Part shown: in pieces, positions 1-38,842 of the stretch
Layout of the letters: the number at the start of each line of letters is the position of its first letter
Position numbering within the stretch: the stretch's first letter is position 1
IMG/VR virus record: IMGVR_UViG_3300036859_000026
Location: 1-38,842 of that record
From: a virus
Length of the DNA: 38,842 nt
Reading direction: 5' to 3' (one strand)
Translations under genes and position numbers: made by a program
The notes under the pieces: model-generated
What the model saw: only the letters and a program-made list of their open reading frames with translations
Databases searched by the model: none
Told to the model about the DNA's origin: nothing

Positions 1-133
1 AAATGGCTGGGCATGGTTCCTGCGCTGCATGAGCATGCCAAGGCTCTGCGCGACCTTGAAGGTATCGCTGATATGGCTGGCGCCGCTGCTGCTGGCGTGA
101 AAGTTCGCGCAGCGAGGGCTGCGGCGAGGGCTG
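1..133. repeat. Left copy of the terminal direct repeat
   Basis: These bases recur at the right edge of the window with one difference (A at 127, G at the matching 38836). The reading frame of the alanine-repeat gene is preserved across the join. The simplest reading is a circular or terminally redundant genome whose assembly was cut inside a low-complexity repeat. It is probably an assembly overlap rather than a biological terminal repeat. Confidence 0.93.
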
Positions 134-414
134 CGGCGGGGGATGCGGCGTGGGCTGCGGCGGGGGCTGCGGCGGGGGCTGCGGCGGGGGATGCGGCGAG
201 GGCTGCGGCGGGGGCTGCGGCGGGGGCTGCGGCGTGGGCTGCGGCGTGGGCTGCGGCGTGGGCTGCGGCGGGGGCTGCGGCGGGGGATGCGGCGTGGGCT
301 GCGGCGTGGGATGCGGCGTGGGCTGCGGCGGGGGCTGCGCTCAAGCCGACAACCGAATGGCTGCAAGCCAGCGCGCTAGACCTCGTGCAACGAATGATCG
401 AGGTGAAAGAATGA
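1..414 (+). CDS. Alanine-repeat phage protein, C-terminal part
   Basis: Continuation of the gene that starts at 38374. Bases 1-117 encode the end of the globular domain, 118-333 encode 18 tetrapeptide repeats in which Ala or Asp is followed by two Ala and then Gly, Trp or Arg, and a short unique tail follows (LKPTTEWLQASALDLVQRMI). The last codons overlap the next start (ATGA). A four-residue period puts the Trp/Arg/Gly positions on a slowly turning face of a helix, so an elongated helical rod is plausible. The repeat is open in all three forward frames, but only this frame has a domain and start on both sides. Confidence 0.85.
   Translation, partial: KWLGMVPALHEHAKALRDLEGIADMAGAAAAGVKVRAARAAARAAAGDAAWAAAGAAAGAAAGDAARAAAGAAAGAAAWAAAWAAAWAAAGAAAGDAAWAAAWDAAWAAAGAALKPTTEWLQASALDLVQRMIEVKE
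118..333 (+). repeat. 12-bp coding tandem repeat, 18 units
   Basis: The unit is GCTGCGGCGNGG. In all 18 copies only two bases vary: the second (C or A, giving Ala or Asp) and the tenth (A, G or T, giving Arg, Gly or Trp). The other ten bases are identical, which suggests recent homogenisation by slippage or unequal exchange. The assembly ends inside it, so the copy number is uncertain. Confidence 0.95.
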
Positions 415-596
415 AGACAACCGACATCCGAGAAACCCGCAAAGCGGACCGCGCGATGCCGACGCGCTCCCTATACCAAGGCATGCCCTACATCCCATCG
501 TGGCAGATGGTGCGCCGCACAACGTGGACGGATCGCCTAGGCGGCCATTACGGCATCGTGGACACGCATGCTGCACTGCGTCGGAGGCCGGAATGA
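411..596 (+). CDS. Small hypothetical phage protein (61 aa)
   Basis: ATG at 411 overlaps the preceding stop in an ATGA coupling, and its own stop overlaps the next start in the same way. The product is short, basic and rich in Arg and Trp, with the segment LYQGMPYIPSWQMVRRTTWT near residues 21-40. No domain, signal or membrane segment is recognised. The tight coupling on both sides is the main reason to call it real; no function can be inferred. Confidence 0.6.
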   Translation: MKTTDIRETRKADRAMPTRSLYQGMPYIPSWQMVRRTTWTDRLGGHYGIVDTHAALRRRPE

Positions 597-721
597 CTGA
601 TTGCAGCTTTGTGCCAGTCTTGTTTGCTATTCTTGGCGCAATCGGTTTTGCAAGCATTATTGTTTGCTTTGCAGGGCTGGCAACGCTGCTATGGATGAAA
701 ATCTGGGAGGAGTGGGAATGA
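593..721 (+). CDS. Single-pass small membrane protein (42 aa)
   Basis: Start ATG 593 overlaps the upstream stop and the stop at 719-721 overlaps the next ATG. Residues 7-35 form one long hydrophobic span rich in Phe, Ile, Leu and Ala, followed by a short acidic tail (KIWEEWE). It belongs to a run of three or four tiny membrane proteins in the early rightward unit, a position where phages often carry superinfection-exclusion or host-takeover peptides. That role is only a guess. Confidence 0.6.
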   Translation: MTDCSFVPVLFAILGAIGFASIIVCFAGLATLLWMKIWEEWE

Positions 722-963
722 AATCAGAGATCGACGCAAACGAAGCCCTGCGCCACCTGAGCGCCAGAGAACAAGCGCGCCGCGAATGGGGCGCACAGCA
801 AGGCCGCTATCCTCTTCCTCCAGACTGCTCGCCCATGACCCTCAAAGACTCTCTGTGGTACTGGTCAGCCAGTCTCGTTCCGCTGCTGCTCGTGGGAGCG
901 TTCGCGGTGGTGGCGTGGTTCGAGCCTGGGTGGTTGGTTGCGCTGGCGGAGTATGTGAAATAA
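718..963 (+). CDS. Small membrane protein with C-terminal hydrophobic anchor (81 aa)
   Basis: A strong GGGAGGAG site lies just before ATG 718, which overlaps the previous stop. The first 45 residues are charged and look cytoplasmic; about residues 47-76 are hydrophobic (SLVPLLLVGAFAVVAWFEPG), so it is probably tail-anchored in the inner membrane. No family is recognised. It is translationally coupled to the 42-residue membrane protein upstream, suggesting the two are made together. Confidence 0.65.
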   Translation: MKSEIDANEALRHLSAREQARREWGAQQGRYPLPPDCSPMTLKDSLWYWSASLVPLLLVGAFAVVAWFEPGWLVALAEYVK

Positions 964-998
964 GTGCAACTGACTTATGGGCAGCGGTAGGGCTGTGT

Positions 999-1259
999 TT
1001 GCTATCAACGGGGCATTGGATTGGTGCATCAGTGGCATTCTTCATTCTGCGCATTCACAATGCCATTCAAGAAATGAAGACATTCATCCGCCGCAAATAC
1101 AACCGCCTGCGCTGGTGGCTGCACAGCCTGAAGCGCGCTCCATTTTCTGAGGAAACAGATGAACGTATACCAACGGCTGAATGCCGCCCGCCAGAAGTTC
1201 CACACGCTAAAGCTCTCAAAGAGCGGGCACAACAAGTTCGCCGGCTACTACTACTTTGA
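999..1259 (+). CDS. Possible small membrane protein, start unresolved
   Basis: Between the end of the upstream gene (963) and the ERF gene (1159) one frame reads like protein: a hydrophobic segment (HWIGASVAFFILRI) followed by a strongly basic stretch (FIRRKYNRLRWWLHSLKR). It has no ATG in a sensible place; the TTG at 999 follows an AGGG by six bases, and a GTG at 930 is another option. The frame runs 100 bases into the ERF gene, which counts against it. A competing frame at 977-1150 (57 codons from ATG) ends neatly before the next gene but has unnatural composition. Low confidence either way. Confidence 0.3.
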   Translation: MLSTGHWIGASVAFFILRIHNAIQEMKTFIRRKYNRLRWWLHSLKRAPFSEETDERIPTAECRPPEVPHAKALKERAQQVRRLLLL

Positions 1260-1803
1260 GCTAGGGGACTTCCTGATCCCGGCCCTAGGCGTGTTCGCCG
1301 AGTTCGGCCTGTGCGCCATCGTTACTTTCGAGGCAACCACGGCCAGCATGATCATCCGCAACGTCGAGAAGACGGAAGAAACCATCGTCCTGACTTCCCC
1401 CATGGGATCGGCCGCGCTCAAGGGCTGTCACGAGGTGCAGAACATCGGCGCCGTCGAGACCTACCAGCGGCGCTACCTATGGGTGATGGCGCTGGAAATC
1501 GTGGAGCACGATGCGCTGGATGCCACTCTAGGCAAGAAAGGAGCGCAAGCAGAGCCAGCGGCCGATTCTGATCGCCAGGCCGAGCTAGACGAGCTGGCCC
1601 TGTACCTGATCGACTGCCATCAAAACGGCAACGACACGAAAGCCATCGAGCTTTGGTACGACGCGAAGACCTGGAGCGCAGACAACCCCACCGAGAGCGA
1701 AGAGAAGAAATACGTGTGGGGACTGCTCAAGGCTGAGAGCAAGCTGCGTTCGACACTCAAGGCAAACGCTCCGCAGCGCAAGCCAGCGGAGCAAGCTGCA
1801 TAA
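1159..1803 (+). CDS. erf: ERF-family single-strand annealing recombinase
   Basis: A 214-residue protein with the ERF-superfamily core: an early NKFAGYYYFELGDFLIPAL segment (about residues 26-44) and the signature VQNIGAVETYQRRYLWVMAL (about 92-111). ERF proteins of P22 type form rings on single-stranded DNA and anneal complementary ends, helping circularise or concatenate phage DNA. The last 90 residues are a charged, variable tail. The ATG follows a GAGGAAAC ribosome site. No partner exonuclease is visible nearby; the VRR-NUC-like protein of the leftward unit is a candidate. The family call is confident, the exact role inferred. Confidence 0.88.
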   Translation: MNVYQRLNAARQKFHTLKLSKSGHNKFAGYYYFELGDFLIPALGVFAEFGLCAIVTFEATTASMIIRNVEKTEETIVLTSPMGSAALKGCHEVQNIGAVETYQRRYLWVMALEIVEHDALDATLGKKGAQAEPAADSDRQAELDELALYLIDCHQNGNDTKAIELWYDAKTWSADNPTESEEKKYVWGLLKAESKLRSTLKANAPQRKPAEQAA

Positions 1804-1810
1804 GTTCAAC

Positions 1811-1881
1811 GCCGCAGCACGAGCAATCTACCCAATCGGTAGGAAAGATGGTGGGGACCAATTCATGCTCGTTGCTGCGGC
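1811..1881 (+). ncRNA. Candidate structured RNA: three-way junction
   Basis: A 15-bp closing stem pairs 1811-1825 with 1866-1881, with a single bulged T at 1872. It encloses two small hairpins: CTACC/GGTAG (1828-1842, five-base loop) and TGGT/ACCA (849-860 of this kilobase, GGGG loop). All three helices are perfect apart from the bulge. It lies eight bases after the ERF stop in a region with no gene. The strand is taken from the rightward genes around it; the reverse complement would fold too. I recognise no Rfam class. Confidence 0.5.
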
Positions 1882-1891
1882 ACCACATCAA

Positions 1892-2007
1892 TGGGCAGCG
1901 GGGAGCCCCGTGAAGGCGCAGCCAGAGGGTCTAGACATCGGATCGTTTTAGTAGCCCGTGGAAACTGGCAGCTAGCTATAGCCGGGTTTGCGACCGGCTG
2001 CCCACCA
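1892..2007 (+). ncRNA. Second candidate RNA fold with a tRNA-like end
   Basis: TGGGCAGC at 1892-1899 pairs perfectly with GCTGCCCA at 1997-2004, and CCA follows the seven-base stem plus A, as in a tRNA acceptor end. Inside are GCCGG/CCGGC (1981-1998), a short CGGGG/CCCCG pair, and GCCAG/CTGGC. The internal arms do not give a T-arm or anticodon arm and the length is about 115 bases, so this is not a normal tRNA. It may be a tRNA mimic or simply a nested hairpin. Confidence 0.35.
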
Positions 2008-2062
2008 ATCAAAAGAAACGTGTCATACTAGCCACGCTTCTTCGTATTTGTCTCCTCCTCCG

Positions 2063-2079
2063 CCAGCTTGATAAGCTGG
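2063..2079. repeat. Short perfect inverted repeat
   Basis: CCAGCTT and AAGCTGG flank a three-base GAT loop. It stands six bases before the next, larger hairpin in the same noncoding stretch. With no T-run after it, it is more likely part of a folded transcript or a protein site than a terminator. Confidence 0.5.
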
Positions 2080-2084
2080 ACTTC

Positions 2085-2117
2085 GGCCGCTGTGAGTATT
2101 CCAGCGGCCATTTTCTT
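2085..2117 (+). terminator. Probable intrinsic terminator
   Basis: A perfect 8-bp GC-rich stem (GGCCGCTG / CAGCGGCC) with a nine-base loop is followed by ATTTTCTT. The stem is strong but the T-run is interrupted, so termination may be partial. It would end transcripts of the early rightward genes and any RNA made from the folded region upstream. Confidence 0.5.
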
Positions 2118-2189
2118 GGTAAACTGCGGGTATGGGCACAAAACCGGAATCGTCAAACTCACAGCAGAGTGGATTGAACGAAGAGTTCC

Positions 2190-2201
2190 ACTCCCGGGAG
2201 T
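2190..2201. promoter_or_regulatory. 12-bp perfect palindrome
   Basis: ACTCCCGGGAGT reads the same on both strands. It sits five bases before the strong terminator, in the noncoding region between recombination and packaging genes, where a cos/pac or a regulator site could lie. The same half-site, with a three-base spacer and reversed order, occurs at 37021-37041 in the replication gene. Function unknown. Confidence 0.4.
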
Positions 2202-2205
2202 CCAC

Positions 2206-2247
2206 CTAAGCCCGCTGGCGATGCATACCCAGTGGGCTTAGTTTTTT
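2206..2247 (+). terminator. Strong rho-independent terminator
   Basis: CTAAGCCC (2206-2213) pairs with GGGCTTAG (2234-2241), an inner CTGG/CCAG extends the helix, and six T residues follow directly. This is the clearest terminator in the window. It separates the early rightward genes and the folded noncoding region from the structural genes, so late genes need antitermination or a promoter that is not obvious by eye. Confidence 0.85.
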
Positions 2248-2260
2248 CTGGAGCAAAGCT

Positions 2261-2443
2261 ATGCCCGCAAAGTCAGCCGCTCAATACCGCTTGATGCAAG
2301 CCGTGGCTCACAACCCCCAAGTAGCCAAGCAAACCGGCATCCCTCAAAGCGTAGGCCAGGAGTATGCGGCTGCGACTCCAAGCCCCGGGAAACTACCAGA
2401 ACACCGCAGAAAGATGATGGCGGAAGCGCTCCGAAAACGGTAA
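2261..2443 (+). CDS. Small conserved phage protein (60 aa)
   Basis: ATG follows a TGGAGC ribosome site just after the terminator. The product begins MPAKSAAQYRLMQAVAHNPQ and ends in a basic KLPEHRRKMMAEALRKR-type tail. This PAKS...QxRLM pattern is common in small proteins near the packaging genes of phages; its role is not known. It is basic and may bind nucleic acid, but nothing in the sequence shows this directly. Confidence 0.65.
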   Translation: MPAKSAAQYRLMQAVAHNPQVAKQTGIPQSVGQEYAAATPSPGKLPEHRRKMMAEALRKR

Positions 2444-2492
2444 GTTAGGAAGAGCGCGAAGTTTTGCGCCATGTATACAGGGAGACAGGCGC

Positions 2493-3302
2493 ATGACTTC
2501 AATAACTGGGGGGAACCTGCGCGATGATGCGGGGAATCTCCTAGTATCCCAAGCAACCGAATACTTCATGCGTGTAGGTTTTGGCCAAGTGCCAGGACAT
2601 ACACGGGTTGCAGCCCTCGGGCGCGCAAACTCGGTGGCAGCAGCACCATTCGACATCTGGAATAGCACTGCATCAACCTATCCTTGGATGACAGCAGCAA
2701 CCGCCCTAGAGGTTGTCTCAAGCAGCGCCCAAGATGCACCGGCAGGGACGGGCATCCAATCAATCGTCATCAATGGGCTAGACGCAACTTACACACAAGT
2801 AGCGCAGACCATCACATTGAACGGTACGACCGCCGTAGCTATTCCAACCTCTCTTTTCAGAATCAACAACGCACTAACCCTGGTAAAGGGGAGTGGTGCC
2901 GCAGCAACAGGCGTGACGAATGCGGGCGATATCACGATCAGGGATAGTGGCGGAGGCACCACGCGAGCCCTTATCTCGGCAGGGCAAGGAATCACGCAGC
3001 AGACAGCCTACACAGTCCCAGCTGGTAAAACCCTACAGATCATTTCGCAGGTCTTCAGCGTAGATAACCCTAGCGCAAACAAGGATTTCACGATATCGAC
3101 CTATATCCAATCATCGCTAGGCGTATTTAGGCTGCCACTACATATAAGCGTGGATGGCAATCCGTACCGCCATGACGGTATCCCTGGAATCATCTTGGCC
3201 GAAAAAACTGATTTTCTGCACCGCATCACCTTCATAAGCGGCATCAACAACAGCTATACCAGCGCCTGGCTAGGCATTCTCAAAGAGAACACCGCGCAGT
3301 GA
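2493..3302 (+). CDS. Putative virion-associated beta-rich protein (269 aa)
   Basis: The N-terminus carries a GxVPGHxRVxxxGR pattern (VGFGQVPGHTRVAALGR, about residues 28-44), then a DIW segment, then ALEVVSSSAQD and TQTITLNG-like beta strands. I know this arrangement from hypothetical structural proteins of many podoviruses and siphoviruses, where it is found near head genes. No membrane segment or enzyme motif is present. The position before the terminase genes fits a minor head or decoration component. The family resemblance is recognised; the structural role is inferred. Confidence 0.55.
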   Translation: MTSITGGNLRDDAGNLLVSQATEYFMRVGFGQVPGHTRVAALGRANSVAAAPFDIWNSTASTYPWMTAATALEVVSSSAQDAPAGTGIQSIVINGLDATYTQVAQTITLNGTTAVAIPTSLFRINNALTLVKGSGAAATGVTNAGDITIRDSGGGTTRALISAGQGITQQTAYTVPAGKTLQIISQVFSVDNPSANKDFTISTYIQSSLGVFRLPLHISVDGNPYRHDGIPGIILAEKTDFLHRITFISGINNSYTSAWLGILKENTAQ

Positions 3303-3315
3303 GCCATAATGGCAC

Positions 3316-3333
3316 CACCAAACTACTTTGGTG
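3316..3333. repeat. Intergenic hairpin
   Basis: CACCAAA and TTTGGTG form a perfect 7-bp stem with a CTAC loop, 14 bases after the preceding stop. No T-run follows, so it is more likely an mRNA stability or processing hairpin than a terminator. Confidence 0.4.
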
Positions 3334-3343
3334 AGTAAGCAAT

Positions 3344-3517
3344 ATGAATGAGACGCAAGAACGCAGCGCACTTTATGCCTGCGCTGAAACTAGGCCGGAT
3401 GGGCGTTCGTGCCTGACTATTCTAACAAAGATAGATAGCGGCGCTATGTTCTGCCCTAAGTGCGGACATCTCTACCCGCCCGATGCCTACCAAGACTCCA
3501 CAGTTAGTGAAGACTAA
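3344..3517 (+). CDS. Small zinc-ribbon-like protein (57 aa)
   Basis: ATG 3344 opens a 57-codon frame ending one base before the terminase small subunit start. It has CAETRPDGRSC near residues 13-23 and FCPKCGHLYPP near residues 36-46, giving four cysteines in two pairs typical of a zinc ribbon. The TTG, GTG and CTG alternatives upstream are no better. Function unknown; it precedes the terminase pair and could be co-translated with it. Confidence 0.55.
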   Translation: MNETQERSALYACAETRPDGRSCLTILTKIDSGAMFCPKCGHLYPPDAYQDSTVSED

Positions 3518-3518
3518 C

Positions 3519-3821
3519 ATGGCGGAGTATAAAAAGGGACAGAAACCAGGACCAGGCAGACCAAAGGGAATGCCAAACAAGGCCACTAGGAACGCACGAG
3601 AGGCTATCGCAAGGTTCGTCGATGGCAATGCTGATCGCCTGCAAGAATGGCTAGATCGCATCGCAGAGGATGAAGGCCCGAAAGCGGCGTTCAACTGCTT
3701 CACCGACCTACTGGAGTTCCATGTACCAAAGCTGGCTCGCAATGAGCTTACGGGCGAGGATGGCGGTCCTGTAGAGCATTCCGTAGAGTTCACCATTGTC
3801 GACCCACAAGCTAAGGGTTGA
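3519..3821 (+). CDS. Terminase small subunit (putative)
   Basis: A 100-residue protein with a basic N-terminus KKGQKPGPGRPKGMPNKATR (residues 5-24), a helical middle and an acidic tail. The GRPKGxxNKxTRxAR motif is typical of small terminase-like proteins directly upstream of large terminases. Small terminases recognise phage DNA at pac/cos and hand it to the motor. ATG 3519 is chosen; an in-frame ATG at 3483 would overlap the zinc-ribbon gene by 35 bases. The stop overlaps the TerL start by 26 bases. Confidence 0.7.
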   Translation: MAEYKKGQKPGPGRPKGMPNKATRNAREAIARFVDGNADRLQEWLDRIAEDEGPKAAFNCFTDLLEFHVPKLARNELTGEDGGPVEHSVEFTIVDPQAKG

Positions 3822-5136
3822 GGTCCCCCGCAAGCTCAAGCCGCTTCTATACCCCAAGCGCTTCAAAGGCGCATACGGCGGGCGAGGGGGGGCTAAGAGC
3901 CACTTCTTCGCAGAGCAGGTAGTTCTCCGCTGCCTCCAGCGACCGACACGGGTGGTTTGCATCCGCGAGGTTCAAAACTCCATCCGTGACTCAGTCCGCC
4001 AGCTCTTGGTGGATAAGATCGAGCGCTTAGGGCTACAGCACCTCTTCCAAGAGCTAGAACAGGAGATTCGAGGCCCAAGGGGGTCGCTCATCATCTTCAA
4101 GGGGATGCAGAGCTACAACGCGGCCAACATCAAGAGCTTGGAAGGCTACGACATAGCCTGGGTAGAAGAGGCCCAGACCCTCAGCCAGCACTCTTTAGAC
4201 CTTCTGCGCCCGACGCTGCGCAAGGAAGGCTCTGAATTGTGGTTTAGCTGGAACCCTCGCTATAAGACTGATCCGGTAGATGCCTTCTTCCGCAAGAGCC
4301 CGCCAGAAGATGCCGTAAGCGTGATGGTGAACTGGCGGGATAACCCTTGGTTCCCCGAAGTGCTCCGCAAGGAAATGGAGCACGACTTCAAGGTAGACGC
4401 GGACAAGGCGGAGCACATCTGGAATGGGGCCTATGGCTCTGGACAAGGGGCGATCCTAGCCAGGTGGGTCAATCATGCGGAGCGGGAAGGCCGGATCAGT
4501 ACAAATGTCGCCTATGACCCGAGCGGGGCGACACTTGAGGTATCTAGCGACCTCGGTTTCCGGGATACGGCATCATGGTGGTACTGGCAGCGCTGCTTGG
4601 GAGGATTCCGGCTGCTGGCCTATGACGGGGATAGCGGGCTGGATGCGGACGACTGGATACCCCGCATTGAGACAGTCATAGCCAAGCTAGGGGCGCAGCT
4701 AGGGCAAATCTGGCTGCCCCATGATGCCAAGGCCAAGACCTTCCAGAGCAAGCACACGAGCGTGGAGAAGTTCCTGGGCCGCTTCCCGAACAAGGTGAGC
4801 GTGGTTCCGCAGAGCAAGAAGGCGGATCAGATCAACGCAGCGCGGGCGGTTATCAACAAGTGCGAGTTCCATACTGATCTATGCGAGGCCGGGATAGATG
4901 GTTTGCGGGCTTGGGAGTTTGAATGGAACGAGGAACTAAACGTGTTTTCTCGTGAACCCGTGCATAATTGGGCCTCGCACCCATCGGACGCTTTTGCATA
5001 CGGCTGCCAAGTAATGCTTGAAGCAGAAGCGCCAAAACCGGGGCCAGAGAGTATGCGAGGCATACTAGTTGGGCAACCTAGTGTGAGCCTCAATGAAATG
5101 TGGCAAACTGCGCCAACACGGTCAAAACGCATATAA
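3796..5136 (+). CDS. terL: Terminase large subunit
   Basis: ATP-driven packaging motor and headful/cos nuclease, 446 residues. Walker A is GGRGGAKS (28-35), Walker B DIAWVEEAQ (119-127) and the coupling motif SWNP (151-154). The RNase-H-like nuclease half supplies likely metal-binding aspartates at D252 (SSDLGF), D310 (LPHDAK) and D398 (HPSDAF). This is the Terminase_3/PBSX type. The start is TTG at 3796, inside the small subunit gene; no ATG gives the conserved N-terminal RKLKPLL..RFKGAYGGRG segment. All key residues are present. Confidence 0.95.
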   Translation: MSTHKLRVEVPRKLKPLLYPKRFKGAYGGRGGAKSHFFAEQVVLRCLQRPTRVVCIREVQNSIRDSVRQLLVDKIERLGLQHLFQELEQEIRGPRGSLIIFKGMQSYNAANIKSLEGYDIAWVEEAQTLSQHSLDLLRPTLRKEGSELWFSWNPRYKTDPVDAFFRKSPPEDAVSVMVNWRDNPWFPEVLRKEMEHDFKVDADKAEHIWNGAYGSGQGAILARWVNHAEREGRISTNVAYDPSGATLEVSSDLGFRDTASWWYWQRCLGGFRLLAYDGDSGLDADDWIPRIETVIAKLGAQLGQIWLPHDAKAKTFQSKHTSVEKFLGRFPNKVSVVPQSKKADQINAARAVINKCEFHTDLCEAGIDGLRAWEFEWNEELNVFSREPVHNWASHPSDAFAYGCQVMLEAEAPKPGPESMRGILVGQPSVSLNEMWQTAPTRSKRI

Positions 5137-5367
5137 ATGGCCTCGAAACCCGCTGAAACTGGCTCCGAAGTCAAGCCAAAGACGTTTGGCGTATACGACG
5201 CCTCATTTAGGCCTACCTGCATGGAGTGCGGGTGCCTCATGGAATCTTCGGGCCAACATACAGAGGGCCGAGTAAAGATTTGGTGTGGTATCTATAAGTG
5301 CAGCAGGAAGGGCATCAAACTGTGGTATCAGGCCCCTGTTGTGCAGCTAGAGGCGGCAGATGACTAA
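5137..5367 (+). CDS. Small cysteine-rich protein (76 aa)
   Basis: ATG directly follows the TerL stop. Cysteines occur as CMECGC (about residues 28-33) and CGIYKC (about 50-55), suggesting a zinc ribbon, followed by KGIKLWYQAPVV. The gene overlaps the portal start by eight bases, so the three genes are coupled. The family is not recognised; similar small zinc proteins often lie between terminase and portal in podoviruses. Confidence 0.6.
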   Translation: MASKPAETGSEVKPKTFGVYDASFRPTCMECGCLMESSGQHTEGRVKIWCGIYKCSRKGIKLWYQAPVVQLEAADD

Positions 5368-7441
5368 GTCACAAGCCAGTTCCGATGTGCAGCGCTGGCT
5401 GAATCTCATCGCCGCCTATGACAAGGAATTCGCCGCTTGGGAAAAGCGGGCCGGCAAGATCAATGAGCGGTATATCGACAAGAAGGCCCAACAGCGCAAA
5501 ACGGCCAACTTCAATATCCTTTGGAGTAATGTCCAAACCCTCATCCCTGCGGTTTTCTCCAGACTCCCAAAACCTGACGTATCCCGCCGTTTCAAGGACA
5601 ACGATCCCGTAGGACGGGTGGCTGCAAGCCTGCTGGAGCGCTGTCTCGATTTCGAGGTGGAGCACTACGGTGACTATCGCAACAGCCTGAAGAACAGTGT
5701 TCAGGACCGATTCCTAGGTGGGCGCGGTACGGTTTGGGTGCGGTATGAACCCCACATCAAGGCCGTAGATCAGCCCGAAGATGGCGCGATGACCACGGAG
5801 GATGTGGACGAAGCCGTAGAGGTGATCGACTACGAGTGCGCTCCGGTGGATTACGTCCACTGGCGTGACTTTGGGCATGCGGTCGCTCGTACATGGGAGG
5901 AAGTCCCCACCATCTGGCGCAAGATCTACATGGGCCGGTCAGCCTTGGTGCAGCGCTTCGGCGAGAAGCTAGGCACCAAGATTCCGCTTGATACCCGCCC
6001 CGAGGAACTGAAGAAGTCCAACTATGGGGCAGATGCGGTCGGGAACTTTCAGGCCTGCATCTATGAGATTTGGGACAAGGAGTCAGGCAAAGCTATCTGG
6101 CTCTCGAAGTCCATGGGAGAGATTCTGGACCAGCGGGATGATCCGCTGGGGCTGGAAGAGTTCTGGCCCTGCCCGCGCCCGCTGTTCGCCACGTTGACGA
6201 GCGATAGCCTAATCCCAACGCCTGACTTCGCGCTGTATCAGGATCAGGCCGAGAGTCTGGACATCCTCTCAGACCGCATTGACGGTCTCATCAAGGCGCT
6301 CCAGGTCAAGGGCGTCCACGATGCAGCCGTGCCCGAGCTGGTACGCCTTTTCAGCGAGGCCAACAACAATGATCTGATCCCAGTCAAGAACTGGTCGGCA
6401 TTCGCCGAGAAGCAGGGGCTCAAGGGCGCAATCGACATCGTGGACCTGACGCCCATTGTCAAGGCGCTGGAGGTAGCGTATCAGGCGGCCGAGCAGGTTC
6501 GCAATCAAGTCTACGAAATTACCGGGCTCTCGGACATCATCCGGGGCACGAACGACCCGTCAGCGACGGCCACCGCCGAGAAGATCAAGGGTCAGTTTGG
6601 AACGTTGCGTCTGCGCGACATGCAGAAGGAAGTGGCGCAGTTCGCCGCTGACATCCTGCGCATCAAGGCGCAGATCATCGCTGGCAAGTTCCAGCCAGAC
6701 ACGATTGCGCAGCTAGGTGGCGCGGAGCAGTTCTCCGAGGCTGATAAGCCGCTGATCCCGCAAGCGCTGGAACTTCTTAAGAATGCGCCTCTACGGGCAT
6801 TCCGCATTGATATCGAGGCCGATTCCCTCGTTCAAATGGACGAGGAGGCCGAGAAACAGTCGCGGGTGGAGTTTCTGGGCGCCGTAGGAAACTTCCTCAA
6901 GGAAGCCCTGAATGCTCCGCCCGAATTGGCGCCACTGCTTGGCGTGCTGCTCAAATTCGGCGTTACCGGGTTCAAGGTCGGCAAAATGGTTGAAGGCGAG
7001 ATTGACCAGGCCATCGATCAGATGAAGCAAAAGGCAGCCAATCCGCCTCCGCAACCACCTGATCCCGAGATGATGAAGGTTCAGGCTCAGATGCAGGGCA
7101 AGCAGCAAGAACTGCAGATGCAAGACCAGTTCAATGAGCGCCAGGCTCAGCGCGAAATGCAGTTGGAGCAGTGGAAACAGCAGCAGCAAGCAGCGCAGGT
7201 GCAGCACCAGAATGAACTGGAAGCCCAGCGCTCGCAGCTCGAACAGCAGCAAACCTCCGCGCTAGAAGCCATGAAACAGGACAACGATCGCAGAATCGGA
7301 GAGATTCAAGCGAACGTTGATATTCTCATCGCGCGGCTGAATAATGCCGCCAAAATTGAAGTAGCTGAGATTGCCGCTCAAACCACTTTGGATGCAGCTC
7401 AGATTTCCTCGGCTAATCAAGCTTCAGGAGAATCGGCATGA
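5360..7441 (+). CDS. Portal protein (P22/BPP-1-like)
   Basis: A 693-residue protein forming the dodecameric ring at the capsid vertex through which DNA enters and leaves. The N-terminus has the typical acid/aromatic helix region, then KTANFNILWSNVQTLIPAVF (about residues 48-67), and VRNQVYEITGLSDIIRGT (about 382-399), a hallmark of podovirus portals. Residues 560-690 are a Gln-rich coiled coil resembling the long C-terminal barrel of P22-type portals. Position directly after terminase supports the call. Confidence 0.9.
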   Translation: MTKSQASSDVQRWLNLIAAYDKEFAAWEKRAGKINERYIDKKAQQRKTANFNILWSNVQTLIPAVFSRLPKPDVSRRFKDNDPVGRVAASLLERCLDFEVEHYGDYRNSLKNSVQDRFLGGRGTVWVRYEPHIKAVDQPEDGAMTTEDVDEAVEVIDYECAPVDYVHWRDFGHAVARTWEEVPTIWRKIYMGRSALVQRFGEKLGTKIPLDTRPEELKKSNYGADAVGNFQACIYEIWDKESGKAIWLSKSMGEILDQRDDPLGLEEFWPCPRPLFATLTSDSLIPTPDFALYQDQAESLDILSDRIDGLIKALQVKGVHDAAVPELVRLFSEANNNDLIPVKNWSAFAEKQGLKGAIDIVDLTPIVKALEVAYQAAEQVRNQVYEITGLSDIIRGTNDPSATATAEKIKGQFGTLRLRDMQKEVAQFAADILRIKAQIIAGKFQPDTIAQLGGAEQFSEADKPLIPQALELLKNAPLRAFRIDIEADSLVQMDEEAEKQSRVEFLGAVGNFLKEALNAPPELAPLLGVLLKFGVTGFKVGKMVEGEIDQAIDQMKQKAANPPPQPPDPEMMKVQAQMQGKQQELQMQDQFNERQAQREMQLEQWKQQQQAAQVQHQNELEAQRSQLEQQQTSALEAMKQDNDRRIGEIQANVDILIARLNNAAKIEVAEIAAQTTLDAAQISSANQASGESA

Positions 7442-7572
7442 TTCCACGGTGTGTAATCGACCCCGCAACAGGGTATATGAAGATTGTCTATCTCTCGCAA
7501 GCCTTAGCTCCAACAAGTGTGATTGGTGGCTTCACAATTGACGCCAATGGCAATCTCTGCATCAGTGGGTGA
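7438..7572 (+). CDS. Small protein with GGFT motif (44 aa)
   Basis: ATG 7438 overlaps the portal stop. The C-terminal half reads VIGGFTIDANGNLCISG, closely like the N-terminus of the next gene (VQGGFTFDALGGLVVSG). The stop is followed three bases later by that gene's ATG. The product may be an adaptor peptide, or a remnant left when an appendage gene was duplicated or swapped. No domain is recognised. Confidence 0.55.
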   Translation: MIPRCVIDPATGYMKIVYLSQALAPTSVIGGFTIDANGNLCISG

Positions 7573-7575
7573 AGT

Positions 7576-8877
7576 ATGAGTTCAGTACAGGGTGGATTCA
7601 CTTTTGATGCTCTTGGCGGACTAGTCGTTTCCGGCATTGCTGCAAGTAGTGGTATCGGTGGTGGCAACGCCATGACGTTTTCCACGACCACGACTGATGC
7701 AGACCCTGGAACTGGGGTCGTCAGGTTCAACAATGCCACACAGTCCAGCGCAACCATCATCTACATGGATGCGGCGGATACCAACGGCGTTGATCTGACC
7801 CCATTCTATAAGGGTATCGGCGAGGGGCTGATTCTCACGTTCCGGCAATCGACTGCGAAGTGGCAGACGTTTATTGTCCAAGGCGTAGCGACGGCTACCG
7901 GCTATTGGAAGGTGACGGTGGTTTGGCAGATGGGCGGCACAGCGCTAGATGACGCTGCGGCTATTAGCGTTGATGCCTCGCCGACTTCTCCTTACCTCGG
8001 TACGCTCACTGGTGACGTGACGGCCGTTACACGCAACGCTGATGGCACGGTTGCGACGATCACTATCAATGGCATCGTCTGGACGCAGACCTATAACACG
8101 AACGGCACACTTGCGACAGAGACCGCTGGTGGCTTGACGAGAACGTATAACTACAGCGCGGCTGGCTTGTTTACCGGCGTCACCGGGGCAGTGGAGAGAC
8201 AAGCCGTCAGCTGGGGCACGCGCGGCTATTTGGCGTGGCAGGAGAATGACTGCCTTGGAACCAACTCACAGAACTTGGCGCCCTATACAGCAAGCGCCAT
8301 TGCGAGCGGCACAGCCAATGCGCCAACCGCAGGCATCGTGACTGCCAATCACCCAGGGCTGGTGCGCCTCACCTCGAGCACGAATGCTAATAGTGGCGTG
8401 GCATTGCATACAGGCGATGGTACAAACATGCTACTTGGTGGCGGCGAAGTATTCGTAGCCATCTTTCGGGCGGAAACGTTCACCAATACGACATTGCGCG
8501 CTGGCTTCCATGATTCGACCAGCTCGACGGCGCCTGTGGATGGTGTGTACTTTGAATACAGTGGCAGCGGGGCGCTGGTAGGAAAGACGCATAACAACTC
8601 TGTAGAGAGCGTGACTTCGACGCTACTCACGCTGAGTACAGCAACGTTCTACCGACTTGAAATCAGGCTGGATGAAACGCTGGGGAATGCAAACTTCACC
8701 ATCTATTCAGAAGCCGGAGCATCGCTGGCAAGCGGAACGTTGAGCACGAATATCCCAACAGCATCTGGCCGCGAATGTATGCCGTGCTTCAATGTGACGA
8801 ACAGCGGTACTTCCGCAACCGACCTAGCGCATATCGACTACCTAGGGTTCGGCTCACTGCGCCGGCTCTCTCGCTGA
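7576..8877 (+). CDS. Putative appendage/fibre protein, beta-rich (433 aa)
   Basis: It starts with a GGFTFDALGGL motif, then beta-rich segments with repeat-like RNADGTVATITING and TYNYSAAGLFTGVTG strings (residues about 148-215) that recall YD/RHS-type beta hairpins. The C-terminal 200 residues look like a concanavalin/LamG-type jelly roll (GVYFEYSGSGALVGKT, YRLEIRLDETLGNANFTIYS). Such proteins bind glycans. A place between portal and scaffold is odd for a tail fibre, so it may be a head fibre instead. Exact role uncertain. Confidence 0.5.
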   Translation: MSSVQGGFTFDALGGLVVSGIAASSGIGGGNAMTFSTTTTDADPGTGVVRFNNATQSSATIIYMDAADTNGVDLTPFYKGIGEGLILTFRQSTAKWQTFIVQGVATATGYWKVTVVWQMGGTALDDAAAISVDASPTSPYLGTLTGDVTAVTRNADGTVATITINGIVWTQTYNTNGTLATETAGGLTRTYNYSAAGLFTGVTGAVERQAVSWGTRGYLAWQENDCLGTNSQNLAPYTASAIASGTANAPTAGIVTANHPGLVRLTSSTNANSGVALHTGDGTNMLLGGGEVFVAIFRAETFTNTTLRAGFHDSTSSTAPVDGVYFEYSGSGALVGKTHNNSVESVTSTLLTLSTATFYRLEIRLDETLGNANFTIYSEAGASLASGTLSTNIPTASGRECMPCFNVTNSGTSATDLAHIDYLGFGSLRRLSR

Positions 8878-8878
8878 T

Positions 8879-9745
8879 ATGGGCCGCTCTCGTTTCAACA
8901 AGAACTTTCCGCACCGGGGCGGCCCCGTCAATACGGTCACGGCGCTAACGGCATTGCCTTTGCCGGCGAAAACGCAGGTATCAGGCTACACTGGCAATTG
9001 GAATTTCGGCACGACGATCACCGATTCAGGGACTAGCACGGTCCAAGTGCAGGACGTAGCAGATCCGAATGGAAGCGGTGTCCAGGTTGTCTTAACTCGC
9101 GTCAAGAATGCCTATGTCACCATGCAGGGCGGCAAGCGGGCGGAGTTCGCAGTCTATGGACCGTCTGACCTTGATTACTACCCGCTAACGCCAGGACACG
9201 ATTATTGGCTGGCCTTCGCCGTGATGAGAAAATCGGGTGAGACTTTCTCGTCCGCCGCAACAGCCAACGACGATCACCTCGTATTCCAAACGCACTGCTC
9301 AGAAAGCGGCGCGGATACGCAGCCTGACATTGCGCTAGACATGGCCCATACCGCGAGTGGCTACATTGATAAATGGCGCTTCAAAGTCTCCTATCGCACG
9401 GCATCTAGCGGCAACGTGACGACTGCGACGACGATCTACAACGAAGCGGCGCCTGTTGCAGATCAATGGATGAAGATCATCGTTCACTATCGTCCCGGCT
9501 ATCTCTCTTCGCACAATCCGCTCGTGGACTTGTGGGTGAGCAAGAACCACGAGGCGTATCGGAACGTCGTCACATGGACTGGTTTCAACACCTATAACTA
9601 TGTCCAGGCCAGTTATCCGCGCATTGGTATCTACAAGTGGTCAACGTTCTACGATGATCCGATCACTTACTACCAAACTAAGCTCTACTGCCAAGAAGGG
9701 GCCAATCTCTACAACGAGGCAGTAGCGGCACTGTCGGCACTATGA
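8879..9745 (+). CDS. Polysaccharide-lyase-like protein (heparin lyase I fold)
   Basis: A 288-residue protein. The C-terminal third matches the Polysacc_lyase pattern of a jelly-roll lyase: WMKIIVHYRPG (about 198-208), VDLWVSKN, a conserved TGFNTYNY, and the terminal PRIGIYKWSTFYDDP. A HDYWLAFAV strand occurs near 104-112. Members cleave acidic polysaccharides by beta-elimination. In a phage this suggests a capsule depolymerase or glycan-binding head decoration. No signal peptide. Substrate unknown, and the catalytic residues cannot be assigned without alignment. Confidence 0.6.
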   Translation: MGRSRFNKNFPHRGGPVNTVTALTALPLPAKTQVSGYTGNWNFGTTITDSGTSTVQVQDVADPNGSGVQVVLTRVKNAYVTMQGGKRAEFAVYGPSDLDYYPLTPGHDYWLAFAVMRKSGETFSSAATANDDHLVFQTHCSESGADTQPDIALDMAHTASGYIDKWRFKVSYRTASSGNVTTATTIYNEAAPVADQWMKIIVHYRPGYLSSHNPLVDLWVSKNHEAYRNVVTWTGFNTYNYVQASYPRIGIYKWSTFYDDPITYYQTKLYCQEGANLYNEAVAALSAL

Positions 9746-10029
9746 GAAAACGCTACATCCAAGACCCGAAGACGCTGGAACTTGTCCCTGCGGATGAGTA
9801 TGTGCGCGCCGAAGTGGATGCGCCCATGGTGATGCCTGATATTCAACCATACAGGTCGCAGATCGACGGCAGTATCATTAACTCGCGTTCCACCCATAAG
9901 GCCCATCTAAGGGCAAATGGTTGTATCGAAGTGGGGGACCAGGTACATCACTTGAAGCCGAAGGAGAAACTGCCTCCTCCCGGACTCAAACAGCGTATCA
10001 TCGATATCGCAAATGCAAAACTCCGCTGA
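9742..10029 (+). CDS. Conserved phage protein upstream of the scaffold (95 aa)
   Basis: ATG overlaps the preceding stop. The sequence has MPDIQPYRSQIDGSIINSRS (about residues 31-50) and HLRANGCIEVGDQ (about 55-67), a pattern found in uncharacterised proteins next to portal/capsid genes of many podoviruses. It is basic at both ends. The role is unknown; conservation within head modules suggests an assembly function. The next gene starts inside its last 17 bases. Confidence 0.6.
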   Translation: MRKRYIQDPKTLELVPADEYVRAEVDAPMVMPDIQPYRSQIDGSIINSRSTHKAHLRANGCIEVGDQVHHLKPKEKLPPPGLKQRIIDIANAKLR

Positions 10030-10483
10030 ACTGACGGCTGGTGAGCTTCGTAAACTCGTCAACTATGACGAGGATACTGGCGCTTTTACATGGCGTATTT
10101 CACGCGTTGGTTGCGCTGCTGGTACCAAACTAGGCGTGGTGCCGCACAGAAATGGGTATCTGCGTATAGGGATCATGCGTAAGCGCTATCTAGCCCATCG
10201 GCTAGCATGGCTGTATGTGCATGGAGAATGGCCGCCAGAAGAGATTGACCACATCAATCGAGACAGGACGGATAACAGAATATCCAACCTTAGGCTTGCT
10301 ACACGCAGACAAAACAGCCAAAATAATTCCCGTCGCGGGATTGCGAAGAATGGAAAAGGCTGGATGGCAGCGCTACACGTGGATCGCAAGCGAATCCACC
10401 TTGGCACATACCCATCGCCTGAACTCGCGCGCAGCGTCTACTTAAAAGCGAAGCGCTACTTTCACGAGTATTCGACTGTATAG
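10013..10483 (+). CDS. HNH endonuclease with C-terminal AP2-like domain
   Basis: A free-standing homing-type nuclease of 156 residues. The N-terminal RISRVGCAAG..G..VPHRNGYLRI region and HRLAWLYVHGEWP lead into the HNH core EIDHINRDRTDNRISNLR (77-94), with the metal/catalytic His at 80 and Asn at 92. The C-terminus (GKGWMAALHVDRKRIHLGTY) is an AP2-like DNA-binding sheet. Same strand as the head genes and overlapping the previous gene, it is probably an insertion that rides the structural operon. Target unknown. Confidence 0.9.
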   Translation: MQNSAELTAGELRKLVNYDEDTGAFTWRISRVGCAAGTKLGVVPHRNGYLRIGIMRKRYLAHRLAWLYVHGEWPPEEIDHINRDRTDNRISNLRLATRRQNSQNNSRRGIAKNGKGWMAALHVDRKRIHLGTYPSPELARSVYLKAKRYFHEYSTV

Positions 10484-10491
10484 GGGTAATC

Positions 10492-10869
10492 ATGGCATAC
10501 GCAAAGGAAATGATGGGCGTCGGCTTCTCCGCTGGTCAGGCGGCAGGAGCTGGCGGTATCTATACCGCAGTAACGGCAGCAGGCTCTGTACAGGGCGATG
10601 CAGCTACGGTCGGCGCCTCCATGAGCGTGGTCGGCAGTGCTGATGGCACCAAGGGCGTGATTCTGCCTGCCGGCATGCCCGGTGATGAGTGCTGGATTTT
10701 CAATAACTCCGCCTCGACGCTGAAGGTATACCCCCCGAGCGGTTCGGCTATTGCTGTGGTCGGCACTGGTCTCGGCACGGCTAACTCGGCTTTCTCGCAG
10801 CTCACATACAAGGCGACCCTGTATAAGTGGCTGACCTCTACCCAAATCCTCGCCCTGACGAGCGCCTAA
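10492..10869 (+). CDS. Putative small virion/decoration protein (125 aa)
   Basis: ATG follows an AGGGGTAATC ribosome site. The protein is Ala/Gly/Thr/Ser-rich and beta-prone, with a VILPAGMPGDECWIFNNSAS segment (about residues 61-80) typical of small jelly-roll or head-fibre-like proteins of phages. No signal peptide or membrane segment. It lies directly before the scaffold. Function inferred only from position and composition. Confidence 0.45.
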   Translation: MAYAKEMMGVGFSAGQAAGAGGIYTAVTAAGSVQGDAATVGASMSVVGSADGTKGVILPAGMPGDECWIFNNSASTLKVYPPSGSAIAVVGTGLGTANSAFSQLTYKATLYKWLTSTQILALTSA

Positions 10870-10872
10870 CAC

Positions 10873-11907
10873 ATGGCTGATCTTCGCGAAGCACTCGCAG
10901 CAAGTCTCGAATCGATCGAGACTCAGGGAGAAGTCGCCCCCGCTCAGTCCGCTGAAGCGTCACCGACCGTCGTCACGGGTGAGCCGGCTGATACTCGAAC
11001 GCCGGCTGAGCGGGCTCGCGATGAGGCTGGACGCTTCGTAGCGAAAGAGGGTGAGCCACAAGCTCAACAGGCAGCGCCTGAGCCACAAGCACAGGTTCAG
11101 CGGCCCAGCACCTGGAAAAAGGAGTATTGGCCACTCTACGACAAGCTCGCCACTGGCCAAGTCCTGACGCCGGAAGAGGCAAAGAAACTCGCTGACTACA
11201 CCAATCAGCGGGAAAACGAGTTCAAGAGCGGGGTTTCGACCTACAAAGCTGAGGCAGAAAATGCCAAAGGGCTCCAGTCGGCGATTGCACCGTTTCTGCC
11301 CGAACTCCAACGCTACAACATTGACCCGGGCCAGTGGATCAGCAACCTCGGCCGTGCGCATCAGACGCTGGCACTAGGCTCTCCGCAAGAGAAGGTTTTG
11401 ATGTTCCAGCGCCTGGCGCAGGAATACGGCGTTCCTCTTGAAGCGCTCGGCCAGCAACAGCAACAGGTCGACCCGCAGATTCAATGGTTCTCCCAGGAAC
11501 TGGGGAACCTCAAGAATCAATGGCAAACGTTCCAGTCTGCTCAACAGCAGGCAGAACAGGCTCAGATTCAGAGCCAGATTCAAGCATTCGCGAGTGATGC
11601 AAGTCACCCGCATTTCGAGGCAGTCAAGGACCAAATGGCTGGACTACTCCAGAGCGGTATGGCCCAAGACCTTCAAAGCGCCTATGACAAGGCTGTCAGG
11701 CTGAACGATGACGTTTGGGGGCAGGTGCAGCAACAGCGCCAAGCCCAGACGACTCAACAGGCCCAGCAAGCCGTTGCTAAGGCGAAAGCGGCAGCGGTAA
11801 GTCCGAAGAGTGCTTCTCCAAGCGCTACCGGAAATGCTGCGCCGAAAGGTTTGCGCGCTCAATTAGAGGCCGGTCTTGACGCGGCACTCGGGGGCGGCAG
11901 GGTTTAA
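10873..11907 (+). CDS. Scaffolding protein (putative)
   Basis: A 344-residue, low-complexity, Gln/Ala/Glu-rich helical protein directly upstream of the capsid gene, the standard place for an internal scaffold. The first 80 residues are Pro/Ala/Glu-rich and disordered. WKKEYWPLYDKL (about 82-93) resembles conserved cores of podovirus scaffolds. Residues 190-300 are coiled coil with long Gln runs, and a basic C-terminus (PKGLRAQLEAGLDAAL) could contact the capsid shell. Scaffolds guide procapsid assembly and leave before DNA enters. Confidence 0.7.
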   Translation: MADLREALAASLESIETQGEVAPAQSAEASPTVVTGEPADTRTPAERARDEAGRFVAKEGEPQAQQAAPEPQAQVQRPSTWKKEYWPLYDKLATGQVLTPEEAKKLADYTNQRENEFKSGVSTYKAEAENAKGLQSAIAPFLPELQRYNIDPGQWISNLGRAHQTLALGSPQEKVLMFQRLAQEYGVPLEALGQQQQQVDPQIQWFSQELGNLKNQWQTFQSAQQQAEQAQIQSQIQAFASDASHPHFEAVKDQMAGLLQSGMAQDLQSAYDKAVRLNDDVWGQVQQQRQAQTTQQAQQAVAKAKAAAVSPKSASPSATGNAAPKGLRAQLEAGLDAALGGGRV

Positions 11908-11926
11908 CGGTTTACAGGAGATAATT

Positions 11927-11965
11927 ATGGCCTTCGCCAATTCGGCGATTTCCGACATTATCGCT
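11927..11965 (+). CDS. Major capsid protein, exon 1 (13 codons)
   Basis: ATG 11927 follows an ACAGGAGATA ribosome site. The 13 codons encode MAFANSAISDIIA, the typical N-terminal arm of this capsid family, and the frame then meets a stop within the intron (TAA at 11966-11968). Joined to 12794 it continues TTIQSRSGELADNV, restoring a 331-residue capsid protein. The last base is T, as required for the G-U pair at a group I 5' splice site. Confidence 0.85.
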
Positions 11966-12540
11966 TAACGCAAAGCTGTAATGTCTGCTTCGGTGATCCG
12001 GCAATGCTTCTTCCTGTTCGCTTCAGTAGTCAAGTACTGAAGATTCCAAGGAACATGAAGCCCGCTAACCGGCCTACCGTCAATGATGTCTTTCAGAGGA
12101 GCGATGTGATCCACCTCGTGGCCTTCTGGGCAAGCTGCGTAAATCGCAAGGATGGCTTCTAGATCGACCCATAGTGGCGTTCTATCCTTGACATCTTTGC
12201 GGCGAAAGTACTTGCGAGCTGGATCGAATGGGTCTATGGCCCACCGCTCGCGGCGTTTCTGGTTGAGGGAGTCTCTAAGTTTGTCATACCGCTCCTTCTT
12301 CAAAGAAACGGTTTTCTGTTTATAGGCTGGGTCGTTTTGGTATTTGTCGCGGCGCCATTCGTTTTGGTACTCCGCGTACTTACCAAAGTACTTTGAGGCG
12401 CGAGTCTTGTTGTCCGCAAGGGAGCAAGGCTTGCAAAGATGGGCGATACCTGTGCCCTTCTTGTAGTAGTCGCCTCGGGGTTTATCGATCTTGCATGCTG
12501 GACAGATTTTGCTTTCGCGTGGCTTGGGACCGGGTTTCAT
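11965..12540 (-). CDS. Intron-borne HNH homing endonuclease, antisense to the capsid gene
   Basis: A 191-residue protein with an N-terminal zinc ribbon (CPAC at 13-16, CKPC at 36-39), a basic helical linker and a C-terminal HNH nuclease: HEVDHIAPL (141-149, His at 145), WNLQYLTTEANRKKH (165-179, Asn at 166). It is encoded on the strand opposite its host intron, so the intron-containing capsid transcript cannot make it. Its stop codon (11965-11967) covers the 5' splice junction. A perfect TATAAT at 12548-12553 lies seven bases before this ATG. ATG 12549 is an alternative start. Confidence 0.88.
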   Translation of the reverse strand: MKPGPKPRESKICPACKIDKPRGDYYKKGTGIAHLCKPCSLADNKTRASKYFGKYAEYQNEWRRDKYQNDPAYKQKTVSLKKERYDKLRDSLNQKRRERWAIDPFDPARKYFRRKDVKDRTPLWVDLEAILAIYAACPEGHEVDHIAPLKDIIDGRPVSGLHVPWNLQYLTTEANRKKHCRITEADITALR

Positions 12541-12793
12541 AGCAGACATTATAGCGAACAAGGCGATGTAAAACAGGGTGAATTCGGTGGAAACCCAGAA
12601 CGGGCAACGCCGAGCGAAGCCGTAGATGTAGGGGAAACCTGAGGGCTACGGAACGTGTAACGACTAGGGTCCGCGCGAAAGCAGTAATGGCCCCACGAGC
12701 GCCCTGCCTCACGTATGTGAGTGATGACATAGTCTGAGCACCATAGGAATATGGTGATGCACCGGATAAAGAGCCGGCGCGATAACAGAACTG
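11966..12793 (+). ncRNA. Group I intron in the major capsid gene (828 nt)
   Basis: It interrupts the capsid frame after codon 13. Exon TATCGCT pairs with intron 11992-11997 (GGTGAT), giving a 6-bp P1 with a U-G pair at the splice site. The 3' end is a G at 12793. The core is clear: a Q-like AACGCCGAGCGAAGCC (12606-12621), P7 halves GACTA (12662-12666) and TAGTC (12730-12734), a CACCATA-GGAA-TATGGTG hairpin (P9, about 12740-12757), and a final CCGG stem-loop. Self-splicing would restore the capsid frame. An HNH gene occupies the opposite strand of the 5' two-thirds. Confidence 0.88.
12548..12553 (-). promoter_or_regulatory. -10 element for the antisense HNH gene
   Basis: A perfect TATAAT on the minus strand ends seven bases before the HNH ATG at 12540, so transcription would begin at or next to the start codon (leaderless message). 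The -35 region is weak (CTGTTT at a 17-base spacing). It lies inside the intron just before the conserved core. Confidence 0.5.
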
Positions 12794-13750
12794 ACAACGA
12801 TTCAATCTCGTAGCGGTGAGCTGGCGGACAACGTCGCCAACAACAACGCCCTTCTGCGTCGTCTGAAGCAGAAGGGGAACGTTCGTCCGTTCAGTGGCGG
12901 TAACGTGATCTTGGAAGAGATCATGTATAACGACACGAACACGAACAACACCAACAGTTATTCGGGGTACGAGCTGCTGAACATCAGCCCGAACAGCCCG
13001 ATGTCTGCTGCTCAGTACAGCATCACGCAGTATGCAAGTGCTGTGACGATGTCTGGTCTGGAAATGCTCCAGAACAGCGGCAAGGAACAAATCATCGACC
13101 TGCTTGAAGGTCGCCTGAAGGTTTCCGAAGCCCAGCTTCTGAACCGCATCGGCAGCGACATCTATCTTGATGGCACTGGCAACGGCGGCAAGAACCTCAC
13201 GGGGCTCGGTGCTGCTGTTCCTGATGCTCCGACCTCTGGCACCTATGGCGGTATTGACCGTGCCACTTGGAGCTTCTGGCGCTCGCAGAAGTACAGCGGC
13301 GTGACCGATGGCGGCGCTGCTGTGTCGGCGGCAAACATCATTCAGTACATGACGGCGCTCGGGATCAAGATGGTCCGAGGCACCGACAAAACTGACCTGA
13401 TCGTCGCCGACAATACCTACTACCAACTCTACGTGAACGCGCTGCAAGCAATTCAGCGCATCACAAACGAGTCGGATGCTGCATCGGGCTTTGCTTCGCT
13501 GAAGTTTTACGGCGGCGGCATGGCTGCGGATGTGGTGCTGGATGGCGGTATCGGTGCGGCAGCGACGGCTGCACACATGTGGTTCCTCAACACGAACTAC
13601 ATCTTCTTCCGTCCTCACAAGGATCGGAACTTCGTCCCCATCGGCGGCGAGCGTCAGGCGGTCAACCAAGACGCCATCGTGAAGCTCATCGGCTGGGCTG
13701 GCAATATGACAACCTCTGGGGCGCAGTTCCAGGGCGTTCTGATTGCCTAA
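12794..13750 (+). CDS. Major capsid protein, exon 2
   Basis: Encodes residues 14-331 of the HK97-fold shell protein. It begins TTIQSRSGELADNV and continues through RLKQKGNVRPFSGG and NTNNTNSYSGYELLNISP, the N-arm/E-loop region shared by podovirus capsid proteins of this type. The C-terminal part contains WFLNTNYIFFRPHKDRNFVP, near the end as usual. A reader using only ATG/GTG would call a truncated gene from the GTG at 12905; the 37 codons before it are in frame and conserved-looking. Scaffold upstream and a decoration candidate downstream support the call. Confidence 0.92.
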   Translation, partial: TTIQSRSGELADNVANNNALLRRLKQKGNVRPFSGGNVILEEIMYNDTNTNNTNSYSGYELLNISPNSPMSAAQYSITQYASAVTMSGLEMLQNSGKEQIIDLLEGRLKVSEAQLLNRIGSDIYLDGTGNGGKNLTGLGAAVPDAPTSGTYGGIDRATWSFWRSQKYSGVTDGGAAVSAANIIQYMTALGIKMVRGTDKTDLIVADNTYYQLYVNALQAIQRITNESDAASGFASLKFYGGGMAADVVLDGGIGAAATAAHMWFLNTNYIFFRPHKDRNFVPIGGERQAVNQDAIVKLIGWAGNMTTSGAQFQGVLIA

Positions 13751-13762
13751 GGAGAATCAAAC

Positions 13763-14242
13763 ATGACTGCATTTGTTGTCTCTCCCGGCATTGGCATTTC
13801 CATCACGAGCGATCCTACTTCGGTGGCGGCCTTCACGCCTGGCACCGTGGTGAATCTGTCGGATGGTGGCCAGGCCATGTACGTCAAGGCGCTGTCGGAA
13901 ATCTCGACCTATGCTTGCGTACTGATCGACGCATCGGCCACGGCTCGCATGTCCACCACCGCGCTCGGCGTCCAGCTCAAACGGGTTGGCTTTGCGCAAG
14001 TCTCGATTGCCTCGGCCTTCTTCGGCTGGGTGCAAATGGGCGGCGCTCCGCTGGTGAACTGTGCGGCCAACTGCGCGCCGAACGTCCCTCTGTACCTGAC
14101 CTCTACGGTCGGTGTGCTGGATGACGCTACGGTGTCTGCGGCAATGGTGGCTGGTGTGACGGCTCAGAACACGATTTCCAACGCTACGGCGGTGACTATC
14201 GTGGCTGGCTATCCGCATATCATCTTCCAAGGCGGCGTCTAA
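13763..14242 (+). CDS. Putative capsid cement/decoration protein (159 aa)
   Basis: Twelve bases after the capsid stop, with an AAGGAGAATC ribosome site. The protein is Ala/Val/Thr/Ser-rich, almost entirely beta-prone, and includes TPGTVVNLSDGGQAMYVKAL (about residues 25-44). Proteins of this size and composition directly after the capsid gene usually stabilise the shell from outside. No enzyme motif. Its stop overlaps the next start by one base. Confidence 0.6.
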   Translation: MTAFVVSPGIGISITSDPTSVAAFTPGTVVNLSDGGQAMYVKALSEISTYACVLIDASATARMSTTALGVQLKRVGFAQVSIASAFFGWVQMGGAPLVNCAANCAPNVPLYLTSTVGVLDDATVSAAMVAGVTAQNTISNATAVTIVAGYPHIIFQGGV

Positions 14243-15108
14243 TGGAATTGCTCACGATCAAGTGTCAGAACTATGGTACGGCCGAGGACAACAAAGCCAA
14301 TATCCGTTCCGCTCTTGCTCGTGGGCTTCCAGAGGTTATCCCCGCTCTATGCGCTCACGATGGAACATTCGTGGTCGCAGCGAGCGGGCCTTCCCTTCCC
14401 GATCACATCGAAGAACTTCGATCAGAGGTCGCGAGTGGAAGGCCCGTTTGTGCAGTCAATGGGGCATATGACTTCCTCGTGGAGGCAGGCGTCACGCCTA
14501 GCCTTGCGCTGACGGTCGATCCCCGGCCGATGCCTCAGAACTTCAAGAATCCGCAAGCGGAGACGGTATTTCTATTGGCCTCTAGGGTCAATCCTGAACT
14601 GTTCGATAGGCTCAAAGGTCATCGAGTAATGCTCTGGCACTCCTTCGGTTCGATGGAAGAGGCCGAAGCATGGAATGGCAAACCTTCAATCGGTGGTGGT
14701 TCGACCTCTGGCATGCGGGCAATCACTATCGGCTACATCATGGGCTATCGCAAGTTCGTCCTTTACGGGATGGACTCGTGCCTAGCTGATGACCGCAAGA
14801 CCAAGCGCTTCACTGGCGAGGAAGCCGGCTCGACCTTCGAGGTTCAGGTGGGCACTAACGGTAGACGCTTCTGGTGTAACGGCGCCATGGCTCAGCAAGC
14901 GAACGAATTCCAGGACCTATTCGCTAGTTTGGAGGGAATCCAAGTAGAGGCCAAAGGCGCAGGCCTCATTGCCGAGATTCTCAAGAAACGGAAACTCCTG
15001 CATGCCAAACCTGAGCCTGAGTTTCATTCACTGTGGCGGCCCGGCGATGGCGAGCTATCGCTATCGGGCCATGATCCCGGCGAAGGAATTGCGCGCCTCG
15101 GTCAATGA
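14242..15108 (+). CDS. MptE-like / DUF115 (Maf-like) protein
   Basis: A 288-residue protein of the DUF115 family, which includes archaeal MptE and bacterial motility accessory factors linked to sugar transfer. Key signs are FVVAASGPSLPDHIEEL (about residues 43-59), PVCAVNGAYDFLVEAGVTPS (about 68-87), GGGSTSGMRAITIGYIMGYR (about 152-171) and LYGMDSC. It opens a four-gene cassette of sugar and methyl transferases in the head module, suggesting virion or host glycan modification. The actual substrate is unknown. The next gene overlaps its last 107 bases. Confidence 0.7.
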   Translation: MELLTIKCQNYGTAEDNKANIRSALARGLPEVIPALCAHDGTFVVAASGPSLPDHIEELRSEVASGRPVCAVNGAYDFLVEAGVTPSLALTVDPRPMPQNFKNPQAETVFLLASRVNPELFDRLKGHRVMLWHSFGSMEEAEAWNGKPSIGGGSTSGMRAITIGYIMGYRKFVLYGMDSCLADDRKTKRFTGEEAGSTFEVQVGTNGRRFWCNGAMAQQANEFQDLFASLEGIQVEAKGAGLIAEILKKRKLLHAKPEPEFHSLWRPGDGELSLSGHDPGEGIARLGQ

Positions 15109-15781
15109 CTTTTCGGCCGATGTCTTGGTGTTTGCCAAGCCGATGCCGGCAGAGGTGGAACTAGCCAAGAAGGCGAAAGCGCGAGGCGCGAAGGTCATCG
15201 TTGATGTCTGCGACGATCACATCGCAGTGAACCACTATCAAGCCATGATCGACTTGGCGGATATGGTCACTTGCCCGACCAAGGAAATGGCGCGGCTCTT
15301 GCAGGGCGCCGAAGTGATTGAAGACCCGTATGAGTATGAGGAATGCGCACCTCACATGCGCATGGACCGCCTCATGTGGTTCGGGCATCCATCAAACCTC
15401 AAGACCATTCGAGGCAGAGACTTCGGACGACCTGTGCGTGTTATCTCCAGCGGTCCCGGGGTAGTCCAATGGTCGCCAGAAATCATGCGCGCCGAGTTTG
15501 CGGAGGCAGATATTGTTGTACTTCCGGCGTCTGCATCCTATAAAAGCCCGAACCGGGCCGTAGAATCCATCCGCCAAGGCTGTTTCGTCGTAGCGGAACC
15601 TCATCCATCCCTGGAAGGCTTTCCGGTCTACAAAGGCGACATCAAGGAAGGTATCGAATGGGCGATCAAGAATCCTCAACTCGCCAATCAGATGACCCGG
15701 GAAGCGCAGGGTTTCGTCTTACAAAGGTTCTCGCCCAAAACACAGGCCAATGCATGGAGGAAAGTCCTGGGGTTGGCCTGA
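15002..15781 (+). CDS. Glycosyltransferase (GT-B/GT4-like)
   Basis: A 259-residue protein. The N-terminal strand-loop SLSFIHCGGPAMASYRYRAM (about residues 4-23) matches the glycosyltransferase pattern in which an SxRxR loop follows the first strand. The C-terminal half has SPNRAVESIRQGCFVVAEP (about 180-198), the nucleotide-sugar-binding region of GT4-like enzymes, preceded by ADIVVLPAS. It transfers a sugar to an unknown acceptor. ATG 15002 keeps the first strand; ATG 15047 would remove it. It is smaller than full GT-B enzymes, as phage versions often are. Confidence 0.75.
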   Translation: MPNLSLSFIHCGGPAMASYRYRAMIPAKELRASVNDFSADVLVFAKPMPAEVELAKKAKARGAKVIVDVCDDHIAVNHYQAMIDLADMVTCPTKEMARLLQGAEVIEDPYEYEECAPHMRMDRLMWFGHPSNLKTIRGRDFGRPVRVISSGPGVVQWSPEIMRAEFAEADIVVLPASASYKSPNRAVESIRQGCFVVAEPHPSLEGFPVYKGDIKEGIEWAIKNPQLANQMTREAQGFVLQRFSPKTQANAWRKVLGLA

Positions 15782-16254
15782 ATCTTGGGTGCGGCAAATG
15801 CCTCTGGCCGAGCTGGATCAATGTTGACTTCGAGCATGGAGACTTGAAGTGCGATCTTCGCAGCATTGGGCTGGCGGACGATCAAGCTGATGTAGCCGTT
15901 GCGATTCACGTCATCGAGCACTTCTATCAGTGGGAAGCGCTGGATGTGCTTAAAGAGTGGCGCCGAGTGCTCAAGCCTGGCGGTAAACTGATTCTTGAGC
16001 TTCCCTGCATGGATAAGGTCTTGACCCATATCTATGCCTGCATCAAGAAAGGCGCACCAATCTCCAAGAGCATGGGATGGTTTGTCTTCTGGGGCGATCC
16101 GAAATACCGTGACCCTTTGATGGGCCACAAATGGGGCTACACCTACAAGAGTATCGTTGAAACCCTCCAAGCGGTGGGGTTCCGGGATGTGGCTATTGAG
16201 GAACCTCGCTATCACTTTCAAATGCGCGATATGCGCGTAGTGGGGTTCAAATGA
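15754..16254 (+). CDS. SAM-dependent methyltransferase (class I)
   Basis: A 166-residue enzyme. Motif I is GLNLGCGKCLWPSWINVD (8-25), and the acidic ribose-binding and DVAVAIHVIEHF segments follow. WRRVLKPGGKLILELP (about 72-87) is the classic Methyltransf_11 post-motif. ATG 15754 overlaps the glycosyltransferase gene by 28 bases; ATG 15658 would add about 32 unconvincing residues. Within a sugar-transfer cassette it most likely methylates a sugar or a virion/host glycan, not DNA; this is inferred from context. Confidence 0.8.
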   Translation: MEESPGVGLNLGCGKCLWPSWINVDFEHGDLKCDLRSIGLADDQADVAVAIHVIEHFYQWEALDVLKEWRRVLKPGGKLILELPCMDKVLTHIYACIKKGAPISKSMGWFVFWGDPKYRDPLMGHKWGYTYKSIVETLQAVGFRDVAIEEPRYHFQMRDMRVVGFK

Positions 16255-16916
16255 CACGCATCTACATTGGATATGACAAGCGCCAACCCGTCGCTTATTC
16301 TGTTTGCCGCGCCTCCATCGAGCGCCGCGCCTCTCGGCCGATAGACATCCAGCCTCTCATTCTCGACTGGATGCCGGTCAAGCGCAGAGGACTGACGGAT
16401 TTCAGCTTCAGCCGCTACCTCGTCCCCCACCTCTGCGGGTACAAGGGACGGGCGATCTTCATGGACCCGGATATGATCGTCTTGGACGACATCCACAAGT
16501 TGATGGATGCCGCTCCTCCGGGTTACTCCGTATCTGTAGTAAAGAGCGGACAGCGGTTCGAGTGGTCATCGCTCATGGTTTTCGACAACCAATACTGCGA
16601 GCATCTGACTCCTGAGCTAGTCGAAACCGGGAATCCGCAAAAGTTCGACTGGGCGCACCGCGTTGGTGAACTGCCGAAGGACTGGAACCATTGCGTAGGC
16701 TACGATGAGCCAAACCCCAACGCGAAACTAGTCCACTTCACGATGGGTATTCCCGTCTGGCCTGAAACCTCAAAGTGCGAATACTCCAAGGAGTGGCACA
16801 AGGAAGCGGCCATGAGTATGGGTACTGTGAGTTTCCAAGAACTCATGGGACAATCCGTTCACGTTCCTCACCTATCTAAGCTCAATACCTTGAGCGCGGA
16901 GAAACAACCTTGCTAG
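16251..16916 (+). CDS. Glycosyltransferase with DxD motif (GT-A, GT8-like)
   Basis: 221 residues. It begins RIYIGYDKRQPVAYSVCRAS like GT8-type transferases, with FSFSRYLVPHL and the metal-binding IFMDPDMIV (D72 and D74) in the usual place. The later WNHCVGYDEPNPNAKLVHFT resembles the acceptor-side H..F motif. It should use a nucleotide-diphosphate sugar with a divalent metal. It is coupled to the methyltransferase by an ATGA overlap and ends in the next gene's TTG start. Acceptor unknown. Confidence 0.75.
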   Translation: MTRIYIGYDKRQPVAYSVCRASIERRASRPIDIQPLILDWMPVKRRGLTDFSFSRYLVPHLCGYKGRAIFMDPDMIVLDDIHKLMDAAPPGYSVSVVKSGQRFEWSSLMVFDNQYCEHLTPELVETGNPQKFDWAHRVGELPKDWNHCVGYDEPNPNAKLVHFTMGIPVWPETSKCEYSKEWHKEAAMSMGTVSFQELMGQSVHVPHLSKLNTLSAEKQPC

Positions 16917-17596
16917 CATCCGATTTGAACAACCCCGAGTTTGCGAATCCGCAGAATCCGGATTCGCTGCTGAACGTCCAGTTCTACGTCAAAGCCCTCC
17001 CAAACGAGTTCAAATCCACTCTTGAGGGCCGCCCGGTGTTTGACGATGTAGTGATGGTGCGAATCATCCCCCCCGGCGATGGCCTGAACATCATCGATAC
17101 GCCGGTACGAGAGGATCACAAGCGGCGCTTCCCGCGTCATTGGGAATTCTTTGAGCGGATGCATGGCAAGGACAATCTAAAGAGCGGCACCCCGCTTGAG
17201 CAATGGCCGCAACTCGGCCCCGCTCAAGTCGCTCAGCTCAAGGCGATGCAGTTTCAGTCGGTTGAGCAGATCGCTGGGGCGTCTGACGAGCAAATCAATC
17301 GTATGGGCATGGCTGGCGGCATGAGCCCGTTCGCCCTTCGGGACAAGGCTGTTCGTTATCTCCAAGTCGCCAAAGATACATCGCTTGTCGATCACGCGAA
17401 GGAAGAGGCTGAAGTACTGCGTAAGCAGATGGCCGATTCCGAAGCGCGCCACGCCGAAGAACTGCGCCAGATGCGCGAGCAGATCGCCGCCCTTGCGGCA
17501 GCGCAACAGATGCCTATCCAACGGCTGCCGGATGCGCCGAAGCGTCGCGGCCGTCCCCCGAAAGTCAAACCTGAAGAGGCCGCACAAGCGGGCTAA
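16910..17596 (+). CDS. Head-associated phage protein with AT-hook-like tail (228 aa)
   Basis: Start is TTG 16910, eight bases after a GGAG; no ATG fits. It has a LNVQFYVKALPNEFKSTLEG domain (about residues 21-40) followed by RVREDHKRRFP-like residues, a helical region, then coiled coil (150-205), and ends RRGRPPKVKPEE. This layout is common in uncharacterised podovirus proteins preceding the head-tail adaptor. The basic GRP tail could touch DNA. Function unknown, probably structural or assembly. Confidence 0.6.
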   Translation: MLASDLNNPEFANPQNPDSLLNVQFYVKALPNEFKSTLEGRPVFDDVVMVRIIPPGDGLNIIDTPVREDHKRRFPRHWEFFERMHGKDNLKSGTPLEQWPQLGPAQVAQLKAMQFQSVEQIAGASDEQINRMGMAGGMSPFALRDKAVRYLQVAKDTSLVDHAKEEAEVLRKQMADSEARHAEELRQMREQIAALAAAQQMPIQRLPDAPKRRGRPPKVKPEEAAQAG

Positions 17597-17599
17597 CGT

Positions 17600-18499
17600 A
17601 TGACGACGATGCTGTCTTTGATCCAACAGGCCACCGGCGAAATGGGCCTACCGGTGCCTACCTATGTCGCTGGCAACCCGGCACAGGATCAGATTCAGCA
17701 ATTGGCATTGCTCAATGCCGTGGGTTACGAATTGGCCCGTGAGTATGACTGGCAAGCGCTGTGCAAGGAGTATCGATTCTCGACCTCCTTCACAGCCACG
17801 ACTGGGAACACTACCAATGGCTCGGCAGTCATTACTGGTATACCGAGCACGACAGGCATCGATACTACCTACATGGTGGTCGGGACTGGGGTTTCTACTG
17901 ATACCTATGTCCAATCGGTTGATTCAGGAACCCAAGTCACACTCTCGCAGGCCTGCACGGCTACTGGTACCGGGGTCACGCTGAATTTCGACAAGACGAA
18001 GTACAGCAACCCGAGCGACTTTGACCGGCCGATTGACCGCACCCAATGGGATAAGACGAAGCATTGGGAAATGCTTGGTCCTGAGTCTCCGCAACAGTGG
18101 CAGTGGCTGAAGTCGGGCTATATCTCGACTGGCCCCCGGATGCGCTTTCGCCGCATGGGCGGATTCTTCCAAATCTGGCCGCCGATCAGTTCTGCCGAAT
18201 ACCTCGGGATGGAATACGTATCCACCCAGTGGGCGGCGAATGTCAGCGGTACGGCCCGTTCATCGCTAGCGGCGGATGACGATACATGCATCTTCCCTGA
18301 CAGGCTGATGGTACTTGGCCTCATGGACAAGTACTTCCAGGTGAAGGGCTTCGGCCCGATCTATAGCGATCAGTTTGCCGCGCAAAAGAGCATCGCGAAG
18401 GCCAATGATGGCGGCTCTACGATTCTGTCGTTTGCCCCGCAAGTCAATCAGGTGCTCATCGGCATCGCCAATATTCCCGACACATCGTACGGCACCTAA
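17600..18499 (+). CDS. Head-tail adaptor (P22 gp4 / T7 gp11-like)
   Basis: A 299-residue protein. The N-terminus LSLIQQATGEMGLPVP and LLNAVGYELAREYDWQALCK (about residues 38-57) is the helical core typical of podovirus adaptors that sit under the portal. An inserted Thr/Gly-rich beta domain spans about 62-130. The C-terminal MGGFFQIWPPISSAEYLGMEY and final helices match the same family. It links portal to nozzle. The next gene (tail nozzle) starts three bases after its stop. Confidence 0.75.
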   Translation: MTTMLSLIQQATGEMGLPVPTYVAGNPAQDQIQQLALLNAVGYELAREYDWQALCKEYRFSTSFTATTGNTTNGSAVITGIPSTTGIDTTYMVVGTGVSTDTYVQSVDSGTQVTLSQACTATGTGVTLNFDKTKYSNPSDFDRPIDRTQWDKTKHWEMLGPESPQQWQWLKSGYISTGPRMRFRRMGGFFQIWPPISSAEYLGMEYVSTQWAANVSGTARSSLAADDDTCIFPDRLMVLGLMDKYFQVKGFGPIYSDQFAAQKSIAKANDGGSTILSFAPQVNQVLIGIANIPDTSYGT

Positions 18500-18502
18500 A
18501 CC

Positions 18503-20260
18503 ATGCTCACCAGGACAAAGAGCCGTTTCGTAGCTGTCCCGGCCTCTTTGCCGGCGCCTGTTGGCGGTTGGAACAGTCGCGATGCGCTGGGCGAAATGAA
18601 GCCCATCGATGCCGTCTACCTCAAGAACTGGTTCCCCGCTACCACTGATGTAGTCCTGCGCAACGGCTTCACGAACTACTCGACCGGCATGAGCGGCCAG
18701 GTTGAAAGCCTGCTGGTCTATGCTGGCGGCACCTCTAACAAGATGTTTGCCGCAGTTGGCACGAATATCTATGAGGTAACCTCTGGCGGCGCAGTTGGCG
18801 CGGCTGCCGTGGCCAACATGACGAATGCTCGCTGGCAGTTCGAGAATATCTCTACGCCTGGCGGGAACTTCCTCATCGCCTTCAACGGTGCCGATGCTGG
18901 CCTAAAGTATGACGGAACGACCTGGACCGCTATCACCAGTACAACCGGCAAGACCATTTCGACGCTGACCGGCGACGGCACGACCTCGACCGTCACAACC
19001 TCGACGGCTCACGGCCTACTGACAGGCAATCACATCACGGTGACCGGGGCCAGTGTTAGCGGCTTCAATGTTACCAACGTGCAGGTAACCCGCACCGGAT
19101 CCACTACCTTCACATATCTCTCGACCGGCACGCCATCGGCGACCGGCGCAAGCTATACGGTCATCGAGGGAATCTCAGGTGTAGACCCGACGACGATCAT
19201 TGGCGTAACGCTGTTCAAGAATCGCCTCTGGCTCACGCCTACGGCCACGCTGATCCCGTACTACCTCCCCACGAACAGCATCGCAGGCGCGGCATCGTCC
19301 TTCCCAATCCAGAGCATTGCCCGCTCTGGCGGCTTCGTCATGGCGATTGGGACATGGACCGGGGATGGCGGCTACGGCATGGATGACATGCTCGCCATGG
19401 TCACTTCCAAGGGCGAAGTCATCATCTACAACGGCCTCGACCCGGCTACCGCCTCTAGCTGGCAACTCACCGGTGTCTGGCAACTCGGTAGCCCTGTCGG
19501 GCGGCGCTGCTTGCTGAAGTACGCTGGTGACCTCCTGTTGATTTGCCAAGACGGACTTGTTCCGCTGTCCAGTGCCCTCCAATCTTCGCGGGTTAATCCG
19601 AATGTGGCGCTGTCGAACAAGATCATGTATGCCATGTCGCAGGCTATTACGACATATGGCAGCACCTACGGCTGGCAAACTGTCTACTACCCAAAAGCTA
19701 ATATGCTGCTCCTGAATGTGCCGGTATCTGTCGGCGCACAGGAACAGTATGTTATGAATACCATAACGAAAGCGTGGTGCAACTTCACGGGATGGGCCGC
19801 AAACTGCTGGGCGCTATTCAACGACGAAATCTATTTCGGTGGGAATGGTGTTGTAGGTAGAGCATGGAATGGTAACAACGACGCCGGCGCGAATATCGAG
19901 GCTGACGGGAAGCAAGCATTCAACTACTTCGGCACGCCAGGTATCTTGAAGCGCTTCACGATGATGCGGCCGACGCTTTCGACCAATGGCTCGCCGGGTA
20001 TTCTGTCTGCGCTGAATATCGACTTTGACGATTCAGCAATCACAAGCCCTATTACTTACAGTTCGTCTAGCGGGTATGTTTGGGATACTGCAAAGTGGGA
20101 TCAGGCACTGTGGGGCGGAGGTAATACCGTCCAGCGTCCTTGGCAGGGAGTTAGCGGGGTTGGATATTGCGCGGCTCCTCGCCTGAAAACAGTATCTCAG
20201 GGTATTGATGTTCACTGGATTTCTACGGATATCGTCATGGAGCGTGGCGGCATACTATGA
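18503..20260 (+). CDS. Tail nozzle / hub protein (P22 gp10, T7 gp12-like)
   Basis: 585 residues. The N-terminus has PAPVGGWNSRDALGEMKPID (residues 18-37) and AVYLKNWFP, the signature of the podovirus DNA-stabilisation/nozzle family whose members form a hexameric beta-propeller tube below the adaptor. Blades are visible as LLVYAGGTSNKMFAAVG, LFKNRLWLTP and NDEIYFGGNGVVGRAW. A Thr-rich inserted beta domain occupies about 150-225. It closes the tail before infection. Confident from family motif and position. Confidence 0.85.
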   Translation: MLTRTKSRFVAVPASLPAPVGGWNSRDALGEMKPIDAVYLKNWFPATTDVVLRNGFTNYSTGMSGQVESLLVYAGGTSNKMFAAVGTNIYEVTSGGAVGAAAVANMTNARWQFENISTPGGNFLIAFNGADAGLKYDGTTWTAITSTTGKTISTLTGDGTTSTVTTSTAHGLLTGNHITVTGASVSGFNVTNVQVTRTGSTTFTYLSTGTPSATGASYTVIEGISGVDPTTIIGVTLFKNRLWLTPTATLIPYYLPTNSIAGAASSFPIQSIARSGGFVMAIGTWTGDGGYGMDDMLAMVTSKGEVIIYNGLDPATASSWQLTGVWQLGSPVGRRCLLKYAGDLLLICQDGLVPLSSALQSSRVNPNVALSNKIMYAMSQAITTYGSTYGWQTVYYPKANMLLLNVPVSVGAQEQYVMNTITKAWCNFTGWAANCWALFNDEIYFGGNGVVGRAWNGNNDAGANIEADGKQAFNYFGTPGILKRFTMMRPTLSTNGSPGILSALNIDFDDSAITSPITYSSSSGYVWDTAKWDQALWGGGNTVQRPWQGVSGVGYCAAPRLKTVSQGIDVHWISTDIVMERGGIL

Positions 20261-20709
20261 AGCGCGTAGTATGGGATGAAGCCGAGAGAGTAGGCGAGTG
20301 GGTCTGCGAAAGGCTAGGCTCGCACTTTCATCCGAAATTATCGACGGCTATCGGTCTCGAAAGCGAGGGTAAGCTAGTCGCTGGCGTCCTCTTCGATAAC
20401 TACCTGCACAACTCTATCGCAATGCATGTTGCGGGCGATGGTGGACACTGGATGACGCGCGAGTTTGCGCTGGCTTGTTTTGGGTATGCCTTCAACCAGT
20501 TGAAGGTTTTCAAGATTCTTGGCTATGTTGATTCGGCAAATACCGCTGCGAGGCGGTATGATGAACACCTAGGGTTTCGGCTGGAATACTCCATCGCTGG
20601 GGCCGGGAAACATGGCGATCTTTGCATCTACAGCATGACTAGGGATCAATGTCGTTTCTTGGAGCAGAAGAATGGGTATGTCAAGCTCGCTGTCAGCACA
20701 GCAACCTAG
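20257..20709 (+). CDS. GNAT-family acetyltransferase
   Basis: A 150-residue protein coupled to the nozzle gene by ATGA. The order is that of a GNAT fold: IGLESEGKLVAGVLFDNY, then a WMTREFALACFGYAFNQLKV strand-helix, then ILGYVDSANTAARRYDEHLG (about residues 88-107), which is the acetyl-CoA-side N..A...Y..LGF element. Such enzymes are frequent between nozzle and ejection genes of podoviruses. It acetylates an unknown amine, perhaps on a virion or host protein. Confidence 0.8.
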   Translation: MKRVVWDEAERVGEWVCERLGSHFHPKLSTAIGLESEGKLVAGVLFDNYLHNSIAMHVAGDGGHWMTREFALACFGYAFNQLKVFKILGYVDSANTAARRYDEHLGFRLEYSIAGAGKHGDLCIYSMTRDQCRFLEQKNGYVKLAVSTAT

Positions 20710-20881
20710 CGCCGGTAAGGCCAGTCGGCCGCCGAGCCCCATGCAGATGATGGCTGGCATGGTCAGGAACTACGGCCCGCAGAATATCGCGCAGGCACAG
20801 AATGCGATGCAGCAGGCTCCGCAAGTCTCGCAGGCCAGATTCCCGATGCGCGGCCGCATCAACAATATGAATCAGTACTAA
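20672..20881 (+). CDS. Small hypothetical protein (69 aa)
   Basis: It overlaps the GNAT gene by 38 bases in another frame and ends one base before the first ejection protein. The product is Ser/Gln/Met/Ala-rich, with PPSPMQMMAGMVRNYGPQNI and a basic RFPMRGRINNMNQY end. It resembles short disordered proteins next to ejection-protein genes (compare T7 gp14-region proteins). GGAG lies nine bases upstream. Function unknown. Confidence 0.55.
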   Translation: MGMSSSLSAQQPSAGKASRPPSPMQMMAGMVRNYGPQNIAQAQNAMQQAPQVSQARFPMRGRINNMNQY

Positions 20882-20882
20882 T

Positions 20883-21839
20883 ATGGGCAAGCCTGACGCA
20901 CCTCCGGCTCCTGACTATCGCGGCGCTGCTGAAGCAACCTCAGCGGGCAATCGGACGAGCCAATACACCCCATACGGCAACTTTGTATACGAGCCGAATG
21001 GAACCGATCCGCAGGGCAATCCCATGTGGAAGGCAACGACCACACTCGCCCCGGCTCAACAGCAGTTGCTTGATGCCCAGAATCAGACATCGCTAGGTAT
21101 GTCGAATTTGCAAGGCAAAGGCCTGGGCGCTGTTCAAAATCTATTCGGTAATCTCCCGAGTTCGTCGCAATTGCCGGCGCAAGCTATCAATCCTGGCCAG
21201 ACGGCACAAGAAGCCATCATGGCGCGGATGATGCCGCAGTTGAACCAGCAACGCGATCGGATGGAGAACCAACTAGCGAATCAGGGCATTCAGATTGGCT
21301 CTGATGCTTATAAGCAGTCCGAAGACCAGTTTGGGCGCCAGATGAATGATGCGGTATCGCAGGCAGCATTGCAGGGTATCGACGTAACGAATCAGGCTCG
21401 CCAACAGGGCATGAACGAACAGGGCTTCTACAGCCAAATGCCGCTGAACCTGCTGAATGCGCTTCGCACCGGATCGCAGGTTCAGAACCCCACGTTTGGA
21501 GCTACAGCGCAAGGGCCTAACTATCTGGGCGCAGCGGGTATGCAGGGGCAGAGCGATCTAGATAAGTACAACACGCAGGTGGGCAGCTACAACTCGATGA
21601 TGAATGGATTGATGAATTTGGGCGCGAGCGCTGGCAGCATGTTCATGCCGTCAGATCGCCGCCTTAAGTCAAATATCGTCAAGATCGGCGAAGACCCTCG
21701 AGGATTCGGTTTGTATGAGTACGATATCTTTGATCGGCGAGAGCGCGGCGTAATGGCCGACGAAGTTGAGAAGATCATCCCTGAAGCCGTCATTACGGCA
21801 GAGGATGGCTACAAGCGAGTGAACTACGGTGCCCTATGA
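20883..21839 (+). CDS. Ejection/internal virion protein with Peptidase_S74 C-terminal chaperone
   Basis: 318 residues. The body (1-250) is Gln/Asn/Ala-rich and helical like podovirus DNA-ejection proteins, with QLNQQRDRMENQLANQGIQI in the middle. The last 62 residues are an intramolecular chaperone: SDRRLKSNIVKIG (257-269), GVMADEVEKIIPEAV, ending DGYKRVNYGAL. The Ser-Lys pair used for self-cleavage (S257 and K262, spacing five) is intact. This domain usually trims trimeric spikes; here it is attached to a presumed internal protein. Confidence 0.7.
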   Translation: MGKPDAPPAPDYRGAAEATSAGNRTSQYTPYGNFVYEPNGTDPQGNPMWKATTTLAPAQQQLLDAQNQTSLGMSNLQGKGLGAVQNLFGNLPSSSQLPAQAINPGQTAQEAIMARMMPQLNQQRDRMENQLANQGIQIGSDAYKQSEDQFGRQMNDAVSQAALQGIDVTNQARQQGMNEQGFYSQMPLNLLNALRTGSQVQNPTFGATAQGPNYLGAAGMQGQSDLDKYNTQVGSYNSMMNGLMNLGASAGSMFMPSDRRLKSNIVKIGEDPRGFGLYEYDIFDRRERGVMADEVEKIIPEAVITAEDGYKRVNYGAL

Positions 21840-23152
21840 GCCAATTCATCGCCCAATCGCCTGACATGTACGACCTCCAGCGCAAACAAGCGCTGGCGGA
21901 TGCGCTGATGCAACAAAGCATGGCGCAGAACCCGACACAGACGATAGGTAGGGTGGCGATCAGGCAAAGTCCGCTTGAAGGGCTATCACAACTCGCGCAG
22001 GCGTACGCAAGCCGGCGCCTCCAGCAAGAGGCAGCCGAGCAGCGGCGTGGTATTCAGCAGCAAGGCGTCCAAGACGCGACCAAGTTCGCCGCTGCTCTCC
22101 GTGGCACGCCTGCGGTGGAAGCGCACGAGTTGCCTGCCGATCAGCAAGGGCCGACGAACGAGGCTATCGCAGCCAAAGGACCGGACCTCGCTCAGGCGAT
22201 GCAGATCGCCATGAGCAGCAATAACCCGATGCTAAACCAGGCGGGAGGCCAACTGCTGTCCGCGCAGATGAGTTCGGCTCTTCCAAAGGCTCCGAAGTGG
22301 ACTCCTGTGGAGCAGTACAACGCGCAAACCGGCAAGAAGGAAAAGTGGCTGATTGACGAGAACAATCCTCAGAACCGCATGCCACTCGGCGGTCAAGAGG
22401 CGGTCAAGAAGGAAGTGGGACCGGCCGGCCAGATCTACGATCCGTATGCGGTCAAGTCTGGCGATGTGATCGCGGACCCTAACAAGCCGTTCTATATGGG
22501 CCCTGATGGGAAGATGAGTCCGAATCAGGCATACCAGACATACGAGCTGGGCAAGGCAAAAGCAGGCGCGCCTAGCACGACTGTCCAAGTTCAGAACCAG
22601 ATGGGCAAGAGCGCGGCAGAGCAAGTTGGCCCGCTGCTCAAGGAAGGCCGCGATTCTGCCCTCGGCGCCCAGCAAGGCGTATCGACTGCTGATCGTGTTA
22701 TTAAGGCTGTCTCCGGGAATGCCCTGACTGGTCCTGGCGCTAATTTCCGCCTGAAGGGCTTGCAGATCGGCCAAGCGCTTGGCGTCACTGGCGCCAATGC
22801 GCAGGAGCAACTGCTGAACACTCGCGCGGTTATCCAAGGGCTCGCGCAATCTTCGCTTGCGGCTCGGGCATCGCTCAAGGGGCAGGGGCAAATCTCCGAC
22901 TTCGAGGGCAAGCTTCTGGAGCGCGCGGCCTCTGGAAGCATCGACGACATGACTGCCGGCGAAATCAAGCAACTCGCTGAAGTGAACAAGCGTCTATCTC
23001 AACGGCAGATCGACATTCACCAACAGAACGTCGAGAAGATGCGCAAAGACAAGACGCTTGCGCCTCTCGCGGACCTCTACGAACTGCCGAAGGTGAACAA
23101 GATTCGCCGCTTTAACCCGACGACTGGCGGGTTCGATGAGGTGAACGAATGA
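21836..23152 (+). CDS. Internal virion (ejection) protein (438 aa)
   Basis: It overlaps the previous stop by four bases. The N-terminus MYDLQRKQALADALMQQS is typical of podovirus ejection proteins that travel with DNA into the cell. Long Gln/Ala-rich helices (60-130) and a helical core NFRLKGLQIGQALGVTGANA (about 303-322) follow, with no catalytic motif. It belongs to a trio with the genes before and after. Called from composition, order and resemblance to known internal virion proteins. Confidence 0.65.
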   Translation: MSQFIAQSPDMYDLQRKQALADALMQQSMAQNPTQTIGRVAIRQSPLEGLSQLAQAYASRRLQQEAAEQRRGIQQQGVQDATKFAAALRGTPAVEAHELPADQQGPTNEAIAAKGPDLAQAMQIAMSSNNPMLNQAGGQLLSAQMSSALPKAPKWTPVEQYNAQTGKKEKWLIDENNPQNRMPLGGQEAVKKEVGPAGQIYDPYAVKSGDVIADPNKPFYMGPDGKMSPNQAYQTYELGKAKAGAPSTTVQVQNQMGKSAAEQVGPLLKEGRDSALGAQQGVSTADRVIKAVSGNALTGPGANFRLKGLQIGQALGVTGANAQEQLLNTRAVIQGLAQSSLAARASLKGQGQISDFEGKLLERAASGSIDDMTAGEIKQLAEVNKRLSQRQIDIHQQNVEKMRKDKTLAPLADLYELPKVNKIRRFNPTTGGFDEVNE

Positions 23153-24684
23153 GCCAGCGCATTGATGTGCCGGGCATGGGCATAGTGGAATTCCCTGACG
23201 GGATGACCGACGCCGCCATGTCTGCGGCCATCAAGAAAGCTTTGGTGCAACAGCAACCGCAACAGACTGGGGCGCAACTTCAAGCCGCCAATACTGGCCC
23301 TGGCGAAGCCTTCCTTGCGGCGGCCGGCAAGAAGACCGATGACATTCTGTCGGGATTGACGCAACTCTATCTAGGTGCGCGCGGAGAGACTTCGGCGCTC
23401 GATGCGCTCAAGAGCCAGCAGGAACAGAAGAAGGCCGAATTCGCGCCGCTCCAGCAGGCTAGACCATGGTCAACAGGCTTCGGGTCGGCGCTGCCTTCAA
23501 TGGCACTGCCTGCGACATCGATTCTCGGTGCTGGCGCGGCAGCGGCTTTGCCTGATCTTCTAGCCTACGGGTCTCCAGAAGAGCGGCTGAAGGCGGGGGC
23601 GATCTCTGGCGCTGGCGGCATGGCTGGCGCGGCGGCTGGCAAGCTCATCGCGCGTGCGCTAAAGCCTTCTGGCGTCGGCAATGCAGGCGTCAGCGCCGAA
23701 ACGCGCGAGGCGGCTGACAGACTCGGCTATCAGATGACGCCGGGTCAGGCTACGCAGAATCCTGCGATGCAGGCATTTGAGAACTACCTCGCCAAGTCTC
23801 CCGGGTCTGCCGGCACGATGCAGGCCATCAACCAGGGCAATCAAACCGCCATCAATAAGGCTGGCGCTTCTGCTATCGGTCAGACTGCCGATGTCCTAGA
23901 GGGCCCGGTGTTCAAGAGCAGCAGCAAAGCCATAGGCGATGAGTTTCGTCGCTTGGAAAGCATTAGCCGGCCCGTTCTCGGCAATAAGTTCGTTGATGCG
24001 TTGGACGTGGTTGCATCCAACAATGCGGCGCGCGGCCCGTTCGCAAACACTGAGATTTCATCAGTCGTAGACAAGGCGTTGGACCTCGCGGCCAAAGGTC
24101 AACTTACGGGGAAGGCCTACAAAGAGATTCGCTCTACGCTTGCCTCGAAAGCATACGAGGCGACTGATTCGACGGTCAAAGATGCATACCGCTCGGTTTT
24201 CTCTGCGCTGGATGATGCGGCCAAGGGTAGCTTGAGCGCAGAGAATCAAGCGGCATGGGATGCGGCGCGTTCGCAGTGGTCTGCGTGGAAAACTCTTGCG
24301 AAGGGCAATGTGACGGAAGGCGGGAACATCAGCGCCGCTCGTCTCGCATCAGCCTTGCGGAATCAAAGTGACGCTTTCCGTCAAGGCGCGCAGGGACCCC
24401 TCCAAGACATTGGCCGCATCGGTGAGTCGCTTAAAGGCGTTCCCAATCCGACGAGCGGTCAACTGCTACAACAGGCTCAATTTGCCGATCCTCGAACCCT
24501 ATTCGGGGCAGTTCAAGCGCTTGGCAATAAGACGGCGGTCAAGGCTTATACGAGCCCAACGGCTATGAAATGGCTCTCTGGAGGCTACGACATTGGTCCG
24601 ACTGGGAAATCGATTGTCATGCTCGGCGGGCGTCCTGTCGGCATTGAAGCGCTCAAGAAGTATCTTGGCGTAGAGGAGAACTAG
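23149..24684 (+). CDS. Internal virion (ejection) protein (511 aa)
   Basis: It overlaps the previous gene by four bases. It begins with an IDVPGMGIVEFPDGMTDAAM motif (residues 4-23) found in large internal virion proteins of podoviruses. An Ala/Gly-rich amphipathic region (about 120-170: GAGAAAALPDLLAYG, ISGAGGMAGAAAGKLI) could insert into membrane during ejection. The rest is helical. No lysozyme-type motif is seen. Its stop (24682-24684) shares bases with the stop of the antisense HNH gene that follows. Confidence 0.65.
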   Translation: MSQRIDVPGMGIVEFPDGMTDAAMSAAIKKALVQQQPQQTGAQLQAANTGPGEAFLAAAGKKTDDILSGLTQLYLGARGETSALDALKSQQEQKKAEFAPLQQARPWSTGFGSALPSMALPATSILGAGAAAALPDLLAYGSPEERLKAGAISGAGGMAGAAAGKLIARALKPSGVGNAGVSAETREAADRLGYQMTPGQATQNPAMQAFENYLAKSPGSAGTMQAINQGNQTAINKAGASAIGQTADVLEGPVFKSSSKAIGDEFRRLESISRPVLGNKFVDALDVVASNNAARGPFANTEISSVVDKALDLAAKGQLTGKAYKEIRSTLASKAYEATDSTVKDAYRSVFSALDDAAKGSLSAENQAAWDAARSQWSAWKTLAKGNVTEGGNISAARLASALRNQSDAFRQGAQGPLQDIGRIGESLKGVPNPTSGQLLQQAQFADPRTLFGAVQALGNKTAVKAYTSPTAMKWLSGGYDIGPTGKSIVMLGGRPVGIEALKKYLGVEEN

Positions 24685-25178
24685 GATGACTTCGGCTTAC
24701 GCCCAGGCTTGCCAATCGGATAGAGAAGTTCCTCGATTGGAATCTTCCTATCGTAGTAGAGGAAGCGATCCCAAGCTGCTCGACAGATTTTGCAAGTGCG
24801 CAACCCGCGATGAACATACGTATTCTCAGGCGTGAACTCATGCCCGCGTTTGCAGTGTGTCTGCGCGCGCTTCATCTCGGCGTGAGCTATCACGGCCTTC
24901 ATGACATCGGCACGGGAGTTAAGCAGCTGTTCTCGCCTCGTGGCCCATCGGCAGTTGCTGGGCTCGTAGTTGCCGTCATTATTGATGCGGTCAAGCTGAA
25001 GGCCTGGTGGACGGTCTCCCATATCAGCGTAAAAGTCCTTGAAAGACTTGCGCCATCGATCGCATACCGTAATACCTCGTCCTCCGTAGTTCTTCCAATC
25101 AGGCCGATTGGAGTTTGTGCAGCGCTGGATCATGTTGTCCCAGGTGTTGTATAGGGACTGCTTGGTTTTGTCTCGCAT
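24681..25178 (-). CDS. HNH endonuclease, antisense in the structural operon
   Basis: A 165-residue homing-type nuclease between the last ejection protein and the fibre gene. The N-terminus has YNTWDNMIQRCTNSNRPDWK and the GGRGITVCDRW segment of phage HNH proteins. The nuclease core is LQLDRINNDGNYEPSNCRWA, in which Asp and Arg replace part of the usual DHxN. A CKRGHEFTPENTYVHRGLRTC segment forms a second zinc-like module. ATG 25178 is used; it lies eight bases after a TATACA -10 (leaderless). A TTG at 25196 would add six residues. Confidence 0.85.
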   Translation of the reverse strand: MRDKTKQSLYNTWDNMIQRCTNSNRPDWKNYGGRGITVCDRWRKSFKDFYADMGDRPPGLQLDRINNDGNYEPSNCRWATRREQLLNSRADVMKAVIAHAEMKRAQTHCKRGHEFTPENTYVHRGLRTCKICRAAWDRFLYYDRKIPIEELLYPIGKPGRKPKSS

Positions 25179-25186
25179 GAAGACAT

Positions 25187-25214
25187 TGTATATCAACCAT
25201 CATGGGGAATGCAA
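25187..25214 (-). promoter_or_regulatory. Promoter for the antisense HNH gene
   Basis: On the minus strand, TTGCAT (25209-25214) and TATACA (25187-25192) are separated by 16 bases. The HNH ATG is eight bases beyond the -10, so the message would be leaderless. The -35 overlaps the ribosome site and start region of the rightward fibre gene, so the two may interfere. Confidence 0.55.
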
Positions 25215-25877
25215 ATGAGCCGCAACGGCAGCGGGGCATATAGCCTGCCATCGGGGAATCCATTCATCACGGGGACAACGATCAGCTCCACGACGATGAA
25301 TTCGACTATGTCGGACATCGCCACAGCGCTGACAAACTCGCTCGCAGCAAACGGGGAAACGCCAGTCACGGCTAATATCCCCATGAACAGCAAGAAGATC
25401 ACTGGGCTTGCTTCGCCTACAACGGCCGGCGATGCATTGGCATACGGCTCCAATCTGACGGTTGGCAATAGCAATGACGCAGGCTCAACAGTCCTAGACT
25501 GGTACCTAGAGGGGACATTCACTCCCACGGCCGTCGGAATTACTGTCGCAGGCACGACAACGTATACCTCTCAGGTCGGCAAATACACACGCATTGGAAA
25601 TGTTATCCACGTCCAGGCGGCGATTGCGTGGTCTGGAATGACTGGCACCGGCGGCATTGCATTTGGAGGTCTCCCGGTCGCTGCTTCATGGACTACGGCA
25701 CAAGTAATGAATGTATCGGCTCAGCAGCCAACCTATTCCGGCAAGTCGCTAAACGTAACGATTGCGAACGGTCAAACATCAGGCGCTGTGAACGTCAACA
25801 CTTCAGGCGGCGCATACGGCGTTACTGATAACCCAGCATCCGGGTTTCTGTATGTCTACGGGTCGTATTTTGTCTAG
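25215..25877 (+). CDS. Tail fibre / appendage protein (220 aa)
   Basis: The N-terminus SRNGSGAYSLPSGNPFITGTT followed by DIATALTNSLAANGETPVTAN, the tail-binding domain typical of phage fibres (NGSGxYxLPxGNPxVxGT), and NIPMNSKKITGLASPTTAGD. The rest is a beta-rich receptor-binding part (YTSQVGKYTRIGNVIHVQ). GGGGAA precedes ATG 25215; an in-frame ATG at 25209 is possible. It is the first of two host-recognition genes and is separated from the second by an antisense gene. Confidence 0.75.
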   Translation: MSRNGSGAYSLPSGNPFITGTTISSTTMNSTMSDIATALTNSLAANGETPVTANIPMNSKKITGLASPTTAGDALAYGSNLTVGNSNDAGSTVLDWYLEGTFTPTAVGITVAGTTTYTSQVGKYTRIGNVIHVQAAIAWSGMTGTGGIAFGGLPVAASWTTAQVMNVSAQQPTYSGKSLNVTIANGQTSGAVNVNTSGGAYGVTDNPASGFLYVYGSYFV

Positions 25878-26233
25878 AACTTGACATGGATACCGAGATA
25901 AGCGTTACGGCCGACACAAGCGAGTTGCAGGCTTGTCATTACCTTCAATGCTGTCGTTCGATGGCGCGAAGGAATCGCATCGAGGGCGAAGTAGCTCACA
26001 AGCGGTACGAGCGTGAAGTAGGTGTTCAGACGTGCCGTAGAGGGGTGCTCGCCAAGCATCGGGTTTGCTTCGGCCCAGCGCTCGGGGTGCGCCATGATGC
26101 TGCGCGTTTGCCCGTAGTCGATCACCAGAGCTGCCAGGCCGATGCCTGCGAGGGTCTTCTGCTCTTGGGTCCATTCCGCAGCCTGAGCGGTGGAGACAAA
26201 CAGCGCCAGAAGCGCCACAATGAACTTAGCCAT
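25874..26233 (-). CDS. Secreted/membrane phage protein between fibre and spike (119 aa)
   Basis: A signal peptide (MAKFIVALLALFVSTAQA, cleavage after residue 18) is followed by hydrophobic segments GIGLAALVIDYGQTRSI and YFTLVPLVSYFALDAI. It is encoded opposite to its neighbours, and its stop overlaps the fibre stop. The ribosome site AGGGAA is good, and a hairpin lies upstream. The family is a conserved phage protein of unknown role (I recall no name). An isolated, reversed, membrane-targeted gene looks like a moron, possibly blocking superinfection; this is inference. Confidence 0.7.
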   Translation of the reverse strand: MAKFIVALLALFVSTAQAAEWTQEQKTLAGIGLAALVIDYGQTRSIMAHPERWAEANPMLGEHPSTARLNTYFTLVPLVSYFALDAIPSRHRTTALKVMTSLQLACVGRNAYLGIHVKF

Positions 26234-26261
26234 GATCGTTCCCTTTTAACGAGAGTGGTTA

Positions 26262-26299
26262 GACGCCTCGACGGATGTTCTCAGCATCCCCGGGGCGTC
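26262..26299. repeat. Two-step hairpin upstream of the antisense membrane gene
   Basis: GACGCC/GGCGTC (26262-26267 with 26294-26299) encloses GGATG/CATCC (26273-26277 with 26285-26289). On the minus strand it falls in the 5' leader about 30 bases before the ATG at 26233, so it may regulate that gene; on the plus strand it could stop transcripts from the fibre gene, though no T-run follows. Confidence 0.4.
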
Positions 26300-26347
26300 G
26301 CTATCTTGGCTAGAATCCCCACAAATTGCAACATGTAGGGAAACACA

Positions 26348-28033
26348 GTGCCTCGTCCGTTAAGCATTGAACTTGGTGGGACTGGCCGAAATGACGGATG
26401 GCCTTGGGTCTATATCTCGCAGATTCCTGGGGCCGACCCTACGGGGACCGCGTATTCTGATGCAGCCATTGCTGCTGCGGTCGCCTCTGGAAGGCGCGTT
26501 TATGTTGATGGCTGGTACAAGATCAGCACGCCAGTCCAGCCGACACAAGCGGGTCTTGTCGGTGTTGGCGGCCCCGATATCTGCGGATTCATATGCGATA
26601 CCACACATTGCATACAGGTGCCGAGTGATGCCGGTTTTGATCGACCTGCATGTTTGATCGCAGGATTCGGAATCGTATCCCTCAATAACTCCTGCGATTC
26701 GCACTATGCTTTCTACTTTCCTGGCGTAGCTGGCGGCGCTGCGGCAATCTATAACTCAGGGATCACCATCCGTGATATTGAGATTGGCCGAACTGGAAGG
26801 ATGGGCGGCGGCTTCTACGTTAAGGATGTATTCCGTCTGAATGTCGAAGATGTCGGGCTAACTGATGTAACGTGGATGATTCGGATTGTCGGTTCTGTCG
26901 TTCAGGCGAAGTTCCTGCGCATAACCAGCAACAACGATAGCGCTGCTTCGACACTCAGCAAATATGGCATCAGTACCGAGGCAGCCTCCTATGCCAGCGG
27001 AACGCTGACCCCTGAGAATATTAGATTCATAGACTGCGCATACATCAGAGGCAGCAGAGGGATACACCATCAGTCTGGACTGGATATCGAGTTTATAAAC
27101 TTCGATAACGAAGCCGACGACTACGGGATGCTTCTTAATGCACCGTGCAATGTCAATGGCGGGATTGTAGTTCCAAGTCCATCAGCAGTAACTTGGACGG
27201 GTATTTATCGTGGCGTTAACCCATCTTCTCCAGACGATGGCACGATCATAGAGAATGTGGATATCAATTGCTTGCGCGCACCATCGACACCGGCATCAAG
27301 TTGGGGAATCGATATAGGCGATGGTGTTTCACCAGTCTATGGCGTCACAATACAGAATTGCCGCATTCGAGGCGTGAATGGCGCAATAACTGATGGAATT
27401 CGCTCGCGCGATGCAAGAGACTTGACGATAAGTGATTGCTTCATCAGGCATAGCGTCATTGCCGGGGGCGGGACTGATCTTAACCTTGGCGGGCGGCAAG
27501 TATTCATTTCCAGGAACAGACTCAGCGGCGGCACTCTTATTTTCAGTGATAGCGGCGATTCGTCGGGGGCCGGCACGATAACGGACAACGATTGCAGCAC
27601 GCTGACATTGACGCTTACTACGCCGTCAAACTACACGCTCTCCAATCCGAAAGTCAGCGGCGCGCTTACTCGCCTAGCAGGCGAGTTGAAGAACACATTC
27701 ACCGGGACTCTGACTGGCTGCACAACCTCCCCTACAGGAACCTTGAGATATACGATGCGCGGCAATGAGGTAACCTTATATGTGCCGTCGATCACTGGCA
27801 CTAGCAACACGACGGCATGCACGATCACCGGGCTGCCGTCGCTCATTCAGCCGACCAGGACTCAGGATGTTCTAGGTAGGGCGCAGGATAATAGCGCGAA
27901 CGGCATATGCGGTTATAGATTCACCGCTAGTAGTGGAACAATAGATATGTTCTTCGGGCCCGCGTTGGCGGGATGGACTGCTGCTGGCACAAAGGGCAGC
28001 GCGAATTGCACGCTTACATACTCATTGGAGTAA
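26348..28033 (+). CDS. Tailspike with right-handed beta-helix (possible depolymerase)
   Basis: 561 residues with a GTG start and an AGGGAAAC ribosome site. After a short N-terminal adaptor, residues 60-430 show parallel beta-helix coils with repeated hydrophobic triplets such as ITIRDIEIGRTGRM, LTISDCFIRHSVI and VTIQNCRIRGVNG. This is the pectate-lyase/P22 tailspike fold. The C-terminal 130 residues are a beta-rich trimerisation or cap region (GNEVTLYVPSITGTS). It should bind, and possibly cut, host surface polysaccharide; the active site cannot be placed by eye. Confidence 0.8.
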   Translation: MPRPLSIELGGTGRNDGWPWVYISQIPGADPTGTAYSDAAIAAAVASGRRVYVDGWYKISTPVQPTQAGLVGVGGPDICGFICDTTHCIQVPSDAGFDRPACLIAGFGIVSLNNSCDSHYAFYFPGVAGGAAAIYNSGITIRDIEIGRTGRMGGGFYVKDVFRLNVEDVGLTDVTWMIRIVGSVVQAKFLRITSNNDSAASTLSKYGISTEAASYASGTLTPENIRFIDCAYIRGSRGIHHQSGLDIEFINFDNEADDYGMLLNAPCNVNGGIVVPSPSAVTWTGIYRGVNPSSPDDGTIIENVDINCLRAPSTPASSWGIDIGDGVSPVYGVTIQNCRIRGVNGAITDGIRSRDARDLTISDCFIRHSVIAGGGTDLNLGGRQVFISRNRLSGGTLIFSDSGDSSGAGTITDNDCSTLTLTLTTPSNYTLSNPKVSGALTRLAGELKNTFTGTLTGCTTSPTGTLRYTMRGNEVTLYVPSITGTSNTTACTITGLPSLIQPTRTQDVLGRAQDNSANGICGYRFTASSGTIDMFFGPALAGWTAAGTKGSANCTLTYSLE

Positions 28034-28035
28034 GC

Positions 28036-28311
28036 ATGGGCATCCCAATCCCTACCCGTCTATGGTGGACAAGCCACGAAGGCAAAGGATTGGTAAGGCA
28101 TAGGGGCGTGCAGGTTGAAGTAGAGGCGCCGCCTAGCGTCCCTGGTCTTCCAGAGCATTTGACAGAGATTGACTATTTTGAGCGACGCGGCGAATTGAGG
28201 GTCAGCGCTGATCGCAGGCGGGAAATGACCGTCGCCGAATGCGATGCTGTGCTTAGGTATCTTGAGAGAATCGCTACGGCAGCGAGAGCCGCACTTGGGA
28301 TAGGAGAGTGA
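28036..28311 (+). CDS. Small hypothetical protein after the tailspike (91 aa)
   Basis: ATG follows TTGGAGTAAGC. The sequence reads MGIPIPTRLWWTSHEGKG, then a VEVEAPPSVPGLPEHLTEID segment and a helical, basic C-terminus (VAECDAVLRYLERIATAARA). No signal or membrane segment. It starts the block that leads into the lysis genes. Function unknown. Confidence 0.55.
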   Translation: MGIPIPTRLWWTSHEGKGLVRHRGVQVEVEAPPSVPGLPEHLTEIDYFERRGELRVSADRRREMTVAECDAVLRYLERIATAARAALGIGE

Positions 28312-28313
28312 CA

Positions 28314-28463
28314 ATGATTGACTTGCTTTTGATCGCGCTTGGCGCTGTGGTCGGCATGGCCGCTGAAGCCGTGACTGGCGTCGGCAAGAGTCTTTACGAC
28401 AAGGCCACGGGCGGTAGGGAGAAGCCACAGGGTGGTGGCGGGCCCGGACCTGATATCGAGTGA
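28314..28463 (+). CDS. Small membrane peptide (49 aa)
   Basis: Starts at ATG 28314 after GGAGAG. It has one hydrophobic segment (LLLIALGAVVGMAAEAV, residues 4-20) and a Lys/Gly/Pro-rich tail. Its stop overlaps the next gene's GTG start. In a lysis-adjacent block it could be a holin-like or regulatory peptide; this is not shown by the sequence. Confidence 0.55.
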   Translation: MIDLLLIALGAVVGMAAEAVTGVGKSLYDKATGGREKPQGGGGPGPDIE

Positions 28464-28828
28464 GGCTCGCGGCGCTGCTGTTGGCAGTCATCGCAATAGT
28501 CAACTACGGCTATGACCCTCTCGCACAAGCCTACGAAAATCCCGCTAGAGCAGCCAAGTCGCTCTATTACATATTCCGTGGGTTCGAGGGTGCCATTCTG
28601 TTTGTACTTGTTGGGCTCCTTGCTCGTAGCCGCTTGGTCTGGCTTGTGTGCCTATGGGGCGCATTTGAAGAAGGTCAGTCAGGAGTTTGTCAACTGGCTA
28701 TTGGAGTACTGAATAGGCGCGTCTATGAGCCATTCCAAGGCATCTGCGGTAACGGCTGGTACATGGGCGGCATTGTCATTGCCGCATGGCTGGCGCTTCT
28801 GATCCACGATAACAACAAAGGGAAATGA
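28460..28828 (+). CDS. Multi-pass membrane protein (122 aa)
   Basis: GTG start at 28460 overlaps the preceding stop. Three hydrophobic segments are visible: LAALLLAVIAIVNYGY (3-18), ILFVLVGLLA followed by VWLVCLWG, and GGIVIAAWLALLIH near the end, with LNRRVYEPFQGICGNG between. This resembles small phage membrane proteins upstream of holins. It is coupled to the next gene by ATGA. Function inferred only as lysis-block membrane protein. Confidence 0.6.
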   Translation: MRLAALLLAVIAIVNYGYDPLAQAYENPARAAKSLYYIFRGFEGAILFVLVGLLARSRLVWLVCLWGAFEEGQSGVCQLAIGVLNRRVYEPFQGICGNGWYMGGIVIAAWLALLIHDNNKGK

Positions 28829-29136
28829 TGAGCTTCGACATACCGCCAGAGCTACGTGGGGAGGCTCCCGCAGGGCTGGGCGCCATCATCGGCGCATTCC
28901 TGCTCAAGGCTGGTTTCTGGCGTAAGGTCGCCTATGCGTTGATGGGTTACGGAGTTGCAAAGGTCATCGGCCCGTCGCTTGCTACGTCCTCTGACATTGG
29001 CCTCAACCTTGTAGTGTTCTTCGCTGCTATCTTCGGTCTGCGGATCATTGAAGGCGTGTTCGATGCCGTCTCTGAGTTCGAGTGGAAGAAGGTTATCGCC
29101 GATACGCTGGGGCGCTTCGGCATCGGAGGTAAGTAG
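28825..29136 (+). CDS. Putative holin (103 aa)
   Basis: Three candidate membrane helices: LGAIIGAFLLKAGFW (about residues 18-32), KVAYALMGYGVAKVIG (34-49) and LNLVVFFAAIFGLRIIEGVF (60-79), with a charged C-terminus. Size, three-helix layout and position before the lysis enzyme fit a class I-type holin that permeabilises the inner membrane at lysis time. The other candidate is the next gene. Confidence 0.55.
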   Translation: MMSFDIPPELRGEAPAGLGAIIGAFLLKAGFWRKVAYALMGYGVAKVIGPSLATSSDIGLNLVVFFAAIFGLRIIEGVFDAVSEFEWKKVIADTLGRFGIGGK

Positions 29137-29138
29137 CC

Positions 29139-29477
29139 ATGTGGTGGGTCTCTGCGGTCTCCCTGTTCATCATCATGATCTCATGTGCTGCGGGGGCATT
29201 CGCGCCGAAGGAGATATTCAATGACAACCCAGCGCAGCGCATTGGCATGGCTGGCGTGTTCTTCTTCGCATTGCCTCGCTTCATTCAGTTGATGGAGCGA
29301 CAGGAGTTCACGGCAAACTGCATGTCGGCCAGCGCCCAGCTAGCGGGGCATGTTGGGCTCGCTTTGTATTGCGTGGGAACGGCCATCAAGGTCATGAGAC
29401 ACAAGCCCAAGCGTAAGCCTCCCCTCCCGCCGATCAGCACCAAGCATCTGCATAGTGTGCGTGGGGGTGGCAAATGA
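29139..29477 (+). CDS. Putative second holin/antiholin-like membrane protein (112 aa)
   Basis: Hydrophobic segments at WVSAVSLFIIMISCAAGAFA (3-22), GMAGVFFFALPRFIQL (36-51) and GHVGLALYCVGTAI (70-83) are followed by a very basic tail KVMRHKPKRKPPLPPISTKH. The pair of three-helix membrane proteins directly before the lysis enzyme suggests a holin and a regulator. Its stop overlaps the next ATG. Confidence 0.55.
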   Translation: MWWVSAVSLFIIMISCAAGAFAPKEIFNDNPAQRIGMAGVFFFALPRFIQLMERQEFTANCMSASAQLAGHVGLALYCVGTAIKVMRHKPKRKPPLPPISTKHLHSVRGGGK

Positions 29478-29893
29478 AGATCACCGTAGAGCGTCGCGAG
29501 AAGGCCAATACCTTTACCATCAGTCGCCTATCGGTTGATGACGGCTGGGGATGCTGGGTTCTGGAAGACCCAGTACGAGAGCGCGAGGGTGTGCCAGTTG
29601 AGCAATGGAAGGTGAAGGGCGAGACGGCGATTCCTGCGGGCATCTATCAAGTCGTCATCACCCCGAGTCAGCGTTTCGGCCGCGATCTTCCGCTACTGGT
29701 GGATGTGCCAGGATTCTCAGGCATCCGCATCCATCCCGGCAACAGCGCTGCCGATACGGAGGGTTGCTTACTGGTCGGCCTGGCGCGCGGCGTGGATTCA
29801 ATCAGCCACAGCCGTGATGCGTTCAATGAGCTGTTTCCCTTGATCGAAGAAGCGCTCAATCGTGGCGATGCCGTGACGCTGGAGATTGCGTGA
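29474..29893 (+). CDS. DUF5675 protein, candidate lysis enzyme (139 aa)
   Basis: The family motif is GETAIPAGIYQVVITPSQRF (49-68), then PGFSGIRIHPGNSAADTEGC (79-98). The H87...TEGC98 pattern resembles the His/Cys motif of YkuD-type L,D-transpeptidases, so it may act on peptidoglycan cross-links. It sits where an endolysin is expected, between the holin-like genes and Rz/Rz1, and no other muralytic domain was found. It lacks a signal peptide. Family is confident, enzymatic role inferred. Confidence 0.7.
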   Translation: MKITVERREKANTFTISRLSVDDGWGCWVLEDPVREREGVPVEQWKVKGETAIPAGIYQVVITPSQRFGRDLPLLVDVPGFSGIRIHPGNSAADTEGCLLVGLARGVDSISHSRDAFNELFPLIEEALNRGDAVTLEIA

Positions 29894-30330
29894 ATCCATA
29901 CGCCATCCTCGCCGCTCTAGCCATCGTAGCAGGGGCCTATGCTGGAGGCAGATGGCAGCAGCATCGCCTAGACATCCTTAACCAGCAGGCAGCGCTAGTT
30001 AAGGCAAAGGACGATGCGTTAACCGAGGAGCGCCGCGTCACCCAAGCGAACACGGAGATAAGCAATGAGAGCCAGCGCCTTGCGAACAGGAATCGGTCTG
30101 ATGCTGCTCGCGGCTCAACTGCTGATGACAGGTTGCGCGACGCCCAGTCCGCCTATCTCGCTGCAAGTACCACCGCTGCCCAATACCGCGCGGCAGCCGG
30201 AACGCTCGGAGAGCTTTTCAGCCAGTGTAGAGCGCAGCTTAGAGGCGTGGCGGAAGAAGCTGATGCCGCCAGAACAGCCGGCATCGAGTGCAGCCAGCGC
30301 TACGACACGCTAACGAAGCCGGCGCATTGA
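29890..30330 (+). CDS. Rz: Rz-like i-spanin
   Basis: 146 residues with a GTG start overlapping the preceding stop. One N-terminal signal anchor (YAILAALAIVAGAYAGGRWQ, residues 3-22) is followed by a long coiled coil with many Ala, Glu, Gln and Arg. It is the inner-membrane spanin, which joins the Rz1 lipoprotein across the periplasm and fuses inner and outer membranes at lysis. The nested Rz1 frame in the second half confirms the call. It ends 20 bases into the converging leftward unit. Confidence 0.88.
   Translation: MNPYAILAALAIVAGAYAGGRWQQHRLDILNQQAALVKAKDDALTEERRVTQANTEISNESQRLANRNRSDAARGSTADDRLRDAQSAYLAASTTAAQYRAAAGTLGELFSQCRAQLRGVAEEADAARTAGIECSQRYDTLTKPAH
30065..30313 (+). CDS. Rz1: Rz1-like o-spanin lipoprotein, nested in Rz
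   Basis: 82 residues in the +1 frame inside Rz. It has a short signal GIGLMLLAAQLLMTGC with a lipobox (LMTGC, Cys 24 as lipid site), then a Pro-rich segment (ATPSPPISLQVPPLPNTARQ) typical of Rz1. It is predicted to sit on the inner face of the outer membrane and bind Rz. Full nesting is the lambda-type layout and indicates a Gram-negative host. Confidence 0.88.
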   Translation: MRASALRTGIGLMLLAAQLLMTGCATPSPPISLQVPPLPNTARQPERSESFSASVERSLEAWRKKLMPPEQPASSAASATTR

Positions 30331-30534
30331 CTGCTCTACCTTCAACCCATCGATAGCCGCGTCCGTGAGCATGTTCAACGCCGCAGTAGCACGGCACAAG
30401 TGGTGGATCAGCCGCCTCACCTCCGGGTCTTCCTGCTGCTCGTGATCTAGCTCCGCTATAGCCTCTGCTGCGAAGCGAAGTTCAGTCATGGCCGTGCGTA
30501 GTGGAGAGAGCGGGACGTTTGCCCATGCGGTCAT
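30310..30534 (-). CDS. Small helical accessory protein (74 aa)
   Basis: The last gene of the leftward unit; its 3' end overlaps Rz/Rz1 on the other strand, so the two units converge with no visible terminator. ATG 30534 overlaps the upstream stop (ATGA). Residues TELRFAAEAIAELDHEQQED and VRRLIHHLCRATAALNMLTD suggest two helices. No domain recognised. Confidence 0.55.
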   Translation of the reverse strand: MTAWANVPLSPLRTAMTELRFAAEAIAELDHEQQEDPEVRRLIHHLCRATAALNMLTDAAIDGLKVEQSMRRLR

Positions 30535-30809
30535 TTCGGCTCCCGCTTCAGTGCTCGAATGGCGGCAGCGCAATCCTGAGCCTCGAATTGTCGGGCGAGC
30601 GTAGAGCCACGCCCCACTCGCGCATCACACGCCTTCGCCGCAAACTCCAGTGCATCGTTGAACGCAGCATCTCGCCCCACCTCTGCAGAGGCTTGCCATG
30701 CGGCCAAGGCGGCATGCGTTGCGATGGCGCGGTAGGTGCCGTCTTCCCAGCAGCTCACATTCATGAACTCGCTGCGCGCCCACGCCTCGAACTGTTCTCG
30801 CTGGGTCAT
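30531..30809 (-). CDS. Small conserved phage accessory protein (92 aa)
   Basis: It begins MTQREQFEAWARSEF and contains DGTYRAIATHAALAAWQASA (about residues 23-42), a pattern of uncharacterised small proteins in many phages (EQFEAW ... AAWQA). It is coupled by ATGA overlaps to both neighbours. A related EAFERWAQGG..AWQAG segment opens the DUF551-type protein at 35497-36021, so this N-terminal module is shared within the genome. Role unknown. Confidence 0.6.
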   Translation of the reverse strand: MTQREQFEAWARSEFMNVSCWEDGTYRAIATHAALAAWQASAEVGRDAAFNDALEFAAKACDARVGRGSTLARQFEAQDCAAAIRALKREPK

Positions 30810-31171
30810 GCTGTGCCTTCCTTGAGCGCGGCCAGCCGAGCATCGACAGCCGCATCAAGCTGATCGCCGTCAATCGGCGTGAGGTTGTAGGCGTCCGGCC
30901 CGATGACGGCCCATACCATGTCGCCGGAGTCGTCGGGACCGCAGCGCCACACGGCCTCGTCGCGAATCCACTCCCAACGCCGCGCATCCTCCCGCAGCCT
31001 TGCGCACTCGGCTTCTAGGGTGCGGATGAGTTCCATGGCGGCAGCGTGGTCGGCGAGCGGTCTGCAAGGCCCGATCTTCTTGCCGATGGAGAACTCGCCA
31101 TAAGGGCCGCGCGCTCCCATCGCTTGCCACGCGACTATGGGCAACGTCGCGCTGTCGCGCTGTTCGCTCAT
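30806..31171 (-). CDS. Small accessory protein (121 aa)
   Basis: ATG 31171 overlaps the preceding stop. The middle is a coiled-coil-like helix (RTLEAECARLREDARRWEWI, about residues 55-74), then a DSGDMVWAVIGPDAYNL turn and an Ala/Asp helix (LDAAVDARLAALKEG). LREDARRWEWIRD is a frequent sequence in phage hypothetical proteins. No known function. A much longer frame upstream of this ATG exists but overlaps other genes and is rejected. Confidence 0.55.
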   Translation of the reverse strand: MSEQRDSATLPIVAWQAMGARGPYGEFSIGKKIGPCRPLADHAAAMELIRTLEAECARLREDARRWEWIRDEAVWRCGPDDSGDMVWAVIGPDAYNLTPIDGDQLDAAVDARLAALKEGTA

Positions 31172-31437
31172 GGCTGCTCCACGATAAGGTCGAAACCATT
31201 GCGGCGCGGCTTGCCATCCGTATAGATGCGGCGCCGGAGAATGGCGAAGACTCTGCCGCTGACGGGATGTTCGGCGAGAACGCCGTTTGGCAGGATCTCG
31301 ATGACGCGCAACACGCGTGAAGCGCTCACGCGCGGATCGTTGTCCTTGATGCGGTCGCCGACTTTCAATTCGCTCATTAGGCGGTAGCGCATCGTCGGCT
31401 CTGCCCCGCAGTGCGGGCACGGCAGTGTGTTGGTCAT
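31168..31437 (-). CDS. Zinc-ribbon accessory protein (89 aa)
   Basis: It begins with a short CPHCGAEPTMRYR zinc-ribbon start (residues 6-18), reminiscent of Lar-type phage proteins with an N-terminal CPxCG. The remainder (SELKVGDRIKDNDPRVSASR, then RVIEILPNGVLAEHP) is a small beta domain. A second ATG just before SELKVGDRI could make the beta domain alone. Coupled by ATGA to both neighbours. Whether it is one protein or two translation products is not clear. Confidence 0.5.
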   Translation of the reverse strand: MTNTLPCPHCGAEPTMRYRLMSELKVGDRIKDNDPRVSASRVLRVIEILPNGVLAEHPVSGRVFAILRRRIYTDGKPRRNGFDLIVEQP

Positions 31438-32354
31438 TGGTTCTCTCCATTGCGCTGCGCGAGGGCGGCCTGTGCGGGTGCGGCCTCTGCCTGCTGGGCG
31501 CCCGGCGGGGGTGAGGGATCGCCGGAGACTGCCAATATGGCATGGAGTGCCTCCACGTCAGCATCGCTGCACCCACCAAGCCCTGTATTGTTCGCAAACC
31601 ACGAATCTACAGCCGCGATTTGTGCGCGGGTGGGCCACTTCTCGTTTTGGACGGCCCAAGGCTCCAGTCCAAACGGCGCCGCTGCTGCAAACATTTCCAA
31701 TTCCTCAGCCATGCGCATGCAATCGTCGACTCTGTGACGCCACGAGGGATACGCCTCCGCGTGCGCTGGATGTGTCACGTTGGTCCGCTGCTGCTCGTCG
31801 GCCTTCATGCGCAGCCAATTCGCTGCGGCCAGCCGCCAATCGCTCCGCTCCCCCTGCACGGTAGCCGGCGCCTGTGGGGGTGCGGCGTCGAAGTATTCAG
31901 ACTTGCTCGTGTCAACACCGGACAGCAGCACCATGAATCGTGCTGCGGCCTTGTTCGCGCGATAGTGGTCAAGCCCCTCGTCTTGAGAAGCCATTGCGAC
32001 ATTGCAGTGCCACGTCCAGGCGTAGTCGGGGTCTGCTTGCAGCGCTTCGCGGACGACGGCCATGGCCTGCGGAACAGTCACCACCGGCTGCTCCTCCTGC
32101 CCCGCTGGCGCTTCTTGTGCGAAACGCATAGGCTCAGATTCGCCACTCATGCAACGCGAGCAAGGCCACTGGGGCGTGCAAAACTCATCGGGGCATACTG
32201 GCGCCTCTTGTGCTCCTGCGGGTGGGGTGGTGGCTGCGCGCAATTGCTTGCTCGATCTGCCGCAGACATCGCACGGATCGTTATCGCCAGACGGCCGCCC
32301 TTCGCAGCCCCAGCACTGAACCTCAAAGCGAGGCAATTCGCCATGTTCGCTCAT
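31434..32354 (-). CDS. Mosaic accessory protein with N-terminal zinc-ribbon-like region (306 aa)
   Basis: The N-terminus has CWGCEGRPSGDNDPCDVCGR (14-33) and CPDEFCTPQWPCSRC, two Cys clusters. A middle domain (EALQADPDYAWTWHCNVAMA, about 107-126, and YRANKAAARFMVLLSGVDTS) matches a small protein widespread in phages. A third module (LRMKADEQQRTNVTHPAHAE) follows, and the end is Pro/Ala/Gln-rich. The linkers look like joined small genes, so it is probably a fusion. Function unknown. Confidence 0.6.
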   Translation of the reverse strand: MSEHGELPRFEVQCWGCEGRPSGDNDPCDVCGRSSKQLRAATTPPAGAQEAPVCPDEFCTPQWPCSRCMSGESEPMRFAQEAPAGQEEQPVVTVPQAMAVVREALQADPDYAWTWHCNVAMASQDEGLDHYRANKAAARFMVLLSGVDTSKSEYFDAAPPQAPATVQGERSDWRLAAANWLRMKADEQQRTNVTHPAHAEAYPSWRHRVDDCMRMAEELEMFAAAAPFGLEPWAVQNEKWPTRAQIAAVDSWFANNTGLGGCSDADVEALHAILAVSGDPSPPPGAQQAEAAPAQAALAQRNGENQ

Positions 32355-32393
32355 TTGCTTTCCTCGGGTAGGGTGGAGACATCCGGCATTCCT

Positions 32394-32468
32394 TCAGCAA
32401 ACCACGATCACAACCGCACCAAGCAGGCCGATAGCGATGATGGCGAGGTCGTTTAGGTTGAACATCAT
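32394..32468 (-). CDS. Tiny membrane peptide (24 aa)
   Basis: ATG 32468 (or the adjacent ATG at 32465) begins a peptide that is almost wholly hydrophobic after LND: LAIIAIGLLGAVVIVVC (residues 8-24). It lies between two coupled genes and is too short for routine gene calling. It could be a toxin-like or regulatory membrane peptide; nothing but its sequence supports this. Confidence 0.4.
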   Translation of the reverse strand: MMFNLNDLAIIAIGLLGAVVIVVC

Positions 32469-32479
32469 GCAGCCCTGCG

Positions 32480-32704
32480 CTAAACGCCGCCGATAGGCAC
32501 ATACAGCGAACGTGTGCCGTCTGCCTTGATTGGACAATGGCCCATACGGAAAGCATGCGGGTCGCAGTGCTCAATTGCCGCATAGTGCAGGCAAGACCCA
32601 TGGCACTCGCAGTTCACGCCGAAACAGCCTGCGATGTTCTGCATGGGTTCGCTAAGGTCTGTCCTGCGACGGAAGACGATCAGATGCTCAAGTTCGCTCT
32701 TCAT
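32480..32704 (-). CDS. Small Cys/His-rich protein (74 aa)
   Basis: It begins MKSELEHLIVFRRRTDLSEP and holds a CFGVNCECHGSCLHYAAIEH cluster (about residues 27-46) with further His and Cys to residue 59, suggesting a metal-binding fold. GGGAG lies upstream of the ATG. No named family recognised. It follows a possible regulatory inverted repeat (32725-32800). Confidence 0.55.
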   Translation of the reverse strand: MKSELEHLIVFRRRTDLSEPMQNIAGCFGVNCECHGSCLHYAAIEHCDPHAFRMGHCPIKADGTRSLYVPIGGV

Positions 32705-32724
32705 TGTGTTCTCCCTGTGAAGAC

Positions 32725-32800
32725 TTTGTGATGGCGGCAGGTGCTGATCTCCTGCATGTGGAGATTACTGCGCATCAGCCTGCGCATTCGCCATCACAAA
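32725..32800 (-). promoter_or_regulatory. Long intergenic inverted repeat
   Basis: TTTGTGATGGCG (32725-32736) and CGCCATCACAAA (32789-32800) are perfect 12-base inverted arms around 52 bases that contain a second hairpin (GCAGG/CCTGC, 32737-32755). It sits in the only sizeable gap between genes of the leftward unit. In the mRNA it would form a long stem just before the ribosome site of the next gene. It could be a regulatory RNA structure or a remnant of a small mobile element. Confidence 0.5.
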
Positions 32801-32804
32801 ACCC

Positions 32805-33041
32805 TCAATACCCGCCGACTCTGTTCGCATCCGCTTCCCACGCAAGCACATCAAGATGCCCCGCCAACGTATCGCATGCATCGTAGGCTTCACGGATCGC
32901 TGCAAGAGCAATCTCGTCGTCAATGGCGTTGTTCTCGGCCAGCACTGCCAAAATGCGCGCGAGTTGTTCGGCGTCTGGCTTGAGCGCTTTTACTGCGTTG
33001 CACACGTCGTTGGCGGTGACGATGTTTGCGATACTGATCAT
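32805..33041 (-). CDS. Small helical accessory protein (78 aa)
   Basis: ATG 33041 follows AAAGGAGAGCAGC and is the first gene after the strong promoter at 33070-33098. The sequence is mainly helical and acidic: VTANDVCNAVKALKPDAEQL (about residues 8-27), then DEIALAAIREAYDACDTLAG. No domain recognised. Being the first product of an internal promoter with an operator-like palindrome suggests it can be made on its own. Confidence 0.65.
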   Translation of the reverse strand: MISIANIVTANDVCNAVKALKPDAEQLARILAVLAENNAIDDEIALAAIREAYDACDTLAGHLDVLAWEADANRVGGY

Positions 33042-33069
33042 GCTGCTCTCCTTTGTTCCCGATGAATGA

Positions 33070-33098
33070 ACTATAGAGCGTTGCCGGCAACAGGTCAA
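33070..33098 (-). promoter_or_regulatory. Sigma-70-type promoter with operator in the spacer
   Basis: On the minus strand TTGACC (33093-33098) and TATAGT (33070-33075) are 17 bases apart. The spacer contains a perfect 12-base palindrome GTTGCCGGCAAC (33080-33091), placed where a bound repressor would block RNA polymerase. The -35 overlaps the stop codon of the preceding gene. It should drive the genes from 33041 down to 30310. Confidence 0.7.
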
Positions 33099-33247
33099 GC
33101 CTTTTTTGATGGTCGCGTCAGCTTTTCGACAAAGGCGCGGACCTTAGATGCCTGTGCTGGCGTCAGCCAGAATTCGATGCGCACGCGCCCTTCGGCTCTG
33201 CGGCTCTCTCGCAGCGAGCGGCTGCGTTCGGTGGCGGTTGTACCCAT
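33095..33247 (-). CDS. Small basic protein, possibly ribbon-helix-helix (50 aa)
   Basis: ATG 33247 begins a very basic N-terminus (TERSRSLRESRRAEG) followed by RVRIEFWLTPAQASKVRAFV (about residues 20-39), whose strand-helix pattern resembles a ribbon-helix-helix DNA-binding unit of Arc/ParD type. It lies directly upstream of the promoter/operator at 33070-33098 and could regulate it, by inference. No good ribosome site is visible, and a longer frame from 33313 has unnatural sequence. Confidence 0.5.
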   Translation of the reverse strand: MGTTATERSRSLRESRRAEGRVRIEFWLTPAQASKVRAFVEKLTRPSKKA

Positions 33248-33257
33248 GAGCGTTAGT

Positions 33258-33545
33258 CTAGCGCGTGGCCGGCAACAGCGCCAGCGTATCTGCCAGCAGA
33301 TCAGCCTCGCCAAACCCGTAGTGCTTCACGAATCCGCGAGTTCCTAGCCCATGCACGCCAGTAGCGCCGCGATGATGCTCTGGGCATAGCGGGATCAAGG
33401 TCATGTAGTCGCCCTTTCCCCATCCGCCTTGGCCGCCGCGCTTGTGGTGCAGTTCGCTAGGCGTTGGACCGTAACCTAGGCGCCGGCAGACAGCGCAGCC
33501 AAGTTCGGCGACGGCGGCTTTGTGCTTCTTCTCAGCGAGCGTCAT
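33258..33545 (-). CDS. HNH nuclease of Ref-like type (95 aa)
   Basis: CAVCRRLGYGPTPSELHHKR (about residues 17-36) and LIPLCPEHHRGATGVHG (about 50-66) form the Cys-Cys/His-His HNH core seen in the P1 Ref family of RecA-assisted nucleases and related phage proteins. ATG 33545 overlaps the upstream stop (TGATG); a GTG at 33548 is another start. Located among recombination-type genes (DUF1367, VRR-NUC), it may process recombination intermediates. Specific activity unproven. Confidence 0.7.
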   Translation of the reverse strand: MTLAEKKHKAAVAELGCAVCRRLGYGPTPSELHHKRGGQGGWGKGDYMTLIPLCPEHHRGATGVHGLGTRGFVKHYGFGEADLLADTLALLPATR

Positions 33546-34015
33546 CACTCAAACCGTAGCAGCTCTTCAAGCAAAGCCTCAACCTTTTCGGGGCTCTCGT
33601 AGCCTTGACTCTTAAGCACGCGATCCCACACAACACCAAGAATCCCCTTGAACACCTCGCCGAACTCGGCTTCATCCATGCTGGCAAACGATAGGCTCTT
33701 AGCCTCTAGCCGCACCTCTCCGCGTAGGTTCGTCACGGCTTCATAGTGCCCAGCGAGTACGGTCAAATCCTTGCGGAAGCGCTCAAAGCTCTTGGCGACT
33801 GGCTGTCCCTTGTACTCAAGCACTGGCGCATCCCACAGGTCGAATGCGAACTTGAAGAGGGCCATCACTTTTCTGTGAAAGCGAGGGTTGCGCTGGCGCT
33901 TGAACTCTCCGCGAACCTGGCCGCCGATCCTGAGCTTCTGCACGAACTCCAGCGATGGCGCATCAGCCGGGACCATTGCGCCGGCTGGCGTCTTCATCAA
34001 GACCAGTTCGCTCAT
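33545..34015 (-). CDS. DUF1367 family protein (156 aa)
   Basis: The core RGEFKRQRNPRFHRKVMALF (about residues 35-54), FERFRKDLTVLAGHYE, and LEAKSLSFASMDEAEFGEVF (about 103-122) matches DUF1367, found in lambdoid and related phages in the ninB/recombination area. Function unknown but usually near replication and recombination genes. It is coupled by a 4-bp overlap to the upstream nuclease. Confidence 0.8.
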   Translation of the reverse strand: MSELVLMKTPAGAMVPADAPSLEFVQKLRIGGQVRGEFKRQRNPRFHRKVMALFKFAFDLWDAPVLEYKGQPVAKSFERFRKDLTVLAGHYEAVTNLRGEVRLEAKSLSFASMDEAEFGEVFKGILGVVWDRVLKSQGYESPEKVEALLEELLRFE

Positions 34016-34353
34016 GCGCGCCTCGTCGCCGAAGTTTGAAGATGCAGCCCCGGAGGAATAGCGTCGCCCATGAGGTGAAGCGCGGTGATGGCTGATTCGA
34101 CGTCTTCAACCACGAACACCGGGAACTCTCCCCACTCTGCTAGCCACTTTGCTTGCTCGGGCGTTAGCTTGCGTTTGCTCGGCGGAAGTGACCCGTCCTT
34201 ACATTCGAAGAGAGCGAATCTCTTGCGGAAGCCCACGAGAAGATCGGGAAAGCCACCTCCAAGAGCCGCACAGCTATGCACCTTGGCTCCACAGGCGCGG
34301 AGGGCTCCTACGATAGCGGATTGCGATGCGTCCACCTTAGCAGCGCGCCTCAT
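34012..34353 (-). CDS. VRR-NUC-like nuclease (113 aa)
   Basis: The motif GGGFPDLLVGFRKRFALFEC followed by KDGSLPPSKRKLTPEQ (about residues 37-72) carries the PDL...ExK pattern of the PD-(D/E)XK VRR-NUC domain (Asp 42, Glu 55, Lys 57). Related phage proteins cut branched DNA or act as junction resolvases. The C-terminus is short and variable. Overlaps of 4 bp on each side place it between the methyltransferase and DUF1367. Substrate not known. Confidence 0.75.
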   Translation of the reverse strand: MRRAAKVDASQSAIVGALRACGAKVHSCAALGGGFPDLLVGFRKRFALFECKDGSLPPSKRKLTPEQAKWLAEWGEFPVFVVEDVESAITALHLMGDAIPPGLHLQTSATRRA

Positions 34354-35030
34354 TCCATAATCTCCAATTGCGCAGGCTTCTGCGGTTCTTCATGCGGGAA
34401 TAGCGAAGCCTGTTTCTGTGCTTCTTCGATGCGGCGGCAGGCGATGTCAAAATACTTCGGCTCGCGCTCGATGCCGATGAACTGCAGCCCCATCTGCACG
34501 GCAGCGACGCCTGTCGTGCCTGATCCCATGAACGGGTCCAGCGTGACGGCAGGTCGACCCGCCTTCTCAATGCACCAGACCATGAGCGGCAACGGCTTCT
34601 GCGTCGGATGGTGCTTTCCCTCGTTCGCCAGTTGTCCATGCGAGTAGTCGAACGCATCAACCGGCTTCTCGATATTCGTCCATGCCAGTTCGCACACGCT
34701 CGTGGAGAAATTGCGGATGATCTTGTTCCACACGAGCCATCCACGGTTTACCGGGAGCTGGTAGAACTGCCCTCCCCACACTATGACCTTGGGCGCTAGC
34801 TTAGGCAGCGTCAACACAACATCCTGCGGCTCGTCCCAGTTCAGGATCTCGCCTTCCCCGAACAGGTGCCACTTGCGTGTCTTAGGAACGTTAGGCGCCT
34901 TCCATAGATCGGCAGTCCCATACGGAGGATCTGTTATGACCGCATCCACCTTCTGCAGTGTCGGTAGGATATCTAGGCAGTCGCCTAGGTATAGCGTAGC
35001 GCTGCCGATAACCTCTTTGTGGATGCTCAT
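34350..35030 (-). CDS. Site-specific DNA methyltransferase, orphan
   Basis: 226 residues. DPPY (34-37) is the catalytic motif of N6-adenine/N4-cytosine methyltransferases. HHPTQKPLPLM (140-150) and LDPFMGSGTTGVAA (164-177) complete the SAM site, in the beta-class order (catalytic motif first). No restriction enzyme lies nearby, so it probably protects phage DNA from host restriction or alters regulation. Target sequence unknown. It shares a 4-bp overlap with each neighbour. Confidence 0.9.
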   Translation of the reverse strand: MSIHKEVIGSATLYLGDCLDILPTLQKVDAVITDPPYGTADLWKAPNVPKTRKWHLFGEGEILNWDEPQDVVLTLPKLAPKVIVWGGQFYQLPVNRGWLVWNKIIRNFSTSVCELAWTNIEKPVDAFDYSHGQLANEGKHHPTQKPLPLMVWCIEKAGRPAVTLDPFMGSGTTGVAAVQMGLQFIGIEREPKYFDIACRRIEEAQKQASLFPHEEPQKPAQLEIME

Positions 35031-35314
35031 CGCTCTTCATCCATCTCATGCCACGCCTTGCGCGGAACTTCTGTGAATTCCTTGTTTGGGAGCCTATCAA
35101 CGAGCCCCAGCCAGCCCATGCGCTGCCCATTCGTTGCATGGAAGCAGCGCACGGTTGCATAGCCGCGCGCTTCCAGCCAGACGAGCAGCTGATAGACCAT
35201 CTCCATCGGCCAGCCAAGTTCCTCAATGACTGCCTTTGCTGAACGTGGCACGCCGTAGCCACAGATGGAGCGTAAAACAACTTCCGCTCTCTCGCGCAGG
35301 TCATAGGCATTCAT
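35027..35314 (-). CDS. Small winged-helix-like protein (95 aa)
   Basis: The helical first half (LRERAEVVLRSICGYGVPRS, SAKAVIEELGWPMEMVYQLL) followed by VWLEARGYATVRCFHATNGQ reads as a winged helix: helix-turn-helix then a two-strand wing. It may regulate transcription or help replication. The ATG (35314) overlaps the upstream stop in an ATGA. No named family recognised. Confidence 0.6.
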   Translation of the reverse strand: MNAYDLRERAEVVLRSICGYGVPRSAKAVIEELGWPMEMVYQLLVWLEARGYATVRCFHATNGQRMGWLGLVDRLPNKEFTEVPRKAWHEMDEER

Positions 35315-35475
35315 AGCACCCGCCCATCTACGGCGACCGTTACAGAGGCATGCGGGCGCGCCTCCAACTCATCACACAGCCTAATCGCCCATACAGGCGT
35401 TTTCTGCGGCTCCAGCGTGTTAAGCGCTCTGCGTAGGAGCATGAGTAGCTCGCTGGCTTTGGGTTCGTAGATCAA
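35311..35475 (-). CDS. Short hypothetical protein with TTG start (54 aa)
   Basis: A 54-codon frame, too short for most gene callers, fills the gap between its neighbours. It starts at TTG 35475, seven bases after GGAAGG, and ends in an ATGA overlap. The sequence (ASELLMLLRRALNTLEPQKT, then VWAIRLCDELEARPHASVTV) has normal protein composition with one helix and a short strand pair. No ATG is available in frame before a stop. Function unknown. Confidence 0.5.
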   Translation of the reverse strand: MIYEPKASELLMLLRRALNTLEPQKTPVWAIRLCDELEARPHASVTVAVDGRVL

Positions 35476-35496
35476 TGCACTATCCTTCCAGCCATG

Positions 35497-36021
35497 TTAA
35501 ATAGGGATGTCTTTGCCACCATCCTGACTCATCATTGGAGGCGGCTCCGGTAATGGCATCCAATGCGTTACTTCGCCTTCGCAAACAGCGACAGCCGTGT
35601 AGTCGCCACAGTTATCAATCTTTTCGTACCAGCCCTCGGGGTCGTAGTACGTGTCGGAATTCTCGTCGTACTCGCCGATTTCTGATTCTGAACCTGACTC
35701 GTGCGTTTTGGCATTGATCCAATAAGCTCGGATGCGGCGCAGCTTTCCTAGGCTATTACGGTAGCAGACTAGGACGGTCACGCCAGAATCAGGCATCCGC
35801 CCGCTCACCGGAGTCCACTGCGGCACTGGCATATAGCTTGTGACGTTGCGCCTCACTTCGCTTGCCAGCGCTATGCGACCGGCTTGCCATGCTAACCAAC
35901 CGTAATCCACTATCTCTTCAAGATATCCTTCTCCGCAGCGTTCAACCGGAAAAGATTCTCCCCCTTGCGCCCACCTCTCGAACGCCTCTCGCTCTACCGC
36001 CTTCCCATTGGGTGAGGTCAT
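35497..36021 (-). CDS. DUF551-type phage protein (174 aa)
   Basis: Two modules. Residues 9-50 are EREAFERWAQGG...DYGWLAWQAGRIA, an N-terminal module common in phage accessory proteins. From about 68 the WTPVSGRMPDSGVTVLVCYR stretch and the terminal VTHWMPLPEPPPMM (about 151-164) are the signature of DUF551. Such proteins are widespread in lambdoid and related phages, with unknown function. ATG 36021 overlaps the upstream stop. Confidence 0.75.
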   Translation of the reverse strand: MTSPNGKAVEREAFERWAQGGESFPVERCGEGYLEEIVDYGWLAWQAGRIALASEVRRNVTSYMPVPQWTPVSGRMPDSGVTVLVCYRNSLGKLRRIRAYWINAKTHESGSESEIGEYDENSDTYYDPEGWYEKIDNCGDYTAVAVCEGEVTHWMPLPEPPPMMSQDGGKDIPI

Positions 36022-36383
36022 TGGGTGCTCCCAGTTGCTTTTGCGATGGCGGCGCGTGCCTCACGAGCAATTTCTTTCGCCTCCGGCATGCCAGCATCCG
36101 AGTGGTAGGATTCCAGCAACCATTCAGCAAGCGCCAGCAAATCAGGAGCGGCGGCGATCAGACGGGCATTCGCTTCGCACTCTGCCGCTCGATGCGACAC
36201 CATCAGAACGTCGCCGATGTAGCCGGGCCCTCCCTGTTGGTTGACGTGCCAGTAGCTTTCTCGATGCGGCCGGAATAGACACCACGGCCCTTCAGTGTGT
36301 TTCATGCGATGTTCCTCTAGCAGACTGCGCCTGTTCAATTCGTACTCCAGGTCGTCGATATAAGCTTTGTCGGAATACGTCAT
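36018..36383 (-). CDS. Conserved phage accessory protein with ARLIAAAPDLL motif (121 aa)
   Basis: The core HTEGPWCLFRPHRESYWHV and CEANARLIAAAPDLLALAEW (near the middle) is a well-known pattern of small phage proteins of unknown role. ATG 36383 with GGAG ten bases upstream is used. A second ATG at 36305, preceded by GAGGAA, starts exactly at the conserved KHTEGPW motif and may be the true or an additional start. The stop overlaps the next gene's ATG. Confidence 0.65.
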   Translation of the reverse strand: MTYSDKAYIDDLEYELNRRSLLEEHRMKHTEGPWCLFRPHRESYWHVNQQGGPGYIGDVLMVSHRAAECEANARLIAAAPDLLALAEWLLESYHSDAGMPEAKEIAREARAAIAKATGSTQ

Positions 36384-36448
36384 CAATGGATTCTCCGGTT
36401 GGCCATAGCCATCTTTCGGGCTTCCTCCTGACGCTCGCTGCTCTGGCG

Positions 36449-36697
36449 TTACCAATTGCGAGCCTTCGACCAGTTGTCTTGAATCCACCGCGTGACGGTG
36501 GGCCAGCTGCGCGAATCAGTCTCCTTGAAGTGGAAGAAGCACCGGCCACGCCGGTCGGTATCCTCGCCAAGATCGAACATCGACCCAGCATTCGGACATC
36601 CCTCCGCACGGCAGCGGAAGTCAGTGCGAATGATCGGCTCTTGCGGAGCCAACTCCATCTTGCGTTTAGTCTCGTTCCTGATGTCCTTCAGGTTCAT
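36449..36697 (-). CDS. Small Cys-containing protein, possibly shortened (82 aa)
   Basis: ATG 36697 overlaps the replication gene's stop. It has CRAEGCPNAGSMFDLGEDTD (about residues 29-48) and RRGRCFFHF, a small metal-site-like pattern, and a TRWIQDNWSKARNW end. The frame continues past its TAA with RQSSERQEEARKMAMANRR, which reads like a natural continuation, so the stop may be a recent CAA-to-TAA change. Alternatively that tail is a separate short peptide. Function unknown. Confidence 0.6.
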   Translation of the reverse strand: MNLKDIRNETKRKMELAPQEPIIRTDFRCRAEGCPNAGSMFDLGEDTDRRGRCFFHFKETDSRSWPTVTRWIQDNWSKARNW

Positions 36698-37536
36698 TTC
36701 TGCTCTCCGTATTTACCCTCTATGACCTTGGCGAAGTTCTCCGCCTTCATCAGCCATTCAAAGTCCGCCTTCCAAGGCCGGCGGTCGTTCCCCTTGCGCC
36801 CCGACAGGAACGGCGAAGCGTTAGCCATGTCGAAGTACCAGCCGAAGAAGTCAAGCGTCTCCGCCTCGTTCCCGTTGTGATCGGCAAGCGTTTCCACCCA
36901 TCTGGCACGCGCATGCTTCATGCGCATGTTCGTCAAGACCCGTACCTGTGTCATCGTAGGACAGCGCTTGTGGTACAGCTCCAGCAGTTTTTGGTATGGA
37001 CAATCGACCCTCTTAGGTGCGTCGGGAGTCTCACTCCCGACTAGTACCGTAGGTACATGTATTAGTTCTGACTCTGACTCTGTATCTGCCTCTGCATTGG
37101 CTCTACTGCGGTCGACTGTAGAAGATGTAGAATTGGTGTAGACATCAGTAGGCGATGCCTGTGCTTCCCGCTCCCGTGCTCTGCGCTCGTTGATGTATCT
37201 GCGCTTGGATTCCTTGATAGATTCCTCATCTCGAATCGCCTTGTACTTGGCATGATTCAGCAGGCGCCAACCGCCATCAATCTCCGATATGCGGCGCCCA
37301 TCGTGATCTTTGGTGCGGCTGTACTTGTCTGGAGACATCAGCGTTCCCAAGGCTTCTTCGCAGCGTTCGATTGAAACCCTAGCGCGGTTGGCGAGTCCCG
37401 GGATACTGGCCCAGATTCGTCCTGCATGATCGGCCATTGCCAGCATCGTTACCCAGACGATTCGCGTATGGTCAGGCTCGGCCCAGATGGTTGATTCAGT
37501 GATGGATGCAAACAGCTTTGTGAATGTGACACTCAC
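36694..37536 (-). CDS. Replication initiator protein (lambda O-like layout)
   Basis: 280 residues with a GTG start. The N-terminus is a winged helix (TRIVWVTMLAMADHAGRIWA, then IPGLANRARVSIERCEEALG) as in phage replication proteins that bind iterons. A Ser/Thr/Glu linker (145-170) follows. The C-terminal domain, GWYFDMANASPFLSGRKGND and WKADFEWLMKAENFAKVIEG, is the helicase-loading type region of such initiators. No helicase loader or polymerase is encoded, so it must recruit host proteins. Repeats in its linker coding region suggest the origin lies inside the gene. Confidence 0.8.
   Translation of the reverse strand: MSVTFTKLFASITESTIWAEPDHTRIVWVTMLAMADHAGRIWASIPGLANRARVSIERCEEALGTLMSPDKYSRTKDHDGRRISEIDGGWRLLNHAKYKAIRDEESIKESKRRYINERRAREREAQASPTDVYTNSTSSTVDRSRANAEADTESESELIHVPTVLVGSETPDAPKRVDCPYQKLLELYHKRCPTMTQVRVLTNMRMKHARARWVETLADHNGNEAETLDFFGWYFDMANASPFLSGRKGNDRRPWKADFEWLMKAENFAKVIEGKYGEQK
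37021..37097. other. Candidate replication origin inside the initiator gene
   Basis: Two perfect hairpins (GTCGGGAGT-ctc-ACTCCCGAC, 37021-37041; GTACC-gta-GGTAC, 37044-37056) are followed by five spaced six-base units starting with CTG (37068, 37074, 37080, 37086, 37092). The region encodes the low-complexity linker of the initiator, as lambda ori does inside gene O. Circumstantial: the hexamers differ (CTGACT twice, then CTGTAT, CTGCCT, CTGCAT). Confidence 0.4.
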
Positions 37537-37592
37537 TTCTTTCTTCCCCTAGCTTTGTGCCCATATAGATGAGTTTTTCTACACCGCCAATT

Positions 37593-37838
37593 CTAGGGGG
37601 AGTGGTTCCCTTCGGAGTCCCGACCATGGGAATCGTCCCAAGCGCGGAGGCGACGCCCTTGCTCGATCAAACGGTCGCGGGCTTCTGAACTGGCGCGGCT
37701 GGCCTCGCTGCTGGATCGCTTCTCGGTTTGAATGATCGGCTTCCAATCCTCGCCCCACCAGGCGCGGCATGGTTCGGTGAAGTAGGAGCCGCTAAACATT
37801 TCGGCCGGCAAGAGTTCTAGAGGGGTTGCGCGTTTCAT
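37593..37838 (-). CDS. Small hypothetical protein (81 aa)
   Basis: Ends 56 bases upstream of the initiator start, with ATG 37838 overlapping the upstream stop. It has a front half with LLPAEMFSGSYFTEPCRAWW (about residues 9-28) and a highly charged helix RASSEARDRLIEQGRRLRAW. Probably cytoplasmic. No family or function recognised. Confidence 0.5.
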   Translation of the reverse strand: MKRATPLELLPAEMFSGSYFTEPCRAWWGEDWKPIIQTEKRSSSEASRASSEARDRLIEQGRRLRAWDDSHGRDSEGNHSP

Positions 37839-38065
37839 CGACCTTCGGCCTCTTCGGCCGCTGCTACGAAAAGAAGGCTGAGGCGGATTTCAGGCTCAGA
37901 CATGCTGCGAAACGCAAAGCCCGCACTATGGCGCCGACGACTCGGATACAGCGCATAGACGGCGAGCAGCGCCAATCCATACGGGAGCCACGAGGCGGCG
38001 CGCTCCTGATGCACGTTCGGCGCTGGCCCTAGTGCTGCTCTGCGTAGGATGGTGGAGTTTTTCAC
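37835..38065 (-). CDS. Small protein with one hydrophobic segment (76 aa)
   Basis: ATG 38065 overlaps the regulator's stop (ATGA) and its own stop overlaps the next start. A segment WLPYGLALLAVYALYP (about residues 26-41) could span or associate with a membrane; the N-terminus is basic. The position, second gene after the regulator in the leftward unit, is where lambdoid phages keep small host-interference proteins. Function unknown. Confidence 0.5.
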   Translation of the reverse strand: MKNSTILRRAALGPAPNVHQERAASWLPYGLALLAVYALYPSRRRHSAGFAFRSMSEPEIRLSLLFVAAAEEAEGR

Positions 38066-38265
38066 GCTTCCCGCCTCGCTTTCTTGCGCATCTCGCGCTT
38101 GTGTAGTTCGACCAACTTTATGCCAGCTTCAAAGCCGCAAGACTTCTGGTGCCCAGTCTTCAGATCGTGGACATGGCCCCTGGAGGCGAACCCGCATTCA
38201 TGCGCGATTGCCTCCAAAGTCCACCCAGTAGCCTGAAGCTCTGCGATGATGTTGTGCCAGTTCAT
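38062..38265 (-). CDS. Helix-turn-helix regulator (Cro/CI-like, 67 aa)
   Basis: First gene of the leftward unit. The HTH is visible at TGWTLEAIAHECGFASRGHV (about residues 13-32), followed by a recognition-type VHDLKTGHQKS and a basic KLVELHKREMRKKARREA end. It probably binds sites between the two divergent promoters and controls both. No dimerisation/cleavage domain is present, so it resembles Cro more than CI. ATG 38265 is only six bases from the -10 AATACT, so the message would be leaderless, as for lambda cI from PRM. Confidence 0.72.
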   Translation of the reverse strand: MNWHNIIAELQATGWTLEAIAHECGFASRGHVHDLKTGHQKSCGFEAGIKLVELHKREMRKKARREA

Positions 38266-38271
38266 AAGCAG

Positions 38272-38300
38272 AGTATTGTTCAGATGTGCGAACCAGTCAA
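38272..38300 (-). promoter_or_regulatory. Leftward promoter
   Basis: On the minus strand, TTGACT (38295-38300), 17-base spacer, AATACT (38272-38277). The start codon of the regulator follows six bases later, so a leaderless transcript is expected. A GTTC-N8-GAAC inverted repeat (38278-38293) fills most of the spacer and is a likely operator. Confidence 0.7.
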
Positions 38301-38316
38301 GCAAAAAGCGCTTGAC
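38296..38316. promoter_or_regulatory. Inverted repeat joining the two divergent -35 boxes
   Basis: GTCAAGC (38296-38302) and GCTTGAC (38310-38316) are perfect inverted arms around seven bases (AAAAAGC). They contain the two back-to-back -35 elements, so one bound dimer could affect both promoters at once. Confidence 0.65.
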
Positions 38317-38341
38317 ATGAACGTACGTATCGTCGAACATA
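38312..38341 (+). promoter_or_regulatory. Rightward promoter
   Basis: A consensus TTGACA at 38312-38317 is followed 17-18 bases later by only a weak -10 (GAACAT/AACATA). An ACGTACGT palindrome and two GAAC sequences (38319 and 38335) lie between and could be operator or activator sites. The ribosome site of the alanine-repeat gene is about 30 bases further on. A weak -10 suggests activation may be needed. Confidence 0.5.
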
Positions 38342-38373
38342 AGCGCACAGCAAGCTAAACCAAAGGAGAGCAC

Positions 38374-38842
38374 ATGACCTTGACTCAACAACAAGAATTC
38401 GATCGCCTCGCTCTGGCGAGCGGCTGGACACTCGGCAAAGGCTCGCACGAGCCTAATCAAGATGGCCAAGCCTGCGTTATGGAGGCGGTCGCTTGGGTGG
38501 CCGGCGAGCCGTGGAGCGATGAGCCGCAGTGCGCAAGCCCTGTCATCGGCGCCTTCCTGCGCTCGTGGAATGACTCGCTCGATGACGAGGCGCGAAACCT
38601 CATTCTGAAGCCGTTGATCCCGCAAATGGTCGGCACGCGAGCCAGTGCGACTATCGAAGAAAAGCGCAGCTACATGGCGCTGGACTGGCTGATCCGTGTG
38701 TTCACGCCGAAATGGCTGGGCATGGTTCCTGCGCTGCATGAGCATGCCAAGGCTCTGCGCGACCTTGAAGGTATCGCTGATATGGCTGGCGCCGCTGCTG
38801 CTGGCGTGAAAGTTCGCGCAGCGAGGGCTGCGGCGGGGGCTG
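38374..38842 (+). CDS. Alanine-repeat phage protein, N-terminal part (continues at base 1)
   Basis: Starts at an ATG preceded by a good AAAGGAGAG ribosome site and is the first gene of the rightward unit. Codon 113 begins at 38710, which equals base 1, so the whole protein is 249 residues. The N-terminal half is globular, with a recognisable stretch CVMEAVAWVAGEPWSDEP (residues 35-52) seen in uncharacterised small proteins of many phages. The C-terminal half is the [AD]AA[GWR] tetrapeptide array. No function is known to me. Being first from the presumed early rightward promoter suggests an early role, but that is inference. Confidence 0.85.
   Translation, partial: MTLTQQQEFDRLALASGWTLGKGSHEPNQDGQACVMEAVAWVAGEPWSDEPQCASPVIGAFLRSWNDSLDDEARNLILKPLIPQMVGTRASATIEEKRSYMALDWLIRVFTPKWLGMVPALHEHAKALRDLEGIADMAGAAAAGVKVRAARAAAGA
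38710..38842. repeat. Right copy of the terminal direct repeat
   Basis: Matches 1-133 at a constant offset of 38709, with a single mismatch in the second tandem-repeat unit. It contains the middle of the alanine-repeat gene and breaks off just after entering the 12-bp array, which is where short-read assembly would be expected to stop. Confidence 0.93.

Follow-up and report, generated by a model that had tools for sequence, protein, structure and literature searches.

A group I intron in a phage major capsid gene, probably mobile, with an antisense HNH endonuclease gene in its P1 loop

The window, that is, the whole stretch of DNA analysed here, spans the 38,842 bases of an IMG/VR virus record. 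Comparison with related sequences confirms that its major capsid gene is split after 13 codons by a group I intron. The intron is very probably a mobile element that carries an HNH homing endonuclease gene (HEG) in antisense orientation inside the P1 loop. The entire split gene occupies positions 11927–13750, and the intron proper accounts for 11966–12793 (Table 1). By sequence, at least 14 related phage contigs have this arrangement. It bears on two long-standing questions: how an HEG inside an intron can be expressed while the host gene stays unharmed, and from what beginnings composite mobile introns develop. A single gene in one phage group here displays a free nuclease, an empty intron, the composite of the two, and close alleles with and without the intron.

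Table 1. Features of the split capsid gene (positions in the window)
Feature	Position	Strand	Basis
Capsid exon 1, 13 codons	11927..11965	+	Joined frame compared with intronless homologues
P1 5′ strand, AUCGCU	11960..11965	+	TCGCT invariant in all 14 carriers
TTAA at the 5′ splice site: capsid exon 1 stop on +, HNH stop on −	11965..11968		Read directly
HNH (endonuclease VII-like) homing endonuclease gene, N-terminal zinc ribbon, 191 aa	11965..12540	−	PHROG 1035, invariant residues, codon-position bias
Group I intron, 828 nt	11966..12793	+	Rfam RF00028, covarying core in relatives, exact joint
5′ arm of P1-extension stem	11975..11989	+	Permutation test, 13 loci
3′ arm of P1-extension stem, overlapping the antisense −10 element	12541..12555	+	Permutation test, 13 loci
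TATAAT, 7 nt before HNH ATG	12548..12553	−	Conserved in relatives
Internal guide sequence GGCGAU (P1 3′ strand)	12562..12567	+	GGCGA invariant in alignment
Ribozyme core, P3–P9 and terminal G 12793	12562..12793	+	Rfam and core alignment
Capsid exon 2	12794..13750	+	Joined-frame alignment

The split capsid gene and its exon joint

The capsid frame opens at an ATG and continues for 13 codons (MAFANSAISDIIA) up to the stop codon TAA at 11966–11968; it picks up again at 12794, and exon 2 is intact. When 11965 is joined to 12794, the capsid product has 331 amino acids. It gives an unbroken alignment with capsid proteins from intronless genes in Myxococcus phage Mx8 (residues 1–331) and Stenotrophomonas phage BUCT555 (1–329), as well as in phages ppBjS10J-1 and Mx9. 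The alignment is likewise unbroken for nearly all of 80 IMG/VR loci, at identities of at most 86%. According to the alignments with intronless homologues, the exact joint restores the host capsid protein. An earlier sequence-only reading of this DNA had placed the break after 13 codons and the restart at 12794, with alignment to intronless relatives as a check, and the alignments agree with the joint at 11965/12794. For annotators, there is a practical side: a capsid gene may seem to be missing its first codons when an intron and an antisense nuclease gene intervene.

The group I ribozyme

The Rfam group I model RF00028 matches positions 12527–12756 of the + strand with 52.8 bits (E 9e-11), the gathering score being 50. 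P1 (AUCGCU/GGCGAU) ends in a U·G pair at the 5′ splice site, and this pair is conserved in relatives, as is the terminal G of the intron. The P7 halves GACTA/TAGTC are at 12662–12666 and 12730–12734, and a P9 hairpin with a GGAA loop is at 12739–12756. No clear P2 was found in the ribozyme core. The marks on which the sequence-only reading had based the group I assignment, namely the P1 U–G pair, the P7 halves, the GNRA-type P9 hairpin and the terminal G, are thus each present, and the covariance search it had proposed gave a score above gathering.

Compensatory changes are found in 29 of 45 predicted core pairs in a 12-sequence core alignment. A nested fold cannot show P7, and this helix was read from the alignment: it is GACUA/UAGUC in most sequences and GAUCA/UGAUC in one of the relatives (L087), a compensatory difference.

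The antisense HNH gene

The HNH frame is intact and fills the P1 loop. Because TTAA at 11965–11968 is a stop on both strands, the HNH stop codon (11965–11967) straddles the 5′ splice site. The start is likely ATG 12540; the first TTG, at 12561, was set aside in its favour. The protein has no match in Pfam at E ≤ 0.01 but matches PHROG 1035, ‘endonuclease VII’ (E 1.5e-10), and all 12 family members match this PHROG. The zinc-ribbon cysteines are invariant among the relatives, and so are the HNH motif residues D147, H148, N169 and N178. Differences in the HNH frame are concentrated at the third codon position (0.33/0.26/0.60 for the three positions), and therefore the antisense frame is the coding one. 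These results bear out the earlier proposal of an opposite-strand HNH gene with a zinc ribbon whose stop covers the 5′ splice site. The structure model of the protein is weak (pLDDT 69.6, pTM 0.34) and has no significant PDB match, so that it does not confirm the fold; searching the PDB by sequence yielded a single weak match, to an unrelated protein.

Related introns and mobility

Close relatives of the HNH protein in IMG/VR have 55–64% identity, and their genes are nearly all antisense and directly 5′ of capsid exon 2. The order in these relatives is exon 1 ending in TCGCT, a stop codon, the antisense HNH gene, the guide sequence and the core. Exon 1, antisense HNH gene and core are found together in 12 further IMG/VR contigs, which makes 13 loci with the window, one of which (L085) is counted although its contig ends before much of exon 2. 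Two more loci, L091 and L094, have the 5′ half of the arrangement at a contig end. A DNA pattern search with the guide-sequence region revealed an HEG-less intron at the same site, with a P1 loop of 12 nt (L166). In L088 and L093, an antisense relative of the HNH gene lies just 5′ of an uninterrupted capsid gene. Cellular genomes yielded no close HNH relatives, and only distant HNHs came from a broader scan of viral sequences. In L095 (1207–1975), a group I core (77.4 bits) is followed by a same-strand gene related to the C-terminal part of the HNH protein; orientation is therefore not fixed in the wider HNH family.

The triplet GCT precedes the splice site in 14/14 carriers compared with 14/79 intronless relatives (Fisher 2.7e-9, uncorrected for relatedness). 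Such an enrichment is what P1 would require, or what co-conversion would leave behind. On a capsid (exon 2) tree, the presence of the intron needs at least 11 changes, and L164 has the intron while L077 and L079, at 93–94% exon 2 DNA identity, are without it. Such patchiness fits homing or precise loss and suggests mobility.

A search pattern for the 3′ end of the ribozyme had 118 matching stretches. Related introns also cut this capsid gene elsewhere, at several further codons; at a second capsid site, codons ∼70–73, antisense HNH genes appear again, here of other HNH families (L297, L372, L380, L382 and L390 at codon ∼70; L340 at codon ∼72). The L297 nuclease has an HNH_5 domain and a weak zf-FCS match, and that of L340 has NUMOD3 plus HNH_5. 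Antisense placement thus recurs in the capsid gene. No open reading frame was found in the introns of L289 and L386. A rule by which HEGs of this ribozyme lineage would be antisense in the P1 loop and sense in later loops was dropped, as the motif scan was too crude.

How the composite arose can be considered in terms of collaborative homing, a published model (reviewed in PMC2988022). In this view, an antisense HNH gene stood free just upstream of the capsid gene and already had codons 13/14 as its target; it would have combined with an HEG-less intron at those codons, and the orientation would be inherited from the upstream position and not selected. The locus resembles the model in that free-standing HEG, HEG-less intron and composite are all found at it: L166 supplies the intron, and L088 and L093 the free-standing genes, directly upstream of the capsid gene and with a similar −10/start unit. 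However, an HNH tree built to order the free-standing and intron-borne copies gave no resolved order, and its base was not formed by the free-standing copies; these could instead be intron losses, and the antisense HNH genes near codons ∼70–73, which belong to other families, would have to be explained separately. Collaborative homing is a real possibility here, if not the favoured one.

The predicted closing stem of the P1 loop and expression of the nuclease

The ends of the nuclease insert are complementary, GCUGUAAUGUCUGCU (11975–11989) with AGCAGACAUUAUAGC (12541–12555). In the window, these arms pair better than all 300 shuffles. Over the 13 loci, pairing with the own arm averages −19.0 kcal/mol vs −14.6 kcal/mol with arms from other loci, and 0 of 20,000 permutations were as low. 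Control segments further inside the insert give no pairing signal (p 0.40), and free-standing HNH genes have no excess pairing. The signal is uneven, as the own partner ranks poorly in L086, L087 and L017. The tests support a predicted P1 extension formed by the insert ends, by which the guide would stay close to the 5′ splice site. The P1 loop of the HEG-less intron (L166:3489–3500, TGACATTTAATA) resembles the HNH-start arm of the composites, AGACATTATAGC; this could be a deletion scar or chance.

The hexamer TATAAT occurs once in the 38.8-kb window, 5′ of the HNH gene. With a start codon 6–9 nt further on, it is present in 11/13 intron copies, usually as TGCTATAAT, an extended −10; the exceptions are L164, where a start codon is missing at the expected distance, and L092, where the hexamer reads TATGAT. 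Of the free-standing copies, L093 keeps TATAAT-N6-ATG without the closing stem, and L088 has GATAAT at the same distance from the start. Such units are found in 19 of 1,928 open reading frames of the HNH loci, and the 19 include the HNH genes themselves. A scan for sigma-70 consensus promoters found nothing, the −35 being poor, and the unit was therefore judged by conservation.

Could TATAAT merely follow from the need for a stem closing the P1 loop, and not be a promoter, with the HNH gene transcribed from a distant antisense start or unexpressed in infection? It does sit within the 3′ arm and lacks a −35. Yet the opposite arm varies while TATAAT hardly does, 19 of the 1,928 open reading frames of these loci have the unit, and the free-standing L093 copy keeps it where there is no stem. 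For this last reason the promoter reading is preferred to a purely structural one, which appears unlikely.

If TATAAT is a promoter element, the HNH mRNA is predicted to be antisense and leaderless or nearly so, with a start at about 12540, and would therefore lack the complement of the core (12562–12793). It would carry the complement of the loop, of the 5′ splice site and of whatever lies beyond. Antisense transcription might interfere with capsid splicing, as the sequence-only reading had suggested; with a predicted start outside the core, it would be expected to act directly on no more than the loop, the 5′ splice site, exon 1 and the ribosome-binding site of the capsid gene. The sequence-only reading had held that TATAAT uncouples the nuclease from capsid transcription. 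The conserved antisense TATAAT stands; the uncoupling is suggested by a conserved unit that is also present beside an uninterrupted capsid gene.

A second HNH-like gene lies at 24681–25196 of the window (− strand), antisense between two + strand genes. It has the typical RCTN..W..YGGRGI pattern and no Pfam match at 0.01. TACAAT is found 6 nt before its ATG, a start unit resembling that of the intron HNH gene.

Proposed mechanism

In the proposed scheme, the ribozyme would excise the 828 nt and ligate codons 13 and 14. Pairing between the two ends of the nuclease insert would extend P1 and keep the 5′ splice site and guide sequence close despite a loop of about 600 nt, and ribosomes translating the capsid frame would stop ahead of the ribozyme, at the stop codon on the splice site. 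From its own −10, 6–9 nt before the start codon, the HNH gene would give a leftward, (nearly) leaderless mRNA; its transcription would be independent of that of the capsid gene and would not produce the complement of the catalytic core, to judge from conservation of the unit. As in other nucleases of this kind, the enzyme may then nick or cut intronless capsid alleles near codons 13/14, and repair would copy the intron in. The antisense promoter and the closing stem yield testable predictions.

Perhaps the HNH gene with its built-in leaderless promoter is a portable antisense cassette, which left a place next to the capsid gene for the P1 loop of a capsid intron and acquired a stem, formed by its two ends, through which P1 remains functional. 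This is a tentative and somewhat doubtful reading. If true, one piece of DNA serves as the promoter −10 on one strand and as an arm of a ribozyme stem on the other, and the intermediate states still exist.

That the capsid gene is instead a decaying relic, broken or mis-assembled and never spliced, is highly improbable in view of the exact joint, the intact exon 2, the covarying core, the coding-constrained HNH frame and the occurrence of the same arrangement in at least 14 other contigs, the independence of so many contigs ruling out an assembly artefact.

Known systems

The sequence-only reading had regarded antisense endonuclease genes as known mainly from eukaryotic nuclear introns. This overlooks a direct phage precedent: antisense HEGs in phage capsid introns are already known from mycobacteriophage LittleE (JF937101), whose capsid intron has a bottom-strand endonuclease gene and whose splicing was demonstrated by RT-PCR and N-terminal sequencing of the capsid protein (PMC3706429). 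In both cases, the major capsid gene of a phage holds a group I-type intron whose endonuclease gene is on the opposite strand. The LittleE gene, however, is 3′ of the core (core 859–1062, gene 1065–1598 of L397), whereas the HNH gene of the window is in the P1 loop. In addition, the LittleE intron is from a single phage and has a different insertion site, and its nuclease is described as LAGLIDADG-like with an HNH-like C-terminus.

Among nuclear rDNA group I introns, Didymium Dir.S956-2 and Dsq.L2066 have antisense His-Cys HEGs, and here too the antisense gene is proposed to use its own promoter (PMC9548176). These introns differ in their eukaryotic rDNA setting, the His-Cys nuclease, and the spliceosomal introns and polyadenylation; the HEG of Dsq.L2066 is in P9.2. 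I-PfoP3I, from the DNA polymerase intron of cyanophage Pf-WMP3, is likewise an HNH homing endonuclease of a phage group I intron and was shown to nick exon 1 of its target; that intron is in a DNA polymerase gene and of group IA2, and the passages on it do not mention antisense placement (PMC3428280). A search of published, mostly open-access papers found no description of the HNH-intron family of the window.

Other genes in the window

Shortly upstream of the capsid module, at 10013–10480 (+), is an HNH_3 gene (Pfam E 2.6e-20) on the sense strand. An open reading frame at 13–414 (+) encodes a highly repetitive protein of the AAAGAAAGDAAWAAA type.
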